DNA of 64,000 bases, taken from Williamsia sp. 1135. GTDB lineage: Bacteria; Actinomycetota; Actinomycetes; Mycobacteriales; Mycobacteriaceae. The DNA is taken from NCBI RefSeq assembly GCF_002095395.1, contig NZ_MJEI01000088.1, positions 1-64,000 of the forward strand, read 5' to 3'. This document shows, piece by piece, positions 1-64,000 of the stretch. Under the pieces are notes generated by a model, which saw only the letters and a program-made list of their open reading frames with translations, did no database searches and was not told the origin of the DNA. A program made the position numbers and the translations under genes. Numbering within the stretch: the stretch's first letter is position 1; the number at the start of each line of letters is the position of its first letter.

Positions 1-1
1 C

Positions 2-256
2 CGTGATGGGGCGGTCCGGATCGTCGAGGAGACGGGTAAACCGATCGCCCAGGTCGCGCGCGATCTGGGGGTCAACGAGGGCACCCTGGGCAACTGGGTC
101 AACCGTGCGCGCGCCGAGCGCGGCGGCGAGGATGAGGCGAGCGGCGATAGTGCTGCCGAGCTCAAGCGGTTGCGTGCCGAGGTGGCCGAGTTGCGGATGG
201 AGCGCGATGTTTTAAAACGATCGGTGGTCCTGTGGGTGAAGGAGGCGACGAAGTGA
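2..256 (+). CDS. IS3-family transposase OrfA, 5'-truncated by the window edge
   Basis: The reading frame starting at base 2 gives 84 residues and stops with TGA at 254-256. The N-terminal part has the helix-turn-helix pattern of IS3 OrfA (KPIAQVARDLGVNEGTLGNW), followed by a leucine-zipper-like segment (ELKRLRAEVAELRMERDVLK). The stop overlaps by one base the ATG of OrfB (256-258). A heptamer T TTA AAA at 211-217 sits exactly in the zero frame, so a -1 shift could make an OrfAB fusion. The start codon is outside the window. Confidence 0.8.
   Translation, partial: RDGAVRIVEETGKPIAQVARDLGVNEGTLGNWVNRARAERGGEDEASGDSAAELKRLRAEVAELRMERDVLKRSVVLWVKEATK
211..217 (+). other. candidate -1 programmed frameshift site (T TTA AAA)
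   Basis: The heptamer X XXY YYZ with X=T, Y=A, Z=A lies in phase with the OrfA codons GTT-TTA-AAA. A one-base backward slip enters the OrfB frame, which has no stop between 217 and 256. IS3 elements commonly make their transposase this way, usually on A-rich heptamers; this one is a fully matching alternative. A downstream stimulatory structure was not identified. Confidence 0.6.
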
Positions 257-1191
257 TGCTGGCCCGCTTCATCGCAGAGCAGAGGACCACCTATCGAGTG
301 CCACATACGGTCACGTGCGCGCTGCTTGGCGTGAGTATGGCGTGGTTCTACAAGTGGTTCAAGCGTTCTCAAAAGCCGGGTGCAGCAACAGGATTGCATA
401 CCGCGCGTGACTATCGGCGCGACACGGTAGACCGCGCAGTCAAGGTCAAGTTCATGACATTGCGGGGCTTGCATGGTTCCCCGCGGCTGCACGTGGACCT
501 GCGTGAGGACGGGTGGACAGTGAGCGAGAAGACGGTCGCGGATTCGATGCGCCGGCAGGGTTTGGTGGCACGCCGGATCCGTCGCCGAAACGGGCTGACC
601 CGGCAGGACAAGACGGCACCGAAGTTCCCGGATCTGGTGCGCCGGAACTTCACCGCGACGCGTCCGAACGAGAAGTGGGTCGGCGATATCACCGAGATCC
701 CGACTGCGGCCGGGAAGTTGTATCTGGCGACCGTGATCGACCTCTACAGCCGCCGATTGCTGGGTGCGGCCACCAGCGTGCATCCAGACGCACCGCTCGC
801 GTGTGCAGCAATCGAGATGGCGGTGGCCACCCGAGGCGGTAAGCAGGCCATAAGGCGTGACGAGGAGTCCGAACGGGTCATCTTCCACAGTGACCGCGGG
901 TCGACGTACACCTCCAACAAGTTCACCAAGCTGTGCCGTCGGATGGGACTCCGTCAGTCGATGGGCCGCGTCGGGTCATGCTTCGACAATGCCGCTGCCG
1001 AAGCGTTCTTCTCTTCCCTGGAGTGGGAGGTACTGTCACGCAACGATTTCGAGACTCTTGCCGGAGCCAAGGCCGGTGTGCTTGACTGGTGTTACGGCTT
1101 CTACAACCACGTCCGCCGGCACTCCACGATTGGGATGGTCAGCCCCATCGACTACGAGAACGCTGCAGTCGCGGAGCCCGAAGCCGCATAG
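256..1191 (+). CDS. IS3-family transposase OrfB (DDE integrase)
   Basis: A 311-residue protein with an N-terminal helix-turn-helix-like region and a C-terminal rve/DDE integrase core. The catalytic triad is visible: Asp in WVGDITEIPT, Asp in VIFHSDRGSTY, and Glu in CFDNAAAEAFFSSLEWE; the tail YNHVRRHSTIGMVSPIDYE is typical. The frame is open back to the slippery heptamer at 211-217, so the active transposase is probably the OrfAB frameshift product; 256 is the start for OrfB alone. The frame looks intact, so the element may be active. Confidence 0.9.
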   Translation: MLARFIAEQRTTYRVPHTVTCALLGVSMAWFYKWFKRSQKPGAATGLHTARDYRRDTVDRAVKVKFMTLRGLHGSPRLHVDLREDGWTVSEKTVADSMRRQGLVARRIRRRNGLTRQDKTAPKFPDLVRRNFTATRPNEKWVGDITEIPTAAGKLYLATVIDLYSRRLLGAATSVHPDAPLACAAIEMAVATRGGKQAIRRDEESERVIFHSDRGSTYTSNKFTKLCRRMGLRQSMGRVGSCFDNAAAEAFFSSLEWEVLSRNDFETLAGAKAGVLDWCYGFYNHVRRHSTIGMVSPIDYENAAVAEPEAA

Positions 1192-1223
1192 AGGAGTCCT
1201 CCACGATTTGGGGGGAACCACAA

Positions 1224-1370
1224 GCTGCCGTGGGAGGCGCCGTTGGTGTGGCCGGGGGTGAAGCGTTCGAGCAGGACGGTGTCGACGCCGCGGCGGGCGA
1301 GGTGCCAGGCCGCGGCCGAACCCATGGCGCCGCCTCCGACGACGATGGTGTCCACGCGGGTGGCGCTCAT
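1224..1370 (-). pseudogene. FAD-dependent oxidase (sarcosine/N-methylamino-acid oxidase type), cut by the IS3 element
   Basis: Only the first 49 residues remain: a Rossmann dinucleotide fold (IVVGGGAMGSAAAWHLARRG, then LLERF) and the family signature HTNGASHGS just before homology ends at the IS. The ATG overlaps the stop of the upstream ATPase gene by four bases (1367-1370), so it was the last gene of the transporter operon and translationally coupled to it. In sarcosine oxidase or solA-like enzymes this N-terminus is followed by a roughly 330-residue flavin domain, which must lie beyond the insertion or be lost. The substrate is unknown; the context suggests oxidation of an imported N- or S-containing amino acid derivative. 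Confidence 0.75.
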
Positions 1371-3061
1371 ATGCCCGTTCCCACTTTCTCGTTGTCGTGT
1401 TGTTGTTCGAGGGTTGGTATGGCTGCGAGGAGGGCGCGGGTGTAGTCGTCGGTGGGGTTGGTGAAGATTTGTTCGACGGTGCCGGTTTCGATGGCGTGGC
1501 CGTCTTTCATGACCAGGACGCGGTCGGCGACGTGGTAGATGACGCCGAGGTGGTGGGAGATGAAGACGTAGGCGATGCCGAGTTCTGCTTGCAGGTCGGC
1601 GAGCAGATCGAGGATCTGGGCTTGGATCGAGACATCGAGGGCGGAGACGGGTTCGTCGCAGATGATGATGTCGGGGCGGGTGGCCAGGGCGCGGGCGATG
1701 GCGACGCGTTGGCGTTGCCCGCCGGAGAGTTGGCGGGGGCGGCGCCCGAGGTAGTCGGCTCCGAGGCCGACGAGTTCGAGTTGTTCGAGGACCCGGGTGC
1801 GACGGTCGGCGCGGTTGATGCCGCCGGTGGCCAGGAGTGGTTCTTCGACGATGCGGGCGACGGTGTGACGGGGGTCGAAGGAGCTGAGGGGGTCTTGGTA
1901 GATGACCTGGATGTTCTGGCGGGTCTGTCGGACTTGCTTGCCGGTCAGGGAGGTCCAATCGGTTCCGTGGACGCCGACGCTGCCGTCGTCGGGGGTGTCG
2001 AGGTTCAGGAGCAGGCGAGCGACGGTGGATTTGCCGGAGCCGGATTCGCCGACGATGCCGAGGGTTTCCCCTCCGTGGAGGGTGAGGCTGACGTTGTCGA
2101 CGGCGCGCAGTCGCCGATTGCCCGACAACGCGAAGTGTTTGGTGAGGTTGTCGGCCTGCAGGACAACGTCTTCGGAGATCGGTGCGCGCTGCAGGGTCTG
2201 GACGCCGCCCGTGGAGGACAGGCGGGTGCCGCGGGCGTGGGCGACGGGGATGGCGTCGAGGAGTTGGCGGGTGTAGGCGTGTTGGGGGTTGTTCAGGACG
2301 TCGCGGGTGGGTCCGTGTTCGACGAAGACACCGTCTTTCATGACGTAGAGGTAGTCCGAGACGCGGGAGACGACGGCGAGGTCGTGGGAGATGAGCAGCA
2401 GAGCGGTGCCGTCACTGCGGCGCTGTTCGAGGAGTTCGAGGATCTGCGCCTGGACGGTGACGTCGAGGGCGGTGGTGGGTTCGTCGGCGATCAACAGGTC
2501 GGGGTCGGCGGCGATGGCGGAGGCGATGAGGGCGCGTTGGCGTAGGCCGCCGGAGAGCTGGTGGGGATACTGCGTCGCGCGCAATTGGGGGTCGGGGATG
2601 CCGACGGTGGTGAGCAGTTCGATGACCCGGGCGTCGACGTCGCTGCGCCCTACAACCCGGTGAGTGTTGAGCACCTCGCCGATTTCGGCGCCGACGGTCC
2701 GTAGTGGGTCGAGGGAGACGAGGGCGTCTTGCAGGACGAACCCAACCTGCTTGCCGCGTAGGGCGCGCCACCGCCGCTCGGAGTATTTTCGGGTGTCGGA
2801 TCCGCCCACGTGTAGGCGGTCGGCTCGGACCTGGGCGTTGCCGCCGATGAGACCGACGAGGCTGCGGGCGGTGACGCTTTTGCCCGAGCCTGATTCGCCG
2901 ACGATCGCGACGGACTGTCCGCGGTCGATGGTGAAGGAGATGCCGTCGACGGCGGAGATGGTGCGGGCGACGGAGGGGAAGCCGACCCGCAGGTTCGCGA
3001 CCTCGACCAGTGGCGACGCGGAATCGCCGGTCGCGGGAGTGTGCGTGGTGAGGGTGGTCAT
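1367..3061 (-). CDS. oligopeptide-type ABC transporter, fused double ATP-binding protein (DppD-DppF type)
   Basis: A 564-residue protein with two ABC cassettes in tandem. The first has Walker A GESGSGKS and signature LSGGLRQRA; the second has GESGSGKS and [16 protein letters not shown], with Walker [13 protein letters not shown]. Each is followed by the oligopeptide-transporter C-terminal region. It energises the two permeases encoded just upstream. The ATG at 3061 overlaps the stop of the DppC-type gene by one base, and its own stop overlaps the next ATG by four bases, so the operon is tightly coupled. A longer upstream frame exists but runs into the permease gene. Fused D-F ATPases are common in actinobacteria. 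Confidence 0.93.
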
Positions 3062-3945
3062 CACGAGGTCCGTCCGTCGGTGCGTCGCTGGAGGTATTGG
3101 CCGACCACGGTGACCGAGAGAACGGTGAGCGTGATGGCGAGGCCGGGGAAGATGGCGGGCCACCAGGCAACGGAGAAGTAGGTGCGGCTGGCCGAGAGCA
3201 TGCTGCCCCATTCGGCGGTGGGTGGTTGAGGTCCCAGACCCAAAAAGCTGAGGGAGGAACCGATTCCGATGGCCGAGCCGATCCCGATGGTCGCCAGGAC
3301 CAGGACCGGTCCGAGGGCGTTGGGGATGATGTGGCGGCCGATGATGTTGGCCTGGGTCCAGCCCAGGGCTTTGGCGGCTTCGACGTAGACGGCTCCGCGC
3401 AGGCGGATGACTTCGCCGCGGACGAGTCGGGCGTAGCTGGGCAGGGTCACGACAGCGACGCCGATGATGGTGGTGAGGGTGCCGGGGCCGCGGGCGGCGA
3501 CGATCAGGAACACCAGTAGCAGCCCGGGGATGGCCAGGAAGACGTCGAGCAGGCGGGAGACGACCCAGTCGCCGGTGCGGCCGCCGCGGGCGGCGAATAC
3601 CCCGATCGCGGTGCCGGCCAGGAGTGCGAACACCGTTGCGCTGACGCCGATCAACAGCGACGGCCAGGCGCCGTAGATGATGCGGGCGTAGATGTCGCGG
3701 CCGTTCTGGTCGGTCCCGAACAGATGCTCCCAGCTGGGCGCCAGGAGCATGTCCAGTGGCTCACCCGCGTTGGGGTCTTTGCCCGTGAACAGCGACGGGA
3801 ACAGTGCAGCCAGGGTGATGGCGGCGATGAAGATGCCACTGAGGATCACCGAGATGCGCAGACGCCGGATCCGTTGCACCACAGTCTGCCCGGCGGCGAA
3901 ACGGACGGCCGGTGCGGGGTCGGGCAAGATGTCGGGCGTGGTCAT
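3061..3945 (-). CDS. oligopeptide-type ABC transporter permease (DppC type)
   Basis: A 294-residue inner-membrane permease with an N-terminal membrane segment (IRRLRISVILSGIFIAAITL), the extracytoplasmic segment LFGTDQNGRDIYARIIYG typical of DppC/OppC, and the EAA loop EAAKALGWTQANIIGRHIIP that contacts the ATPase. The ATG at 3945 overlaps the DppB stop by four bases. It forms the translocation channel with the DppB-type protein. The transported substrate cannot be read from the sequence; the SAM-IV-like riboswitch ahead of the operon suggests a sulfur compound. Confidence 0.92.
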   Translation of the reverse strand: MTTPDILPDPAPAVRFAAGQTVVQRIRRLRISVILSGIFIAAITLAALFPSLFTGKDPNAGEPLDMLLAPSWEHLFGTDQNGRDIYARIIYGAWPSLLIGVSATVFALLAGTAIGVFAARGGRTGDWVVSRLLDVFLAIPGLLLVFLIVAARGPGTLTTIIGVAVVTLPSYARLVRGEVIRLRGAVYVEAAKALGWTQANIIGRHIIPNALGPVLVLATIGIGSAIGIGSSLSFLGLGPQPPTAEWGSMLSASRTYFSVAWWPAIFPGLAITLTVLSVTVVGQYLQRRTDGRTS

Positions 3946-4955
3946 CCGGTCACCTTCTCTGCTGTGGTTGCGGACGAGCTCTGGGTGCGTAGGCGGGGGT
4001 CGAGCCAGCCGTACGCTGCGTCGATCAGGGTGTTGACGATGGTGTAGAACGTGGCGGCGATGATGACCACGCCGAGGACCAGAGGCAAGTCCTTGCTGGT
4101 GACCGCGGCGATGGTCAAGCGGCCCAGTCCTTCTCGGGAAAAGACCTGTTCGACCACGACGGCGCCGCTGATCAGGGCGCCGATGATCCAGCCCCACAAC
4201 GTGATCACCGGCATCGCTGCATGCCGGAGCACGTGGCGCAGCAATACTGCGGTCTCCCCGACGCCGCGGGAGCGGGCGGTGACCACGAACGGTTCGTCCA
4301 GGGTTTTCTCGACGCCGTGGCGCAGCACTTGCGAGAGCAGGGCGGCCGGCGCCGCCGCCAGCGCGATGGCGGGCAGCACCAGCGAGGAGACACCTTGCGA
4401 GCCGACCGAGGGGAACCAACCCAGCTCGAAGGAGAAGATGGTGAGCAGCAAGATCCCGAGCCAGAAGGTCGGGACGGCCACGGTCAGCACCTCGAAGGAG
4501 GTGATCGGTCCGCGGATCCACCCGGGGCGGTTCGCGGTGGCCAGGCCGACCACCAGAGCGACCACCAAGGACAGTATTGCGGCGACGATCACCAATTGCA
4601 GTGTCGGCCAGATCTGCCCGCCGATGGCCTCGGTGACCGGCATCCGCAGCGCGTAGGACCGGCCCAGGTCGCCGTGCAGCAGGCGCCACAGATAGTTTCC
4701 GTACTGGGTCAGGATCGGGTCGTCGAGCCTGTAGTCGCTGATGATCTGTGCCCGCACCTCGGGTGAGACCTGGGCGGTCCCGATGATTGAGTTGATCGCC
4801 GAACCCTTACCGGAGTGGATCACGATGAAGGTGGCAGTGATCGCGCCCCACAACACCAGCAGCGATACGGCCAACCGACGGGCGACCGCCCGACCGAGAG
4901 TCCGAGTGCGCGGAATCTCGGTCGGGACAGCCACCGTTTCGATCACGACTGTCAT
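3942..4955 (-). CDS. oligopeptide-type ABC transporter permease (DppB type)
   Basis: A 337-residue permease. It has the N-terminal membrane anchor (RLAVSLLVLWGAITATFIVI), the DppB-type periplasmic segment IISDYRLDDPILTQYGNYLW followed by GDLGRSYALRMPV, and the EAA loop VVTARSRGVGETAVLLRHVL. The ATG at 4955 overlaps the binding-protein stop by four bases (ATGA). It pairs with the DppC-type permease. Confidence 0.93.
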   Translation of the reverse strand: MTVVIETVAVPTEIPRTRTLGRAVARRLAVSLLVLWGAITATFIVIHSGKGSAINSIIGTAQVSPEVRAQIISDYRLDDPILTQYGNYLWRLLHGDLGRSYALRMPVTEAIGGQIWPTLQLVIVAAILSLVVALVVGLATANRPGWIRGPITSFEVLTVAVPTFWLGILLLTIFSFELGWFPSVGSQGVSSLVLPAIALAAAPAALLSQVLRHGVEKTLDEPFVVTARSRGVGETAVLLRHVLRHAAMPVITLWGWIIGALISGAVVVEQVFSREGLGRLTIAAVTSKDLPLVLGVVIIAATFYTIVNTLIDAAYGWLDPRLRTQSSSATTAEKVTG

Positions 4956-6616
4956 TGCGTGACCCAGGCGTCATAGAACGTCGGGAACGCCTGTGGCTCG
5001 AACTTCACACCCTGGACGTTGTTGTTGCGACCCAGAGCGTAGTTGAAGACGTAGACAGGGAAGACCGCGGCGTCGTCGGCGATCTGCTGCTGTGCGCGGC
5101 CGTAGATGGCCGACTGCTTGGCCAGGTCGGTCTCGGCCAGTGCTGCCTTCAGATCGGCGTCGACGGTCGGGTTCGAGTATCGCGCAAGGTTTGTGCCGAA
5201 AGAATCTCTCGGGATGTTGCTCGAGTCCGAGAGCGTGCGGAGGGCATCGGGTGATGCGCGTTGCCAGCTGATGTCGAGTACGTCGTATCCGTTGGTGTAG
5301 AGCGCGGTGTAGTACTCATCGACGGTGATGTTCTTGATCTGGTAATCGGCGCCGAGCTTCTTGGCCGACGATTGCACCTGCTCGAGCAGGGTGTCGCGCT
5401 GTTCGCGGGCGTACTCCTTGAGGTACGGGTGCACGACGGTCAGGCGCTTGCCGTTCTTGGTGCGGTATCCCTCGCTGTCACGTCCGGTCCAGCCGGCTTC
5501 GTCGAGGAGCTGGTTGGCCTTGTCCTCGTCGTAGGTGTAGGCCGACTCGCTGTCCTTGTTGTATCCGACCGTGGCAGGACTGAGGGTGTTCTTCGCGGGC
5601 TGGAAGACACCGAAGTACAGCTTGTCGACGATGGTGTCCCAGTCGATGCCGGCCCGGAAGGCCTCGCGGACCTTGACATCGGAGAACACGCCGGCCTCGG
5701 TGTTGGGGTAGTAGTTGTAGTTGCCGCCGGGTGCCTGGGCGGTGTCGACGGTGAAGCCGGGGGTGTCTTTCAGCTGCGAGACGTTGACCGGTGGCACGCT
5801 GGCGATCGCGTCGACCTGGTTACTGGTCAGCGCGCCGTAGCGGGAGGAGTCCTCGGGGATCTCCTGGATGCTGATCGCCTGCAGATGGGCCTTGCCGGTG
5901 TGGTCGGCATTGCCCGGACCCCAGTTGTAGGCGTCGTTCCGGGTGTATTCGATGCCCTTGTTAGGTGTGTAACCATTCTCGCTGACAAACGGTCCGGAGC
6001 CGATAATTTTGCTGCACAGTGCATCCGGGCTCTGCGTCAGGGTCGAGGGCGCCTCGATACCGAGATAGGCCGTGGCCAGCGACGGCAGGAACGCAGAGTT
6101 CGGCTCGGAGAACGTGACCTCGACGTGTGTCGGGTCGATGACGTTGGTGCCGGTGTAGGTCGCGATGGTGTTGGCGGCGAGCTGTGACTTGGTCGCCGGG
6201 TTGACGATGTGGTCGAGGTTGGCCTTGACCGCGTTGCCGTCGAACTTCTCGCCGTTGGAGAAGGTGACGTCGTCGCGCAGGGTGAACGAATAGGTCAGCT
6301 GGTCGGGGGAGACATTCCACTCAGTTGCCAGCCACGGATCCAGGGTGCCGTCGGCGTTCAGCGCGACGAGCGAGTCCACAATCGGCCGGGTGTAGAAGCC
6401 GGCGATGTCGGCGGGACTCTGATGAGGATCGATGCAACCGCCGGGCCCCGAGGCGCTGGCGAACCGGAGTGTTCCGCCGTCGACGGGATCGCCGGTGGCG
6501 GTGGCGGATTCGCTGCTGTCTCCCGAGCTACAGGCGCTGGCGATGAGTCCGATCGACACGGCAGCGAGGACGGTGGCCTTCGATCGGTGTCTGAAGCGGC
6601 CGGGTGGTCGGGACAT
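4952..6616 (-). CDS. oligopeptide-type ABC transporter substrate-binding lipoprotein (SBP family 5)
   Basis: A 554-residue secreted lipoprotein: basic N-terminus, hydrophobic core and lipobox IASAC with the lipidated Cys at residue 29, followed by a Ser/Thr-rich linker. The mature part matches solute-binding family 5 (LRFASASGPGGCIDPHQSP, FTLRDDVTFSNGEKFDGNAV, VREAFRAGIDWDTIVDKLYF). The ATG at 6616 is preceded by AGGAG six bases upstream. It is the first gene of a five-gene operon whose 5' leader holds a SAM-IV-like riboswitch. Family 5 proteins bind peptides, nickel, opines or other small ligands, so the substrate is open; an N-methylated or sulfur-containing amino acid derivative is inferred from the operon. 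Confidence 0.9.
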   Translation of the reverse strand: MSRPPGRFRHRSKATVLAAVSIGLIASACSSGDSSESATATGDPVDGGTLRFASASGPGGCIDPHQSPADIAGFYTRPIVDSLVALNADGTLDPWLATEWNVSPDQLTYSFTLRDDVTFSNGEKFDGNAVKANLDHIVNPATKSQLAANTIATYTGTNVIDPTHVEVTFSEPNSAFLPSLATAYLGIEAPSTLTQSPDALCSKIIGSGPFVSENGYTPNKGIEYTRNDAYNWGPGNADHTGKAHLQAISIQEIPEDSSRYGALTSNQVDAIASVPPVNVSQLKDTPGFTVDTAQAPGGNYNYYPNTEAGVFSDVKVREAFRAGIDWDTIVDKLYFGVFQPAKNTLSPATVGYNKDSESAYTYDEDKANQLLDEAGWTGRDSEGYRTKNGKRLTVVHPYLKEYAREQRDTLLEQVQSSAKKLGADYQIKNITVDEYYTALYTNGYDVLDISWQRASPDALRTLSDSSNIPRDSFGTNLARYSNPTVDADLKAALAETDLAKQSAIYGRAQQQIADDAAVFPVYVFNYALGRNNNVQGVKFEPQAFPTFYDAWVTQ

Positions 6617-6663
6617 GGGTGTTCTCCTGAGGTGATGGGTGACTGACGCTGGGGCTACAGGAA

Positions 6664-6687
6664 CCGCTCACAAGCAGGCGTGAGCGG
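6664..6687 (-). other. 8-bp perfect hairpin in the leader of the ABC operon
   Basis: CCGCTCAC (6664-6671) and GTGAGCGG (6680-6687) form a perfect stem with an 8-nt loop, about 50 bases before the start codon and about 85 bases after the aptamer. There is no T-run, so it is not a classic intrinsic terminator. It may be part of the expression platform. Confidence 0.4.
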
Positions 6688-6771
6688 CACAGGGTGAGGC
6701 AAACCGACTTCATCGGCCGGGTACGGCTGATCATCGAACTCCCGATATCTCTTCGGGTTCGCATGTGTGAA

Positions 6772-6890
6772 CCCGCGCTTGCTCCATGCCCGTTGCGGAC
6801 TGGAGCCGTGTCTTTTATCCAGGGCACCCCGCCGCGGTGGAGGGTTGCCGACCAGCCAGCTGGAACTTGGCACTGGTACTCGTTGACACA
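6772..6890 (-). promoter_or_regulatory. SAM-IV-type riboswitch (minus strand), leader of the oligopeptide-type ABC operon
   Basis: Read on the minus strand, the core CGGCAACCCTCCACCGCGGC is followed by GGGGTGCCCTGG, as in actinobacterial SAM-IV (SAM-I-superfamily) aptamers. P1 is formed by GTGTC (6885-6889) and GACAC (6808-6812). P2 is ACCAG...CTGGT just before the core. Downstream, CTCCA...TGGAG makes a further stem and the tail ends GCAAGCGCGG, the same tail seen in the second copy at 7090. It lies about 155 bases upstream of the binding-protein start. SAM binding normally lowers expression, so the operon should be on when SAM/methionine is short. Confidence 0.87.
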
Positions 6891-7089
6891 TGGCAGTCGA
6901 AGTCCACCAAAGGGTTTGGAGTCGACCGCCTGAACAGAAGGGTACGCAGACTCGCCACAGAATCAGTAGTTCGTAGGCACTTCGAATCTCGAAGAACTTA
7001 ATCTGGCGCGGAGATGTCACCAGGGTCTAGTGGAGCCGTTCGACGGATGGCACTGGCGGCCGGTGCATCAGTTTGCTAGCATTCGTCTC

Positions 7090-7202
7090 GGTCACGAGTA
7101 TCAGCGCACAGCCCCGGCTTGCTGATCGGCAACCCTCCACCGCGGCGGGGTGCTCCGGGTGATGACCTGGCCGGCTGGAACCCTCAGTCGGCAAGCGCGG
7201 AC
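7090..7202 (+). promoter_or_regulatory. SAM-IV-type riboswitch (plus strand), leader of the class V aminotransferase gene
   Basis: P1 is GGTCA (7090-7094) with TGACC (7163-7167). P2 is ATCAGC (7100-7105) with GCTGAT (7121-7126), enclosing GCCCCGGCTT. The core CGGCAACCCTCCACCGCGGC runs from 7128, followed by GGGGTGCTCCGGGTGATGACC, and the tail ends GCAAGCGCGG (7191-7200). Core and tail are nearly identical to the minus-strand copy 200 bases away. A CGCAGA/TCTGCG stem (7220-7236) follows, 45 bases before the start codon, and may be the switching hairpin. Confidence 0.9.
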
Positions 7203-7281
7203 CCCCTACGTCCGGTAGTCGCAGATCAGTTCTGCGACCCCTGTGCGTTGTGGCGTCCTCTATCTCGCTGGAGGATTGACG

Positions 7282-8493
7282 ATGAGTACCACCACCGAAC
7301 TCGAATGTTCGCTGAAAGCCGTTGCCGAAGTAGAAGGTTCGGACCTGCGAGCACCGCTGGCAGATGGTTCGACCACCCGCTACATCAACTTCGACTACGC
7401 GGCCAGTTCGCCTGCGCTCCGGAGCGCGGTGAGTCGGATCGGCGAGTTGTTGCCCACCTATTCGAGCGTGCACCGGGGCGCCGGATACGCATCTCAGGTC
7501 ACCACACAGGCATACGAAGACGCCCGGGCGGTGGTGACCGAGTTCGTCGGCGCCGCTGATGACCAGTGCCTGGTCTTCACCAGGAACACCACGGATTCGC
7601 TGAACCTGTTGGCCGGCTGCGTACCGGGTCCGGTGGTGGTACTCGACATCGAACACCACTCGAATCTGTTGCCGTGGACAGATTGTCACGTCGTCCAGGC
7701 TGCGAACAGTGTCGAGGAGACCGTCGGACGGGTGGACACAGAACTGCAGCGCACCGGGGCCGCGTTGTTGGCCGTGACAGGCGCGTCCAACGTCACCGGC
7801 GAGATTCTGCCGATCCGAGTACTCGCCGATCTGGCCCATTCACGGGGAGCGCGGATCGTCGTCGACGGTGCTCAACTGGTCCCGCATCGTCGGGTGTCCC
7901 TGGTCGCGGACGGCATCGACTACCTGGCCTTCTCCGGCCACAAGGTCTACGCCCCATTCGGTGCCGGAGTCCTTGTCGGACGACGGGATTGGCTGGACGC
8001 GGCCCCGGCGTATCTCGCCGGCGGTGGAGCGGTGCGCAACGTGACACGCGACGACGTCGAGTGGGCACCGTCGCCTGCTCGGCACGAAGGCGGATCGCCC
8101 AACGTGCTCGGCGCAGCAGCGCTGGCGGCCGCCTGCGAGGAGATCGCGTCGTTGGGAGACGCTGCAGCGCTCCATGAAACGGCACTCACCGAGCAACTGC
8201 GGTGGGGTCTTGCCGCCGTCGACGGTGTCGAGGTGCTGAAGATCTTCCACGACATCTCAGACGCCGTCGGTGTCGTCAGCTTCGTCGTCGAAGGCCATCG
8301 GGCGGTGGATGTGGCGCGGTATCTGTCCACCGAACACGGCATCGGCGTGCGGGACGGCCGGTTCTGCGCGCATCCGCTGCTGGGCCGACTCGGCCACGAC
8401 GGCGGAGCAGTTCGGGCCAGTCTTGGCCTGGGCTCGAGTTCTGCCGATGTCGACGCGTTGCTGTCTGCGCTCGCGCAGTACGTCACCCGCTGA
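7282..8493 (+). CDS. class V aminotransferase-fold PLP enzyme (cysteine desulfurase-like)
   Basis: A 403-residue fold-type I PLP enzyme. The PLP lysine is in AFSGHKVYAPFGAGVLVG and the PLP-phosphate/Asp region in IVVDGAQLVPHR. The C-terminal VRDGRFCAHPLLG carries a Cys where SufS/Csd cysteine desulfurases have their sulfur-accepting Cys, so a role in sulfur transfer or C-S lyase chemistry is likely but not proven. The ATG at 7282 has GGAGG (7270-7274) eight bases upstream; in-frame codons further 5' run into the leader RNA. Expression should be set by the SAM-IV riboswitch at 7090. It is monocistronic, followed by a repeat array and convergent htpG. Confidence 0.85.
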   Translation: MSTTTELECSLKAVAEVEGSDLRAPLADGSTTRYINFDYAASSPALRSAVSRIGELLPTYSSVHRGAGYASQVTTQAYEDARAVVTEFVGAADDQCLVFTRNTTDSLNLLAGCVPGPVVVLDIEHHSNLLPWTDCHVVQAANSVEETVGRVDTELQRTGAALLAVTGASNVTGEILPIRVLADLAHSRGARIVVDGAQLVPHRRVSLVADGIDYLAFSGHKVYAPFGAGVLVGRRDWLDAAPAYLAGGGAVRNVTRDDVEWAPSPARHEGGSPNVLGAAALAAACEEIASLGDAAALHETALTEQLRWGLAAVDGVEVLKIFHDISDAVGVVSFVVEGHRAVDVARYLSTEHGIGVRDGRFCAHPLLGRLGHDGGAVRASLGLGSSSADVDALLSALAQYVTR

Positions 8494-8494
8494 C

Positions 8495-8635
8495 CAACCG
8501 CCGACGGTGCCAAAGCAACCGCCGACCGTGCCGAACCGACACGCGAGCGTGCCAAAACTGCGGTCGGACGGTACCTTTCGGCACGGTCAACGGCAGTTTC
8601 GGCACGCTCGACGGTGTTATCGGCACGCTCGGCGG
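8495..8635 (+). repeat. intergenic array of about seven 21-nt units with an orientation flip
   Basis: Units repeat every 21 nt, with core CCGACCGTGCC or variants. The first three (from 8495, 8516, 8537) read forward; from about 8579 the same core reads in reverse (CGGCACGG, CGGCACGC). The phase stays at 21 nt across the flip. The copies pair: GACCGTGCCGAA (8524-8535) with TTCGGCACGGTC (8577-8588), and an 18-nt stretch from 8544 matches the reverse complement of 8594-8611 with about one mismatch. It lies between convergent genes. The same unit recurs at 37350-37496 and 38452-38535. Confidence 0.8.
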
Positions 8636-8651
8636 AAGGGCCGGGGTGTGA

Positions 8652-10631
8652 TCAGCCTGCGGACACAGTGCGGGTCAGCAGGTTTGCCAGGGTCTTGCTG
8701 AACGCCGCAGGCTGTGTCGGGCTACCGCCTTCGGCCAGCAGGGCCGCACCGTAGAGCAACTCTGCCGTCTCCCGGAGCGCAGCATCGTCGCCGCGGTCGG
8801 CGAACGCCTTCTGCAATCCCGACGTCAGGGCGTGGTCCGGGTTCAGTTCGAGGATGCGCTTGCTCTCCGGCATGGGGATCCCGGAGTCGCGATACATCTT
8901 CTCGAGTGCCGGGGACAGGCTCTGTGCCTCGCCCACGATGCACGCCGCCGAGTCGGTCAGCCGCGACGACAGGCGCACCTGGCTGACATCGTCGACGAGC
9001 ACGCCGGTCAACCACGTCAGCAGTTCGGCGAACTGCTCGTTGTCCTTCTTGTCGTCGTCGTCCTTGTCGGTCTCGTCACTCAGGTCGACCTCGCCCTTGG
9101 CGACCGACTGCAGGGGCTTGCCTTCGAAGTCGGGAATCGACTGGATCCACATCTCGTCGATGGGGTCGGTCAGCAGCAGCACCTCGAGGCCCTTGGCCTT
9201 GAACGCCTCCAGATGTGGGGAGCGCTCGATCTGCTCCCGCGATTCGCCGGTGGCGTAGAAGATCTGGCTCTGCGTGTCCTTCATCCGCTCGACGTACTCG
9301 GCCAGCGATGTCGCTGTGTCGACCGAGTGGGTGGAGCTCAGCGAGGTGATGGCCAGCAGGGCATCGCGGTTGTCGACGTCCTGCAACAGACCTTCCTTGA
9401 GGACGCGTCCGTACTGCGACCACAGGGTGTCGTACTTCTCGCGGTCGTTCGCCCGGAGATCCTTGATGACCGACAGCACCTTCTTGGTGAGCCGCCGCCT
9501 GATCGCCTTGATCTGGCGGTCCTGCTGCAGGATCTCGCGGGAGACGTTGAGCGACAGATCCTGCGCGTCGACCAGACCCTTGATGAACCGCAGGTACTCG
9601 GGCATCAGCTCTTCGCAGTCGTCCATGATGAACACCCGCTTGACGTACAGCTGCACGCCTGCCTTGTGCTCGCGCATGAAGAGGTCGAACGGTGCGGTCG
9701 ACGGGATGAACAGCAGGGCCTGGTACTCGAACGTACCCTCGGCTTTCATCGGGATGATCTCGAGCGGGTCATCCCACGCATGGCTGACGTGGCGGTAGAA
9801 CTCTGCGTACTCCTCGTCGGTGACCTCGGACCGAGGCCGGGTCCACAGGGCCTTCTGCGAGTTCAGTGTCTCGGTGACGTGAGTGGGTGCCGGCTCGGTT
9901 TCTTCAGCAGCCTCAGCATCAGTCTCGGCATCAGCGTCCTCGTCGGTCTCCGGTGCCGGGGGAGCGGGCGGGGCGGGCACGTCCATGCGGATCGGCCACG
10001 AGATGAAGTCGGAGTACTTCTTCACCAACTGGCGGATCTGCGACACCGACGCGTAGTCGTGCAGGTCGTCTTCGGCATCCTCGGGCTTGAGGTGCAACGT
10101 GACCGTGGTGCCCTGCGGCGCATCCGCGACGTCTTCGATCGTGTACGTGCCCTCGCCCGCTGACTCCCAGCGCGTGGCCTGCTCCTCGCCGGCCTTGCGG
10201 GTCAGCAGGGTGACCTTGTCGGCGACCATGAACGTCGAGTAGAAGCCGATGCCGAACTGGCCGATCAGCTCCTCGGACGCCGCCGAGTCCTTGGCCTCCT
10301 TCAGTTTCTTTCGGACCTCCGCGGTGCCCGACTTCGCGAGCGTGCCGATGAGATCGACGACCTCGGCGCGAGACATGCCGATGCCGTTGTCGGAGAGGGT
10401 GAAGGTCCGGGCCTCAGGGTCCAGGGATATCTGGATGTGCAGATCGGAGGTATCCGCCGCGAGGTCCTTGTTGCGGTAGGTCTCCATGCGCAGCTTGTCG
10501 AGGGCGTCCGAAGAGTTGGACACCAGCTCACGCAGGAAAGAATCCTTGTTCGAGTAAACCGAATGGATCATGAGGTCGAGCAATTGCCGCGTCTCCGCGG
10601 CAAACTCCATCTCTTCGACCTGAGCGCTCAC
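8652..10631 (-). CDS. htpG: molecular chaperone HtpG (bacterial Hsp90)
   Basis: A 659-residue cytoplasmic ATP-dependent chaperone. The N-terminal GHKL ATPase domain shows FLRELVSNSSDALDKLR, DNGIGMSRAEV and GQFGIGFYSTFMVADKV; the middle domain has LWTRPRSEVTDEEYAEFYRH and LNVSREILQQDRQIKAIRRR. Between them, at about residues 225-255, is an Ala/Pro/acidic linker (APPAPPAPETDEDADAETD and more) that is longer than in E. coli HtpG and recalls the charged linker of eukaryotic Hsp90. A GTG start at 10631 with AAGGAG seven bases upstream is the best choice. It is divergent from the DUF4166 gene. Confidence 0.96.
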   Translation of the reverse strand: MSAQVEEMEFAAETRQLLDLMIHSVYSNKDSFLRELVSNSSDALDKLRMETYRNKDLAADTSDLHIQISLDPEARTFTLSDNGIGMSRAEVVDLIGTLAKSGTAEVRKKLKEAKDSAASEELIGQFGIGFYSTFMVADKVTLLTRKAGEEQATRWESAGEGTYTIEDVADAPQGTTVTLHLKPEDAEDDLHDYASVSQIRQLVKKYSDFISWPIRMDVPAPPAPPAPETDEDADAETDAEAAEETEPAPTHVTETLNSQKALWTRPRSEVTDEEYAEFYRHVSHAWDDPLEIIPMKAEGTFEYQALLFIPSTAPFDLFMREHKAGVQLYVKRVFIMDDCEELMPEYLRFIKGLVDAQDLSLNVSREILQQDRQIKAIRRRLTKKVLSVIKDLRANDREKYDTLWSQYGRVLKEGLLQDVDNRDALLAITSLSSTHSVDTATSLAEYVERMKDTQSQIFYATGESREQIERSPHLEAFKAKGLEVLLLTDPIDEMWIQSIPDFEGKPLQSVAKGEVDLSDETDKDDDDKKDNEQFAELLTWLTGVLVDDVSQVRLSSRLTDSAACIVGEAQSLSPALEKMYRDSGIPMPESKRILELNPDHALTSGLQKAFADRGDDAALRETAELLYGAALLAEGGSPTQPAAFSKTLANLLTRTVSAG

Positions 10632-10762
10632 GTTGAAGCTCCTTGGGGTGTTGTGCTTGTAGTTGGTGCGTGGAGTTGTTGCGTGCTCCGACCGATCATT
10701 TTATGCAGGCGGCTCGTAGTACATTCAGACCTCATGTCTGGTACCCCCATCCGGCGGCAGCC

Positions 10763-11434
10763 GTGAGCCCGGTCATCCAGAACGTGCTCGGTCGGGAATT
10801 CGAGAACCTGCATCCCAATTTGCAATGGCGATATGGGATCGATTCCACCTCTCAACTCTCCCAGGCCTCGCACGGGATCATGGAGTCGGTATACAGCTCG
10901 CCCGTCGTAGCCACCGGTCTGCGTCATTTCGGGAAGCGCAACGCGATGCCGATCAGGACGAGCCGACTGGTTCCTTTCACGATGCACAACTACTGCTATC
11001 GGGACGAACTCGGTCGCGAATCGCTGGCGGTGATGCGGTCGCTGAACTACACCAGCGGCGCGCATGGACTCAATTCGCTGCTCGTGGACGGCAAGGAAGG
11101 CCTGGTCGACTACTTCGGCGACGGGCCGGAATTGCTGTGGCCCATCGAGGCATCGGTGGACCGGCACGGCTCGCTGGTGTTCGAGAGCGGACCGATGCGC
11201 CTGCTGGCGGGCCCGAAGATCGGGATGCGCGGTTTCATGGCCGCCCGCATGCAGTACATCGAGGGCTGGGACGATGCGCACAATCGCTTCCGCGTCGATG
11301 CGACCGTCCGCAACCCGGTTCTCGGGGAGCTCATCCACTACCGGGGCTGGTTCACGACCCACGACGAGCCGTGCTCCTTGCGGGAGATCCCCGACGAGGC
11401 CTGGCCGGTCCGCCTGGAGGCGCGCGAGCGTTGA
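10763..11434 (+). CDS. DUF4166 domain-containing protein
   Basis: About 223 residues. The N-terminal VIQNVLGREFENLHPNLQWR is the DUF4166 hallmark. The domain continues through a beta-rich region to WFTTHDEPCSLREIPDEAWP. No signal peptide or membrane helix is evident, and the function of the family is unknown. A GTG at 10763 matches the usual family N-terminus; the frame is open further upstream (from 10643) but those residues are not conserved-looking and overlap the htpG promoter. It is monocistronic, with its stop 28 bases from the convergent monooxygenase gene. Confidence 0.75.
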   Translation: MSPVIQNVLGREFENLHPNLQWRYGIDSTSQLSQASHGIMESVYSSPVVATGLRHFGKRNAMPIRTSRLVPFTMHNYCYRDELGRESLAVMRSLNYTSGAHGLNSLLVDGKEGLVDYFGDGPELLWPIEASVDRHGSLVFESGPMRLLAGPKIGMRGFMAARMQYIEGWDDAHNRFRVDATVRNPVLGELIHYRGWFTTHDEPCSLREIPDEAWPVRLEARER

Positions 11435-11462
11435 GCTCGCGTCGCGCGCCTCGGTCGGCGCG

Positions 11463-12812
11463 TCAGACTCCTGCGACCGCGGATTGGGTCAGCCCGAGGT
11501 GATCGCGCAAGGTCTCGCCCTCGTACTCGGTGCGGTAGACGCCCTTCTCCTGCAGGAGGGGGACGACCGTGTCCGCGAACTCGTCGAGCCCACCCGGGGT
11601 GATGTGCGGGACGAGGATGAATCCGTCGCTGGCGTCGGCCTGGACGAATTCGTTGATCGTATCGGCCACGGTCTGCGGCGAACCGATGAACGCCTGCCGA
11701 CCGGTCACCTCGATGATCAGTTCCCTGGTCGTCAGGTTCTCGGCTTCGGCCCGCGCCCGCCACTCGGCCGCGACATCGCGCGGATCGCGATGGATCCGGA
11801 CGCTGGCCCGGCCCTTGGCGACGGTGTTCTCACCGGGCAGCGGATCGATGGTCGGTAGCGGACCGTCAGGGTCGTGGTCGGAGAGATCCCGGTTCCACAA
11901 CTGCTCGAGGAACTTGATCGCAGTCTGCCCGCTGACCTGCTGAAGCCGGATCTCGTGCGCGCGCTCGGCCGCGTCGGCATCGGTGTCGCCGAGGACGAAC
12001 GTCGCGGCGGGCAGGATGAGGAGCTCGTCGTGGCCGCGACCGTAGGTCGCGAGTCTGCCCTTGACGTCCTTGTAGAACGCCTGACCGTCGTCGAGGGTCG
12101 AGTGCCGCGAGAAGATGGCGTCGGCGCGCGCTGCCGCGAACTCCCGGCCGTCCTCTGAATCGCCTGCCTGGAAGATGACCGGGCGCCCTTGAGGACTGCG
12201 CGGGACGTTGAACTGACCGGAGATGTCGAATTGATCGTCGGTGTGCCTGAACGATCCCACGTCGGGCCGGCTCAGAAAGATTCCTGATTCCTTGTCGGCG
12301 ACGATGTCGTCGGCCTTCCAAGAGTCCCAGAGTTCGGTTGCGACCTCGAGGAACTTCCTCGCCCGGCCGTAGCGCTCGTCCTTCGGGAGGTAGCCGCCGC
12401 GGCGGAAGTTCTCGCCGGTGAACTCGTCCCACGAGGTGACCACATTCCACGCCGCCCGGCCGTCTGTGAGGTGGTCGAGGCTGGCGAACTGGCGGGCCAC
12501 CTCGTACGGCTCGTTGAAGGTGGAGTTGATGGTGCCCGTCAGGCCCAGCTTGTCCGTGACGGCCGCCAAGGCGGCGAGGATGGTGAACGTGTCCGGGCGC
12601 CCGACCACGTCGAGGTCATAGATGACGCCGTTCTGCTCCCGCAGACGCAGGCCCTCCGCCAGGAACAGGAAGTCGAACCTGGCGCGTTCCGCGGTCCTGG
12701 CGAAATGGGTGAACGAGTCGAACTCGATGTGGCTGCCCGCGGCCGGATCGCTCCAGACCGTGGTGTTGTTGACCCCGGGGAAATGTGCCGCCAGGTGAAC
12801 TTGCTTGGTCAT
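11463..12812 (-). CDS. LLM-class flavin-dependent monooxygenase (NtaA/SnaA/DszA family)
   Basis: A 449-residue bacterial-luciferase-like TIM barrel that would use FMNH2 from a separate reductase. Family features: HLAAHFPGVNNTTVW N-terminus, FDFLFLAEGLRLRE, ASLDHLTDGRAAWNVVTS, FNVPRSPQGRPVIFQAGDS, and the C-terminal GFILVPHITPGGLDEFADTV. Relatives open nitrilotriacetate, dibenzothiophene sulfone or dimethyl sulfide; the substrate here is unknown. The ATG at 12812 overlaps the stop of the preceding monooxygenase gene by four bases (ATGA), so the two are co-translated. With the AprA/AprB-like pair nearby, a role in scavenging organosulfur compounds is inferred. Confidence 0.88.
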   Translation of the reverse strand: MTKQVHLAAHFPGVNNTTVWSDPAAGSHIEFDSFTHFARTAERARFDFLFLAEGLRLREQNGVIYDLDVVGRPDTFTILAALAAVTDKLGLTGTINSTFNEPYEVARQFASLDHLTDGRAAWNVVTSWDEFTGENFRRGGYLPKDERYGRARKFLEVATELWDSWKADDIVADKESGIFLSRPDVGSFRHTDDQFDISGQFNVPRSPQGRPVIFQAGDSEDGREFAAARADAIFSRHSTLDDGQAFYKDVKGRLATYGRGHDELLILPAATFVLGDTDADAAERAHEIRLQQVSGQTAIKFLEQLWNRDLSDHDPDGPLPTIDPLPGENTVAKGRASVRIHRDPRDVAAEWRARAEAENLTTRELIIEVTGRQAFIGSPQTVADTINEFVQADASDGFILVPHITPGGLDEFADTVVPLLQEKGVYRTEYEGETLRDHLGLTQSAVAGV

Positions 12813-14032
12813 CGGTTGATCAGCTCCTGTGCTCCTGCGTAACGGTTGGCGGGCCGGGTGAGGCCGAGGTTCTCGCGCAACGTCGTACCGGCGTAGCCGG
12901 TACGGAAGATGCCGCGGCGCTGCAGCTCCGGGACGAGTGCCGACGTGATGGCTCGAAGGTCGTCCGGAATCGCTCCGGGTCGCAGTCGGATGCCGGTGAC
13001 ACCTGCGGCCTTGAGTTCTTCGATCCGGTCGGCCAGACCGGCTGCGGTGCCGACGAAGATCTGGGCGTCACTGGTGTACTCGGCGCCCGCGCGCTCGTCG
13101 AGCCGCGACTTGCGACTCGCTGCCTCGGAACCGGACTCGGCGAGGAAAACGACGAGATCGGCGAAGACGTGGACGGTGTCGTCGCCGCGGCCCGCCCCTA
13201 GCTGAGCATCGCGGATCTTGCCGACGATGGATGTCGCGTCGGCCGGGTCGGTGGGGGTGATGAATCCGAGGTCGGTGGACGCGGCGATCAGTTCGAACGG
13301 GATCTGCTGATGGCCCAGCGCGGCGATGATCGGCTGGCCCTGGGGTGGGCGCGGGGTGATCGATGGCCCGCGCACGCTGAAGAAGCGGCCCTCGAAACCG
13401 ATGTAGTGCAGCTTGTCGCGGTCGACGAATCGCCCGGTGGCCTTGTCGCGAATCTCGGCGTCGTCTTCCCAACTGTCCCAGAGGCGCCGTAGCACCTCGG
13501 CGTAGTCGCCGGCTTCCTCGAAGAGGTCGGCGATGAGCGCCTGCGCGGTCGGGCCCGCGAGGTCGGCTCTGTCGAGCCGAGGGAACTCTCGGCGTCCGAG
13601 AAGAGCCGCCTCATGCGGCTGTGCCGAGACCTGGAGCCTGACCCCGCCCCGGCCTTTGCTGACGTAATCGAGCGTCGCGATCGCCTTCGACAGGTGGAAC
13701 GGTTCGGTGTGCGTCACCACGGCTGTCGGGATGATCCCGATGTGTGTGCTCGCCGGCGCGACTCTGGCCGCGATGAGAACGGAATCGAGACGCCCACTGA
13801 CGAGGTCGGTGCGCGGTTGCAGACCCTCCAGCGTGGCAGACCGCAGCCCGAAGGAATCCTCGATCGTCACGAAGTCGGCGAGACCGCGTTCGGCCTCCGC
13901 CACGAGTTCGCCCCAGTAGCGCGGCGAGAGCAAGCGGTCCGGTTCGGCGTACTGCTCGCGCCACGCGGCGGGATGCCACCCCGCGCCGTCCAGCGCGATT
14001 GCCAGATGGACCTGGTCAGATGTCGGCATCAT
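12809..14032 (-). CDS. LLM-class flavin-dependent oxidoreductase
   Basis: A 407-residue luciferase-like protein (HLAIALDGAGWHPAAWRE, FVTIEDSFGLR, VRGPSITPRPPQGQPIIAAL, and a C-terminal ELQRRGIFRTGYAGTTLREN that resembles the tail of the downstream paralogue). It is the first gene of a two-gene operon. There are two adjacent in-frame ATGs (14032 and 14029); AGGAG sits four and seven bases upstream respectively, so 14029 may be the real start. Its leader overlaps a structured segment (14055-14168). A role in organosulfur or heterocycle oxidation is inferred from family and context. Confidence 0.85.
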   Translation of the reverse strand: MMPTSDQVHLAIALDGAGWHPAAWREQYAEPDRLLSPRYWGELVAEAERGLADFVTIEDSFGLRSATLEGLQPRTDLVSGRLDSVLIAARVAPASTHIGIIPTAVVTHTEPFHLSKAIATLDYVSKGRGGVRLQVSAQPHEAALLGRREFPRLDRADLAGPTAQALIADLFEEAGDYAEVLRRLWDSWEDDAEIRDKATGRFVDRDKLHYIGFEGRFFSVRGPSITPRPPQGQPIIAALGHQQIPFELIAASTDLGFITPTDPADATSIVGKIRDAQLGAGRGDDTVHVFADLVVFLAESGSEAASRKSRLDERAGAEYTSDAQIFVGTAAGLADRIEELKAAGVTGIRLRPGAIPDDLRAITSALVPELQRRGIFRTGYAGTTLRENLGLTRPANRYAGAQELINR

Positions 14033-14059
14033 TCATCTCCTGTGGTGTGGTTCGGCGGG

Positions 14060-14168
14060 GCCGGCGAGAATTCGAACTCCCACCTCAGGCTGACAACGCC
14101 CCGTGCGCGGGTGGAGATTCCGCAGCGGCCGGGCTCGGATCAGCGTGAATCTAACCCTCGCCGGGGCG
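14060..14168. promoter_or_regulatory. structured divergent intergenic segment (candidate leader RNA or operator)
   Basis: CCGGCGAG near 14068 and CTCGCCGG near 14153 are exact inverted repeats about 90 bases apart, and they enclose further pairings (GCTGA...TCAGC, CCCG...CGGG). The segment lies between the minus-strand monooxygenase operon and the plus-strand small ORF/GNAT pair, so it could be a leader for either. The GAGTTCGAATTC part resembles a tRNA T-arm, but no complete tRNA fold was found. It matches no riboswitch class I recognise. Confidence 0.35.
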
Positions 14169-14215
14169 GCAGTTCGGGTGCTCAATGGAGAGAACACTCA
14201 ACCGGGAGCTGCCGC

Positions 14216-14362
14216 ATGTCACTGTTCACCACGCTGATGTCGGTCGACCATCTGCTGATGGCCGCCGCCGCCGTGCACCCCGAGGCCCCGCCTCCCCTAC
14301 CGATGATCGAGCGGTGCGGGCACGCCGCGGTAGCCACTCAGGACAACGACGGTGTGCGATGA
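14216..14362 (+). CDS. small protein (48 residues) coupled to the GNAT gene
   Basis: An ATG preceded by GGGAG seven bases upstream opens a 48-residue frame (MSLFTTLMSVDHLLMAAAAV, a Pro-rich middle, ERCGHAAVATQDNDGVR). Its TGA overlaps the ATG of the acetyltransferase by four bases, the same coupling style used in the neighbouring operons. I recognise no family. It could be a genuine small protein or a leader ORF that couples ribosomes to the GNAT gene. Support rests on the ribosome binding site and overlap only. Confidence 0.4.
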   Translation: MSLFTTLMSVDHLLMAAAAVHPEAPPPLPMIERCGHAAVATQDNDGVR

Positions 14363-14862
14363 CACGCGCCGACTCTCTCGTGCTGGTGCGGGTGCGTCCG
14401 AATGATGCCCTGGCCAGGACAGTGCTCTCCGAGCTCGCCATCGAATACAGCCACCGCTACGGCGGCACGTCGTGCAACTGGTTCTCGAAGCTGACCAAGC
14501 AGTCCGTCGACCGAGACGGGTCCTTTCTGGTGGTGGTGGCAGAAGGTGTCGCGGTCGCCGGAGGCACCTACCGCCCCGTCGATGAACAGACCGTCGAACT
14601 GAAGCGGATCTGGACCGCGTCGAAGTTCCGTCGCCAAGGACTCGCGCGGCGGGTGCTCGCCGATCTCGAAGCCGACATCGCGGGCCACGGTTACCGGCGG
14701 GTCGTGCTGACGACCGGTCCGCGGCAACCCGAGGCGCACAGCCTCTATCGCGCCGCGGGCTACCGACCGTTGTACGACACGGGCCGCGATGCCGACGAGA
14801 TCGGCCTCCACCGTTTCGAAAAGGACATCGCCGCCGGATGCTCGCTGGCGGCCTCCGCCTGA
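14359..14862 (+). CDS. GNAT-family N-acetyltransferase
   Basis: A 167-residue GNAT protein. The acetyl-CoA-binding segment is KRIWTASKFRRQGLARRVLA, with the usual basic-Gln-Gly-hydrophobic pattern, and the C-terminal GPRQPEAHSLYRAAGYRPL matches motif B. The substrate is unknown. It is divergent from the two-monooxygenase operon and coupled by a four-base overlap to the small ORF upstream, so acetylation of a product of that pathway is possible. Confidence 0.85.
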   Translation: MTRADSLVLVRVRPNDALARTVLSELAIEYSHRYGGTSCNWFSKLTKQSVDRDGSFLVVVAEGVAVAGGTYRPVDEQTVELKRIWTASKFRRQGLARRVLADLEADIAGHGYRRVVLTTGPRQPEAHSLYRAAGYRPLYDTGRDADEIGLHRFEKDIAAGCSLAASA

Positions 14863-15055
14863 AGTGGCTCGTGCGCTCGGAGTGAAACCCTCTGTAACGC
14901 ACAGTTGTTGAGAAGTGTCCAGGTCGGGTGTCCGGGATTGACGGTTCGTGTTTGTCAAGCATTCGATTCTGTCCGACACCAAAGCTACGCCCGGATGCTG
15001 CGATGAGAGAAGCTCTGATGGCAGGCATGGTAGAATACAGGAGTGGGTGATCGCG

Positions 15056-15343
15056 ATGGCGGCCTTCGGTCCGGAAACCGGTGCGGTGGGATGGGATTGG
15101 CGAGTGCACGGAACCTGTCGCGACGCCGGCATCGATTGGGATGTGTTCTTCACCCCGTCCGGACGTGAGTCCGCAACCGCGCGTCGACGTCGTGAAGCGG
15201 AGGCGAAATCGCTGTGCGCGACGTGCCCTGTCGTCAGGCAATGCCGAGAACACGCGGAGACCTTCGGCGAGAAACACGGGATCTGGGGAGGTTTGACGGT
15301 CGACGAACTCGCCGATCCGAGCTCGCGGATCCGCTCCGCCTGA
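15056..15343 (+). CDS. WhiB-family iron-sulfur transcriptional regulator
   Basis: About 95 residues with the four-Cys WhiB cluster: one Cys in VHGTCRDAG, then LCATCPVVRQC (C-x2-C-x5-C), followed by the G-I-W-G-G turn (HGIWGGLT). The tail is short and lacks a strongly basic segment. Actinobacterial WhiB proteins bind a [4Fe-4S] cluster and usually work with sigma factor region 4. The ATG at 15056 begins close to the domain; a GTG at 15047 is nearer the AGGAG at 15039-15043. TAGAAT about 22 bases upstream could be a -10 box. I cannot assign it to WhiB1-7. Confidence 0.85.
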   Translation: MAAFGPETGAVGWDWRVHGTCRDAGIDWDVFFTPSGRESATARRRREAEAKSLCATCPVVRQCREHAETFGEKHGIWGGLTVDELADPSSRIRSA

Positions 15344-15388
15344 GCTGTTCCGGCAACCCGCCGACATCGCGGCCCGTACGCTGAAGTC

Positions 15389-16270
15389 ATGACCACAGAC
15401 GTACCTGCAGTCGAACTGAACTCCGGCACCTCCATTCCGCAACTGGGACTCGGGGTTTGGCAAGCCACCAACGACGAGACCGAGCGTGCGGTGCTCTCGG
15501 CGATCGACGACGCGGGCTACCGGCACATCGATACCGCGGCAGCGTACGGCAACGAGGAGGGGGTCGGCCGAGCTCTGGCAGCCACCTCGGTCGCCAGGGA
15601 AGACCTCTACGTCACCACCAAGCTCTGGAACGCCGACCAGGGCTTCGAGCCCGCCCAGGCGGCGTTCGACAAGAGCCTGTCGCTCCTCGGCCTCGACTAT
15701 GTCGACCTGTATCTGATCCATTGGCCGCTACAGAACGACGAACGATTGCTCCGGACGTGGGACGCCCTGGAGGCGATCGCCGAGTCGGGCCGGGCCAAGG
15801 CCATCGGTGTCTGCAATTTCGAGCCCCATCACCTGCAGCTTCTGGTCGACCGCGGTGGCACACTGCCCGCCGTCGACCAGGTCGAGCTGCATCCGCACCT
15901 GACCCAGCACGCGATTCGGGAAGTCGCAGGAGAGCACGGCATCGCGGTGGAATCATGGAGTCCACTGGGCGGCACCAGCAACTCGGGATGGGGCAAGGCG
16001 TCCAAGCCGAACACCCTGTTGTCCGATCCGGTGATTGCCGGTATCGCAGAGCGCCATGGCAAGTCACCCGCCCAGGTGCTCATCCGCTGGCACCTCTCGA
16101 ACGGTCTGATCGTCATCCCGAAGTCGGTGAACCCGGAGCGGATCGCTCAGAACATCGACGTCTTCGGATTCGACCTGACCGACGCCGACCTGCAGGAGAT
16201 CGCCACCCTCGACGACGGGGTCCGCGTCGGCATCCATCCCGACGAGATGAACCTCGGCGCACCCGAGTAA
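15389..16270 (+). CDS. aldo/keto reductase
   Basis: A 293-residue NADPH-dependent (beta/alpha)8 barrel. Signatures: LGLGVWQATNDETERAV, GYRHIDTAAAYGNEEGVGRA (with the catalytic Asp and Tyr), the catalytic Lys in YVTTKLWN, VDLYLIHWP, and IVIPKSVNPERIAQNIDVF. It is closest in outline to the 2,5-diketo-D-gluconate reductase/Dkg group. The ATG at 15389 is the obvious start. It is monocistronic, and its 3' side is closed by a mirror-symmetric element (16303-16364). Confidence 0.92.
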   Translation: MTTDVPAVELNSGTSIPQLGLGVWQATNDETERAVLSAIDDAGYRHIDTAAAYGNEEGVGRALAATSVAREDLYVTTKLWNADQGFEPAQAAFDKSLSLLGLDYVDLYLIHWPLQNDERLLRTWDALEAIAESGRAKAIGVCNFEPHHLQLLVDRGGTLPAVDQVELHPHLTQHAIREVAGEHGIAVESWSPLGGTSNSGWGKASKPNTLLSDPVIAGIAERHGKSPAQVLIRWHLSNGLIVIPKSVNPERIAQNIDVFGFDLTDADLQEIATLDDGVRVGIHPDEMNLGAPE

Positions 16271-16302
16271 TCCCCGGTTCATGCGCCGTTGACAGCTCGC
16301 TC

Positions 16303-16364
16303 GCCCACCCGTTTGCGCGCCGCCCACCCGAAATTCCGGGTGGGCGGCGCGAATTCAGGTGGGT
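16303..16364. repeat. mirror-symmetric intergenic element (two 19-nt units forward, two reverse)
   Basis: GCCCACCC occurs at 16303 and 16322 (19 bases apart), and the reverse form CGGGTGGGC at 16337 with a weaker copy CAGGTGGGT at 16356 (again 19 apart). The inner units form a perfect 14-bp stem, 16317-16330 with 16337-16350, loop AAATTC. It lies between the convergent aldo/keto reductase and ferredoxin genes, the last unit overlapping the ferredoxin stop. It can act as a bidirectional terminator although no T-run follows; the duplicated units are not needed for that. Confidence 0.7.
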
Positions 16365-16696
16365 GGGAGTCGTGGGGGCTGGTCGCCGTGCGGGATCGGA
16401 GGTCCCACCGCGAGAAGGCTGCCCACGGTGCGGCCCTTGCCCCAGCCGAGCTTTTCCCGGTAGGACCCCACGGCGGCATCGGCGAGCACCGATCGATCAC
16501 GCAGCGGCGCGGATTCCGGTGACACGTAGAGCGCATCGGTGGGGCAGTAGGCCTCGCACATGAAGCACGTCTGGCAGTCGCTCTGCCGGGCGATCTCCGG
16601 AACGCCGTCCGGCCCGCGGTCGAAGACATCCGTGGGGCAGGCCTCGATGCATTTGTCGCATCCGATGCAGGCCTGCGCCAAGACCAGTTCGATCAT
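16355..16696 (-). CDS. 4Fe-4S dicluster ferredoxin (AprB-like)
   Basis: A 113-residue protein with two 4Fe-4S motifs: CIGCDKCIEACPTDVF near the N-terminus and CQTCFMCEAYCPTDALYV in the middle, then a roughly 45-residue tail rich in aromatic and basic residues. The order and tail resemble the beta subunit of adenylylsulfate reductase. The ATG at 16696 overlaps the stop of the flavoprotein gene by four bases, so the two are coupled and probably form a complex that passes electrons between the clusters and FAD. True APS reductase in this organism is doubtful, since actinobacteria normally use CysH. Confidence 0.85.
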   Translation of the reverse strand: MIELVLAQACIGCDKCIEACPTDVFDRGPDGVPEIARQSDCQTCFMCEAYCPTDALYVSPESAPLRDRSVLADAAVGSYREKLGWGKGRTVGSLLAVGPPIPHGDQPPRLPPT

Positions 16697-18288
16697 GAGG
16701 CGTGTGCCAGCAGGACTGTCTCGGCGGGGCTGGTCGCGGTCCAGACGTGGTCGAGGCCGCCGGTGAGGATGTGATGATGCTGGCGCGGATCCAGGTCGGG
16801 ATGATCGTCGCGCTTGCTCATGCCACGAGATTCGGTGCGCAACAATGCCGATCGGTACATCCAGCGACCGACTGCGGTCATGGCGGCGGCCTGCCGGGAA
16901 CGGATCCGATCGATACCGCCGGTGGGAGCCAGCCCGGCGGACAGGTCGATCCACAGGTGGTCGAGTTCGTCGGCCGCCGCGGTCAACCGGTCTCCGCTGC
17001 GGAGGTAGTTCTTCTCGAAGGGGAGCAGTTGGGCCTGGGCGGCGGCGACCACGTCCTGGGCAGACACGGCCTGCCTGCCCTCGGGTCGCAGACCGGCGCG
17101 GCCGGCTCCGATGACATCGATCGCCGTCACTTTTCTCACCTGCCGGGCATGACGGGCCGCACCGGCACCGGCCCAGGTGCCCGACGACATCGCCCATGCC
17201 GAATTGTGGCTGCCCCCACCGGTGAATCCGCCGCAGATGCGCTCCCTGGTGGCGGCGTCGCCCGCCGCGAACAGGCCGGGCACCGTCGTCCGGCAGCTGT
17301 CGTCGACGATGTTGATGCCGCCGGTCCCGCGGACGGTGCCCTCGGCCAGCAGGTCGACCTCGAACCTGTCGGTGAACGGATTGATTCCACGGCGGTCGAA
17401 CTGCAGGAAGAAGTTGGGCTGTCCCATCCGCATCTGCCGCTGGACGTCCGGGGTCGCCCGGTCCAGCTGGGCAAAGACCCTCTCCTGCAACAGGGTCCGG
17501 GCGATCACCGAGCGGCCCTTGGTGGAACCGGCGCCTTCGACGACCCGGCCGTCGCCGTGAAAGAATGTGGCGTAGCCGTAGTAGGCGGTCTTGGTCACGG
17601 TGGATCCGGCCGGAACGATGCCGTAGGCGTTGGAGAACTCCATCCCGGAGAATTCCGCACCGACCTCGGCTGCCATCAATGCACCGTCACCGGTGTTCAC
17701 GTTGGTGCCGAGCGCCCGGGACAGGAATGCGCATCCGCCACTGGCGAGCACCACCGCGCCGGCAAGAATCGTGTAGTCGCGATTCTCGTGTCGCTGGTAT
17801 CCGGCCGCACCGCGGACCGATCCATCGGTTTCGACGAGCAGTTCGAGAGCGGGTGAATGATCAAGGATTCGCACGCCGACCCGCTGGATCCACGCGCGCA
17901 TCCGGCGCATGTATTCGGGGCCCTGCACGCCCGTACGGTCCTGCGCGCCGGTGGTCGGGTCGACCGGGAACGGGTACCGGCCTTCGGTACCGAGGCGTTC
18001 CATGTTCGTGAACGTCTGCGGGAGAACCCGATCCATCCAATGGTGGTCGGCGAGATGGCCACCGAGTGTTTCCCTGCTCGCCTTGGCGGCGCTGCGCTTC
18101 TCGGGATCGGGCGCGACGTACCAGACCCCGGTGCCCGATGGCGCGGTTGCGCCGCTGGTCCCGCAGTAGCCTTTGTCGACCAGGACCACGTCCGCGCCAC
18201 TCTCGCGGGCATGCAGGGCCGCCCACGTGGCGGCCGGTCCACCGCCGATCACGAGTACATCGGTGGACAACTCCAGAGGTGCGGACAC
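16693..18288 (-). CDS. FAD-dependent oxidoreductase of the fumarate reductase/AprA type
   Basis: A 531-residue flavoprotein. The N-terminal FAD fold is VLVIGGGPAATWAALHARES; the second FAD contact is VVLASGGCAFLSRALGTNVN; the C-terminal FAD region is TTVPGLFAAGDAATRERICG. The arrangement and the partner ferredoxin match the AprA-like branch of the fumarate reductase/succinate dehydrogenase flavoprotein family. A GTG start at 18288 with AGGAG seven bases upstream is best; the open frame extends a further 87 codons upstream without a credible start. The position beside flavin monooxygenases suggests oxidation or reduction of a sulfur oxyanion or sulfonated intermediate. This is inference. Confidence 0.82.
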   Translation of the reverse strand: MSAPLELSTDVLVIGGGPAATWAALHARESGADVVLVDKGYCGTSGATAPSGTGVWYVAPDPEKRSAAKASRETLGGHLADHHWMDRVLPQTFTNMERLGTEGRYPFPVDPTTGAQDRTGVQGPEYMRRMRAWIQRVGVRILDHSPALELLVETDGSVRGAAGYQRHENRDYTILAGAVVLASGGCAFLSRALGTNVNTGDGALMAAEVGAEFSGMEFSNAYGIVPAGSTVTKTAYYGYATFFHGDGRVVEGAGSTKGRSVIARTLLQERVFAQLDRATPDVQRQMRMGQPNFFLQFDRRGINPFTDRFEVDLLAEGTVRGTGGINIVDDSCRTTVPGLFAAGDAATRERICGGFTGGGSHNSAWAMSSGTWAGAGAARHARQVRKVTAIDVIGAGRAGLRPEGRQAVSAQDVVAAAQAQLLPFEKNYLRSGDRLTAAADELDHLWIDLSAGLAPTGGIDRIRSRQAAAMTAVGRWMYRSALLRTESRGMSKRDDHPDLDPRQHHHILTGGLDHVWTATSPAETVLLAHAS

Positions 18289-18481
18289 GTGAACTCCTGA
18301 CGAGGTGGCGGTCCACCGTTCGGCGGCCGAGACGCGGCGGAGCTCGACCAGTCCGGTGGGACATCTGCCGGTCAGAGTAGGACGGGCGTACCGGGTCCGA
18401 GAATGGTTGCGGTCAGGTTGATTCTGGCCCCGGGGTCGTTCCTGACTTGCCAGGATGTGCCCGCACCGCAATAGTCGGATC

Positions 18482-18922
18482 ATGTCCTCCGAAGATGCTG
18501 CTCTCATCGAGTTCGTCACCGAACACACCCGCGGCACCCTGGCCACCATCCGGCGCAGCGGGGTACCGCAGCTGTCGACGATCAGTTATGCCTTCGACCC
18601 ACGGGCGCGGTTGTTCCGGATCTCGGTCACCGCAAGCCGTGCGAAGGTGGCGAACCTCCGTCGCGACCCCCGGGCCAGCATCCACGTCAGTAGTGCCGAC
18701 GGTTGGTCGTACGTGGTCGCCGAGGGACGAGTGGAGCTCAGTCCGGTCGCTGTGCAGACGCAGGACGACGACACGGTGTCGGAGCTCATCGACGTTTATC
18801 GGGACATCCTCGGCGAGCACCCTGATTGGGACGAATACGCCCGTGCCCTGGTGTCCGACCAGCGCCTCGTGATCCGGCTCCACGCAGACCACGTCTACGG
18901 GCAGGTGTCGGACCCGATCTGA
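18482..18922 (+). CDS. PPOX-class (split beta-barrel) flavin/F420 oxidoreductase
   Basis: A 146-residue protein of the pyridoxamine-phosphate-oxidase-like fold: FVTEHTRGTLATIRRSGVPQ, RISVTASRAKVANLRRDPRA and YVVAEGRVEL are the usual cofactor-facing strands. Such small actinobacterial proteins bind F420, FMN or heme; which one is not evident. The ATG at 18482 is chosen over an in-frame GTG-like extension because the domain begins directly after it. It is divergent from the AprA-like gene (about 190 bases between starts). Confidence 0.85.
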   Translation: MSSEDAALIEFVTEHTRGTLATIRRSGVPQLSTISYAFDPRARLFRISVTASRAKVANLRRDPRASIHVSSADGWSYVVAEGRVELSPVAVQTQDDDTVSELIDVYRDILGEHPDWDEYARALVSDQRLVIRLHADHVYGQVSDPI

Positions 18923-18928
18923 TCGCGG

Positions 18929-19000
18929 CACAGAAACACACGCTTCAGTAATTTGCACACTTCGCAACGTGTGCAAATGGCCGGAACGTGTGCATCTGTG
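18929..19000. repeat. mirror-symmetric intergenic element (19-nt units, F-F-R-R)
   Basis: The left arm 18929-18960 and right arm 18969-19000 pair over 32 positions with about 25 matches: CACAGA/TCTGTG, CACACG/CGTGTG, then ATTTGCACAC/GTGTGCAAAT. On the right side the unit TGTGCAAATGGCCGGAACG recurs after 19 bases (18970 and 18989). The centre TTTGCACACTTCGCAACG (18952-18969) differs by one base from the RamB-box-like sequence upstream of aceA (51884-51901). It lies just downstream of the PPOX gene and about 225 bases upstream of the DUF3263 gene. Confidence 0.7.
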
Positions 19001-19224
19001 GACTACGCAACAGGGACGGGGAGGCTGCGCGCCTGGCGATGCTGTCCCATCACGCTGCTGATCGGGACAATCGGGTCGCCCAACTGGCGGAACGACACTC
19101 GTGACAGGCGTCCAAATTCTGCTATCTGGTTCCGCTCTAGAATTGCCCTGATTTCTAGTGGCGGTAACGATGCTCCGGCGCGCTACCCTGGGTGACATCA
19201 GTCACTTGCCCGAAGGGGGTTGCC
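19001..19224. other. intergenic region upstream of the DUF3263 gene
   Basis: About 220 bases without a convincing gene. It is less GC-rich than its surroundings near 19110-19160 (TCTAGAATTGCCCTGATTTC), which is where a promoter for the DUF3263 gene would be expected. No further repeat or RNA structure was recognised. Confidence 0.4.
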
Positions 19225-19446
19225 GTGTCACCGGAAGCACAAGAACTACTGGATTTCGAGGTCCGCTGGTACCCGCTGGGTGGTGGACCGTCGCAGCAGA
19301 TCCACGAGCAGTTCGGCATGTCCGATCGCGACTACTTCGTCAAGATCAACGACCTCCTCGACACCGAGCCGCCTGAGACGCTGTCACCTGTCGCGGTCGA
19401 CAAGATGCGCAGCGTCGTCCGGCGGCGGCTCTGGCTGGCGAAGTAG
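19225..19446 (+). CDS. DUF3263 domain-containing protein
   Basis: A 73-residue protein with the DUF3263 pattern: LLDFEVRWYPLGGGPSQQIH, then an FGMSDRDYFVKINDLLD helix pair that looks like a helix-turn-helix, and an Arg-rich C-terminus (RSVVRRRLWLAK). The family is restricted to actinobacteria and of unknown function; a DNA-binding role is inferred from the helical pattern and basic tail. A GTG start at 19225 with GAAGGGGG upstream is preferred to the longer frame from 19192. Confidence 0.75.
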   Translation: MSPEAQELLDFEVRWYPLGGGPSQQIHEQFGMSDRDYFVKINDLLDTEPPETLSPVAVDKMRSVVRRRLWLAK

Positions 19447-19470
19447 TCGCGGGGCGAGTTCGGAGCAGGC

Positions 19471-19908
19471 TCATGAGAGCCGGCGTTTGGCTTCTTCCTT
19501 CAGGCCCTTCTGCGCGGTGTTGAGCGCCGTCTTCTGAGCCTGCTTGACGATGAGGCCCGGGAGCTTGATCTTCAGGTCCACCTCGAGCTCGAAGGCAATG
19601 TGCGATCCCTCGCCCTTTGCGGTCACGGTGTACTGGCCGTGCTGGTGCGAGAGCTGATCTGCCTCGATCAGGTCCCAGGTGCAGGTGTTCTCGGTCCAGG
19701 TGTAGTTGAGCAGCTGGTGGTCGGTCATGCCGACCGCCTGGAGTTCGAGCTTCACGGTCTTGGGCGAACCATCTTCGTGTTCGTCGACGATCTCGGCCTT
19801 TTTGTGGGGTCCGGACCAGTCGGGGAGTGCTTCGACATCCATGAGGATTTCCATGATGACCGCAGGGGGTGCATCGATATCGAATTCGGTCTTTGCGTTG
19901 ACAGGCAT
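19471..19908 (-). CDS. SRPBCC (START/Bet v1-fold) family protein
   Basis: A 145-residue protein with the polyketide-cyclase/START-like fold: FDIDAPPAVIMEILMDVEAL followed by PDWSGPHKKAEIV at the N-terminus and a long amphipathic C-terminal helix (VKQAQKTALNTAQKGLKEEA). Mycolata carry several such proteins that may bind hydrophobic ligands. The ATG at 19908 matches the usual family start. It is convergent with the DUF3263 gene. The ligand is unknown. Confidence 0.82.
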   Translation of the reverse strand: MPVNAKTEFDIDAPPAVIMEILMDVEALPDWSGPHKKAEIVDEHEDGSPKTVKLELQAVGMTDHQLLNYTWTENTCTWDLIEADQLSHQHGQYTVTAKGEGSHIAFELEVDLKIKLPGLIVKQAQKTALNTAQKGLKEEAKRRLS

Positions 19909-20254
19909 GGAACAAAAAGTACACCGAGGAGGGCCGATCCTGAGACGGGTTCCGAAGAGGTGGACACCGGTGTCGTAGACGGCAGAGAATCGGACGCCGC
20001 CGTCAGAGGGTGGCGGCATCGCAATTGAGCCTCGTGACAACAACATTGACCGGTGAGGACGGAGCGCTCGGTCGGGTTCTATTTCGTGACCGGACCGATG
20101 CAATCGAACGGCGGCACGAAGGCCATGGGCGGGAGTACGCTCAGCCCTGAGCGGCGCCCGGGGGCCAACCCGGGTGGCGCGGGTGCTTGAGGAAGTCGCG
20201 GCCGGATTCGGTCCGTTTCGCCGAGCGCGGGGGACATTGCACATTTCTATCTCG

Positions 20255-20824
20255 ATGGGACCAAGGTTGTTCATTCGCAAGGTGTTTCGCAGGCGTCAGC
20301 GGACCGCGGTCCGGGTCGCGGTGGTGGGTCTCGTCGGAACGGGAGCGCTCGCGCTGGCCGGTCTCGCCGGTGGTGGCGCGGCATCGGCAGATCCGCTGAC
20401 CTGCACAGCAGCCAACGGGCACAACGTAATCCGGACAGATGGCCAAGGCGGTTGCGGCGCCAAGGCCGGCCCGGGAAGTACCGCGCACGCCGAAGACCAC
20501 AGTCGCAAGGGCACCGCGGTCGCGTCGTCGAACACCGGCGGCAACGCCACGGCCATCAATCTGCAACCGGGTACGGCGGCTTTGTCGGGGGCGGTGTCCG
20601 GCGGCACGGGATACTCGGTGACCACAGGCCCCGGCGGCCTCGCCATCACGCAGGCCCGGCAGGGCGGCACCTCGCTCGCAGTTGCCGGTTGGGGTGGCAC
20701 GGCCTACTCCGGCGAATACGGAGCCCAATGCACCGGCAGCTTCGCCGCTGCGATCGATACCAACACCGGCCAGGCCTGCATCGGCTCGGGTGGCATCTGG
20801 CTCTCGACACCGAGACCTCAATAG
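20255..20824 (+). CDS. secreted Gly/Ala/Thr-rich protein of unknown function
   Basis: A 189-residue exported protein: a strongly basic N-terminus (FIRKVFRRRQR), a hydrophobic stretch and an AASA-DP cleavage site near residue 45. The mature part contains four Cys (in LTCTA, GGCGAK, AQCTG and QACIG) that could form two disulfides, and many Gly/Thr repeats such as GTSLAVAGWGGTAYSGEYG. No catalytic motif is visible. The ATG at 20255 is chosen because the signal peptide begins there. The pattern resembles small secreted proteins peculiar to Gordonia and relatives. Confidence 0.7.
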   Translation: MGPRLFIRKVFRRRQRTAVRVAVVGLVGTGALALAGLAGGGAASADPLTCTAANGHNVIRTDGQGGCGAKAGPGSTAHAEDHSRKGTAVASSNTGGNATAINLQPGTAALSGAVSGGTGYSVTTGPGGLAITQARQGGTSLAVAGWGGTAYSGEYGAQCTGSFAAAIDTNTGQACIGSGGIWLSTPRPQ

Positions 20825-20865
20825 ACCCAGGGCGGGGGCGCACACGAAAAACCCCCGCACTTCCA

Positions 20866-20901
20866 ACGAAGGGCGGCGCCGCTGACGGTGTCGCCCTTCG
20901 T
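20866..20901 (-). terminator. terminator of the VOC gene
   Basis: ACGAAGGGCG (20866-20875) pairs with CGCCCTTCGT (20892-20901) over 10 bp. Read on the minus strand it is followed, after about 14 bases, by GGGGGTTTTT. It lies 19 bases beyond the VOC stop and also downstream of the convergent secreted-protein gene, so it may serve both. Confidence 0.65.
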
Positions 20902-20919
20902 GCTGGATTGATGCCGGTC

Positions 20920-21441
20920 TCAGGCAGGAGCGATCGGCGGGCTGGAGAAACCGGCCGACCGCCCGGTCATCTCCCTGTCGAACGTCCGCTGGGCCACCTG
21001 CATCGACTCGGCATAGGCGGGGAGTGCGAGCCGGCGCCAGATCTCATCGTCGGGGACATCCTCGACCCTCGACACCACCCACCAGATGTTGCCGAACGGG
21101 TTGCGGACCCGGCCTCCGCGGTCGCCCCACGCGCTGTCCGACAACGGGGTGATCACTGTGGCTCCTCCAGCGACTGCATTGGCGACAGCGACCTCGGCGT
21201 CGGGTACGAACACCCGGAGCAGGGACGGCATCGTCGGCCAGTCAGGCCGACGGTCGAATGCGAGCAGTACGGTGTCGCCTACGCGGATCTCAGCGTGGCC
21301 GATGGTGCCGTCCGCTGTGGCCACGCGCGCGAGTTCGACGCCGCCGAACGCGGTGGTGACGAAATCTAGTAGGGCGCCTGTGTCGTCTGTGACCATCCAT
21401 GGTGCAACCGAGGTGTAGCCGGCGGGAACTGAACAATTCAT
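20920..21441 (-). CDS. VOC-family (glyoxalase/bleomycin resistance fold, PhnB-like) protein
   Basis: A 173-residue protein with the paired beta-alpha-beta modules of the vicinal-oxygen-chelate fold: SVAPWMVTDDTGALLDFVTT, then GHAEIRVGDTVLLAF, and the second module LLRVFVPDAEVAVANAVAGG with DRGGRVRNPFGNIWWVVS at the end. It belongs to the PhnB-like branch. Its enzymatic activity and metal are not determined. The ATG at 21441 is the only good start; about 180 bases separate it from divergent ppk2. Confidence 0.82.
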   Translation of the reverse strand: MNCSVPAGYTSVAPWMVTDDTGALLDFVTTAFGGVELARVATADGTIGHAEIRVGDTVLLAFDRRPDWPTMPSLLRVFVPDAEVAVANAVAGGATVITPLSDSAWGDRGGRVRNPFGNIWWVVSRVEDVPDDEIWRRLALPAYAESMQVAQRTFDREMTGRSAGFSSPPIAPA

Positions 21442-21625
21442 CTGGTGGGCCCCTTTGCGCTGTCGATCCGTCCGGTGTCTGCGTAGCGGATGTGTTGCTG
21501 GGTGGACGGTATGGCCGATCGAGGTCAGTTTCGGTCCGCAATGGCGGCGCGGGTCCTGGCGCGCATTCGTCCCGCGTTCATCGGCTCGCCATGTCTCGGT
21601 GGTCGCGACAGATTAGGTTTGATCG

Positions 21626-22594
21626 GTGAACGAGATCCTGCGCCTTTCAGATTTTGGTCCCGACCATCCCGACATCGGTCCGGACTTCAGTGTTGTCGCC
21701 GGGCGCGAGGCCCTGCAGCACATCGTCGACCTCGCCGATACGACCCAATTCCTGGTCGACGATCGCGACGACGACGATCCGCGACTGCTGACCCTCCCGG
21801 GTCGCAACGTCATAGACACCTGGCGGGAGGACTACCCGTACGACGAACGGCTCAGCCGCGATGAGTACGAACTCGACAAGCGGTTGTTGCAGATCGAACT
21901 GCTGAAACTGCAGCAGTGGATCAAGGCCACGAAGCGGCGGCACATCATGGTGTTCGAAGGCCGTGACGCCGCAGGCAAGGGTGGCACGATCAAGCGCTTC
22001 ATGGAGCACCTCAATCCTCGTGGTGCGCGCGTGGTGGCCCTCGAGAAGCCCAGCGAGCGGGAGTCCACCGAGTGGTACTTCCAGCGGTTCGTCCAGCACT
22101 TTCCGGCTGCCGGCGAGATCGTCATGTTCGACCGGTCCTGGTACAACCGCACCGGCGTCGAGCGAGTCATGGGATTCGCCACCGAGGAGCAGCACGCGAC
22201 GTTCGTCCGTCAGGCCCCGTTGTTCGAGCAGATGCTGGTCGACGACGGCATCAGCCTGACCAAGTTCTGGTTCTCGGTCAGCCCGCTGGAACAGCGCACC
22301 CGGTTCGCGATCCGGCAGGTCGATCCGGTCCGGCAGTGGAAACTCTCCCCGATGGACCTCGCTTCCCTGGACAAATGGGACCGCTATACGGCGGCCAAGG
22401 AAGAGATGTTCACCTTCACCGATACCGACCACGCGCCCTGGACCGTGGTGAAGAGCAACGACAAGAAGCGCGCTCGGCTCAACGCGATGCGTCATGTCCT
22501 GAACCTCTTCGACTACGACAACAAGGACGAGAGCGTCGTCGGTAAGCCTGATCCGCTCATCGTCGGACGGGCGCGTGACCTCGCCGGTGAATAG
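21626..22594 (+). CDS. ppk2: polyphosphate kinase 2 (PPK2 family)
   Basis: A 322-residue cytoplasmic kinase that phosphorylates nucleotides at the expense of polyphosphate. Walker A GRDAAGKGGTIKR, the lid segment ALEKPSERESTEWYFQRFV, and Walker B EIVMFDRSWYNRTGVERVMG are all present, as is the C-terminal RWKLSPMD-type motif (QWKLSPMDLASLDKWDRYT). Length fits one-domain PPK2. The GTG start at 21626 follows the promoter-like TTAGGTTTGATCG. An extra N-terminal stretch of about 60 residues (VDDRDDDDPRLLTLPG) precedes the kinase core. Confidence 0.92.
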   Translation: MNEILRLSDFGPDHPDIGPDFSVVAGREALQHIVDLADTTQFLVDDRDDDDPRLLTLPGRNVIDTWREDYPYDERLSRDEYELDKRLLQIELLKLQQWIKATKRRHIMVFEGRDAAGKGGTIKRFMEHLNPRGARVVALEKPSERESTEWYFQRFVQHFPAAGEIVMFDRSWYNRTGVERVMGFATEEQHATFVRQAPLFEQMLVDDGISLTKFWFSVSPLEQRTRFAIRQVDPVRQWKLSPMDLASLDKWDRYTAAKEEMFTFTDTDHAPWTVVKSNDKKRARLNAMRHVLNLFDYDNKDESVVGKPDPLIVGRARDLAGE

Positions 22595-22637
22595 GCGCCT
22601 GCGCCATCTGCGGCTTGCGGATCGGTAGCCTGGGCCG

Positions 22638-23459
22638 GTGCGTTCATTCCTGACTGCTCTGCTGTGCCTCGTCGCCATCGTCGGGGCCGCCATCGCCGTG
22701 CCCGCGTTCTGGGTGAACGAGCACGTGGTCGACCGTGATGGGTTCTCCGAAACCGTTGCGCCCCTCGCAGACAACGCGAAGGTGCAGCAACTGATCGCCG
22801 ACGAGATCACCACGCAGGTCGGGGTGGCCGCTCCGCTGGTCCCCTCGGCGCTGGTGCAGCCGTTGGCCGACGCCTACACCCGGGGCAGCGAGTTCCCGAA
22901 GGACTTCGCGGAGGTGATGAACCAGCAGCATGACTGGTTGTTCTCCGAAGCCACTCCTGAGGACGAGGGACGGGTCATGTCCCTCGACCTGACCCCGATG
23001 GTGAACCGGGTGCTGTCCGAGCAGGGGCTTGGTGCGATCCAGGTCGAGGGGCCCATCGAGGTGCCGCTGAGCGACTCCGCGCAGGCCGGGCTCGAGGCGG
23101 GCCGCTATCACCAGCTCGGTGAACAGATCGGGTACATCGCTTTCGGCGCGGCGATAGCGGCGATCGTCGCGACCCTCGGCGCGCTGATCTTCGCCCGCCG
23201 GCGTGGCCTGGTGCTGCTGGCAGTCGGTTTCGGCGTCGTCATCGGCGGGATCCTGACCTGGTTGCTCGGCGAATGGGCCCGCCGCCGGGCGCAGGACGAA
23301 GTCGGCGGCGCTGAGGGATCGGCGCGCGAGGTCGCAGATCTGATGGTCGACAAGGTGGTCGACAACATGCAGAACGTCGGACTGATCGCCGTCGGTGCAG
23401 GTGTCGCGCTGGCCGCGATCGGTCTGTTGATCTCAGCTCTGTTGGAGCGCCGGAGGTAG
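22638..23459 (+). CDS. membrane protein of unknown function
   Basis: A 273-residue protein with an N-terminal membrane helix (residues about 4-25), a roughly 135-residue extracytoplasmic region rich in Asp/Glu/Pro, and three further helices: IGYIAFGAAIAAIVATLGAL, VLLAVGFGVVIGGILTWLLG and VGLIAVGAGVALAAIGLLIS. Positively charged turns (ARRRG, RRRAQ) fit the inside-positive rule. Such proteins are common in mycolata but uncharacterised. The GTG at 22638 is the likely start, 43 bases after ppk2. Confidence 0.75.
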   Translation: MRSFLTALLCLVAIVGAAIAVPAFWVNEHVVDRDGFSETVAPLADNAKVQQLIADEITTQVGVAAPLVPSALVQPLADAYTRGSEFPKDFAEVMNQQHDWLFSEATPEDEGRVMSLDLTPMVNRVLSEQGLGAIQVEGPIEVPLSDSAQAGLEAGRYHQLGEQIGYIAFGAAIAAIVATLGALIFARRRGLVLLAVGFGVVIGGILTWLLGEWARRRAQDEVGGAEGSAREVADLMVDKVVDNMQNVGLIAVGAGVALAAIGLLISALLERRR

Positions 23460-23492
23460 CGAGCCGCCGCTGTCGGTGACCCGTGCGAACAT

Positions 23493-24722
23493 GTGTTCGT
23501 GTCGGATGAACCGGGATCGCACGCGCGGGTGGTGAGAGAGCAGGCGAGCATTCTGCACGCCGATCTCGACTCCTTCTATGCCTCGGTCGAGCAGCGCGAC
23601 CACCCGGAGCTGCGTGGACGGCCCGTGATCGTGGGCGGTGGGGTGGTCCTCGCCGCAAGCTATGAGGCCAAGGCCTGCGGTATCCGGACTCCCATGAACG
23701 GCCGCGACGCCCGGAAGCTGTGTCCTGAGGCGGTGGTGGTGCCGCCTCGATTCGATGCGTACACCGAGGCGAGCCGCGCGGTCTTCGAGATCTTCCACGA
23801 CACCACGCCCTTGGTCGAGGGCATCTCGATCGATGAGGCGTTCCTCGACGTCGGCGGTCTGTATCGGGTCAGCGGCACCCCGAGGGAGATCGGCGCGAAG
23901 CTGCGTGAGCAGGTCCGCGTGGACGTAGGGCTGCCGATCACCGTGGGCATCGCGCGGACGAAGTTCCTCGCGAAGGTTGCCAGCGCGGTCGGCAAACCCG
24001 ATGGACTGCTCGAGGTCCCGGCCGACCAGGAACTGGCTTTTCTGCATCCGCTTCCGGTGGAGCGATTGTGGGGCGTCGGAGTAGTCACCTCGCGGAAGTT
24101 GCGAGATGCCGGGCTGAACACCGTCGGTGATCTGGCCGCGGTGGGGCAGGTGTCCTTGGGTTCTCTGCTGGGGCGCGGCGCCGGACGGCACCTCTACGCG
24201 CTGGCCCTGGCGCGCGATCCGCGCCCGGTCGAGGGCGGAAAGCGGAGACGATCGATCGGGTCGCAGCGCGCCCTGGGACGCAAGCCCAAGTCCCAGGAAG
24301 ACCTGGAGGCGACGATGGTGGCGATCGTCGACAGGCTCGGCAAGCGGCTGCGCACAGCTGGACGGGTGTGTCGCACCGTGGTGCTGCGGCTTCGCTTCGA
24401 CGACTTCACCCGAGCCACCCGTTCGCGGACCCTGTACGAACCGACCGACGGCACGCAGGTGCTGATGACCGCGGCCCGCGGACTCCTCGCGGACGCGATG
24501 CCGATCATCCGGACCAAGGGCTGCACGTTGGTCGGGTTGTCTCTGACCAATCTCGACAGCAACAGCTCGATTCAGATGGCACTGCCGTTCGAGGAGCATC
24601 ACCAAGAGAAGCTGGACATCACCATTGACGGTCTGCGTGACCGCTTCGGCTCCGGATCGGTGACCCGGGCGGTGCTGCTCGGCCGCGACGCGGGTATGTC
24701 GGTGCCGATGCTGCCGGACTGA
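23493..24722 (+). CDS. dinB: DNA polymerase IV (Y family)
   Basis: A 409-residue translesion polymerase. Catalytic acidic residues are in ILHADLDSFYASVEQRDHPE and in GISIDEAFLDVGGL. The fingers/palm motif ASYEAKACGIRTPM, the helix-hairpin-helix region ERLWGVGVVTSRKLRDAGLN and the little-finger domain are present. The C-terminus IQMALPFEEHHQEKLD contains QMALPF, a plausible beta-clamp-binding motif. GTG starts at 23493 or 23499 are possible. No clear LexA box was found upstream. Confidence 0.93.
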   Translation: MFVSDEPGSHARVVREQASILHADLDSFYASVEQRDHPELRGRPVIVGGGVVLAASYEAKACGIRTPMNGRDARKLCPEAVVVPPRFDAYTEASRAVFEIFHDTTPLVEGISIDEAFLDVGGLYRVSGTPREIGAKLREQVRVDVGLPITVGIARTKFLAKVASAVGKPDGLLEVPADQELAFLHPLPVERLWGVGVVTSRKLRDAGLNTVGDLAAVGQVSLGSLLGRGAGRHLYALALARDPRPVEGGKRRRSIGSQRALGRKPKSQEDLEATMVAIVDRLGKRLRTAGRVCRTVVLRLRFDDFTRATRSRTLYEPTDGTQVLMTAARGLLADAMPIIRTKGCTLVGLSLTNLDSNSSIQMALPFEEHHQEKLDITIDGLRDRFGSGSVTRAVLLGRDAGMSVPMLPD

Positions 24723-24732
24723 AACCCCCGGG

Positions 24733-25677
24733 TCAGGCGGGGGCCGTGGCCAGCGCTTCGCGTTCGTTCCGCTCGGCGAGCTCCCGGATCGCCTCAGCAG
24801 ACTCGGCGGCCGTGTCGCGTCGGTACTGGATCAGGGAGTAGATGAATGCCCCTACCCAGACCGCGATGATGATCGAGTAGATGACCCAGCGTGCGCCGGT
24901 GTCCAGCGCGAAGCCGTCTTTGCCGATGATCGTGCGGGTGTTGGTCAGGATGATGAGGCCGCCGACGCTGGCACCGAGCAGTCGGGGTGGGAAGTGCCGG
25001 ACGAGAAACGCCGCGATGGGTGCGGCGATCACACCGCCGACCAGGATGGCCGCCGCGTAACCGAAGTTGATGCCTTCACCGCTGAGATTGGTGAGGAATC
25101 CGATGGACGCGGCCACGGCGATGATAAACTCGCTGGTGTCGATCGTGCCGATGACCTTGCGCGGTTCCATACGGCCGGAGGCGAGGAGCGCGGGCGTGCC
25201 AACCGGCCCCCAGCCACCTCCGCCGGTGGCGTCGATGAAACCGCCGAAGACCCCGAGTGGCGTCAGGAACCGGTGCCGCAGCGGCTTTCCGAGGTTCGTC
25301 GTGTTGATGCCGCGGAAGGTGAACCGGACCAGGACGTAGATGCCCAGCAATAGCAGGATCGTCGCCATGAGCGGCTTCGCGACGTCGGTGGGCAGATTCG
25401 AGACGAAGGTGGCCCCGAGGTAGGCGCCGATGCCGCCAGGGATCCCGATCTTTGCGACGACCTTCCAATCGACGTTGCCGAACCGCCAGTGCGAGAACCC
25501 GGACACCAGGGACGTGCCGATCTCGGCGAGATGCACCGTCGCGCTCACGGCTGCCGGTGACAGCGTGGTCAAGGCGAGCAGGAAGGTGGTCGCGGTGACG
25601 CCGAACGCCATGCCGAGGCTGCCGTCCACGAGTTGACTGAACAGCCCTACGAAGGCGACGACAAGCAGGGTGGGCAT
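24733..25677 (-). CDS. TauE/SafE family sulfite/anion exporter
   Basis: A 314-residue membrane protein with about eight helices and the duplicated TauE/SafE pattern: FVGLFSQLVDGSLGMAFGVT in the first half and FGGFIDATGGGGWGPVGTPA in the second. Relatives export sulfite, sulfoacetate or other organic sulfur anions. In a window with desulfonation-type monooxygenases a sulfite-export role is reasonable but inferred. The ATG at 25677 has CCGGAGG six bases upstream. The SD is complementary to a segment 80 bases further 5' (see 25678-25771). Confidence 0.85.
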   Translation of the reverse strand: MPTLLVVAFVGLFSQLVDGSLGMAFGVTATTFLLALTTLSPAAVSATVHLAEIGTSLVSGFSHWRFGNVDWKVVAKIGIPGGIGAYLGATFVSNLPTDVAKPLMATILLLLGIYVLVRFTFRGINTTNLGKPLRHRFLTPLGVFGGFIDATGGGGWGPVGTPALLASGRMEPRKVIGTIDTSEFIIAVAASIGFLTNLSGEGINFGYAAAILVGGVIAAPIAAFLVRHFPPRLLGASVGGLIILTNTRTIIGKDGFALDTGARWVIYSIIIAVWVGAFIYSLIQYRRDTAAESAEAIRELAERNEREALATAPA

Positions 25678-25771
25678 GAAACCTCCGGAGGGGTGTGGTG
25701 GCGCTGAGCGGCACGGGTAACCGACTTGTCTGAGCTTGTATAACAACCACGAGACTGCGGCCGGAGGTTTC
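25678..25771 (-). promoter_or_regulatory. possible Shine-Dalgarno-masking leader of the TauE/SafE gene
   Basis: On the minus strand CCGGAGGTTTC (25688-25678), the ribosome binding site directly before the ATG, is the exact complement of GAAACCTCCGG (25771-25761). The two 11-nt stretches are 72 bases apart. Pairing would close off translation, so the leader could be a riboswitch, attenuator or thermosensor. No known aptamer class is recognised in the intervening 72 bases. Confidence 0.5.
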
Positions 25772-25903
25772 GGCGCACCGTGATTTTCTCGGCGGCCAAC
25801 GCTGGACAACGCGACCCGGGCGTGGTTGCGGAGGTGAGCCGCCCGCACTGCTGTTCGAAAACTGCAGGTAGAAGGGTCGCGAACTCTTCGCTACGGTGTC
25901 TAG

Positions 25904-27418
25904 ATGGCTTCACCCACCGTCTCCGACTCGAACGACCTGACTCCAGACGTCGTCGATGACAAGGGGCCGGCGCCTGTCGATGCTCGCGCCGGCGAAAATC
26001 TCTATTGGGGTCGACGGGCCGCGGCACGCCTGCAGCTGTCGTCGTGGCAGGCACCCTGGGTGGTGGCGCTCGCGACCTTCGCGATCACCGCGACCCTCTA
26101 CATCGTCTACGCCGTGAGGCGGTATGAACGGCTCGGGTTCACCGGCTGGGACCTGGGGATCTTCACGCAGGCGGTCAAGGCGTACAGCCGCTTCGAGTCA
26201 CCGATGGTGCCTCTGGAGGGCACCGACATCAATTTGATGGGCGACCACTTCCAACCCTGGATCGCGCTCATCGGCCCGCTGTATCGACTGTGCCCGTCCC
26301 CGATCACGTTGCTGATCGTGCAAGCTCTTCTGTTCGCCGTTGCCGCGATCCCGATTGTCCGGCTCGCCACCAGGCAACTGGACGTCGTGATCGGGGTCCT
26401 GATCGCGATCGCCTACGGTCTCGCGTGGGGCGTGGCGCACGCGTTGGCGTTCGACTTCCACGAGATCGCCCTCGCGGTACCATTGATGGCCTTCTCGCTC
26501 GTGGCGTTGGTAGAGGAGCGTTGGCGAGCAGCATTGCTGTACGCACTGCCGTTGGTGTTCTGCAAAGAAGATCTCGGACTGACGGTTGTTGTGGTTGCGG
26601 CTGTCGTCGCATTGCGCTGCGGATCGCGGACGTACCGGTGGGCTGCAGCGACCGCGGTCTGGGGTCTGGTCTGGACCGTGCTCGCGGCGAAGGTGATCGT
26701 GCCGGCCTTCAGCAGTGCCGACTACTCGTACGGATCGAAGTTCGCGGAGTCGCCCGCAGAGGGTGTTCGCGAATTGGTGCTCGGGTTCGCCGCCGGAGAC
26801 GCCAGGGCCTCCACCGCCTTCATGCTCCTCGTCATCACGGTGTTCCTCGCGGTTCGCTCACCGATCGCACTCGTCGCGATCCCGACCATCGCGTGGCGGT
26901 TCTGGAGCACCAATCATCTCTACTGGTCCGACGACTACCACTACGACGCCATCCTGATGCCGGTCGTGTTCGTCGCGATGATCGACGCGTTGATGACCTT
27001 GCGCAGGCGTGGCTGCTCGCGCCGGGTGCTGACCGGGTTCGCCGCGGGCGCCGCGGTGATCGCAGTGGTGCTGACCGCGGGTGGCCCTCTGCACCGACTG
27101 GCCGAACGCGACTTCTATACCCCGGCCACCGCCGCACAGGCAGTTGCGGCGCTCGAAGAGCAGATACCGGCCGGAGCATCGGTGGCCGCCACCAACAACA
27201 TCGCACCGCAATTGGTGGCCGACCACGAGGTGACACTCTTCCCGCGGCTCGACCGGGATCGGTCCATTCCGCAGTGGATCATGGCGGACACCAACACCTA
27301 TGGCATGTTCCCGACCAGTCCGCAGGGTGTGCGGGACGCCCTCGAGAAGGTCGAGAACGGTCGCCAGTACCGCGAGGTCGCCGAGCGGGGCGGGGTCGTG
27401 TTGCTCGAGCGACGTTGA
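25904..27418 (+). CDS. DUF2079 multi-pass membrane protein
   Basis: A 504-residue protein with about ten hydrophobic helices. DUF2079 signatures: GFTGWDLGIFTQAVKAYSRF followed by the D-x-x-LMGDHFQPWIALIGPLY motif, and the GT-C-fold-like DDYHYDAILMPV loop. The C-terminal soluble segment (ALEEQIPAGASVAATNNIAP, LFPRLDRDRSIPQWIM) is also family-typical. DUF2079 proteins resemble GT-C glycosyltransferases or mannosyltransferases; activity here is not established. The ATG at 25904 gives a roughly 45-residue cytoplasmic N-terminus. Confidence 0.82.
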   Translation: MASPTVSDSNDLTPDVVDDKGPAPVDARAGENLYWGRRAAARLQLSSWQAPWVVALATFAITATLYIVYAVRRYERLGFTGWDLGIFTQAVKAYSRFESPMVPLEGTDINLMGDHFQPWIALIGPLYRLCPSPITLLIVQALLFAVAAIPIVRLATRQLDVVIGVLIAIAYGLAWGVAHALAFDFHEIALAVPLMAFSLVALVEERWRAALLYALPLVFCKEDLGLTVVVVAAVVALRCGSRTYRWAAATAVWGLVWTVLAAKVIVPAFSSADYSYGSKFAESPAEGVRELVLGFAAGDARASTAFMLLVITVFLAVRSPIALVAIPTIAWRFWSTNHLYWSDDYHYDAILMPVVFVAMIDALMTLRRRGCSRRVLTGFAAGAAVIAVVLTAGGPLHRLAERDFYTPATAAQAVAALEEQIPAGASVAATNNIAPQLVADHEVTLFPRLDRDRSIPQWIMADTNTYGMFPTSPQGVRDALEKVENGRQYREVAERGGVVLLERR

Positions 27419-27439
27419 CCCTGACCACCGTTCACGGCC

Positions 27440-29473
27440 TCAGCGGCTCAACTTCTCCCACAGGAACTCGTAGGCCAGAGCGGACTTGAACGCCGCCTGT
27501 TTGTTGTCGGCTGCACCGCCGTGCCCGCCCTCGATGTTCTCGTAATAGCTCACCGTGTGGCCGTACTCCTCGAGGCGGGCGACGAACTTTCGTGCGTGTC
27601 CCGGGTGGACCCGGTCGTCGCGCGTCGAGGTGGTCATCAGGAGTTCAGGGTAGGTCGCGTCTTCACGGAGCAGTTGGTAGGGAGAATATTCGGAGATGAA
27701 CGCCCACTGCTCCGGGTCGTCCGGATCGCCGTATTCCGCCACCCATGAGGCCCCGGCGAGCAGCAGGTGATAGCGCTTCATGTCCAGCAGCGGGACCTGG
27801 CACACGAGTGCGCCGAAGAGCTCGGGGTAGCTCGTGAGCATCACTCCCATGAGCAACCCGCCATTCGATCCACCCTGTGCCGCCAGCTGTTTCGGAGTGG
27901 TGAGTCCGCGATCGACCAGGTTCTTTGCGACACTGGCGAAATCCTCGTAGACGAGATGACGCCCGGCGAGTTGCGCCTGGGTGTGCCAGGTCGGCCCGTA
28001 CTCCCCGCCGCCCCGGATGTTCGCGATCACGTAGATTCCGCCCCGCTCGATCCAGCTGCGTCCCGAGATCGCGCCGTATGCGGGTGTCATCGAGTTCTCG
28101 AATCCGCCGTAACCGTAGAGCAGGGTTGGCCCGGTGTTGACGTCATCCCGCTTGACGACGAAATACGGCACCTGGGTGCCGTCATCGGACGTGGCGAAGT
28201 ACTGTGACGCAGTCACATTCGCGGTGTCGAAGAGGGCAGGCGACTGCTTGATGGGCGCGACACCGTCTGTGCTCGACCCGTGCAGCAGGCTCGGAGGCGT
28301 GGTGAAACTGCTCGCCGACAAGAACAGTTCGTCACTGTGATCGGGATCGGTGTCGAGGACACCGATGGTCGCCAATTCCGGTAGACCTGCGAGCTCGGAA
28401 ACACTCCAGTCGTCGACGCTCAGCAACCGGAGTTCGGTCTGCACGTCTCGCAGGGTCACCAGTACCAGATGCGCGGACGTGAACGAGAAGTTCTGCAGAC
28501 TCGTGTGCGCATCGGGCGAGAACAGCACCGTCGCATCGCGACTGCCGCTCTTGTAGGTGTCATAGTCGAATACCAGTAGGGTCCCGGTCGGGTAGGTGGT
28601 CTGTTCGTCGAGCCGCCACGGCGACCGGGTGAAGATCAGAAGCCAGTTCCGATGGACGCTCGTGTGCGCGTCGCTGGGGACATCGATCAGAGTGATCGCG
28701 TCGCCGTCGAGTTCGTAGAATTCTTGGTTGAAGAAGTCCGTCGACCGGATGAGGAAGTGACGCTCGAATCCGATCGTGTCGTCGTACATCGCCTGCACGG
28801 CCACGTCTTCGACGGCGCCGGTGTACACCACCGGAGCCTGTTCCAAGGGCGTACCGCGGGTCCAGCGTTTGACCACGCGCGGATAACCGGAGTTGGTCAG
28901 TGCGGAGCCACCATCGGGTTGGTCGCCGAAGTCGGTGCCGACGTAGACGGTGTCCTCGTCGATCCAACCGATGTCGGACTTGTTCTCGGGCAACGTGAAT
29001 CCACCATCGTCGGCGGTGATCCACGTCCGTGTGACCATGTCGAACTCGCGGACGATCGATGCGTCGGCACCTCCCCGCGAGAGCAGGATGAGTGCGCGGC
29101 GGTGATCGGGGCGCAGCACCAGAGCGCCTTTCCACACCCAGTTCTCGTCCTCGTCGGCGGCGACGGTGTCGAGGTTGATCAGCACGTCCCATTCCGGGGC
29201 GTCGGTACGGTACTGCTCCAGGGTGGTGCGACGCCACAGGCCTCGGGGATTGGCGGCGTCGCGCCAGTAGTTGTACAGGTACTCGCCGCGGCGGCGGACG
29301 TACGCGATGCGGTCGTCGGTGTCGAGAACCTCCAACGCGCCGGACTGCAGGTCGGAAAACCTCGTCGATGTGGTCAACGTGTCGATGGTCGGCTGATTGT
29401 GCTCGCGGACCCAGGCCAGGGCCTTGTCGCCGGTCACATCTTCGAGCCAGAGGTAGGGATCGGAATCACTCAC
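27440..29473 (-). CDS. prolyl oligopeptidase family serine peptidase (S9A), Rv0457c-like
   Basis: A 677-residue enzyme with an N-terminal beta-propeller and C-terminal alpha/beta-hydrolase domain. The nucleophile Ser is in AAQGGSNGGLLMGVM, the Asp in STRDDRVHPGHARKF and the His in NIEGGHGGAADN. The N-terminus DPYLWLEDVTGDKALAWVRE is typical of S9A. No signal peptide, so probably cytosolic, cleaving short Pro-containing peptides. The GTG at 29473 is preferred to the extended frame from 29503. It starts the block syntenic with M. tuberculosis Rv0457c-Rv0477. Confidence 0.93.
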   Translation of the reverse strand: MSDSDPYLWLEDVTGDKALAWVREHNQPTIDTLTTSTRFSDLQSGALEVLDTDDRIAYVRRRGEYLYNYWRDAANPRGLWRRTTLEQYRTDAPEWDVLINLDTVAADEDENWVWKGALVLRPDHRRALILLSRGGADASIVREFDMVTRTWITADDGGFTLPENKSDIGWIDEDTVYVGTDFGDQPDGGSALTNSGYPRVVKRWTRGTPLEQAPVVYTGAVEDVAVQAMYDDTIGFERHFLIRSTDFFNQEFYELDGDAITLIDVPSDAHTSVHRNWLLIFTRSPWRLDEQTTYPTGTLLVFDYDTYKSGSRDATVLFSPDAHTSLQNFSFTSAHLVLVTLRDVQTELRLLSVDDWSVSELAGLPELATIGVLDTDPDHSDELFLSASSFTTPPSLLHGSSTDGVAPIKQSPALFDTANVTASQYFATSDDGTQVPYFVVKRDDVNTGPTLLYGYGGFENSMTPAYGAISGRSWIERGGIYVIANIRGGGEYGPTWHTQAQLAGRHLVYEDFASVAKNLVDRGLTTPKQLAAQGGSNGGLLMGVMLTSYPELFGALVCQVPLLDMKRYHLLLAGASWVAEYGDPDDPEQWAFISEYSPYQLLREDATYPELLMTTSTRDDRVHPGHARKFVARLEEYGHTVSYYENIEGGHGGAADNKQAAFKSALAYEFLWEKLSR

Positions 29474-29510
29474 GCCGACCAGTCTGCCGCAACGGTTCAC
29501 CACCGGGCAG

Positions 29511-30443
29511 TCAGGGAGTCGAGGGAGGATTCTGCAGATGCCCGGCGAGGACGGCCAGGTTCATGGTGAGTATCTCGAGTGCGAGGGCCTGATCGACGGT
29601 GTCCAGGACGTCGCCCGCTGTGTGCACGTCGGTATTCGCGCGGTCGTCGGCCTCGATGATGAGAACCGCCGGGAGTCCGGCATCGATGAACGGGACGTGA
29701 TCACTGGCGAACGGGTTCAGCGACGTGGTCACCTCCAGCGCCGTCCAGGTGCCTGCAGCAGCGACGAGTTCGGACATCAAGGTCTTCGATGCTGGGCCGC
29801 CCTCGATCATGACTCCGGGCTGCGCGGTGTTCCTCCTGCCGATCATGTCCATGTTGATGATCGCGCGCAGGCGAGCTCTGGTCTCGGTGTCGAGGCCGCC
29901 GACGTAGTCGAGGCTCCCGAGTAATCCCTGTTCCTCTCCGCCGAACAGGATCAGCACGACATCGTTCGACCAGTCCCTGCCGGCGAGGACGCGGCCGAGT
30001 TCGAGGACGCCCGCCGATCCACTGGCATTGTCGTCGGCACCCGGCGCGGGAAGGGATCGGCCTTCCTGGTTCACCGAATCGAGATGCGCGGTGACCGCGA
30101 CGAGTCCCCGCGGGGCCGCGCCGGTTCCGGTGCGGTGGGCGAGCAGGTTCTCACTCCGGCCGTCTCCGACGGCGATGGGACTGCGGGTCACGGAGTAGCC
30201 CAGACCGGCGAGCTCGGTGGCGGCAAAGGACATCACCGCAGCGAACTCCGGGCTCAGGGAGTGGCGGGTGGTCGGGGCCGCGATCGTCGTCAGGTACCGC
30301 GCGTAGTGCGCAGGGGACAGGGTCGCGACGAGTGTGGCCAGCTCCGGATCCCGGGCGCCCTCCACCTTTGGCGGATGCTCGAGCGGCGACAGTTTGATCC
30401 GCCCGGTATCCGATCGGCGACAAGTTTTCTCGTGCTCGATCAC
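29511..30443 (-). CDS. M28-family zinc aminopeptidase
   Basis: A 310-residue metallopeptidase with two-zinc ligands visible in order: His/Asp in VAVTAHLDSVN, Asp in PAPGADDNASGSAGVLELGR, Glu-Glu in LILFGGEEQGLLGSLDYVGG, Asp in INMDMIGRRN and a final His in HTAGDVLDT. There is no signal peptide. The GTG start overlaps the stop of the 81-residue gene by four bases (30440-30443), so it is translated with it. It lies in an operon with an M43 protease. Confidence 0.88.
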   Translation of the reverse strand: MIEHEKTCRRSDTGRIKLSPLEHPPKVEGARDPELATLVATLSPAHYARYLTTIAAPTTRHSLSPEFAAVMSFAATELAGLGYSVTRSPIAVGDGRSENLLAHRTGTGAAPRGLVAVTAHLDSVNQEGRSLPAPGADDNASGSAGVLELGRVLAGRDWSNDVVLILFGGEEQGLLGSLDYVGGLDTETRARLRAIINMDMIGRRNTAQPGVMIEGGPASKTLMSELVAAAGTWTALEVTTSLNPFASDHVPFIDAGLPAVLIIEADDRANTDVHTAGDVLDTVDQALALEILTMNLAVLAGHLQNPPSTP

Positions 30444-30685
30444 AGTCGGCGTATCTCGAGTCGGTCATCGGCCTGATGGACGACTTCGAGGGATGCGCCG
30501 GAAGCGTGCGCCGCGCGGCTCGGGGTGTCGTCGCGCCCCAGTCCGAGCTCGACGACGGTGCCGTCCGGGTCGAGCTCGAGTCCGCGACGTCCCCGGGCCG
30601 GCGGGAAGCCGAAGCCGTCGGGCCTGTAGACGGCGACGTCGTCGTGGTCTTCCTCGAAGGAGTGCCACCAGGTCTGGGCGGTCAT
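30440..30685 (-). CDS. small protein in metallopeptidase operon
   Basis: An 81-residue acidic protein (TWWHSFEEDHDDVAVYRPDG, then FGFPPARGRRGLELDPDGTV). It begins six bases after the M43 protease stop and its own stop overlaps the M28 start by four bases. The N-terminus WWHSFEED followed by DVAVYRP and a predicted beta-rich body resembles short actinobacterial proteins that accompany metallopeptidases; I know no assigned function. An inhibitor or chaperone for a neighbouring protease is possible. Confidence 0.65.
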   Translation of the reverse strand: MTAQTWWHSFEEDHDDVAVYRPDGFGFPPARGRRGLELDPDGTVVELGLGRDDTPSRAAHASGASLEVVHQADDRLEIRRL

Positions 30686-30691
30686 GGTCAG

Positions 30692-31627
30692 CTACCTCGT
30701 CGTAGTCGGCATGGGCGCCCGCAGTGATGACCGGGCGGTCTCGAGGCAGGTGCGCATGCGGCTGACCTGCCCGACTGTGAACATGACCATCGTGTCGTCG
30801 TCGACATAGTCCATATAGTCCATGAACAGATCGCCCGAGGGCCCGTTGTTGCAGCTGACCTTGGGAAAGGTTGGCTTGCCGGTGTTCTCCGAACCCTGAT
30901 TGGGGGTATCGGAGACCTCATCGGTGCCGCCGCAGCCACTACCGTCGTCGCCCCAGATGTGGAACAAGTTGAGGTAGTGGCCGACCTCGTGTGTCGCTGT
31001 TCGACCGAGGTTGAACGGTTCTGTGGCCGTTCCTGTGGTCCCGAATGCGGTGTGGGTGATCACCACGCCGTCGGTGTCTTTCGGGCCGCCGGGGAACTGC
31101 GCGTAGCCGAGGAGCCCGCCGCGGAGCTGGCCCACCCACATGTTGAGGTAACGGTCGGCAGGCCAGGCGTCGGCGCCGCCGCTGTCGCTGTATTTGATCG
31201 CGTTGTCGGTGCCGAAGGAACTCTGGGTCGTCGAGGTGCGGGTGATCCCCGACGTCGGATCGCCGTCGGGGTCGACGGTCGCCAGGACGAACTCGATCTT
31301 GGCGTCGCCGACGAGGTCGGAGAAGACCTCGGGCACGGCCGCCAGGTCTGCGTTGGTCGCCCGGTAGTCGTGGTTGAGGACCTCGATCTGGCTGACCACC
31401 TGGTCTTCAGAGATGTTCTCGGCGTCGGTACGGGCCACGACGTGCACGACCACGGGGATCTGGACCACCTCTTCGGTGGTCCGCTCCAGCCGCTGGAAGT
31501 CCCTGGTGGTGTTCTCCAGGTCGGCCCGGGCGCGGCGGTATTGCGACGAGTCGGTCAGCAGCCGGCGGTGCTCGGCCATGGCCCCACACGTGCGGCGGGC
31601 CGGGGGTTCGATGTTCGTCATGTGCAT
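30692..31627 (-). CDS. M43-type (pappalysin/ulilysin-like) zinc metallopeptidase
   Basis: A 311-residue protein with the extended zinc motif HEVGHYLNLFH (HExxHxxGxxH type) and a downstream Met-turn region in LFMDYMDYVDDDTMVMFTVG, as in MEROPS M43. The N-terminal 60 residues before IPVVVHVVARTDAENI may be a propeptide. No signal peptide is visible, yet relatives are secreted, which is odd. Cys residues CGGTDEVSDTP and VSCNNGPSGD fit the conserved disulfide/calcium region of cytophagalysin/ulilysin. It heads a three-gene operon. Confidence 0.85.
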   Translation of the reverse strand: MHMTNIEPPARRTCGAMAEHRRLLTDSSQYRRARADLENTTRDFQRLERTTEEVVQIPVVVHVVARTDAENISEDQVVSQIEVLNHDYRATNADLAAVPEVFSDLVGDAKIEFVLATVDPDGDPTSGITRTSTTQSSFGTDNAIKYSDSGGADAWPADRYLNMWVGQLRGGLLGYAQFPGGPKDTDGVVITHTAFGTTGTATEPFNLGRTATHEVGHYLNLFHIWGDDGSGCGGTDEVSDTPNQGSENTGKPTFPKVSCNNGPSGDLFMDYMDYVDDDTMVMFTVGQVSRMRTCLETARSSLRAPMPTTTR

Positions 31628-31648
31628 CAGACGCCCCGGGAGCGATCT

Positions 31649-31733
31649 CGGTTCCCCACCACCCCGATCTTGGTGGGTTTTGGCGCAGTCGAGCTGGGGT
31701 TTTGATCACCAGAACCCACCAATTCGGGAACCG
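31649..31733. repeat. nested inverted repeat in the divergent promoter region
   Basis: The outer arms CGGTTCCC (31649-31656) and GGGAACCG (31726-31733) enclose inner arms TTGGTGGGTTTTGG (31670-31683) and CCAGAACCCACCAA (31709-31722, one mismatch). The region separates the M43 protease gene (minus) and the YCII gene (plus), so it may be an operator or part of the mirror-element family described in the findings. Confidence 0.55.
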
Positions 31734-31807
31734 TGTCGATTCGAGCGGACGTCGATCGTCATCACTGTGCAAGCGACAATGAGCAAAGAAACCAGAAGGA
31801 GAACATC

Positions 31808-32176
31808 ATGCGCTACTCACTACTGTTGAACAACGCCGAACCGGCCGAGGGCGAGATTCCGGCGAAGGCGATCGAAGAGATGCAGGAGGCCTTCGGTGTC
31901 TACGGCAGGGCGCTCGAGTCGGCAGGCGTCCTCGTCGCCGGCGAGATCCTGCAACCGGTGGCCGCGAGCACCACGGTCACGTTGCGGAACGGAAGCGTGC
32001 AGGTGCAGGACGGACCGTTCGCCGATACCAAGGAAGCGTTGGCCGGGGTCTTCGTGATCGACGTTCCCGACCTCGACGCGGCGCTGGCGTGGGCGGAGAA
32101 GTGCCCGGGTGCGCAGTACGGCGTGATCGAGGTGCGTCCGGTCGCCATCTCGCTGATCGACGGCGCCTGGCGTTGA
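31808..32176 (+). CDS. YCII-related (DGPF) protein
   Basis: A 122-residue alpha/beta dimeric protein. The signature DGPFADTKEALAGVFVIDV defines the DGPF subgroup; the N-terminus MRYSLLLNNAEPAEG and ALAWAEKCPGAQYGVIEVRP are typical. It precedes the sigma factor gene by four bases, the arrangement seen for ECF42 sigma factors, where the DGPF protein is a conserved partner. The ATG at 31808 has AAGGAGAAC upstream. The biochemical role in such pairs is unresolved. Confidence 0.88.
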   Translation: MRYSLLLNNAEPAEGEIPAKAIEEMQEAFGVYGRALESAGVLVAGEILQPVAASTTVTLRNGSVQVQDGPFADTKEALAGVFVIDVPDLDAALAWAEKCPGAQYGVIEVRPVAISLIDGAWR

Positions 32177-32180
32177 GCCG

Positions 32181-33404
32181 ATGACCGATTCCGATGCGAG
32201 GGTGCGGGCCGCGCAGGCTGCCCGAACGTCGTACGGGCGGTTGCTGGCGTTGCTCGCGGCGGCCGACGGTGACGTACCCGCCGCGGAGGACGCGCTCTCG
32301 GATGCGTTCGAGCGGGCGCTCACGCGGTGGCCGGTTGACGGGACACCGGACAATCCCGACGGCTGGATCCTGACCGTTGCCCGGAACCGGCAGCGGGATC
32401 GCTGGAAGTCGGCATCGCATCGGACGTCGGTGGAGATCGATCCCGACCGCGACTGCGGCGCACACCTCGACGCCATCGACCCCGACGCGATACCGGACAG
32501 GCGCCTCGCGTTGATGCTCGTGTGCGCGCATCCCGCGATCAACCCGGCAGTGCACACCCCGCTGATGCTGAACACCGTGCTCGGTTTCACCGCCGAACAG
32601 ATCGGACGTGCGTTCGCGATTCCGTCGAAAACTCTTGCCGCCCGCCTGGTCCGGGCAAAACGCCGGATCAAGGATGCTCGGATCCCGTTCCGGATACCCG
32701 ACCGTGACGTCCTGCCCGGCCGGATGCCCGCCGTCCTCGAAGCCGTCTACGGAGCCCATGCCATCGACTGGCACAGCAGTGGCACCGAGGTCCGCGAGTC
32801 GCTGACGACCGAGTCTTCGTACTTGGCCCAGACGCTGGTGGACGTGGCTCCGGGTGACGCCGAGGCGCTCGGACTCGCCGCGCTGATCTGGCTGTCGAAT
32901 GCGCGTCTGCCCGCCAGATTCGACACCGTGGGCAATCTCGTCCCGCTGCCGGAGCAGGATGTCGCGCTGTGGGACGGTGCCTTGATCGACCGCGGTATCG
33001 AGCTCCTGCGGGCCGCCCATCCGCTGGGTGATCTCGGTAGATACCAGCTCGAGGCCGCCATGCAGGCCGTGCACGTCGCACGCCGGGACACGGGGACCAC
33101 CGACTGGCCGACGCTGCGGGATCTGCACCAAACGCTCGACGCGGTGGCACCGAGCCTGGGCGGAACAGTCGCGTTCGCTGTGGTGACCGCCGAGATCGAC
33201 GGGCCGGCGGCAGGGCTCGAACTGCTCGACGCCATCGGCGACGAGTCGGCGCATTTCCAGCCCGCATGGAGTGCCCGGGCGCACCTGCTGGACCGCCTCG
33301 GCAGACGCGAGGACGCGATCACCGCGTTCGACAAAGCGATCTCCCTGACCACCGATCCCGCCGAACGCGGCCATCTCGTGGCGCGGCGAGAGGGTTTGAG
33401 CTAG
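32181..33404 (+). CDS. ECF sigma factor with long C-terminal extension (ECF42-like)
   Basis: A 407-residue protein. Sigma region 2 is in the first 90 residues (AAEDALSDAFERALTRWPVD, NPDGWILTVARNRQRDRWKS), and region 4 in LNTVLGFTAEQIGRAFAIPS followed by KTLAARLVRAKRRIKDA. The remaining roughly 220 residues are a helical tail with TPR-like repeats (AWSARAHLLDRLGRREDAIT). No anti-sigma gene is adjacent. Domain order and the YCII/DGPF gene upstream fit group ECF42, in which the extension controls activity. The stop overlaps the convergent flavin oxidoreductase stop by four bases. Confidence 0.88.
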   Translation: MTDSDARVRAAQAARTSYGRLLALLAAADGDVPAAEDALSDAFERALTRWPVDGTPDNPDGWILTVARNRQRDRWKSASHRTSVEIDPDRDCGAHLDAIDPDAIPDRRLALMLVCAHPAINPAVHTPLMLNTVLGFTAEQIGRAFAIPSKTLAARLVRAKRRIKDARIPFRIPDRDVLPGRMPAVLEAVYGAHAIDWHSSGTEVRESLTTESSYLAQTLVDVAPGDAEALGLAALIWLSNARLPARFDTVGNLVPLPEQDVALWDGALIDRGIELLRAAHPLGDLGRYQLEAAMQAVHVARRDTGTTDWPTLRDLHQTLDAVAPSLGGTVAFAVVTAEIDGPAAGLELLDAIGDESAHFQPAWSARAHLLDRLGRREDAITAFDKAISLTTDPAERGHLVARREGLS

Positions 33405-34621
33405 GCCACCACCTCGCCGGTCCTGACCGGGCAACGGGTGTGGGTGTAGATCGTGGGCATACAGAGATTGCAGTGCGTGCACTTCGACACGGTCGTCGGA
33501 TCGGCCTCGATTCGCAGCGGCAGGTCTGGTTCGCGGAGCAGCGCCCGGCCCATCGCCATGAAATCGAAGCCCTCGGCGAGCGCGAGGTCCATCGAGGCCC
33601 GATCGGTGATGCCACCGAGCAGGATCAACGGCATCGACACCGCGGCCCGCAGTTGGCGAGAGAGGGGCAGCAGATAGGCGGGGTGGTAGTCGTACTCCTT
33701 GAGAAAGAAGGGCGCGACGGCCTTGAGTCCCCATTTCATGGCACCACGGAACGCGTCGGCGAACTCCTTGCGCGGAGCGTCGCCATGGAACAGGTACATC
33801 GGGTTCAGCAATGAACTGCCCGCGGTCGGCTCGATGGCGTCGAGGTAGCCGTCCGACTCGAACAGCCTCCCGACCTCGCAGGCCTCGTCGACGCCGAAGC
33901 TCCCCGGGAATCCGTCGTACATGCTCAGTTTTGCCCAGACAGCGATGTCAGGGCCGACCTCGTCGCGGACGGCCTGGGTGATCTCGCGGCAGAAGCGTGC
34001 GCGGTTGATCAGCGAACCGCCGTACGCATCGTGGCGGCGATTGAGCAGTGGGCTCAAGAAGCAGCTCGCAAGATAATTGTGGCCGAAATGGATCTCCAGC
34101 CCGTCGAACCCACTGTCCACGGCGATCCGGGCGGCCCGCCGGAACTTTGCGAGAATCACGGCGATGTCGTCGGTGTCGACCTTTTTGCACAGCGCCATAC
34201 CCATCGGGGCGGGGATACGCGACGGGGCGAGCGCCCTGGCCTGATTGGAAATCGAGTTGGCGACCGGCCCGGCATGGCCGAGCTGTGCCGCCGCGAGGGC
34301 GCCTTCGGAGTGGATGGCGTCGGTGAGTTCGATCAGACCGGGTATCGCCTCGGGTCGCATCCAGATCTGATGGCGGTCGGTGCGTCCTTCCGGGGAGATC
34401 GCGCAGTAGGCGACGGTACACATCGCAACCCCACCGGCGGCGACCTCGCGGTGGAACTCGATGAGTTGCGGGGTGACCAGCGCGTCGGGCGTGGCCCCTT
34501 CGAAGGTCGCGCACTTGATGAGTCGATTGCGCAGACGCAATGGACCGAGGTCGGCTGGAGCAAAGGGTGTGGGCTGCACCTTCGCGACGGTATCGGTGAT
34601 CGGCACGCCAAACAAGAACAT
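33401..34621 (-). CDS. NADH:flavin oxidoreductase/old yellow enzyme-like protein
   Basis: About 406 residues: the FMN-binding TIM barrel of the OYE family (APADLGPLRLRNRLIKCATF, EIHFGHNYLASCFLSPLLNR, MGRALLREPDLPLRIEAD) with a C-terminal Cys cluster CTHCNLCMPTIYTHTRC, which recalls the Fe-S binding segment of the 2,4-dienoyl-CoA reductase branch but without its extra domains. Substrate not known. The ATG at 34621 lies inside a palindrome (34615-34626); GTG codons at 34606 or 34579 fit the family start (APADLGPL...) better, so the start is uncertain. Confidence 0.85.
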   Translation of the reverse strand: MFLFGVPITDTVAKVQPTPFAPADLGPLRLRNRLIKCATFEGATPDALVTPQLIEFHREVAAGGVAMCTVAYCAISPEGRTDRHQIWMRPEAIPGLIELTDAIHSEGALAAAQLGHAGPVANSISNQARALAPSRIPAPMGMALCKKVDTDDIAVILAKFRRAARIAVDSGFDGLEIHFGHNYLASCFLSPLLNRRHDAYGGSLINRARFCREITQAVRDEVGPDIAVWAKLSMYDGFPGSFGVDEACEVGRLFESDGYLDAIEPTAGSSLLNPMYLFHGDAPRKEFADAFRGAMKWGLKAVAPFFLKEYDYHPAYLLPLSRQLRAAVSMPLILLGGITDRASMDLALAEGFDFMAMGRALLREPDLPLRIEADPTTVSKCTHCNLCMPTIYTHTRCPVRTGEVVA

Positions 34622-34626
34622 GTTCT
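34615..34626. promoter_or_regulatory. palindrome AGAACATGTTCT at the start of the flavin oxidoreductase gene
   Basis: A perfect 12-bp palindrome that contains the proposed ATG. A repressor or redox-regulator site is plausible. It is two bases shorter between half-sites than the actinobacterial LexA box (GAAC-N4-GTTC), so I do not call it an SOS box. If the real start is a downstream GTG, it sits in the promoter. Confidence 0.4.
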
Positions 34627-35045
34627 AGTTCGGCACCGTAAGGGTTCAATCCGGACGCGGTTGGGTACCGAATACCAGAGGAGTGCACATTCAGATACGA
34701 ATGTGTGCTGCGAAGACACAGAGCGGTCGGGGACTGCGACGTAAGGGCGTTCCAATGAATGCACGGACACATCCGAGCCCTCGACATCTGCGGCTGTGCG
34801 AACCCGAGAACAGCCCGGCCTTCGACGGACTCCCTGCCGACCCTGACACCGCCGAGTACCGGGACAGTGGGTCGGGCAGCGCGGTATCGATGGCGCGTCC
34901 CGACCGTTGGCTGTGGATTCCTGCGGGCTGAGGAAGTAGTCACCGAGAACGGTTTTTCCGTCCGCGTGTTCGCCTGCAGCGGTCTGGGCCCCCACAAGGG
35001 GGTATCCGTCAGCGCCCGGAACTGCTGAGACGTAGGGTGGACGTC
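34627..35045. other. about 420 bases between the flavin oxidoreductase and lpdC
   Basis: There is an imperfect hairpin, GCACATTC...GAATGTGTGC, at about 34686-34709, probably in the promoter region of one of the divergent genes. A 58-codon frame from an ATG at 34755 reaches a stop at 34931, but it has no convincing ribosome binding site or recognisable family, so I do not call a gene. The stretch just upstream of lpdC is expected to hold its promoter. Confidence 0.4.
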
Positions 35046-36431
35046 GTGGCTGAACACTTTGACACAGTTGTCCTTGGCGGAGGTCCGGGAGGTTACGTCG
35101 CCGCGATCCGGTCGGCGCAACTCGGAGCAAAAACCGCAGTAATCGAAGAGAAGTACTGGGGCGGTGTCTGCCTGAACGTGGGCTGCATCCCGTCCAAGGC
35201 GTTGCTGCGCAACGCCGAGCTGGCGCACATCTTCAACCATCAGGCGAAGACCTTCGGCATCTCGGGGGACGTGAGCTTTGATTTCGGCGCGGCGTTCGAC
35301 CGCAGCCGGAAGGTCTCGGACCAGATCGTCAAGGGTGTGCACTTTCTGATGCGCAAGAACAAGATCACCGAGATCGACGGGTACGGCGTATTCAAGGACG
35401 CCAAGACCATCGAGGTCGGTGACCGGGAGATCACGTTCGACAACGTCATCATCGACACCGGCTCCACCGTGAAGTCGCTGCCCGGCGTGAAGCTGTCGGA
35501 GAACGTCGTCGACTACGAAACGCAGATCCTCACCCGTGAACTCCCCGGCTCGATCGTCATCGTCGGCGCCGGCGCCATCGGCATGGAGTTCGGCTACGTG
35601 CTCGCCAACTACGGCGTCGACGTCACGATCGTCGAGTTCCTCGACCGCGTGCTCCCCAACGAGGACAAAGATTCCTCGAAGGAGCTGGCCAAGCAGTACA
35701 AGAAGCTGGGCATCAAACTCCTCACCTCCACCAAGGTGCAATCGGTCGACGACCAGGGCTCGCAGGTCGTCGTCAAGTACAAAGATGCCAAGGACGCCGA
35801 AGGTGAGCTCACCGTCGACAAGGTGCTCATGTCGGTCGGATTCGCTCCCCGCGTCGAGGGCTTCGGTCTGGACAAGACCGGTGTCGAACTCACCGACCGC
35901 GGCGCGATCGCCATCGACGAGTACATGCGCACCAACGTTGACAACATCTACGCGATCGGTGATGTGACGGCGAAGCTGCAACTCGCCCACGTGGCCGAGG
36001 CGCAGGGTGTCGTGGCGGCGGAAACGATCGCCGGAGTCGAGACCATGCCGCTCGGCGACTACCGGATGATGCCGCGCGCCACGTTCTGTCAGCCGCAGGT
36101 CGCTTCGTTCGGACTCACCGAGGATCAGGCCAAGGACGAGGGCTACGACGTGAAGGTCACCACCTTCCCGTTCACCGCCAACGGCAAGGCCCAGGGTCTC
36201 GGCGAGCCCGCCGGCTTCGTCAAGCTCATCACCGACAAGAAGCACGATGAACTGATCGGCGGGCATCTGGTGGGCGACAACGTCTCCGAGATGCTGCCCG
36301 AGCTGACGTTGGCCCAGAAGTGGGACCTCACGGCCAACGAACTGGCCCGCAACGTCCACACCCATCCGACCCTGTCCGAGGCGATGCAGGAGACCTTCCA
36401 CGGCGCCATCGGGCACATGATCAATCTCTAG
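35046..36431 (+). CDS. lpdC: dihydrolipoyl dehydrogenase (E3 subunit)
   Basis: A 461-residue FAD flavoprotein that reoxidises lipoyl groups of 2-oxoacid dehydrogenase complexes and, in mycobacteria, the peroxidase system. The FAD fold is [20 protein letters not shown]; the redox disulfide is in [16 protein letters not shown]; the NAD fold is [20 protein letters not shown]; the C-terminal His-Glu pair is in [20 protein letters not shown]. The GTG at 35046 gives the family N-terminus [12 protein letters not shown]. Position upstream of ramB matches M. tuberculosis Rv0462. A strong terminator follows. Confidence 0.95.
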
Positions 36432-36438
36432 AGTTTCC

Positions 36439-37347
36439 GTGACAGGCGTGGGGCCCGGCGATGTTTCGCCGGGCCCCGCGCCCGTCTCCAGGTTGTGGAC
36501 CCCGCCCTGGCCCTTGGACATCCGGGCGACGGTAGGCCTGCACCGCCGCGGCAGCGGTGACCCCGCGATGAAGTACGCGCCGAACGGCTCGATCTGGCGG
36601 GCGATCCATACCCCGGACGGCCCGGGGACGTTGGCGATGTCGCGGTCGGGGGACGCGGTACTCGGACGGGCCTGGGGTCCGGGCAGGCAGTGGCTGCTCG
36701 ATCAGCTGCCGCTGATGCTGGGCAGCGAGGACAATCCCGAGGACTTCGTCGCGCATGACGAGGTCGTCGGCAAACTCGCGCATCTGGGCCAGGGCTTGCG
36801 GATCGGCCGCACCGATCGGGTGTGGGAGGCGTTGGCTGCGGCCGTGCTGGAACAGAAGGTCACCGGCCGGGAGGCCTGGCGGGCCTGGCGGTACATCGTC
36901 AACAAGTACGGCGAACCCGCGCCGGGGTCGCCGAGTATGAAAGTCCCTCCGCCCCGGGCGGTCTGGCGTGAGATACCCCAATGGGAATGGCATGCCAGCG
37001 GTGCTGAGCCGCCACGGCGTCGCACCATCGTCCATGCTGCGGGTTACGACGTCGAACGCAAGGTGGACCGCCTGGAGTTGTTGCGCGGGATCGGACCGTG
37101 GACGGCCGCGGAAGTTCGCTGTCGCGCTGTGGGCGACGCGGACGCCGTCCCGGTGGGGGACTTCCACGTCCCGTCCATGGTCGGGCGGGCGCTCATCGGT
37201 CAGCGCATCGACGACGACCAGATGCTCGAACTGCTCGAACCCTATGCCGGACATCGCTTTCGCGTAATCCGGTTGATCATGCTGTACATGAAGATGCCCG
37301 CCCGCCGCGCGCCGAGGATGCCGACCCGGGACTACCGCAACATCTGA
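36439..37347 (+). CDS. AlkA-like DNA-3-methyladenine glycosylase (HhH-GPD superfamily)
   Basis: About 302 residues. The helix-hairpin-helix is LELLRGIGPWTAAEVRCRAV and the catalytic Asp is in DAVPVGDFHVPSMVGRALIG, as in AlkA-type alkylbase glycosylases. The N-terminal domain contains LWTPPWPLDIRATVGLHRRG. The listed GTG start at 36439 reads through the lpdC terminator; the conserved part begins only at SRLWTPPWP (about 36488), and a TTG at that place is a candidate start, so the first 16 residues are doubtful. Removal of alkylated purines is inferred from the family. Confidence 0.8.
   Translation: MTGVGPGDVSPGPAPVSRLWTPPWPLDIRATVGLHRRGSGDPAMKYAPNGSIWRAIHTPDGPGTLAMSRSGDAVLGRAWGPGRQWLLDQLPLMLGSEDNPEDFVAHDEVVGKLAHLGQGLRIGRTDRVWEALAAAVLEQKVTGREAWRAWRYIVNKYGEPAPGSPSMKVPPPRAVWREIPQWEWHASGAEPPRRRTIVHAAGYDVERKVDRLELLRGIGPWTAAEVRCRAVGDADAVPVGDFHVPSMVGRALIGQRIDDDQMLELLEPYAGHRFRVIRLIMLYMKMPARRAPRMPTRDYRNI
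36450..36477 (+). terminator. terminator after lpdC
   Basis: GGGGCCCGGCGA (36450-36461) and TCGCCGGGCCCC (36466-36477) form a perfect 12-bp stem with a 4-nt loop, 19 bases past the lpdC stop. No T-run follows, as is common in high-GC actinobacteria. The predicted start of the next gene (36439) would place this hairpin inside its coding sequence, which argues for a later start. Confidence 0.75.
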
Positions 37348-37349
37348 CC

Positions 37350-37496
37350 CGAGACGCCGCCGACCGTGCCGAAGATGCCGCCGACCGTGCCCATCCGACC
37401 GTCGACCGTGCCGAACCAACCACCGATCGTGCCCATCCGACCGTCGACCGTGCCAAAGATGCCGCCGATCGTGCCAATACCGCCGTCGACCGTGCC
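37350..37496 (+). repeat. array of seven 21-nt units, all in one orientation
   Basis: Units end with CGACCGTGCC or CGATCGTGCC at 37370, 37391, 37412, 37433, 37454, 37475 and 37496, exactly 21 bases apart; the first half of each unit varies (GAAGATGCCGC, CATCCGACCGT, GAACCAACCAC). It begins right after the glycosylase stop and ends next to the stop of the convergent AbiEi/DUF559 gene. Because 21 is a multiple of three, all frames stay open and give spurious 7-residue peptide repeats. Confidence 0.85.
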
Positions 37497-37503
37497 CACA
37501 TCG

Positions 37504-38379
37504 TCAGCGATAGGCGCCGCGGTCGCGTAGGTGCTTGTCGATATCTCTCAACAGTTCGTCGGACTCGTCGCGCATCCTGTCACCCGTCACCCGCAGGATG
37601 ATCCACCCCATCCGCTTCAGCCGGGCGTCGCGAGCGGCATCATGCGCCCGCTGTTCGGCTGTTTCGTGGAATTCCGTTCCGTCGAACTCTATGCCGATCT
37701 TGAGTCGGCGGTACCCGAGATCCATCCTTGCGAACTCGTATCCGTTGTCGTCCAGCACGGAGATCTGCGCCTCCGGACGCGGGAGTTCGGCCTCGACGAT
37801 GAGTAACCGCAGCCAACTCTCTGGTGGGGACTCCGACAGCGGATTGATATGGGGTATCAACTCGCGTATCTGCCGGATCCCGCGTGTGCCAGGATGTTCG
37901 ACGACATAGCGCCACAACAGTCGGAGATCGATGTCTGCGGCATTGACCAAATCGTCGAGGCGACCGAGTGCTCGCCAGTGAGGTGGACGTCGTCCCAAGT
38001 CATAAGCGGTTCGGATAGGTGTGGTGACGCGCCGGCCGTCGATGACCATGACATCACCGGGCGAGAGATCGGAACGCACGACTCGAACGCCTCCACGGCA
38101 GCGACCTTGCCCAGTGGCATGGCGGCTGATCTCGATCTCGGAATCTGCCTCGTACCAAGAAATCCCGTGCAGGAACGCGGCGGACAACCCAGACACCACT
38201 GCTGACGGGCCCGCTCGGAGCAATGCGCCATCGATCAGATCGTGCGGGCCGAGCGACTTTGCCGCGCTGACCAGAACACCCCGATGCATTCTGCGGTGGT
38301 TCCGCTCCATCATTCGGCGCGTGATGCCGTCGGGCAGCGGTGCATCGGCCCCCCAGAATGGTCTGTCTCCACGTGTCAT
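37504..38379 (-). CDS. AbiEi-like/DUF559 (Vsr-type nuclease fold) protein
   Basis: A 291-residue protein. The N-terminal half resembles the AbiEi antitoxin-like winged-helix region of many actinobacterial proteins (DALLRAGPSAVVSGLSAAFL-type segment, RRVTTPIRTAYDLGRR). The C-terminal half is DUF559, a restriction-endonuclease-like fold: Glu/Asp in KIGIEFDGTEFHETAEQ and the Arg-rich end ARLKRMGWIILRVTGDRMRD. No cognate AbiEii toxin is nearby. The ATG at 38379 is chosen since the frame upstream merely crosses the 21-nt repeat array. Function unknown; mobile-element defence or DNA repair are both possible. Confidence 0.8.
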   Translation of the reverse strand: MTRGDRPFWGADAPLPDGITRRMMERNHRRMHRGVLVSAAKSLGPHDLIDGALLRAGPSAVVSGLSAAFLHGISWYEADSEIEISRHATGQGRCRGGVRVVRSDLSPGDVMVIDGRRVTTPIRTAYDLGRRPPHWRALGRLDDLVNAADIDLRLLWRYVVEHPGTRGIRQIRELIPHINPLSESPPESWLRLLIVEAELPRPEAQISVLDDNGYEFARMDLGYRRLKIGIEFDGTEFHETAEQRAHDAARDARLKRMGWIILRVTGDRMRDESDELLRDIDKHLRDRGAYR

Positions 38380-38451
38380 ACCAAGGTTGACGTCGTCGAT
38401 CGGGAAGCGGTTTCCACACTTGCCAGAGCGTGGATGGGTGACAGACCGGCC

Positions 38452-38535
38452 GGTCGGCACGGTCGGCGGTTGGTTCGGCACGGTCGGTGGTTGGTTCGGC
38501 ACGGTCGGCGGTTGGTTCGGCACGGTCGGTGGTTG
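38452..38535 (+). repeat. array of four 21-nt units between divergent genes
   Basis: Four almost identical units (GTTCGGCACGGTCGGYGGTTG, starting at 38452, 38473, 38494 and 38515); Y alternates C/T in successive units. The core CGGCACGGTCG is the reverse complement of the core in the 37350 array. It lies between the AbiEi/DUF559 gene (minus) and recQ (plus), overlapping their promoter regions. Confidence 0.85.
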
Positions 38536-38594
38536 ACGCTGCCGCATGTGGAGGGGATTCGGGGCCTGTCGGCGGTACAGGGCACCATGGGGTC

Positions 38595-40691
38595 ATGACG
38601 ACCACCGCAACGCGTGACCAGGCTCAGACGATTCTCGAGCAGCTGGCCGGCCCCGAGGCCGAGCTGCGCGACGACCAGTGGACCGCGATCGAGGCGCTGG
38701 TGGTGCAGCGTCGACGGGCATTGGTCGTGCAGCGCACGGGCTGGGGCAAGTCGGCGGTGTATTTCATCGCGGCCAAACTGTTGCGCGCCGAGGGTCGTGG
38801 CGCCACGGTCATCGTGTCGCCGCTGCTCGCGCTGATGCGCAACCAGGTGGCTTCTGCCGAACGCGCCGGGGTAAAGGCCGCGACGATCAACTCCGGCAAT
38901 GTCACCGAGTGGGACGACATCCACCGGCGCGTCGCCGAGGGCGACCTCGACGTGTTGCTGGTCAGCCCCGAACGACTCAACAACCCCGACTTCCGCGACA
39001 ACGTCTTGCCGGCGCTGGCCGCCGATGCCGGACTGGTCGTGGTCGACGAGGCGCATTGCGTCTCGGACTGGGGCCACGATTTCCGGCCCGACTATCGGCG
39101 CATCCGCACCTTGGTCGCCGAATTGGGTACTGATGTCCCGGTTCTCGCGACCACCGCTACCGCGAACGACCGGGTGGTCGACGATGTCGCGGCCCAGCTC
39201 GGGGTGGGTGGCGGCGACACATTGGTGCTGCGCGGGGGACTCGACCGCGAGTCGCTGCATCTGTCGGTGGTGAAGGTGGCCACCTCGGCCGAACGGGTCG
39301 CCTGGCTCGCTGCGCACATCGATTCGATCGAGGGCTCGGGAATCATCTACACCCTCACTGTCGCCGCGGCCCGCGACGTCGCCACGCTGCTCACCGACCT
39401 GGGGCACAAAGTCGCGGCCTACACCGGCGCGACCGACTCCGCCGAGCGCGAGCAGCTCGAGTCCGATCTGCTCGCCAACGACGTCAAGGCGTTGGTTGCG
39501 ACATCGGCTCTGGGCATGGGATTCGACAAACCCGACCTCGGGTTCGTCATTCACCTCGGTGCCCCGTCGTCGCCCATCGCGTACTACCAGCAGGTCGGCC
39601 GCGCCGGCCGCTCCACCGCGAGCGCTGAGGTGATCCTGCTGCCGGGCAGCGAGGATCAGGAGATCTGGCGGTACTTCGCGTCGGTCGCTTTCCCTTCGGG
39701 GACATTGGTGCGCAAGGTGATCGACGTTCTCGACACCGAACGTCCGCAGTCCACCCCGGCCCTCGAACCGCTCGTCGACCTGGGCCGCTCGCGTCTGGAG
39801 ATGGTGCTGAAGGTCCTCGACGTCGACGGTGCCGTCCGACGCGTCAAGGGTGGCTGGCTGGGGACGGGTCAACCGTGGACGTACGACGAGGACCGCTACG
39901 AAAAACTGGAGCAGGCCCGCCGCCGAGAGCAGCAGGCCATGCTCGATTACCAGTCGACCACCGACTGCCGCATGTCGTTCCTGCGGGCCCAGCTCGACGA
40001 TCCCGACCTGGAGCCGAACAGCAAGTGCGGCCGCTGCGACAACTGTGCAGGCCAACGCTATTCGGCTGACGTCGATGGTCGCTCACTCGACGCCGCTCGT
40101 GATCAACTGCAGCGTCCCGGCGTCGAACTGGCGCCCCGCAAGCAGTGGCCGACCGGCATGAAAAAGCTGGGTGTCGAGTTGTCCGGAAAGATCAGCGAAG
40201 GCCCGTCGATGGGCCGCGTCATAGGCAGACTCAGTGACCTCGGCTGGGGCACCCGCCTACGACGCCTGCTCGACGAACCCGACGCTCCGGCATCCGATGA
40301 CGTGATCAAAGCGGCCGTCGCGGTCTTGGCGGCCTGGCCCTGGCACACCCGGCCCACCGCGATCATGGGATTGGATTCTGACACGCATCCGATCCTGATC
40401 GGTTCCGTGGTCGACAAGCTGTCGCAGCTCGGACGCCTGACGAATCTCGGGACGCTGGGCTACTCACCCGATCGACGGCCGGTGACCGCTGCCAACTCGG
40501 CGTACCGTGTCGCCGCACTGGAGGGTTCGTGGGTCGACCCTGATCCAACGGTGATCGCTGACCTCACCGGCCCGATCCTGCTGGTCGACGATCTCTCCGA
40601 CACCGGCTGGACCCTGACGATGGCGGCGCGACACCTGCGGCGCGCCGGTGTCGACGAGGTGCTCCCGTTCGCGCTCGCGAGCACCAACTAG
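38595..40691 (+). CDS. recQ: RecQ-family helicase with C-terminal phosphoribosyltransferase-like domain
   Basis: A 698-residue protein. Helicase motifs: RTGWGKSAVYFIAAKLL (Walker A variant TGWGKS), VVDEAHCVSDWGHDFRPDYR, TTATAN, ALVATSALGMGFDKPDLGFV, HLGAPSSPIAYYQQVGRAGR. A Cys cluster CRMSFLRAQLDD...CGRCDNC follows, as in RecQ zinc domains. The last roughly 150 residues contain ILLVDDLSDTGWTLTMAARH, a PRPP-binding-like loop of type I phosphoribosyltransferases, so this is a fused protein. Start ATG 38595; the longer frame upstream only crosses the repeat array. Confidence 0.9.
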   Translation: MTTTATRDQAQTILEQLAGPEAELRDDQWTAIEALVVQRRRALVVQRTGWGKSAVYFIAAKLLRAEGRGATVIVSPLLALMRNQVASAERAGVKAATINSGNVTEWDDIHRRVAEGDLDVLLVSPERLNNPDFRDNVLPALAADAGLVVVDEAHCVSDWGHDFRPDYRRIRTLVAELGTDVPVLATTATANDRVVDDVAAQLGVGGGDTLVLRGGLDRESLHLSVVKVATSAERVAWLAAHIDSIEGSGIIYTLTVAAARDVATLLTDLGHKVAAYTGATDSAEREQLESDLLANDVKALVATSALGMGFDKPDLGFVIHLGAPSSPIAYYQQVGRAGRSTASAEVILLPGSEDQEIWRYFASVAFPSGTLVRKVIDVLDTERPQSTPALEPLVDLGRSRLEMVLKVLDVDGAVRRVKGGWLGTGQPWTYDEDRYEKLEQARRREQQAMLDYQSTTDCRMSFLRAQLDDPDLEPNSKCGRCDNCAGQRYSADVDGRSLDAARDQLQRPGVELAPRKQWPTGMKKLGVELSGKISEGPSMGRVIGRLSDLGWGTRLRRLLDEPDAPASDDVIKAAVAVLAAWPWHTRPTAIMGLDSDTHPILIGSVVDKLSQLGRLTNLGTLGYSPDRRPVTAANSAYRVAALEGSWVDPDPTVIADLTGPILLVDDLSDTGWTLTMAARHLRRAGVDEVLPFALASTN

Positions 40692-40700
40692 CGGGTCTGA

Positions 40701-42134
40701 TCAGGCGGCTCCGCTCGCGTGCTGATCCTGGATACGCGCGAAGGGTTGCGCCGCTTCGAGTTCGAACGCCAGCTCCAGCAGGGTGCGCTCATCACCGTGC
40801 GCCGCGGAGAAGTGGACGCCGATCGGTAGCCCGTTGGTGGCCCGTCCGAGAGGTAAGGAGATCGCCGGTCCGCCGGCGGCGTTGTTCAGCGGAGTGAAGC
40901 TGACGTAATTGACCAGGCGGGGGAACATCACGTCGAATCCGGCCGCCGGAGAGAGAAAGCCGAGCTCCGGGGTGGTGTGACCCAACACCGGGGACAGTAC
41001 GACGTCGAGGGTCTCGAACGCTTCGCGGTATCGGCTCTCGCTGCGTTTGAGCCCGCGGATGGACACCGGCGTGAGCCAGGGTTTCCGGATGAAGTTGCGG
41101 GCCAACCCCTTCGTCAGGGCATCGGTCTTGGATCGGTCGAACGGATCGCCGGTGACCATCTTCCCGAAGTACTGGGTCGAGAACGCCATCAGCGCCCAGT
41201 AGTGGACGAAGTCGCGGATGAAGGTGTGGTCGGTCGGGACCGCGAAATCGACGACGTCGTGGCCCAGCGACGTCAGCAGTTCGGCAGTCTGCAAGACAGC
41301 GGCGGCGGTGTCGGCGTCCGTGGGGTCGCCGGCGATCGAGTCCGTGATCAACCCGATCTTCAGGCGCCGACTCGATGGGCCGGCAACGTCGCCGATCGGC
41401 TTCAGCTTCTTGGCCGGACGGAAGTTCTCGAGTGCAGCGACGAAAGCCGCGGTGTCCCGGACTGTTCGTGTCACTGCACCGTTGGACACGATGTCGACGG
41501 GCATCTGCTTGCCCTGCAGGGATTGGACCTCGCGGCCTCGCGTCAGTTTCAGTCCGACGAGACCGCATGCGGCAGCCGGGATCCGGATCGAACCGCCGCC
41601 GTCGTTGGCATGGGCGATCGGTACGACGCCTGCGGCCACGAGAGCCGCGGAACCGCCCGACGACGCACCGCTCGAGTAACCGGTGTGCCACGGGTTCCGC
41701 GTGGGCGGCAGGGACTGATATTCAGTCGTCGCATTGAAGCCGAACTCGGGCAGCGTCGTCTTACCGAGCATTGTCATCCCGGTGGACAGGTACTGCTCGG
41801 CGAACGGCTCGGTCTTCCGTTTCGCCTTCGATTGCACTGCCTGTGATCCGTGGCCGGTCGGGAGGCCGTAGAGGTCGGTGTTGTCCTTGATGAAGGTCGG
41901 TACGCCGGAAAAGGCGCCCTTCGACGGCGAGTCCGCGGCCTCGAGCGCCCGATCGAAATCCCTCAGTGCCAGCGCGTTGAGCGCAGGATTGACCAGTTCG
42001 GCCCGGGCGATGGCGGCCTCTGCCGCCTCCCTGGCACCGATCGCGCCGGACGCGATCGCGGCGGCGACACCGGTGGCGTCGAGGTCTCCCAATGCATCGT
42101 CGCCGAAGGCATGAACATGTGTGCGCTCAGTCAT
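40701..42134 (-). CDS. amidase (amidase signature family)
   Basis: A 477-residue hydrolase with the Ser-cisSer-Lys triad: Lys in VPTFIKDNTDLYG, the Gly/Ser loop GYSSGASSGGSAALVAAGVV and the signature NDGGGSIRIPAAACGLVGLK. It hydrolyses an amide of unknown identity. ATG 42134 is preferred over a longer frame from 42188. It is divergent from the FadR-type gene, and the FadR-like operator at 42177-42187 lies between both starts. Confidence 0.88.
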   Translation of the reverse strand: MTERTHVHAFGDDALGDLDATGVAAAIASGAIGAREAAEAAIARAELVNPALNALALRDFDRALEAADSPSKGAFSGVPTFIKDNTDLYGLPTGHGSQAVQSKAKRKTEPFAEQYLSTGMTMLGKTTLPEFGFNATTEYQSLPPTRNPWHTGYSSGASSGGSAALVAAGVVPIAHANDGGGSIRIPAAACGLVGLKLTRGREVQSLQGKQMPVDIVSNGAVTRTVRDTAAFVAALENFRPAKKLKPIGDVAGPSSRRLKIGLITDSIAGDPTDADTAAAVLQTAELLTSLGHDVVDFAVPTDHTFIRDFVHYWALMAFSTQYFGKMVTGDPFDRSKTDALTKGLARNFIRKPWLTPVSIRGLKRSESRYREAFETLDVVLSPVLGHTTPELGFLSPAAGFDVMFPRLVNYVSFTPLNNAAGGPAISLPLGRATNGLPIGVHFSAAHGDERTLLELAFELEAAQPFARIQDQHASGAA

Positions 42135-42176
42135 GGCTGACACGGTAACGCAGTCCTCTCTCGAGTTCCGCAGAAT

Positions 42177-42187
42177 TGGTAAGACCA
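42177..42187. promoter_or_regulatory. FadR/GntR-type operator (TGGTAAGACCA)
   Basis: TGGT-AAG-ACCA is a perfect palindromic half-site pair with the spacing used by FadR subfamily GntR repressors (TGGT-N3-ACCA). It sits 37 bases before the fadR start and about 43 bases before the amidase start, where autoregulation and control of the amidase would be expected. Confidence 0.6.
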
Positions 42188-42223
42188 CTTGACCTATGAC
42201 CGTCGCACTTCTACCGTGGGGGT

Positions 42224-42985
42224 ATGGCGTTCCAACCGATCGAGCACCGCAGCGTTCCCGAGGATGTCTTCGAGCAAATCGTGGAAGGTGTGCTGAGCGG
42301 TGAGCTTCCTGCAGGTCAGAACCTCCCCAGCGAGCGCGAGCTCGCCCGGGTGCTGGGTGTGTCGCGTCCGGCGGTGCGCGAGGCGATGAAGCGGGTTGCC
42401 GCGGCCGGACTGGTCACCATCCGGCAGGGCGGTGGCACGACAGTTCGAGACGTCCGCCGCTTCGGTGGCCTCGACCTACTCCCGAAGTTGCTCATCCGCG
42501 GCGGTGAACTGGACGTCGCTGTCGCGCGGTCGGTGGTCGAGGCGCGCGCCCATATCGGGCCCAAAGTCGCCGAACTTGCGGCGATGCGCGCCAGTGAGGA
42601 CCAGATTGCCATCGCTCGGGCGGCGGCGGCGCAACTGATCGAGCTTTCTGACCCCATCGCGCAGCAGCGGGCTGCGCTGGACTTCTGGGATGCCGTCGTC
42701 GACGGCGCCGATTCGATCGCCTTCCGCCTGATGTACAACACAATGCGTTCCGCGTACGAGCCCGCGCTGCCCGCCCTGGCGTCCGCGTTGTCCGGTGAGG
42801 TCGGTAACGCCGACGGTTATCGGCGGATCGTCGACGCCATCGCAGGCCACAACCCGGGTGCAGCCGCACGTGCGGCGGCGGTCCTGCTCGAACCCGGGAC
42901 CACGGCGTTGCTGTCGGCCTTCGGGGAGATGGAGAAGCTTCTGCAGGAAGCACTGTCGGAGACGGAGGAAGACAATGACGACTGA
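42224..42985 (+). CDS. GntR-family regulator, FadR subfamily
   Basis: A 253-residue DNA-binding protein. The N-terminal winged helix is GQNLPSERELARVLGVSRPA followed by VREAMKRVAAAGLVTIRQGG; the C-terminal helical ligand-binding domain shows the FCD-like pattern. Its own operator-like palindrome lies at 42177. The downstream fatty acid hydroxylase overlaps its end by 11 bases, so it probably controls lipid metabolism, similar to the mycobacterial acyl-CoA-responsive FadR. The effector is not shown by sequence. Confidence 0.88.
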   Translation: MAFQPIEHRSVPEDVFEQIVEGVLSGELPAGQNLPSERELARVLGVSRPAVREAMKRVAAAGLVTIRQGGGTTVRDVRRFGGLDLLPKLLIRGGELDVAVARSVVEARAHIGPKVAELAAMRASEDQIAIARAAAAQLIELSDPIAQQRAALDFWDAVVDGADSIAFRLMYNTMRSAYEPALPALASALSGEVGNADGYRRIVDAIAGHNPGAAARAAAVLLEPGTTALLSAFGEMEKLLQEALSETEEDNDD

Positions 42986-43673
42986 TCGAGATGCTCGCGC
43001 GCACCTTCGAGCCGACGAGCGCACGCTGCGCAAGCAGCGGCGGACGGTGACGCTCGGTTCCGCCTTCCGGGAGTTCGTGCGGCACCCCACGCCGTGGATG
43101 ATCGTGGCGTTTCTTGCCGGGTCGGCAGCCGCCAGGGTGAGTGTCGGAGACTGGGCGTGGACCGATGTCCTCGTTCCGGTGGTGATGATCCTGTCATTTC
43201 CGTTGGCGGAGTGGCTGATCCACGTGTTCATCCTGCACTGGCGTCCGAAGGTTCTCGGCCGGATCACCGTTGATTCGCTGCTCTCGCGCAAGCATCGCGA
43301 ACACCACTCCGACCCCCGCGACATCCCGCTGATCTTCATTCCCTGGCAGGTGCTCTGCGGTGTCCTACCTCTCGCCCTGGTGCTGGGTTTGTTCGCGTTC
43401 GGGCGGGTGGGTCTCGGACTGACCTTCATGGTGACGCTCGGCGTGCTGGGCATGATCTACGAGTGGACCCACTATCTGATCCACACCGACTACAAGCCGA
43501 AAAGCAAGCTGTCCAAGGCGACCTGGCGCCACCACAGGTTCCATCACTACAAGAACGAGCACTACTGGTTCACGGTCACGACCTCGGGTACCGCGGACCG
43601 CGTACTGCGCACGAACCCCGACCCCGAGAGCGTCGAGAAATCACCGACCGCGAAGAACTTGCACGCCCTGTGA
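42975..43673 (+). CDS. fatty acid hydroxylase/sterol desaturase family membrane protein
   Basis: A 232-residue integral membrane di-iron enzyme. His clusters: LIHVFILH, KHREHH, THYLIHTDY and WRHHRFHHYKNEHYWF, as in the fatty acid hydroxylase superfamily. Four hydrophobic segments are visible (for example MIVAFLAGSAAARVSV and VLCGVLPLALVLGLFAFG). The ATG at 42975 overlaps the end of the regulator gene by 11 bases. The substrate could be a fatty acyl lipid or carotenoid; the neighbouring FadR-type regulator favours the former. Confidence 0.88.
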   Translation: MTTDRDARAHLRADERTLRKQRRTVTLGSAFREFVRHPTPWMIVAFLAGSAAARVSVGDWAWTDVLVPVVMILSFPLAEWLIHVFILHWRPKVLGRITVDSLLSRKHREHHSDPRDIPLIFIPWQVLCGVLPLALVLGLFAFGRVGLGLTFMVTLGVLGMIYEWTHYLIHTDYKPKSKLSKATWRHHRFHHYKNEHYWFTVTTSGTADRVLRTNPDPESVEKSPTAKNLHAL

Positions 43674-43699
43674 CCCGCATCGCCGCGGAGCGGGCGAGA

Positions 43700-44446
43700 T
43701 CATGGCTTGCGCGCGGTCACGTACTGAGCCTGCCCGGTGATGGTCTGCTCCACGTCGACGAGGCCGGCCGTGCGTAGCCGGTCGGTCACCTCATCGCGAC
43801 CGAACAGCCGGTAGCCACTGCGGGCGGTGACCTTGTCCACGACACGTGAGGATGTCAGCCGGGTTCGAAGTGATGTGAAGATGGCGACCTCACCGCCGGG
43901 CGCGACCACCCGCGCGAGTTCATCGATGACCTCGTGCGGATCGGAGATGAGGTACAACGCCGCCAGGCAGCAGACTGTGTCGATCGAACCGTCCGGAAAC
44001 GGTAACCGGTGGGCGTCGCCCCGCACGTAAGCCACCCGCTCGCCGCTGTTGTCGGCGACCGCCCTGGTAACCATCGGCACGGAGAAGTCGAGGCCGACGC
44101 AGACACCGTTTCCGGTCAGTCGCTCGGACAGACGCCGGGTGTAATTGCCCGGGCCGCAGGCCACATCGAGGATCGTGCGGTCCCCGGGCCGGCCGAGGTG
44201 GGTGACCAGCCTACGGTCGAACTTCGCAGCCGAGGTGCCACCGAGGCTGTACAACCGGGTGAAGATCGGCCGCCAGGCGCGCTCGTAGACGGCGGCGAAC
44301 ACCGCGTTCTGCATCACCCACAACGTGCTGCTCGCCGCCGTCTCCGGTGGTCCGAGCAGGTCGAGATAACCGCGGCTCTCATCGACGGGGCCACTGAGCC
44401 GGCCGGGGTCGAGCAACTCGCGAGCGCGCGCCAGTGCGTTACTCAA
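43700..44446 (-). CDS. class I SAM-dependent methyltransferase (Methyltransf_11)
   Basis: A 248-residue Rossmann methyltransferase. Motif I is ILDVACGPGNYTRRLSERL, motif II GLDFSVPMV, then GDAHRLPFPDGSIDTVCCLA and the post-motif ARVVAPGGEVAIF. The N-terminal roughly 90 residues form a separate helical cap. The start is a rare TTG at 44446 that overlaps the previous stop by four bases (TTGA), so translation is coupled to the carboxymuconolactone-decarboxylase-like gene. Substrate unknown. Confidence 0.85.
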   Translation of the reverse strand: MSNALARARELLDPGRLSGPVDESRGYLDLLGPPETAASSTLWVMQNAVFAAVYERAWRPIFTRLYSLGGTSAAKFDRRLVTHLGRPGDRTILDVACGPGNYTRRLSERLTGNGVCVGLDFSVPMVTRAVADNSGERVAYVRGDAHRLPFPDGSIDTVCCLAALYLISDPHEVIDELARVVAPGGEVAIFTSLRTRLTSSRVVDKVTARSGYRLFGRDEVTDRLRTAGLVDVEQTITGQAQYVTARKP

Positions 44447-44994
44447 AAGTCCCGTTCGATCCGCAGGGTCCCGATGGTGGTTGCCAGCGAATCATATTGT
44501 CCGACAAGCAGGACGAACTCGATCAATTCGCGTTCGTCGAGGTGCTCGGCCAGCTCTTTCCACGCCAGGTCGCTGAGATCCTTGGTGCCGACCAACTCGT
44601 CGACGGCGCGCAGCAGAACCTCGTCGAGCCCGGTCCACCCTGCTTCAGGTCCCTGCAGAATCCTCGAGAACTCCGCCTCGTCGATTCCGGCACGCCGCCC
44701 CAGTCGCTTGTGGTGATCGAGCTCGTACTCGCACGCGCGTAGGTGGGCGGTCCGGATGATGACCAACTCGGTGGAATGTCGAGACAGCTTGCCGAAAGGC
44801 ATCATTCGGCTCGAGTAGTGCAACCAGCCGTGAAACAGACCCTTCGCCCGGCCGAGGGTGGAAAAGATGTGCGCGTCGGACACCCCGATCACACGCGCCG
44901 CCCCCTTGCTGAACACCCAGTTGAAGGGCCCTAGTTGTCGGAACGTACCCGGGGCAATTCGTGGTGAACTCACGTCTGCCAACCTAGCGGACAC
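44443..44994 (-). CDS. carboxymuconolactone decarboxylase-like (AhpD-fold) protein
   Basis: A 183-residue protein of the AhpD/CMD fold. In LVIIRTAHLRACEYELDHHK a single Cys is followed by the helix and the His pair, where AhpD peroxidases have CxxC, so thiol chemistry with two Cys is not possible; the CMD branch fits better. Two start codons are possible (GTG 44994 or GTG 44973). It is translationally coupled to the methyltransferase. Function unknown. Confidence 0.75.
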   Translation of the reverse strand: MSARLADVSSPRIAPGTFRQLGPFNWVFSKGAARVIGVSDAHIFSTLGRAKGLFHGWLHYSSRMMPFGKLSRHSTELVIIRTAHLRACEYELDHHKRLGRRAGIDEAEFSRILQGPEAGWTGLDEVLLRAVDELVGTKDLSDLAWKELAEHLDERELIEFVLLVGQYDSLATTIGTLRIERDF

Positions 44995-45095
44995 AGCGGC
45001 CCGCGACGACTGATCGCAAACCTTTTGCGGCCACTGTCCCGGTGTTAGTGTTCGGCCAGCCAGAACGACCGACTGATCCTGGACTGGAGTAGCCC

Positions 45096-46559
45096 GTGCG
45101 GCGAATGCTGATGGTGTTGGTGGCCGGGCTTTTTGCCCTGCTGACCCTGGCTGCCTGCGGCGGCGGCGGCGAGGCCACCGGATACGAGAAGGTGGAGAAG
45201 TCAGGTGTGCTGCGGGTCGGCACCGAGGGCACCTACGCTCCGTTCAGCTACCACGACTCGGCGACAGGCGAACTGGTCGGTTACGACATCGACGTGGCCA
45301 AGGCGGTCGCCGATCAGCTCGACCTCAGGGTCGAGTTCGTCGAGACCCCCTTCGACTCCATCTTCGCCGCACTCGAGGCCGACCGGTTCGACGTCGTCGC
45401 CAATCAGGTCACGATCACCGATGAGCGCAAGGCGAAATACGATCTGTCCCAGCCGTACGCCATCGGCGAAGGCGTCATCGTCACCAGGGCCGAGGACAAC
45501 TCGATCACCTCGTTGGAGGATCTGTCGGGGAAGACGACGGCGCAGTCGTTGACCAGCAACTGGGCCCAGGTCGCCGCGGAAGCCGGTGCGAATATCGAGG
45601 CCGTTGATGGCTTCACCCCGGCGATCAAGCTGCTCAACCAGGGCCGCGTGCAGGCCACCGTCAACGACAGTCTGTCCGTATTGGCTTATCAGGCCACCAC
45701 CGGCGACACGAGCATCAAGATCGCCGCGAACATCGGTGAACGAAGCGAGCAGGCGTTCGCAGCGCGCAAGGACAGCGGCCTGATGGACGAGATCAACGGC
45801 GCGCTGGACGTCCTGAAAGCGGATGGAACGCTGGAGAGGATCTCGCAGCAGTACCTGAATGCCAACGCGGCCGGTACGTCGGAGCCCAAGACGGCGCCGA
45901 GCACGTGGGAGCTCATCCTGGACAACCTCTGGCCGATGCTCAAGGCGACGCTGACGGTCACGCTCCCGCTGACGGCCGTCAGCTTCTTCTTCGGCCTGAT
46001 CATCGCCCTGGGTGTGGCGCTGGCGCGGATGTCGAGGAATCGGGCTTTGTCTGCGGTGGCACGGTTCTACATCTCTGTCATCCGCGGCACCCCGCTTCTG
46101 GTGCAGTTGTTCATCATCTTCTACGCGTTGCCCGAATTGAACATCTTGATCAATCCGTTCCCGGCCGCGGCAATAGCTTTCAGTCTCAACGTCGGTGGCT
46201 ACGCCGCCGAGATCATCAGATCGGCGATCAGCAGCGTCCCCAAGGGGCAGTGGGAGGCGGCCGAGACGATCGGGATGAACTACGCGACCGCGCTGCGCCG
46301 GATCATCTTGCCGCAAGCCCTGCGCACCGCGGTTCCGCCGCTGTCCAACACCTTGATCTCGCTGGTGAAGGACACCTCGCTGGCATCGACGATCCTGGTC
46401 ACCGAACTGCTGCGCACCGCACAGATAGCAGCGGCACCCACGTTCGAATTCTTCGCGCTCTACGGCACCGCGGCGGTGTACTACTGGATTGTGTGCCTGA
46501 TTCTGTCCTCGTTCCAGGGCCGTCTCGAAGTCCGACTGGATAGGTATGTTGCGAAATGA
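45096..46559 (+). CDS. polar amino acid ABC transporter, fused substrate-binding lipoprotein and permease
   Basis: A 487-residue fusion. The N-terminal signal has lipobox LAAC with Cys21, then a family 3 binding protein (GVLRVGTEGTYAPFSYHD, GYDIDVAKAVADQLDL). From about residue 270 the HisM/GlnP-type permease follows, with FFFGLIIALGVALA, IRGTPLLVQLFIIFYALPEL and the EAA loop EAAETIGMNYATALRRIILP. Such fusions occur in cystine, glutamine and arginine transporters. Membrane topology implies the lipidated domain is outside. A GTG start at 45096; the next gene overlaps by four bases. Confidence 0.9.
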   Translation: MRRMLMVLVAGLFALLTLAACGGGGEATGYEKVEKSGVLRVGTEGTYAPFSYHDSATGELVGYDIDVAKAVADQLDLRVEFVETPFDSIFAALEADRFDVVANQVTITDERKAKYDLSQPYAIGEGVIVTRAEDNSITSLEDLSGKTTAQSLTSNWAQVAAEAGANIEAVDGFTPAIKLLNQGRVQATVNDSLSVLAYQATTGDTSIKIAANIGERSEQAFAARKDSGLMDEINGALDVLKADGTLERISQQYLNANAAGTSEPKTAPSTWELILDNLWPMLKATLTVTLPLTAVSFFFGLIIALGVALARMSRNRALSAVARFYISVIRGTPLLVQLFIIFYALPELNILINPFPAAAIAFSLNVGGYAAEIIRSAISSVPKGQWEAAETIGMNYATALRRIILPQALRTAVPPLSNTLISLVKDTSLASTILVTELLRTAQIAAAPTFEFFALYGTAAVYYWIVCLILSSFQGRLEVRLDRYVAK

Positions 46560-47359
46560 CCGATACTCCCGCACCGCTGAGCAAATCCGCACCCGGCCCA
46601 GCGGCCCCTGACCTGGTGACGGTCGCAGGACTGCAGAAGTCGTTCGGCGCCAACCACGTCCTGCGCGGCATCGATTTCACCGTGCCGTCGGGTTCGGTCA
46701 CCACCATCATCGGTCCGTCCGGTTCGGGTAAGACGACGATCCTGCGTTCGCTCAACGCGCTCGACGTGCCTGACGGCGGAGAGATCACGATCGGCGACGT
46801 CTCGGTCGACTTCTCCCAGCGCCCGATACCCCGGGCTCTGCTCAAGCGCTACCAGGCGCAGAGCGGCATGGTCTTCCAGGGACACAACCTGTTTCCACAC
46901 AAGACGGTGATCGAGAACGTGCTCGAGGGTCCGCTGGTGGTTCAGAAACGTGACCACGACGAACTCGTGGCCGAGGCCGAGGTGCTGCTCCGTCAGGTGG
47001 GCCTGGAGGAGAAACGGGATCAGTACCCGCACCAACTGTCCGGTGGGCAGCAGCAGCGCGTGGGTATCGCGAGGGCACTCGCGCTCAAGCCGCTGCTGAT
47101 GTTGTTCGACGAACCGACGTCTGCCCTCGATCCCGAGCTGGTCGGTGAGGTGCTCGAGGTCATGAAAGATCTTGCCACTCAGGGCTGGACGATGGTCGTG
47201 GTGACCCATGAGATCCGCTTCGCCCAGAAGGTGGCGAATCAGGTGCTGTTCGCCGACGGCGGCACCGTCCTGGAGAAGGGCACGCCGGCGCAGGTCATCG
47301 GCGCGCCGGAACATGCTCGCACCAAGCAGTTCCTACGGCGTCTGCTCGATCCGGTCTAG
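46556..47359 (+). CDS. polar amino acid ABC transporter ATP-binding protein (GlnQ/TcyN type)
   Basis: A 267-residue ATPase. Walker A GPSGSGKTTILRSLNALDVP, signature LSGGQQQRVGIARALALKP and Walker B LLMLFDEPTSALD; the switch His is in VVVTHEIRFA. The ATG overlaps the fusion gene stop by four bases. Together they form a complete importer for a polar amino acid such as cystine, glutamine or an analogue; specificity is not readable. Confidence 0.92.
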   Translation: MTDTPAPLSKSAPGPAAPDLVTVAGLQKSFGANHVLRGIDFTVPSGSVTTIIGPSGSGKTTILRSLNALDVPDGGEITIGDVSVDFSQRPIPRALLKRYQAQSGMVFQGHNLFPHKTVIENVLEGPLVVQKRDHDELVAEAEVLLRQVGLEEKRDQYPHQLSGGQQQRVGIARALALKPLLMLFDEPTSALDPELVGEVLEVMKDLATQGWTMVVVTHEIRFAQKVANQVLFADGGTVLEKGTPAQVIGAPEHARTKQFLRRLLDPV

Positions 47360-47383
47360 ACACTCGTGTGCAGCGTGAACGTG

Positions 47384-48793
47384 TCACTGCACCAGGTAGG
47401 GCGACACCGTGCTCCGGTGTTCGTTGATGTCGAGTTTCGCCCCGAGTGCCGGGAACGCGCGCTGGGGGCAGTTGACCCGTTCGCAGACCCGGCAACCGGC
47501 ACCGATCAGGGTGACGTTTGCCTGCGGTCCGATCTCGAGTCCGTCGGAGTAGACCAGTCGTGCGGCGTGGCGTTGTTCGCAACCGAGCCCGATCGCGAAG
47601 GTCTTGCCGGGCTGGCCATAACGCGCGGCGCGACGCTCGACGGTCCGCGCCACCCATAGGTAGTTCCGTCCGTCGGGCATCTGCGCGATCTGGGTCTGGA
47701 TCTTGCCCGGAGACCCAAAGGTCTCGTAGACATTCCAGAGTGGGCAGGTGCCGCCGCTGTTGGAGAAGTGGAAACCGGTCGCGGACTGGCGCTTCGACAT
47801 GTTTCCCGCCCGGTCGACCCGGACGAAGGTGAACGGAACGCCGCGCAGATTGGGTCGCTGGAGCGTCGACAATCGGTGGCACACCGTCTCATATGAGACC
47901 GCGTAGAAAGCGGACAGACGTTCGATGTCGTAGCGATAATCCTCTGCAGCGCCGTGGAACTGGGCGTAGGGGAGGACAGCGGCGGCAGCGTAGTAGTTGG
48001 CCATGCCGAGCAATGCCAGCGCTCGCGCCTCGTCGGTGGTGAAGTTGCCTTCGTCGGCCATCTGCTTCATCAGGTCGCCGCATTCGAGGTACCCCAATTC
48101 GGCGGCGAGTTTGAACACCCGCTGTCCCTGGGAGAGGTGACCGGAGATCTCCAGGCGCCGGGTCTCCGGGTCGAAGCGGTGCAGCACCGTGTCGCCGAGG
48201 TCGACCCGTCGCACGATCTGGACGCCGTGCACGGTCTGGAGCCGGTCGGCGATCTCGCTGCGGACGTCACCGGAGTGCATACGCATCCGCGTGGTGAGCT
48301 CTTCGGCTGCGGTGTCGAGTTCGTGCAGGTAGTTGTGGCGCTGGTAGAAGTAGTCGCGGACCTCCTCGTGGGGGGCCGAGATGGATCCGCGCATGCTGCC
48401 GTCGCCGCGTTCGTCCGTCGCGGCCGCGAGCTGGTCGGTCGCGTTCCGGTACCGCCGGTGCAGGTTGACCATCGCCTTCGCGAGCTCAGGATGGCTGGCG
48501 ACGAGATCGCTGATCTCTTGCGCGTCAGCGGTGGCGTCGACGTCCTCGTCCATGACCACCTCACGCATCTCGGCGATCAGACGCGCGTTGTCCTGGGAGT
48601 CGAAGAACGTGGTGTCGACACCGAACACCTCGCTGATCTTGAGCAGCACCGGCGCGGACAGCGGGCGGGCGTCGTGCTCGATCTGGTTCAGATACGACGG
48701 CGAGATCTCCAGGGACTGGGCCAACGCCACCTGCGACATACCGCGCTCGGAGCGCAGCTGGCGGAGGCGCCCGCCGACGTAGGTCTTGGACAT
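47384..48793 (-). CDS. ramB: acetate/glyoxylate metabolism regulator RamB (ScfR family)
   Basis: A 469-residue regulator. The N-terminal XRE helix-turn-helix is GMSQVALAQSLEISPSYLNQ; the middle is the DUF955/IrrE-like segment; the C-terminal DUF2083 domain bears the Cys cluster CEQRHAA...CRVCERVNCPQ, which is typical of RamB proteins. In C. glutamicum and M. tuberculosis (Rv0465c), RamB represses acetate and isocitrate lyase genes. Here it is near aceA (about 3.3 kb) and a RamB-box-like site precedes aceA. Monocistronic, convergent with the amino acid transporter. Confidence 0.95.
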   Translation of the reverse strand: MSKTYVGGRLRQLRSERGMSQVALAQSLEISPSYLNQIEHDARPLSAPVLLKISEVFGVDTTFFDSQDNARLIAEMREVVMDEDVDATADAQEISDLVASHPELAKAMVNLHRRYRNATDQLAAATDERGDGSMRGSISAPHEEVRDYFYQRHNYLHELDTAAEELTTRMRMHSGDVRSEIADRLQTVHGVQIVRRVDLGDTVLHRFDPETRRLEISGHLSQGQRVFKLAAELGYLECGDLMKQMADEGNFTTDEARALALLGMANYYAAAAVLPYAQFHGAAEDYRYDIERLSAFYAVSYETVCHRLSTLQRPNLRGVPFTFVRVDRAGNMSKRQSATGFHFSNSGGTCPLWNVYETFGSPGKIQTQIAQMPDGRNYLWVARTVERRAARYGQPGKTFAIGLGCEQRHAARLVYSDGLEIGPQANVTLIGAGCRVCERVNCPQRAFPALGAKLDINEHRSTVSPYLVQ

Positions 48794-48819
48794 TCTTTCA
48801 GGGTAGGCGGATTGGGCGG

Positions 48820-50523
48820 TCAGCCTGCCAGTTGGTCGGCCGACGCGGCGGAATGACGGGGCGGCCGCATCACGCCGTGGTCGATGTGCACCACGCGGTC
48901 GGCGAATCGCGCCACCTGGCGGTCGTGGGTGATGAGGATCGTCGTCCGTGACCCGACCGCGCGCCGGATGTCTGTCATCAACGCGAGGACGGTGTCGCGG
49001 TCGAGACCGGTCGTCGGCTCGTCGAGAACGAGTATCGGGGTGTCCCGCACGAGCGCGCGAGCGAGCGCGATCCGCTGCTGTTGACCACCCGATAGCGCGG
49101 TGCCGTACGCCCCGAGGACGGTGTCGTAACCGATGGGCAATTCGGTGATGAACTCATGGGCGCCTGCGGACCTGGCCGCGGCGATCACCGCGGCCAGGTC
49201 GGCGTCGGGACGCCCGTGCCGGATGTTCTCGGTGACGGTCTCGGTGAAGATGGCGGGTTGCTGAGGGAGCAACCCGACGCGAGCTCGTATGTCTTCCGCC
49301 GACATGTCGCTGATGTCGTGGTCGCCGAGTGTGATGGTGCCTCCCACAGGATCGAGGAAGGCCACCAGAAGTGCTGCCAAAGTGGATTTCCCGGCACCAC
49401 TGCGTCCGGTCACCGCGACGATTTCGCCGGGCGCGACCCTCAGGTCGAGCCCACACAACACTGCCCGGTCGGAGCCCGGGTACCGGGCGAACACGTTGGT
49501 CAACTCGACGCCGGCGGGGCCACGGGGTGCAGGGGCCTTCGGGTGAGGCGGCCCAGGTCGCGCGACGGGGACGTCGAGTACGTCGGTGATGCGGTCTCCA
49601 GCGGCGGTGGCCGCAGTGGTCGACATCGCCAGATCGGCCACCTGCCGGATCTGTGGGTACAGGTAGCCGATGTAACCGGTCATGGCGATGAGACCGCCGG
49701 TGGTGAGTCGTCCGCGCGCGATCTCCCACACGCCGACCGCAATGATCGCGAGCAGGCACAGTAATTCGACCATCTTGGTGAGCTGCCGAAATCCCGTGGA
49801 GATGGCGAGTTCTGTCATTCGGGCCCGGCGCCAGCGGGTCCCCAGTGCGTCGAGCCGGTGGCGGTGTCGCACCGCCTGATTGTCGGCGATGATCACGTCG
49901 GCGTTGGACAGCCCTTCCGAGACCTCGGCATTGAGCAATCCGTTGACCTGCCGCTCGATACGCGACACGCGACGCAGCGGATCGCTGCATCGGTGCAGTA
50001 CCAGGCCGACCAACGGGACCAGGATGAACGCGACGGCGGCCAGCTCCCAGCGCACCGCGAAGGCCGCAACCGCGAAGACGACTGCGCTGATCGCGGCAAC
50101 GACCCCCGTGATCAGCCCGGACGAAACGAGGTGCTCGACAGACTCGACATCGCCGATGTGCCGTGCGATGAGGTCTCCGGGCCCGAAATCGCTGCGGGCG
50201 ATACGCGGCATCCGATAAACGTGTTCGTAGAGCTGATTTCGTAGGCGCTGGATGAGTCGTTCGGTCACGGTGGCACTGAGCAACGTGCCACCTGCCCCGG
50301 CCAGTCCACCGACGAGCGCGATGACGATCCACAACACGGCAGGGGCGGGCAGCGCGCCCAGATCGCCGTGGCTCAGGGCGTGATCGACGATGTGGGCGAA
50401 GATCGCGATGGTCAGCAGATCTGCGCACGTCGAGACCAACAGCAGGCCGATCGCGGGGATCAGCAACCAGCGGGTTCGGCCGAGCAATGGGAAGAACCGG
50501 CGGAACAGCGTGACGACGTGCAT
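48820..50523 (-). CDS. ABC transporter, fused permease-ATPase (exporter type)
   Basis: A 567-residue half-transporter: six N-terminal helices (for example LLIPAIGLLLVSTCADLLTI, AVLWIVIALVGGLAGAGGTL) and an ABC domain with Walker A GRSGAGKSTLAALLV, signature LSGGQQQRIALARALV and Walker B ILVLDEPTTGLD. It is of the MsbA/lipid/peptide exporter class and would work as a dimer. It follows a 37-residue peptide gene on the same strand with a strong hairpin between them, so the peptide could be its cargo or a regulator. Substrate unknown. Confidence 0.88.
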   Translation of the reverse strand: MHVVTLFRRFFPLLGRTRWLLIPAIGLLLVSTCADLLTIAIFAHIVDHALSHGDLGALPAPAVLWIVIALVGGLAGAGGTLLSATVTERLIQRLRNQLYEHVYRMPRIARSDFGPGDLIARHIGDVESVEHLVSSGLITGVVAAISAVVFAVAAFAVRWELAAVAFILVPLVGLVLHRCSDPLRRVSRIERQVNGLLNAEVSEGLSNADVIIADNQAVRHRHRLDALGTRWRRARMTELAISTGFRQLTKMVELLCLLAIIAVGVWEIARGRLTTGGLIAMTGYIGYLYPQIRQVADLAMSTTAATAAGDRITDVLDVPVARPGPPHPKAPAPRGPAGVELTNVFARYPGSDRAVLCGLDLRVAPGEIVAVTGRSGAGKSTLAALLVAFLDPVGGTITLGDHDISDMSAEDIRARVGLLPQQPAIFTETVTENIRHGRPDADLAAVIAAARSAGAHEFITELPIGYDTVLGAYGTALSGGQQQRIALARALVRDTPILVLDEPTTGLDRDTVLALMTDIRRAVGSRTTILITHDRQVARFADRVVHIDHGVMRPPRHSAASADQLAG

Positions 50524-50556
50524 GGCTGGTGGCCCCTTCCGTGAAGTCTGGCCGCA

Positions 50557-50593
50557 CCTGTGACGCCCGGCGTGGGGTTCCGGGCGTCACAGG
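50557..50593 (-). terminator. partial terminator/attenuator between the peptide gene and the exporter gene
   Basis: CCTGTGACGCCCGG (50557-50570) pairs perfectly over 14 bp with CCGGGCGTCACAGG (50580-50593), with a 9-nt loop, between the peptide stop (50611) and the exporter start (50523). No T-run follows. Such a stem would let most transcripts stop after the peptide gene and a minority continue, giving more peptide than exporter. Confidence 0.65.
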
Positions 50594-50610
50594 CTGGGTG
50601 CGTCAGCTGG

Positions 50611-50724
50611 TCAGCGACGGTTGTTCTGCTGTTGCTGCGGCTGGCGGTTCTGATTCTGGTTTTGGTACTGCTGGCGATTCTGCTGCGGTGCGAGCCACGG
50701 GAAGAACTGATAGAGCCAATTCAT
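50611..50724 (-). CDS. small Gln/Asn/Arg-rich peptide (37 residues) ahead of the ABC exporter
   Basis: The ATG at 50724 has AAAGGA seven bases upstream and opens a 37-residue frame: an aromatic N-terminus MNWLYQFFPWLAPQQ followed by a tail of almost only Gln, Asn and Arg (NRQQYQNQNQNRQPQ, then QQQNNRR). Codons for Gln and Asn are mostly CAG/AAC/AAT. There is no signal peptide or leader motif I know. The same-strand ABC exporter starts 88 bases later. It could be a secreted peptide, a precursor of a modified peptide, or an amphipathic regulator. No family recognised. Confidence 0.55.
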   Translation of the reverse strand: MNWLYQFFPWLAPQQNRQQYQNQNQNRQPQQQQNNRR

Positions 50725-50947
50725 GCGGGTTCCTTTCATCGCGTCGGTCGCTTGATGGATTGGGCGAACCGACTCCGTTGCCGCCGAACATTTCTCGGCG
50801 ACAAGAGCGAAGTTATGAGCACATTCTTGGGTCCCGCTTCGCGAACCATCTGATGTCGCTGGCCGTCACGGCCACCTGCGCTGATTCGACGACGCCGCAG
50901 CGCACGGGCCGATTCGGTCGGTGAGCCGCGGTGTCTACGCTGTGGGG

Positions 50948-51664
50948 ATGCTGCGCGAGCGGGTGGGTGTCCCGGTGATCATCTTGGCGACCTGTGGCCT
51001 GTTGACCAGTGCGTGTGGCGGCAACGCCGACCCGGCGCCGTCGTCCGCGTCGCAGTCCGGACCGTTCACGCCCGCGAGCGCCCTGTTGCCTGCCCGTGAG
51101 TTTCCTGCCGGTTATCAGCGGGCCGAACTCGGCGTCGTCGACCTGCGAGACCAGAATGCGGCTGCCCTGGCGGCGGCGTCCACCGCACAGTTCGATCCGC
51201 CGCAATGCCGCCCGACCGCGGACGCGACGCTGAACGAGCAGCTCGATCCCTCGAACGCCGCGGTGACGGCGTGGCAGTCGTCGTCGGGCAACAGCATAAT
51301 CGAGCTGGTCACGACCGTGCCGCGGGACATCGATGCCGATATCCGTGCCAATACGGGTGAGTGCGCCCGGGTGACGATCACGGTCACGACCGGCAGCACA
51401 GCCGGCGCCGGCGTGGTCACCGAGAACCAGCGCCTCACTCCTCCGCCGCTACCGACGTCCCTGTCGTTGTTGGTCAAGTCGGTTGCCACGACCACCTACC
51501 CCGGCGGCAAGACGGCGGTGGCACAGACGCTCGCCGGGTATGCGGTGGTCGACGGGGTCACCGTCCAGCTGGTGGCGGTCTCGACCCAGGACGCCATGAC
51601 GGACGCGAAGTTCGCGGAGTTGTTCACCCGTGCAGTGACCCGGGTCGCCGGGTCCGTCGGCTAG
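50948..51664 (+). CDS. lipoprotein of unknown function
   Basis: A 238-residue exported lipoprotein: a 20-residue hydrophobic segment (VGVPVIILATCGLLTSAC) with lipobox LTSAC (Cys23) and a Ser/Ala/Pro linker, then a globular part with paired Cys (PPQCRPTAD, TGECARVTI). The pattern of the mature domain resembles actinobacterial lipoproteins of DUF5642-like type, but I am not certain. The ATG at 50948 is preferred; GTG 50942 is in frame. Divergent from the peptide gene. Confidence 0.72.
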   Translation: MLRERVGVPVIILATCGLLTSACGGNADPAPSSASQSGPFTPASALLPAREFPAGYQRAELGVVDLRDQNAAALAAASTAQFDPPQCRPTADATLNEQLDPSNAAVTAWQSSSGNSIIELVTTVPRDIDADIRANTGECARVTITVTTGSTAGAGVVTENQRLTPPPLPTSLSLLVKSVATTTYPGGKTAVAQTLAGYAVVDGVTVQLVAVSTQDAMTDAKFAELFTRAVTRVAGSVG

Positions 51665-52097
51665 CGACGCCATCGTCCGTTCGGGCGGCTCGAGGGCCAC
51701 CCGTCGGATTGTCTGATTGTGATCGTGGACACACGGTGCGTCTGTTTCGGGCAGTCGTCCGCTGATGGTCGCCCCCGCGGGGGCTTGGAACAGCCCCTCT
51801 GAGCCGGTCGGCAAACATGCAGTACGCGCGTACTTTTTGCGTACTCGTCAGTAAGAAAATCGAAGTGGTTTTACAGACGAATCTTTGCAAACTTCGCAAC
51901 GGGGCCATGAAAACTAGCCCGAATTCACACTCGCGACGTGTGGACCTGCGGGTTTGTGTGTGGCACCCTCAGTACAGGCACCGCCTAGCCGGAGTGAAGA
52001 AATTGCTAATTCGCACCGATATGGCTCGGCCCCGCTTCAGCACCTCGGGAGCAGGGCGGCCACACAGCACAGGCTCAACGAATATGGAGCGCGAGAT
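51665..52097. promoter_or_regulatory. aceA upstream region with candidate RamB site
   Basis: This 430-base stretch holds the control region of aceA. TTTGCAAACTTCGCAACG (51884-51901) matches the RamB operator pattern (AAACTTTGCAAA and its complement: TTTGCAA half-site plus TTCGCAA), with an A/T-rich stretch before it. AGTACGCGCGTACT (51821-51834) is a perfect 14-bp palindrome followed by TTTTT, probably the end of the lipoprotein transcript or another operator. No convincing gene lies here. Confidence 0.6.
51884..51901 (+). promoter_or_regulatory. putative RamB operator upstream of aceA
   Basis: TTTGCAAACTTCGCAACG contains two overlapping RamB-type half-sites (TTTGCAA, TTCGCAA). The position, about 200 bases before the aceA start codon, fits the regulation of isocitrate lyase by RamB known in M. 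tuberculosis and C. glutamicum. An almost identical 18-mer occurs at 18952-18969 in this window. Confidence 0.6.
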
Positions 52098-53393
52098 ATG
52101 AGCACCGTCGGAAAACCACGTACCGCAGCCGAGATCCAGCAGGATTGGGACACCAACCCCCGCTGGAAGGGCATCACCCGCGACTACAGCGCAGAGTCGG
52201 TCGCCAACCTGCAGGGCAGCGTTGTCGAGGAGCAGACCCTCGCCCGCCGCGGCGCAGAAATCCTCTGGGAGGGCGTCAACGCCGGAGACGGCAGCTACAT
52301 CAACGCACTCGGCGCACTCACCGGTAACCAGGCCGTGCAGCAGGTCCGCGCCGGACTGAAGGCCGTGTACCTCTCCGGCTGGCAGGTCGCCGGCGATGCG
52401 AACCTCTCGGGCCACACCTACCCGGACCAGTCGCTGTACCCCGCGAACTCCGTTCCTTCGGTGGTCCGTCGCATCAACAACGCGCTCCTGCGCGCCGACG
52501 AGATCGCCCGCGTCGAGGGTGACGACACCGTCGACAACTGGGTTGTGCCGATCGTGGCCGACGGCGAAGCCGGCTTCGGTGGCGCCCTGAACGTCTACGA
52601 ACTGCAGAAGGCCATGATCGCAGCCGGTGCCGCAGGCACCCACTGGGAAGATCAGCTCGCCTCGGAGAAGAAGTGCGGCCACCTCGGTGGCAAGGTGCTC
52701 ATCCCCACCCAGCAGCACATCCGCACCCTGAGCTCGGCTCGCCTGGCCGCCGACGTCGCAAACGTGCCGACCGTCGTCATCGCCCGTACCGACGCCGAAG
52801 CCGCCACCCTGATCACCTCCGACGTCGACGACCGTGACAAGCAGTTCGTCACCGGCGAGCGCACCGCCGAGGGCTACTACCACGTGAAGAACGGCATCGA
52901 GCCCTGCATCGCTCGCGCCAAGTCCTACGCGCCGTACGCCGACATGATCTGGATGGAGACCGGCACCCCCGATCTCGAGCTGGCCCGCAAGTTCGCCGAG
53001 GCCGTCAAGAGCGAGTTCCCCGACCAGCTGCTCTCGTACAACTGCAGCCCGTCGTTCAACTGGAGCAAGCACCTCGATGATTCCACCATCGCCAAGTTCC
53101 AGAACGAGCTCGGCGCAATGGGATTCACCTTCCAGTTCATCACCCTGGCCGGCTTCCACTCACTCAACTACGGCATGTTCGACCTTGCTTGGGGCTACGC
53201 CCGCGAGCAGATGACGGCATTCGTCGACCTGCAGAACCGCGAGTTCAAGGCAGCCGACGAGCGCGGCTTCACCGCCGTCAAGCACCAGCGTGAGGTCGGC
53301 GCAGGCTACTTCGACAACATCGCCACCACGGTCGACCCGACCAGCAGCACCACGTCGCTGGCCGGTTCCACCGAAGAGGGCCAATTCCACTAA
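52098..53393 (+). CDS. aceA: isocitrate lyase
   Basis: A 431-residue cytoplasmic enzyme that splits isocitrate to succinate and glyoxylate, the first step of the glyoxylate bypass for growth on acetate and fatty acids. The catalytic [10 protein letters not shown] loop (Cys at about residue 193), the metal site region [20 protein letters not shown], and [14 protein letters not shown] are intact. Length matches mycobacterial Icl1. ATG 52098 with GGAG upstream; a longer frame from 51954 lacks conservation. The upstream region carries a RamB-like site, and fadB2 follows after 203 bases. Confidence 0.97.
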
Positions 53394-53429
53394 GCTGGAA
53401 CCCCTCTCGGGAACTTTAGCGAACTAGTC

Positions 53430-53461
53430 AGGCGGTCCGCGACTACCGTTGCGGGCCGCCT
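53430..53461 (+). terminator. terminator of aceA
   Basis: AGGCGGtCCGC (53430-53440) and GCGGgCCGCCT (53451-53461) form a stem of ten pairs with one mismatch, 37 bases after the aceA stop. It separates aceA from fadB2, which then has its own promoter within the following 130 bases. Confidence 0.75.
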
Positions 53462-53596
53462 GCTGGTATCCGGGTGAACTCTGGGCGTACCCCACAAGGG
53501 TTACCCTCTTCATCACCTTTTCGTGTTGGTCACTCTTAGTTCAGAGATTCTCTTCTTTGTTCAAAGATGTTGTGCTCGTTGTTTTTAGGAGCTTTT

Positions 53597-54490
53597 GTGA
53601 GCGAGAAGATTTCACGGGTCGGCATAATCGGTGCCGGTCAGATGGGCGCAGGCATTGCCGAAGTCTGTGCCCGGGCGCACGCCGACGTGTTGGTGTACGA
53701 GACGACCCGTGAGTTGGCAGCCGCTGGACGGTCCCGCATCCTGCGCTCCCTCGATCGCGGTGTGAGTAGCGGAAAACTCACCGAACGTGAGCGGGAACAG
53801 GCATCGTGGCGGCTGCGTTTCACCTCCGATCTGGGCGATTTCGCTGACCGGCAGATGGTGTGTGAGGCGGTGGTCGAAGACGAGGCCGTCAAGACCGAGA
53901 TCTTCAAACAGCTCGACAAGGTGGTCACGGACCCCAATGCCGTGCTTGCTTCCAACACGTCTTCGATCCCGATCATGAAGTTGGGCATGGCAACCGCCAA
54001 CGCTCATCGCGTCGTCGGTATGCACTTCTTCAACCCGGTGCCGGTACTGCCGCTCGTTGAATTGGTCACCACGCTGATGACCTCCGACGACGTCACCACG
54101 CGCGCCGAGGCCTTCGCCCGCGACATCCTCGGCAAGCAGGTCGTCCGATCGTCGGACCGCTCCGGATTCGTCGTCAACGCTTTGCTGGTGCCCTACCTTC
54201 TCTCGGCGATCCGCATGGTGGAGAGCGGTTTTGCCACCGTCGAAGACATCGACAAGGCGATGGTGCTCGGTTGCGCGCACCCCATGGGCCCGCTCAAGCT
54301 CAGCGACCTCGTCGGCCTCGACACCGTGAAGGCGATCGCCGACAAGATGTACGAAGAGTTCAAAGAACCGCTCTACTCTCCGCCGCCCCTACTGCTGCGC
54401 ATGGTCGAGGCCGGTCGGCTGGGCAAGAAAGCCGGACACGGTTTCTACGTGTACGCGGACAGCCCGGCGAAGACCGGCGCAGGAAGATAA
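53597..54490 (+). CDS. fadB2: 3-hydroxybutyryl-CoA dehydrogenase
   Basis: A 297-residue NAD-dependent enzyme converting 3-hydroxyacyl-CoA to 3-ketoacyl-CoA. The NAD fold is RVGIIGAGQMGAGIAEVCAR; the catalytic Ser and His regions are SNTSSIPIMKLG and MHFFNPVPVLPLVELV; the C-terminal helix is GRLGKKAGHGFYVY. The GTG start at 53597 has AGGAGC upstream; the gene starts 203 bases after aceA. The orthologue in M. tuberculosis is Rv0468, directly after icl. The next gene begins 13 bases after its stop. Confidence 0.93.
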   Translation: MSEKISRVGIIGAGQMGAGIAEVCARAHADVLVYETTRELAAAGRSRILRSLDRGVSSGKLTEREREQASWRLRFTSDLGDFADRQMVCEAVVEDEAVKTEIFKQLDKVVTDPNAVLASNTSSIPIMKLGMATANAHRVVGMHFFNPVPVLPLVELVTTLMTSDDVTTRAEAFARDILGKQVVRSSDRSGFVVNALLVPYLLSAIRMVESGFATVEDIDKAMVLGCAHPMGPLKLSDLVGLDTVKAIADKMYEEFKEPLYSPPPLLLRMVEAGRLGKKAGHGFYVYADSPAKTGAGR

Positions 54491-54503
54491 GCCGGGCGAG
54501 GCC

Positions 54504-56807
54504 ATGACCGGCCAGGAGGAGACGATCGAATACGGGTCCTCGATCCTGGGGTATCCGCGCATCGGCGCCCGGCGAGAACTCAAGCGCGCGCTCGAAAAGT
54601 ACTGGCATCTCGGTGGTTCGGTGGGCGATCTGATCGCCGTCGGGCGGCACCTGCAGGACGACATGTGGCAGGAACTCGCCGCGACAGGACTCGAACAGGT
54701 GCCGGGCAACACCTTCTCGTTCTACGATCACGTACTCGACAACGCGCTGATGTTCGCTGCTCTACCGAGGCGATTTGCGGCGCTCGAGCCCGAACTCCAC
54801 CCGTTGGACTTCTACTTCATGTTGGCACGCGGGAAGGCCGACTTTCCGCCCCTGGAGTTGGTGAAGTTCTTCGGCACCAACTATCACTACCGGCAGCCCG
54901 AGATCGACCCGGATACCACCTTCTCGCTGCACGCCGAATCGTTGCTGGCCGAGCACGCCCGGGCCAAGCAACAGGGCATCGAGTTGCGGCCGGTGGTCAT
55001 CGGCCCGATCTCACTCCTGCTGCTGTCGGCGGCTGCACCTGGTGCGCCCGAAGGCTTCTCGCCGATCGACAAGATCGATGAGCTCATCCCCGCGTATCTG
55101 CACCTGTTCAAGGAACTCGCTGCGCAGGGTGCCAAGTGCGTCCAACTCGACGAACCGGCTTTCACCAGCGACCGGACCGACGAGGAACTGGCGCTGCTCG
55201 GGACCGTCTATGACTCGCTGGCCGCCGTCAGTCAGCGCCCGCGTCTACTCGTCACCGGCCAGTACGGCGATCTCGGTGCGGCGCTTCCGATTCTGGCCGG
55301 AACAAAGATCGAGGCGATCGGTCTGGACCTGGTATCCGAGCCGATCAGCGCGGCGGGTCTGGCGAAGATCCCTGGACTCGATCGCAAGCGTCTGTACGCG
55401 GGTGTCATCAACGGACGCAACGTGTGGAAGGCCGACAAGGCGCGCACGCTCGACTATCTGCTCGCCATCAAGGCCGTCATCCCGGATGTGGTCGTGTCGA
55501 CGTCTTGCAGCCTGCTCCACGTACCGGTGGACCTACTCGTCGAATACGACATCCCGGGCGACGTCGCTGACAGGCTCGCGTTCGCCAAGCAGAAGGTCGG
55601 CGAGGTCGTGGCGCTCGCGAAAGCCGTCACCCACGGGGCCCCCGAACACTGGTCGGATCGCCCCAAGTCGGTGCACTTCAAGATGAAGCACGATGTGCGT
55701 CAACGTGTCTCCGCGATCCGTCCGGATCAGCGGGAGCGGGCACCGTACGAGGTCAGGCGCAAGGCGCAACAGCAGGCTCTGGGGCTGCCGCTGGTGCCGA
55801 CCTGCACGCTGGGGTCGTTTCCGCAGACCGCGGAGATCCGCCAGGCCCGGTACGAGTACGGTCAAGGCCGCTTGACCTGGGACGAGTACCGGCACCTGTT
55901 GCTCGACGAGATCAAACGCGTGATCGACCTGCAGGAAGACATCGGACTCGACGTCTTGGTGCACGGTGAGGTCGAGCGCAATGACATGATCGAGTACTTC
56001 GCCGAGCTGATGGACGGTTACGCCACAACGCATTTCGGCTGGGTTCAGGTGTACGGATCACGGTGCGTGCGGCCGCCGATCCTGTACGGCGACATCAAGC
56101 GCCAAGGTCCGATGACCGTCGAGTGGATCACTTACGCGCAGTCGTTGACCGACAAGCCGGTGAAGGGCATCCTGACCGGCCCGGTGACCATGTTGGCGAG
56201 ATCCTTCGTCCGCCAGGATCAGCCGTTGTACGAGACCGCTGAACAACTGGCGTTGGCGGTTCGCGACGAGGTCGCCGATCTGGAGAGGGCAGGCATCCGG
56301 ATCATCCAGGTCGATGAGCCGTCCATCCGGGAACTGCTGCCACTACGCGAACGGGGCCGGGTCGGGTTCCTCGACTGGGCGGTCAACGCGTTCAAGCTCG
56401 CCGTGGGCGGGGCCGAAGCCCAGACGCAGATCCATGCACACATCGGGTACTCGAGCATCGCGTCGGTGGTCGAGGCATTCGACGCCCTCGATGCCGACGT
56501 GACATCGATCGTGGCGACCCGCTCCATCGGCTGGGTCCTCGATCAGATCACGAGTTCGGGAACAGCGATCAAGCGCGAGGTCGGGCCGGGGGTATACGAG
56601 AGTCGTAGTGCGGCGATTCCTGACATCGACGAGATCGATGAGCGCATCCAGCGTGCCGCCGCCGCGATCGATTCGGATCGGCTGTGGGTCAATCCGGATG
56701 GCGGCCTCAAGACCAGGCACTACTGGCAGCTCGAGCCGTCGCTGCGCAACATGGTCGCTGCCGCGCGACGGCAGCGACGTCGGATCGATGCCCGCCCGCC
56801 CAGCTGA
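54504..56807 (+). CDS. MetE-like protein lacking zinc ligands (cobalamin-independent methionine synthase homologue)
   Basis: A 767-residue two-domain protein aligned to MetE over its whole length: N-terminal ILGYPRIGARRELKRALEKY, C-terminal LGSFPQTAEIRQARYEYGQG, VLVHGEVERNDMIEYFAELM, VQVYGSRCVRPPILYGDIKR, IIQVDEPSIRELLPL. In E. coli MetE zinc is held by His641, Cys643, Glu665 and Cys726. Here the matching residues are His646, Gly648, Val670 and Gly733, so three of four are lost while the catalytic Asp (QVDEP) and the surrounding motifs remain. It begins 13 bases after fadB2. Methionine synthase activity by the known mechanism is unlikely; a new role is possible. Confidence 0.9.
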   Translation: MTGQEETIEYGSSILGYPRIGARRELKRALEKYWHLGGSVGDLIAVGRHLQDDMWQELAATGLEQVPGNTFSFYDHVLDNALMFAALPRRFAALEPELHPLDFYFMLARGKADFPPLELVKFFGTNYHYRQPEIDPDTTFSLHAESLLAEHARAKQQGIELRPVVIGPISLLLLSAAAPGAPEGFSPIDKIDELIPAYLHLFKELAAQGAKCVQLDEPAFTSDRTDEELALLGTVYDSLAAVSQRPRLLVTGQYGDLGAALPILAGTKIEAIGLDLVSEPISAAGLAKIPGLDRKRLYAGVINGRNVWKADKARTLDYLLAIKAVIPDVVVSTSCSLLHVPVDLLVEYDIPGDVADRLAFAKQKVGEVVALAKAVTHGAPEHWSDRPKSVHFKMKHDVRQRVSAIRPDQRERAPYEVRRKAQQQALGLPLVPTCTLGSFPQTAEIRQARYEYGQGRLTWDEYRHLLLDEIKRVIDLQEDIGLDVLVHGEVERNDMIEYFAELMDGYATTHFGWVQVYGSRCVRPPILYGDIKRQGPMTVEWITYAQSLTDKPVKGILTGPVTMLARSFVRQDQPLYETAEQLALAVRDEVADLERAGIRIIQVDEPSIRELLPLRERGRVGFLDWAVNAFKLAVGGAEAQTQIHAHIGYSSIASVVEAFDALDADVTSIVATRSIGWVLDQITSSGTAIKREVGPGVYESRSAAIPDIDEIDERIQRAAAAIDSDRLWVNPDGGLKTRHYWQLEPSLRNMVAAARRQRRRIDARPPS

Positions 56808-56875
56808 ATTCGCGCCACCTGCGTGCGTACGCGACAGGTGCAACAGGCGCGTACGCACCTAGGTGGCGCGAATTC
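56806..56875. repeat. long hairpin/mirror element between metE-like and ABM genes
   Basis: GAATTCGCGCCACCT (56806-56820) pairs perfectly with AGGTGGCGCGAATTC (56861-56875), and inside it GTGCGTACGCG (56823-56833) pairs with CGCGTACGCAC (56848-56858); only two bases separate the arms on each side. CACCT, AGGTG and CACCT occur at 56816, 56836 and 56856, 20 bases apart. It overlaps the stop of the MetE-like gene and lies before the convergent ABM gene, so it can act as a bidirectional terminator. Confidence 0.75.
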
Positions 56876-56887
56876 GTGGGTCACCCG

Positions 56888-57211
56888 TCAATCGATGGTG
56901 ATCTCACCCATGGCCGACCAGTCGTCGGCGTCGATGGTGTGACTGATGATCCGCGGCGTCGACACCAGCGCCTGTGGCATCTGTTCCTGCGTCGCCTTCT
57001 TGAAGTGGTCGCTGTTGACGTGCGGACCAGCCGCATCGTCTTCGAAGGCCTCGACCAGGACGAACTCGTTGGGGTCATCGACACTGCGCGACCAGTCGAA
57101 CCACTTGTTGCCCGGTTCGGCGCGCGTCGCCTGCGTGAAGGGATCGACGAGATCCAACCATCGCTCGGCCCACTCGGGCTTCACCTGGAACTTGACCACG
57201 ATGAAAATCAC
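56888..57211 (-). CDS. antibiotic biosynthesis monooxygenase (ABM) domain protein
   Basis: A 107-residue ferredoxin-like dimeric alpha+beta barrel. The pattern FIVVKFQVKPEWAERWLDLV, CWFDWSRSVDDPNEFVLVEAF-type strand (KWFDWSRSVDDPNEFVLVEA) and HVNSDHFKKATQEQMPQALV are typical. Relatives are quinol monooxygenases or heme-degrading enzymes; the Asn-Asp-His of YgiN-type proteins partly matches, and function is not assigned. ATG 57211. Monocistronic on the minus strand. Confidence 0.82.
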   Translation of the reverse strand: MIFIVVKFQVKPEWAERWLDLVDPFTQATRAEPGNKWFDWSRSVDDPNEFVLVEAFEDDAAGPHVNSDHFKKATQEQMPQALVSTPRIISHTIDADDWSAMGEITID

Positions 57212-57344
57212 TGCGCTTCTCCATTCTTCTCGTCCACCAGTGCACGCTCACCTGAAATCGTAGTTGCGTGGGTGAACGACTCTCCGGGCATTGAGGCCAA
57301 GAGGGGACTGCCGTCGCAAGATGAGACGGCCGGAGCAGGACAGA

Positions 57345-57378
57345 CGAATGCCCCCACCGTATTCGGCAGGGGCATTCG
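57345..57378. terminator. terminator downstream of the secreted protein gene
   Basis: CGAATGCCCC (57345-57354) and GGGGCATTCG (57369-57378) form a perfect 10-bp stem, 21 bases beyond the stop of the minus-strand secreted-protein gene. Loop of 14 bases. No T-run. Confidence 0.7.
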
Positions 57379-57398
57379 ATGGAAAGGTCCGACCAGCG

Positions 57399-58145
57399 TC
57401 AGCTGGGCAGTCCCGGGATCAGATTGGCGAGACCGAAGCCACCGAGTGAGCCGGTCGAGGCGCCCTCTTCTTCGGAGGAACCGACCTGCCTGAAGTCGGT
57501 GGTGCACCCGTTGAACTGGACCTTGTCGATGGTCGCCGTTGTGCCGACCGGGCCTTCGATCGAGATGCCGTAGTGCGTCACGACGGTTTGATCACCGGCC
57601 GCGGCCTTCAGCGCCGCAAGTGTCGACGGAGTGCCCCTGGCGATCGTTCCGAGATCTCTTGTCGCCCACCACTGGTCTGAACCAGCGGCGTCGGCGCCGT
57701 CGCCGGAGTGCACAAGCGTCGCAAAACCATTCTCGCCGGATACGTCGCCGGGGCCAGTCGTGTTGGCGCCTGTTACGCGGATCTGCCAGTTACCCGGGAC
57801 CGCGCCCTCATGTTGGAAGGCCAAGGGGCCGGTCACGTCCTTGAGGAGCAACCCGCCTGCTTCATGATACGAAGCCGCACGGTTGTCAACCTTGGTCGTC
57901 GAGGGTGTATCGAACGTCGTGAACTTCAACGCTCCGTTCCCATCTTCACCGCCGGCAACGTGCACGCCAGCCTGGCCGGACTCGTCGCCGAATGTGTTAC
58001 CCCATCCGTTTGCCTGGTTGCCTGTCGAAATTTCCGCGCACTCGGATTGTGAGACCGGCGCTGCCGATGCAACTGCGGGGAAGAACAGAGCTGCTGCGCT
58101 GACTGCTGCTACGGCGGTGGTGGTACGGAGAATGGTGCGGTTCAT
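57399..58145 (-). CDS. secreted protein of unknown function
   Basis: A 248-residue exported protein: signal peptide with ALFFPAVASA-AP cleavage near residue 28, then a beta-rich globular domain (NANGWGNTFGDESGQAGVH-like stretch, GALKFTTFDTPSTTKVDNRA) with Cys in SECAEIS and FNGCTTDFR that could form one disulfide. The last 30 residues are low-complexity Ser/Gly/Glu. The pattern suggests a carbohydrate-binding or jelly-roll fold, but no family is certain. A strong minus-strand context; about 450 bases of intergenic DNA precede it. Confidence 0.7.
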   Translation of the reverse strand: MNRTILRTTTAVAAVSAAALFFPAVASAAPVSQSECAEISTGNQANGWGNTFGDESGQAGVHVAGGEDGNGALKFTTFDTPSTTKVDNRAASYHEAGGLLLKDVTGPLAFQHEGAVPGNWQIRVTGANTTGPGDVSGENGFATLVHSGDGADAAGSDQWWATRDLGTIARGTPSTLAALKAAAGDQTVVTHYGISIEGPVGTTATIDKVQFNGCTTDFRQVGSSEEEGASTGSLGGFGLANLIPGLPS

Positions 58146-58600
58146 GCGAAGATCGCCCTCCAGTAAATGGACGTGCTGTTGGTGCTGAAGAGGTCAACGT
58201 AGCAAACGTCAGTCGGTTGAATGCAAATTGTCGGCAATATCCAGGAAATATACGCCTGAACGATGTACCGAGAACGTAACTTAACTTTTATTGCCAGTGT
58301 GAACTAACTAAGAGTTCAACTTCGAGAACTAGTGTCGTGAGAAGATTTTTGGAATTACGATCTTGATCTAAGAAGGTTGTGTAAGAGCAACTTTGGACGA
58401 TCCCAGAATTTTTTAGAGGTGTCGGCGACAACTTCGACACTCAAACAATCCTAGACGCTTGTATTCGTGATATTCGAATTCTGATGGAGTGTACTGATCC
58501 GCGGAATCTGCTCCACTTCTGGCAATATGCTCCGGTTCCAGAGCTCTGGAACCGGAGCGGATTCCTAGAAGTGGAGCAGATTTTGGCTCGGCGGACCTTG
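58146..58600. other. A/T-rich intergenic region upstream of the secreted protein gene
   Basis: About 455 bases without a supported gene; 58200-58500 is visibly richer in A and T than the rest of the window (runs such as AACTTAACTTTTATTG and AGAATTTTTTAGAG). It should contain the promoter of the secreted-protein gene, and it ends with the mirror element at 58505-58582. It may be foreign DNA. Confidence 0.5.
58505..58582. repeat. mirror-symmetric element (19-nt units F-F-R-R) with 30-bp palindrome
   Basis: Outer arms AATCTGCTCCACTTCT (58505-58520) and AGAAGTGGAGCAGATT (58567-58582) are perfect 16-bp inverted repeats. The centre 58529-58558 is a perfect 30-bp palindrome (GCTCCGGTTCCAGAG and its complement). 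GCTCC begins at 58510 and 58529, 19 bases apart; GGAGC ends at 58558 and 58577, again 19 apart. So two forward units are followed by two reverse units, as at 16303 and 18929. It lies between two minus-strand genes, close to the SDR stop. Confidence 0.85.
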
Positions 58601-59440
58601 TCAGGCCGGCGGGAACAGGGGTCCGCCGCCGAAGGGCTCGCGATGGGATTTCGGTAGTCCACCGTCATTGTTGGTCAGCCCGTAGGAAGCGCCGAGTTCG
58701 GCGGTGACGAGACTGTGTCCGTTGTTCTCGAGCAGCGACGGATCGCGCCACAGGCGATCGATGACGCGGCCGACGAATTGTGGGTGTTCGGCCTCGTCGA
58801 GCCGGAATCCGGCGAACTCCTCGATACCGAGTGAGAGCAGCAGCTCTGTCTGAATGAGCCCGAGCCACAACGAGATCGCGGCCACCCCGGTACCTTCGAG
58901 TTCGTGCGCCATGTCGAAGGCCATCTTGTCGAGTGCAGCCTTGCTCATGCCGTACAGCACCGAGTGGAGGTGTCCGCGGGTTCCGAACGACGAGATGTTG
59001 ACCATCAAACCGGAGCCTTGGGGCACCATGATCTTTGCGGCTTCGACGCATGCGACATAGTGCGCGCGGACGCCGACCGTGATGAGGGTGTCCCAGTCGG
59101 ATACGGGTCGCTCCCAGAACTTGTCGCTGAACCCGCCGAAGCCCTTGGGGGAGGCCCAAACGTTGTTGACCAGTAGGTCGAGACGACCCTGCTCGGCGTG
59201 GATCTGGCTGAACAACCCGGCGACGGCGTCGTCGTCGGAGTGGTCGAGACTCACCCCGACCGCGGTCCCGCCGGCGTTCTCGATCTCCGAGATGGTCTGC
59301 CCCAGTGGGTCATCAGGACCGGTCCCGCCGCGTGCGGTGACGTACACCGTCCATCCTGCCGCGCCCAATGCGGTGGCCACGCCCTTGCCGACACCGCGGC
59401 TCGCCCCGGTCACCAGTGCCACCGACCCTGTTTCGCTCAC
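58601..59440 (-). CDS. short-chain dehydrogenase/reductase
   Basis: A 279-residue NAD(P)-dependent oxidoreductase. Cofactor motif TGASRGVGKGVATALG, NNVWASPKGF, and the catalytic YGMSKAALDKMAFDMAHEL with Ser in MVNISSFGTRG. It resembles DHRS1-like SDRs in general outline. Substrate unknown. ATG 59440. It is 73 bases downstream of the TetR-type regulator gene on the same strand and may be co-transcribed. Confidence 0.9.
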   Translation of the reverse strand: MSETGSVALVTGASRGVGKGVATALGAAGWTVYVTARGGTGPDDPLGQTISEIENAGGTAVGVSLDHSDDDAVAGLFSQIHAEQGRLDLLVNNVWASPKGFGGFSDKFWERPVSDWDTLITVGVRAHYVACVEAAKIMVPQGSGLMVNISSFGTRGHLHSVLYGMSKAALDKMAFDMAHELEGTGVAAISLWLGLIQTELLLSLGIEEFAGFRLDEAEHPQFVGRVIDRLWRDPSLLENNGHSLVTAELGASYGLTNNDGGLPKSHREPFGGGPLFPPA

Positions 59441-59513
59441 TTGTGTCCGCCACTTCTACCCATGGCGCCAATCTATCGGCTGGATCTCCGGGCGTGATGA
59501 GGATTGGGGCGTC

Positions 59514-60311
59514 TCAGTCGGCCTGTCGCGTCGACTCGGGTGTTTGCGGCATCGGGTGATCTTGCGCATTGAAGTATTCCGCGGACCCGCCGGCGGCGGC
59601 GATGCCCGAGATCGACGACCAGACCATCATCGTGAGGTAGTCGATCAACTCGTCCTTACCCAGGCGCTGCTCGACCATCCACCAGTGCACCGCGAGCTGG
59701 ATCGCACCGACGAGGCTGTACGCCCACGTCTCGACCCCGGCGGTCTGCGAACCCTGATCGACCATCCGGTTGATCATCACGAACGTGAGCATCTGAGCGA
59801 CGAGCTTCTGCGAGTCCGCGAGGACCTGTGCACCGGACCCGCCGGCCATGACGAAGGAGTAGATGTGCGGCTCGTCGGCCACGGTCTGGACGTAGACCGA
59901 GATCACCATGCGGGTCAGTTCGAACTCGCCGACGTCCTCGTTGATGGCGCTACCGAGCCGCGGCACGAGGACAGTCTCGAGGAAGCGCATCATCGCTGCG
60001 GTGGTCAAGTCGCTCTTGTCGCTGAAATAGCGGTAGAGGACGGTCTTCGACACGCCGATCTCGGAGGCGATCTCATCCATGCCCGCATCGGCGCCGAGGG
60101 CCCGCACAGCCGCGAGGGTGCCGTCGACGAGTTCGGTACGCCGGGCCTCCTTGTGGCCTTCCCAGCGCCGCTTGCGTCCGTCGGTCTTGACGTCGTCGGC
60201 GCCGACCTGGTTACGGATGGCCTGGGGGAGTGACACCCCCTTGCTCGCGGCGGTGGCGGCTGCGGCGACCGCAGCGCGGGCGGCCGCAGCCGGGTTGGGG
60301 CGAGGGGACAT
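59514..60311 (-). CDS. TetR-family regulator, Rv0472c (MadR)-like
   Basis: A 265-residue regulator. N-terminal Ala-rich segment (AAARAAVAAAATAASKG), then the TetR helix-turn-helix MDEIASEIGVSKTVLYRYFS. The long N-terminal extension and the C-terminal domain (EPHIYSFVMAGGSGAQVLAD, HWWMVEQRLGKDELIDYLTM) fit M. tuberculosis Rv0472c, a repressor of mycolate desaturase genes. It is in the syntenic position, divergent from the DUF445 gene. Control of desA-type genes elsewhere is inferred from orthology. Confidence 0.85.
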   Translation of the reverse strand: MSPRPNPAAAARAAVAAAATAASKGVSLPQAIRNQVGADDVKTDGRKRRWEGHKEARRTELVDGTLAAVRALGADAGMDEIASEIGVSKTVLYRYFSDKSDLTTAAMMRFLETVLVPRLGSAINEDVGEFELTRMVISVYVQTVADEPHIYSFVMAGGSGAQVLADSQKLVAQMLTFVMINRMVDQGSQTAGVETWAYSLVGAIQLAVHWWMVEQRLGKDELIDYLTMMVWSSISGIAAAGGSAEYFNAQDHPMPQTPESTRQAD

Positions 60312-60468
60312 CGTGGGGCGTCATTTCTTGTTGTAGGCGCCGGTCGCAGCGCCGATGCGTGTCGACTGATCTCCAGCTTATGTTCCCGGGCACTCGTCCA
60401 TGGCATCGAGAGGCGGGTCACCTGCATACCCGTGATTCCTCCAACCGGCTTTGGGTAACACTGGATGG

Positions 60469-61854
60469 ATGCAACCGACACAAGCTCCGCGGCCGACGGC
60501 TGGTCCGGACGCGGACCGATCGCCGAGGGAGTTACCCGCCGGTCGGCATGCCGCGAAGGAAACGTCCCCCGCTCCGAAGCGAAACATCGCCGGGCTCAGC
60601 GAGGCGGACAGCGAACGCAAGGCCGCCCTGCGGCGGATGAAGCTCGTCGCCACCGGGCTCCTGCTGCTGGCCGCGATCATCTACCTGTTCTGCCGCTGGC
60701 TCGAAGACCGCGACGGTGAGAACGTCGCAGCGTGGGTCGGGTACGTACGTGCCGCGGCCGAAGCGGGCATGGTCGGTGCGCTTGCCGACTGGTTCGCCGT
60801 CACTGCGCTGTTCAAGCACCCGATGGGCATTCCGATCCCGCACACCGCGCTGATCCGCAAGAAGAAGGACCAGATCGGCGACCAGTTGGGAGGCTTCATC
60901 GAAGAGAACTTCATGACGCCGGACGTCATCGAGGAGAAGGTCGCGCAGTTGGCGTTGCCGACCCGGGTCTCCAGTTGGCTGGCAGACCCCAAGAACGCGC
61001 CCCGCGTCGGGGAAGAGGCTGCTCGCGGTATCGCGTTCGCGGCAGAGATGCTCGACGACGAGGACATCGAGAAGCTGATCACCGCGGCCATGCGCTGGGC
61101 AGCCGAACCCGAGTGGGGGCCGCCGGCGGGCCGGGTGCTCGAGCAGCTGATCTCGGAGAACCGGCTGGAGCCCGTCATACAGTTGCTGTGCGACAGGGCC
61201 CACGACTTCGCCCTGGGTAGCCAGGATCTGATCGACCGCGTGATCGACAAGGACGGTCCCGCGTGGGCTCCGAAGTTCGTGAACAGCCTCGTGGGAGATC
61301 GGCTCTATCGCGAGCTCGTCGAGTTCTCGTTCAAGGTCAAGACCGATCCCCATCATCAGGTCCGCCTGGCGATGACCGGGGTGATGGTGCAACTGGCGCA
61401 CGACCTGCAGAACGACCCGGATACGATCGCGCGTCTCGAGGCGATCAAATGCGAGCTGCTCGAACGTGACGAGGTCACCGGGGCGGCGTCGACGGCGTGG
61501 AATGCGGGCAAGGCGTTGATCGAGCAGCTCTTGGCCGACCCGAACGGGACGCTCCGGGCGACGCTGACGGACTCGATCATCCAGATCGCCGAGCGTATCC
61601 GCGACGACGAGGTGCTCAAGAACAAGATGAACATCTGGATGGTCCGGGTGGCCAGGCACGTCTCGGAGAACTACTCGCAGGAGATCATCTCGGTGATCAC
61701 CGAGACCGTGCGCGGGTGGGACGCCGAGGACACCAGCAACAAGATCGAATTGCAGGTCGGGCGCGATCTGCAGTTCATCCGCATCAACGGCACGGTGGTC
61801 GGTTCGCTGGCCGGCTTGGTCATCTACACCGTCTCTGTACTGCTCTTTCATTAA
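60469..61854 (+). CDS. DUF445 domain membrane protein (Rv0473-like)
   Basis: About 461 residues. N-terminal disordered region, then a membrane helix (MKLVATGLLLLAAIIYLFCR), the DUF445 core (AAAEAGMVGALADWFAVTAL, FKHPMGIPIPHTALIRKKKD) and a C-terminal membrane helix (VVGSLAGLVIYTVSVLLF). The central region is long and helical. The start could be ATG 60469 or slightly upstream. Function of DUF445 proteins is not known; the position equals M. tuberculosis Rv0473. Confidence 0.85.
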   Translation: MQPTQAPRPTAGPDADRSPRELPAGRHAAKETSPAPKRNIAGLSEADSERKAALRRMKLVATGLLLLAAIIYLFCRWLEDRDGENVAAWVGYVRAAAEAGMVGALADWFAVTALFKHPMGIPIPHTALIRKKKDQIGDQLGGFIEENFMTPDVIEEKVAQLALPTRVSSWLADPKNAPRVGEEAARGIAFAAEMLDDEDIEKLITAAMRWAAEPEWGPPAGRVLEQLISENRLEPVIQLLCDRAHDFALGSQDLIDRVIDKDGPAWAPKFVNSLVGDRLYRELVEFSFKVKTDPHHQVRLAMTGVMVQLAHDLQNDPDTIARLEAIKCELLERDEVTGAASTAWNAGKALIEQLLADPNGTLRATLTDSIIQIAERIRDDEVLKNKMNIWMVRVARHVSENYSQEIISVITETVRGWDAEDTSNKIELQVGRDLQFIRINGTVVGSLAGLVIYTVSVLLFH

Positions 61855-61898
61855 AAGGACGCCGCGATGTTTGTGGCCTTCATCACGGATTAGCTCAA

Positions 61899-61918
61899 GT
61901 GCTTGCAATTGCTAGCAC
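61899..61918. promoter_or_regulatory. near-perfect 20-bp palindrome upstream of the XRE regulator
   Basis: GTGCTTGCAATTGCTAGCAC is palindromic with one mismatched pair (GTGCTTGCAA against GTGCTAGCAA). It lies about 43 bases before the ATG of the XRE gene, in the expected promoter position, and is a candidate autoregulatory operator. Confidence 0.6.
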
Positions 61919-61960
61919 GGGTCGGCAGTATGGCAATCGAGGCTTGAAGGAGTTACCGAG

Positions 61961-62464
61961 ATGGTTCCAACGCCCGCTGATCCCGATGACGAGCCGGTGA
62001 CGGCTGTGGTCGCGAACGCGGCACAGGACATCGCCCAGGACATCAGTGCCAACGTCGCCACTGCTGCCCAGGACATAGGTAGCTTCATCAGATCGCAACG
62101 GATGGGCGCCGAGGTGTCGCTACGCCAGCTTGCTGAGCGTGCAGGCGTCAGTAATCCGTACCTCAGCCAAATTGAACGAGGGTTGCGCAAGCCTTCAGCC
62201 GATGTGTTGGCCCAGATAGCCAAGGGTCTGCGTGTGTCGGCCGAGGTGCTTTACGTACGGGCCGGGATTCTCGAAGAGAGACCCGCGAGTCCGGTGCGCG
62301 ACGCGCTGATGGCAGACACCGTCATCAGTGAACGCCAGAAACAAGTGTTGCTCGAGATCTACGAGTCCTTCTGTAAAGAGAACCGGGCTGTGGTCGAAAG
62401 TCACACGGATACAACACGATCGAACCCACGTGAATTCCTGGAGGAAACCAATGACCAAGTCTGA
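61961..62464 (+). CDS. XRE-family transcriptional regulator (Rv0474-like)
   Basis: A 167-residue DNA-binding protein. A helix-turn-helix is EVSLRQLAERAGVSNPYLSQ followed by IERGLRKPSADVLAQIAKGL. The N-terminal 35 residues are Ala/Asp-rich. In M. tuberculosis the orthologue Rv0474 sits directly before hbhA; it has been reported as a copper-responsive regulator. The stop overlaps the hbhA start by 14 bases, which links them. The palindrome at 61899 is a likely target. Confidence 0.88.
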   Translation: MVPTPADPDDEPVTAVVANAAQDIAQDISANVATAAQDIGSFIRSQRMGAEVSLRQLAERAGVSNPYLSQIERGLRKPSADVLAQIAKGLRVSAEVLYVRAGILEERPASPVRDALMADTVISERQKQVLLEIYESFCKENRAVVESHTDTTRSNPREFLEETNDQV

Positions 62465-63200
62465 CCGCAATCTCGCCAACCCCATCTACGCCGCCGTCGG
62501 TGCCGGCGACCTCGCTTTCAAGCAGGTCAACGAAGTGATCGCTCAGCTGCGCGAGCGCACCGAGACCGCCACCGAGCAGGCCCAGGCCCGCTTCGAAGAG
62601 ACCCGCACCACCGCGCAGACCCGGATCGAAGAGACCCGTGAGCGCATTTCTGCTCTGCCCGAAGAGGTTCCGTCGAACATCGACGAGCTGCGCGCGAAGT
62701 TCACCTCTGAGGAGCTGCGCAAGGTCGCCGAGGCCTACATCGAGGTCGCGACCAACATCTACAACTCGCTCGCAGAGCGTGGCGAAGAGACCGTCGAGCG
62801 GCTGCGCACCACTCCGGCCGTGGGCGAGCAGCTCAGCCGCGCGGAGAAGGCCTACAACGACGCTGTCGATCTGACCGAGGACACCCTCGGCACCATCTCG
62901 TCGCAGACCCGGGCGGTCGGCCAGCGCGCTGCCAAGCTCGCGGGCATCGCCCAGGACAAGATCGAAGACGCGACCGAAGACGCCACCGACGCGATCAACG
63001 GCACCGCGGGCAAGGTCGAGAGCAAGGCGCGTTCGTCGAAGGATTCGCCTGCCAAGAAGATCGCCGAGGCCACGGCTCCGGCCAAGAAGGCACCGGCCAA
63101 GGCCACCCCGGCGGCACCCGCTGCCAAGGCTCCGGCCAAGAAGGCTCCGGCCAAGAAGGCTCCCGCGAAGAAGGCTCCGGCCAAGAAGGCCACCAGCTAG
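62451..63200 (+). CDS. hbhA: heparin-binding hemagglutinin-like protein (HBHA, Rv0475)
   Basis: A 249-residue surface-associated coiled-coil protein. A long helical region with charged heptads ([40 protein letters not shown]) is followed by a Lys/Ala/Pro-rich tail of KKAPA repeats (about residues 200-249) that binds sulfated glycans in M. tuberculosis. ATG 62451 with GGAGG upstream; the longer frame from 62328 overlaps the XRE gene and is rejected. In environmental relatives its role is unknown, perhaps cell-envelope or lipid-droplet contact. Confidence 0.92.
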
Positions 63201-63285
63201 TCGGGCAACTCGAGCCATTGGCTCCGCCGCTGCGAACCCATCACGCGCCTGTCGCGACACGCGAACTGGACAGTAGGCTGCACCC

Positions 63286-63597
63286 GTGAATGTTCTCTCA
63301 TTCTTGGGGTACGCCCAAAGTCTTGTTCTGCTGCTGCTGACAGTTGTCGCCGGGATCGCGGCGGCGGTGTCGTTGGTGCACGCCGCACTGCAGCGTCCGG
63401 ACGCCTTCCCGGCGGTCGATCGCCAGTCGAAGGTGATCTGGGTGTCCATCCTCGCAGCCGCGACCCTGTTCATCTGGTTGTTCGGGGCCATCGGCATCCT
63501 GGGCATCGTCGGCGTCGTCGCCACGATCGTCTACATCGTGGACGTGCGGCCACGGGTCGACTCGATCCAGAACAAGACCTGGTTTCGTAAGCGCTGA
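63286..63597 (+). CDS. DUF2516 membrane protein (Rv0476-like)
   Basis: A 103-residue protein with two or three membrane helices: LVLLLLTVVAGIAAAVSLVH, VIWVSILAAATLFIWLFGAI and GILGIVGVVATIVYIVDVRP. DUF2516 family, function unknown. GTG start at 63286. Position after hbhA matches M. tuberculosis Rv0476. Confidence 0.88.
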   Translation: MNVLSFLGYAQSLVLLLLTVVAGIAAAVSLVHAALQRPDAFPAVDRQSKVIWVSILAAATLFIWLFGAIGILGIVGVVATIVYIVDVRPRVDSIQNKTWFRKR

Positions 63598-63691
63598 AGT
63601 CCACCATCCATGGGTGGTGAATGGCGTATTCACGCAGGGTCGACACCCTTCCGCCGATCAAACGCTCGGCGAGCAGACCTAGAATGAGCGC

Positions 63692-64000
63692 ATGGCTGAA
63701 TACCGGATCAACGAACTCGCGGATGTTTCCGGCGTCAGCGTCCGCAACATCAGGGTCTACCAGGACCGCGGTCTGCTTCCGCCACCCAAGATCAAGGGCC
63801 GTACCGGCTGGTACTCCGCAGAACACCTGAGCCGGCTCAAGATGATCTCGCAGATGCTCGAGCGGGGCTACACCTTCGCGACGATCAGTGAATTGCTGAT
63901 GGCAGCGCGATACGGCCTCAAGGTCGAGCACGTGCTGGAGGCCGAGCCGAAACGCGGCAGCCGGTGGAAGAACCTCAGGCGGATGGCGACCATCACCATC
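63692..64000 (+). CDS. MerR-family transcriptional regulator, 3' end outside the window
   Basis: The first 103 residues are visible: YRINELADVSGVSVRNIRVY and DRGLLPPPKIKGRTGWYSAE form the winged helix-turn-helix, followed by the dimerisation helix RLKMISQMLERGYTFATISE. The C-terminal effector domain is cut off. TAGAAT about 12 bases before the ATG at 63692 may be the -10 box, giving a very short leader. The ligand is unknown. Confidence 0.88.
   Translation, partial: MAEYRINELADVSGVSVRNIRVYQDRGLLPPPKIKGRTGWYSAEHLSRLKMISQMLERGYTFATISELLMAARYGLKVEHVLEAEPKRGSRWKNLRRMATITI

Follow-up and report, generated by a model that had tools for sequence, protein, structure and literature searches.

The locus considered here raises the question of what a full-length homologue of the methionine synthase MetE can be doing beside genes of acetate metabolism when three of the four ligands that hold the MetE zinc are missing. 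In a 64,000-nucleotide stretch of Williamsia sp. 1135 (contig NZ_MJEI01000088.1, positions 1 to 64,000 of the forward strand; hereafter the window), which comes from a genome of 5.98 Mb, an ATG opens a reading frame separated by 13 bases from the fadB2 stop at 54490, and both the frame and the spacing agree with the original prediction for this locus. We call the gene metEx (Table 1). Its product has the double-barrel architecture of MetE, matching PF08267 at 338.8 bits and PF01717 at 399.3 bits (Pfam). It also matches the MetE family NF003556 (931.8 bits, above the cut-off of 541), and it misses the cut-off of a second MetE family, TIGR01371 (867.8 bits; cut-off 929.95). Identity to actinobacterial MetEs is ~47-54%, and the closest named orthologues are those of other Williamsia, at 78-95% identity. 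A modest structure model built from 34 orthologous sequences (mean pLDDT 71.3, pTM 0.58, with pLDDT <50 for the active-site loops) retrieves full-length MetE structures in its first 29 Foldseek rows.

Table 1. Features of the metEx locus; coordinates refer to the window, and residue numbers in brackets to E. coli MetE
Feature	Coordinates	Strand	Remarks
ramB, regulator of acetate metabolism	47384..48793	-	NF038139, 851.8 bits, cut-off 700
TTTGCAAA-type motif pair, RamB-box-like	51879..51896	.	upstream of aceA; putative site
aceA, isocitrate lyase	52098..53393	+	ORF opens at 51954; start 52098 chosen from homologues
fadB2, 3-hydroxybutyryl-CoA dehydrogenase	53567..54490	+	directly 5' of metEx; ORF as listed, true start maybe further in
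metEx (name coined here), zinc-less MetE paralogue	54504..56807	+	767 aa, Meth_synt_1 + Meth_synt_2 barrels
Ser438 (homocysteine-binding S433)	55815..55817	+	kept 64/64
Glu489 (homocysteine-binding E484)	55968..55970	+	kept 64/64
Arg566 (pterin-stacking W561)	56199..56201	+	covaries with Glu610
Asp604 (homocysteine-binding D599)	56313..56315	+	kept 64/64
Glu610 (pterin-binding E605)	56331..56333	+	
His646 (H641, kept) to Gly648 (zinc ligand C643, lost)	56439..56447	+	
Val670 (zinc ligand E665, lost)	56511..56513	+	V 60, I 4 of 64 clade sequences
Arg701 (candidate proton donor H694)	56604..56606	+	R 62, H 1, K 1 of 64
Asp707, conserved gain	56622..56624	+	D/E in 63/64 clade; 1/67 canonical
Gly733 (zinc ligand C726, lost)	56700..56702	+	G 63, F 1 of 64
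His739, conserved gain	56718..56720	+	59/64 clade; 0/67 canonical

Residue equivalences were obtained by alignment to solved MetEs and to E. coli MetE. The site comparison sets 64 distinct sequences of the metEx clade, out of 79 retrieved, against 67 canonical MetEs, the rows having been sorted by identity and by the search from which they came, except for L119-L121, which were sorted after their ligands had been seen. Left out were 15 of the 79 clade rows that are identical to another row across residues 41-700, L011-L013 (the same genomes as L018-L020), and the frame-shifted canonical MetE of the source genome itself. H641 is kept throughout (clade 64/64, canonical 67/67). No clade sequence keeps any of the other three zinc ligands (C643, E665, C726), and every canonical one keeps all four. 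At the C643 column the clade has G 25, T 17, A 12, N 4, P 2, S 2 and E 2 (n=64). The alignment thus shows that the MetE zinc site is absent from the metEx clade; metEx itself would be metal-free. It reproduces the assignment of His646, Gly648, Val670 and Gly733 to the ligand columns in the original prediction, and the loss of three ligands in all 64 orthologues supports the further claim that methionine is not made here by the known mechanism. The motifs LGSFPQT, GEVERNDM and QVDEP are indeed present, but the statement that everything else of MetE is kept proves wrong at several positions.

One of these is H694, the counterpart of which is a candidate proton donor according to the available part of PMC539065; it survives in 1/64 clade sequences vs 66/67 canonical ones (the remaining canonical row is gapped) and is replaced by Arg701 in metEx. 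The pterin-stacking W561 is found in 0/64 clade and 67/67 canonical sequences, the E672 column holds Trp (Trp677) in 64/64 clade sequences, and E735 has become Gln742, again in 64/64. Several residues of the disabled N-terminal-barrel site have also changed: position 167 from F/Y to L (63) or F (1), 205 to C (64), 242 mostly to G (63), 243 from Y to Q, P or E, and 244 from F to Y (64). In contrast, S433, E484, M490 and D599, whose counterparts in T. maritima MetE bind homocysteine (PMC539065, the part available), are kept in 64/64 clade sequences, as are the folate-tail residues R17, R515 and R523 (window numbering), with K20 in 63/64. Among the pterin contacts, K117 is Lys in 24/64 and E605 is kept in 56/64. 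The residues at 566 and 610 are paired RE in 56 sequences, FT in 4, LT in 3 and GQ in 1, and the covariation of R566 is strongest with E610 among all columns, suggesting an Arg-Glu pair within the pterin pocket.

The clade has also gained residues that could serve as ligands. Asp707 follows the lost H694 by six residues, as His739 follows the lost C726, and other clade-specific gains are Cys212 (64/64), His35 (58/64) and acids at 52, 160 and 356. These gains bear on whether replacement residues restore a zinc site, which the original prediction had named as a way to refute it: conserved gains do occur in the catalytic loops (Asp or Glu at 707, 63/64; His739, 59/64), and they might bind a metal. 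They could be read as a relocated metal site (for example His644/His646 with Asp707 and His739) in a metalloenzyme that catalyzes a non-MetE reaction. His644 and His646 are both present in 64/64 clade sequences, and Asp707 and His739 are clade-specific in just the loops without H694 and C726. However, His739 is Tyr or Gln in 5/64 and Asp707 is Ser in 1/64, and the positions are those of a sequence alignment in loops that the model places with pLDDT <50. We regard a relocated site as improbable.

The zinc-less sequences make up a single clade. In a quick tree of 35 vs 27 rows, in which two long canonical outgroup branches were flagged, they form one side of a branch with SH-aLRT 100 and a stem of 0.81 changes per column. 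The identical split is obtained for the whole protein, the N-terminal half alone and the C-terminal half alone with 18 vs 18 rows, a set built without the long-branch canonical outgroup rows. The expectation of a MetE subfamily defined by its ligand pattern is therefore borne out. The clade is under purifying selection, dN/dS being 0.032-0.172 in the 11 measurable of 12 clade pairs (canonical, 0.053-0.125 in 4 pairs). Full-length frames together with these values rule out a pseudogene, as had been predicted. They also bear on the reading of metEx as a relaxed remnant of a duplicated metE heading for loss, which could appeal to the absence of the gene from some sister genomes. The selection data largely refute it, and one fixed set of new residues in 64 sequences, with matches in 24 genera, leaves it hardly credible.

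With a threshold set to part the clade from the canonical MetEs of the same GTDB family and two candidates scored per genome, metEx matches occur in 183/401 sampled genomes of the family, in 24/31 genera. Order-wide, 12/298 genomes lie above a similar threshold, nine of them from the same family and three canonical. A group from another family (G540, G520, G509), at 52-54% identity, was considered for membership; it proved canonical and is counted there. Named hosts of the clade are Williamsia, Rhodococcus, Nocardia, Hoyosella, Lolliginicoccus, Smaragdicoccus, Jongsikchunia and a Gordonia, in the common ancestor of which the zinc site would most simply have been lost once.

If metEx does not make methionine, other enzymes have to, and the search for a second, canonical metE or for metH that had been proposed at the outset found both. 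The source genome has metH, and a canonical metE on another contig that is frame-shifted in the assembly. MetH is present in 40/40 metEx genomes showing no second MetE match, the genomes having been chosen for one MetE-like match in a search with no more than three scored candidates for each genome. In these 40 genomes metEx is thereby ruled out as the host's only methionine synthase. A cobalamin riboswitch accompanies 23 of the 25 distinct canonical metE loci scanned (not L144 and L145) and 0/14 of the metEx loci scanned. We infer that metEx is not a methionine synthase and that MetH and, where present, riboswitch-controlled MetE fill that role. It might still be one through a different metal site or through chemistry that needs no metal; the kept homocysteine and folate-tail residues and the match to the NF003556 equivalog speak for this. 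However, the zinc ligands and the pterin Trp are gone from all 64 sequences and the acid His from 63, MetH is at hand in every checked genome without a second MetE match, the 14 metEx loci scanned have no riboswitch, and metEx is linked to aceA-fadB2. That metEx makes methionine is thus very improbable.

The neighborhood points elsewhere. NCBIfam names the surrounding genes RamB, isocitrate lyase and 3-hydroxybutyryl-CoA dehydrogenase, and the order aceA>fadB2>metEx on a single strand is found in 61/64 clade loci (a few genomes being counted twice), answering the proposed check on whether the clade keeps fadB2. Of the exceptions, L031 (in which fadB2 is seen) and L034 reach a contig end, and at L100 the gene that precedes metEx is esterase-like instead of fadB2. 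By contrast, neither aceA nor fadB2 is seen beside canonical metE at E < 1e-30 in 50 loci with flanks of 1.5 to ~6 kb per side. The linkage supports the suggested tie to C2 or short-chain acyl metabolism. Co-transcription of fadB2 and metEx is likely here, but it is not general because the spacing, 13 bases in the window, reaches up to ~400 in some Nocardia. In all ten metEx-less genomes of the family in which the locus was mapped (of 12 picked), aceA adjoins fadB2 without metEx, and metEx is therefore accessory to the shunt and dispensable. In the metEx-less genome G024 fadB2 has no match at 1e-80. The five Williamsia among the ten have ramB, lipoprotein, SDR, TetR and DUF445 genes in common with the window. 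Downstream of metEx, no gene recurs in every genus; an alcohol dehydrogenase-like gene lies directly 3' of metEx in many Rhodococcus loci. The motif pair upstream of aceA in the window is called RamB-like by a consensus that we take to be that of the RamB box. TTTGCAA-type motifs occur upstream of aceA in just 14/31 named loci and in 0/31 fadB2-metEx gaps, so that a RamB site is not a general feature.

An expression record under another name appears to concern metEx. In R. qingshengii IGTS8, a 'MetE' (IGTS8_peg5907) with 2 Cys and 7 Met stands at a 190-273-fold higher level when cultures receive dibenzothiophene instead of sulfate, according to the part of PMC8557817 available. By the gene numbers given there, a trio of sulfatase, TauD and ROK genes (peg5938-5940) is 31-33 genes away and MshA (peg5948) 41 genes away. 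We compared peg5907 through relatives, namely genomes of a genus (code g23) taken for Rhodococcus because the MetE of one member (G030) is 98% identical to that of R. opacus. Canonical MetE of nine g23 genomes (G087, G123, G100, G154, G164, G212, G244, G258 and G184) has 4-5 Cys and 8 Met. In the same nine and G221, metEx has 1-2 Cys and 7-10 Met, with exactly 2 and 7 in G184 and G258. The mshA gene is 35-38 kb from metEx in 7/7 g23 genomes searched, and canonical metE is 0.65, 3.3 and 3.7 Mb away in three genomes with both on one contig. In G087, the only genome mapped gene by gene, the sulfatase-TauD-ROK trio lies between metEx and mshA in the right order; a simple gene caller counts 6 genes between ROK and mshA (7 in the paper) and 23 between sulfatase and metEx (30 in the paper). 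On gene order and Cys/Met count in these relatives, peg5907 is therefore very probably metEx.

The induction itself can be read in two ways. It may answer sulfur starvation, and metEx might then serve sulfur-limited growth rather than C2 metabolism; the protein is poor in Cys and Met, as would suit such a role. However, dibenzothiophene was supplied at a final 0.5 mM out of a 100 mM stock in ethanol (PMC8557817, the part available), which by arithmetic brings ~0.5% v/v, or ~86 mM, ethanol. The authors give the sulfur source as the sole variable, and in that part of the paper ethanol goes unmentioned for the sulfate cultures. The medium also contained cyanocobalamin (same source), which should hold a riboswitch-controlled metE low. 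Induction by ethanol together with aceA is in our view at least as likely as induction by sulfur starvation, and since the constant neighbors of metEx are acetate genes, a role in sulfur-limited growth has only a slim chance of being right. The accessible part of another paper, PMC9426449, mentions MetE and MetH in general terms only.

The reading that we prefer, and to which we give close to an even chance on sequence evidence, is that metEx is a paralogue of MetE that lacks its zinc site, works in C2/glyoxylate-shunt metabolism and is not a methionine synthase. The kept homocysteine grip would bind an amino-acid-like (alpha-amino) ligand, Arg701 and His646 would stand where zinc and its activated thiolate stood, and the usual pterin position would be blocked by the Arg566-Glu610 pair. 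The protein would be at work when cells grow on acetate, ethanol or fatty acids, probably without metal. We favor an enzyme whose substrate is a small amino acid or an amino-dicarboxylate linked to the glyoxylate shunt, and in which Arg would hold an anionic group by a logic like that of UroD (Arg instead of metal). The fuller proposition is more tentative and, as a whole, somewhat doubtful: that an entire MetE subfamily has become a metal-free C2/glyoxylate-shunt enzyme, with the homocysteine grip reused for an amino-acid-like substrate and Arg701/Arg566 replacing zinc/pterin, that exposure of Rhodococcus to ethanol induces it strongly, and that it has been misread as methionine synthase. Several points count against the preferred reading. 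NF003556 takes the protein for MetE, the gene is dispensable, and its distance from fadB2 varies. Two of the 64 clade sequences have Glu at the C643 position and one keeps His694; the Asp707 and His739 gains with the invariant Cys212 make another metal site possible; and a dead regulatory pseudoenzyme would look similar.

Such a pseudoenzyme would be a regulator or sensor: a MetE without catalysis whose ligand is an amino acid such as methionine or homocysteine, and which modulates a partner protein during C2 growth, for example isocitrate lyase, MetH or a regulator. The loss of metal ligands, acid His and pterin Trp while the amino-acid grip remains fits this, as do purifying selection and the single match per genome among the matches listed. 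A new activity better fits the near-invariant new residues (R701 in 62, W677 in 64, Q742 in 64 and E699, invariant across the clade, in 64 of 64), and the full double barrel and basic groove are kept. A sensor is thus rather unlikely, though it deserves more weight than the metal-site and methionine-synthase readings above.

Nearly half of the sampled genomes of the family (183/401) carry a 'MetE' unable to work by the known MetE mechanism, and pathway reconstructions that count metEx as methionine synthase would be wrong. The conclusion drawn for IGTS8, that biodesulfurization raises methionine synthesis independent of B12, probably goes back to metEx in cultures that were also given ethanol. 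If metEx is an enzyme, a step next to the glyoxylate shunt still lacks an assignment, and the protein is a clear example of a zinc enzyme re-tooled for other chemistry.

Among known systems, MetE itself (TIGR01371 / NF003556; PF08267 + PF01717; solved structures 1t7l and 1u1h) is like metEx in full length, double barrel, homocysteine carboxyl/amino residues and basic folate-tail residues. It differs in having the zinc ligands C643, E665 and C726, in H694, which is Arg in metEx, in the pterin W561, which is Arg, Phe, Leu or Gly in the clade, and in its N-terminal pseudo-site, which is altered in metEx; in the loci compared it also lacks the aceA-fadB2 linkage and mostly has the cobalamin riboswitch, which the scanned metEx loci do not. 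UroD is metal-free and binds its substrate through Arg. The metEx model gives Foldseek rows of weak barrel similarity to it (11-15% identity), and metEx has no UroD Pfam match at 1e-5. UroD is a single barrel, unlike the double-barrel metEx, and the analogy would be one of logic only. The very probable orthologue in IGTS8 was published as methionine synthase, and in the available part of that paper (PMC8557817) the loss of the zinc site goes unmentioned. In the open-access literature searched we recognized no description of a zinc-less or aceA-linked MetE subfamily. By the definition of MesB in the accessible part of PMC7857596, metEx stands apart, being a full-length double barrel without the zinc residues. 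The same source describes MesB-like proteins of Chloroflexales, other bacteria than those treated here. These belong to the MetE superfamily and are related to the single-barrel MesB; their zinc ligands are replaced (FSHG, YCDQ and YREQ), and the authors propose another function for them. These MesB-like proteins without zinc residues are the nearest precedent for metEx (PMC7857596, the part available).

The canonical metE of the window's own genome retains every zinc ligand and is accompanied by a cobalamin riboswitch. Its frame is split in the assembly, which may reflect either a sequencing error or a real loss. Among the 25 canonical metE loci scanned, a cobalamin riboswitch is absent at only two (L144 and L145, in genomes G015 and G044). 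In these same genomes, metEx, the zinc-less MetE paralogue (L103 and L102), has Glu at the position of zinc ligand C643.

Within the genus of the window, G001, G008, G006, G003, and G004 (L182-L186) gave no MetE-like match of any kind, whether metEx or canonical metE. Despite this absence, these loci have aceA-fadB2 and much of its flanks in common with the window. In another member of the family without metEx (G036, L191), the metEx slot after aceA-fadB2 is occupied by an apparent mycolic-acid/cyclopropane methyltransferase, as judged from the first residues of the protein only. Where metEx is present, the gene directly 3' of it on the same strand was classed by eye as alcohol dehydrogenase-like in many Rhodococcus and Smaragdicoccus loci; loci with such a gene include L125-L131, L029, L050, L037, L038, and L117.

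Elsewhere in the window, two divergently oriented SAM-IV riboswitches each precede a gene that was named by eye.

Positions of the SAM-IV riboswitch pair, the genes behind it and the canonical metE
Feature	Position	Strand	Bits	Remark
SAM-IV riboswitch	window 6770-6888	-	85.9	
Apparent ABC solute-binding lipoprotein gene	window 4952-6616	-		preceded by riboswitch 6770-6888
SAM-IV riboswitch	window 7090-7203	+	110.2	
Class-V aminotransferase/cysteine-desulfurase-like gene	window 7243-8493	+		preceded by riboswitch 7090-7203
Canonical metE of the window's genome (L007)	contig C35, about 6390-8330			two reading frames in assembly
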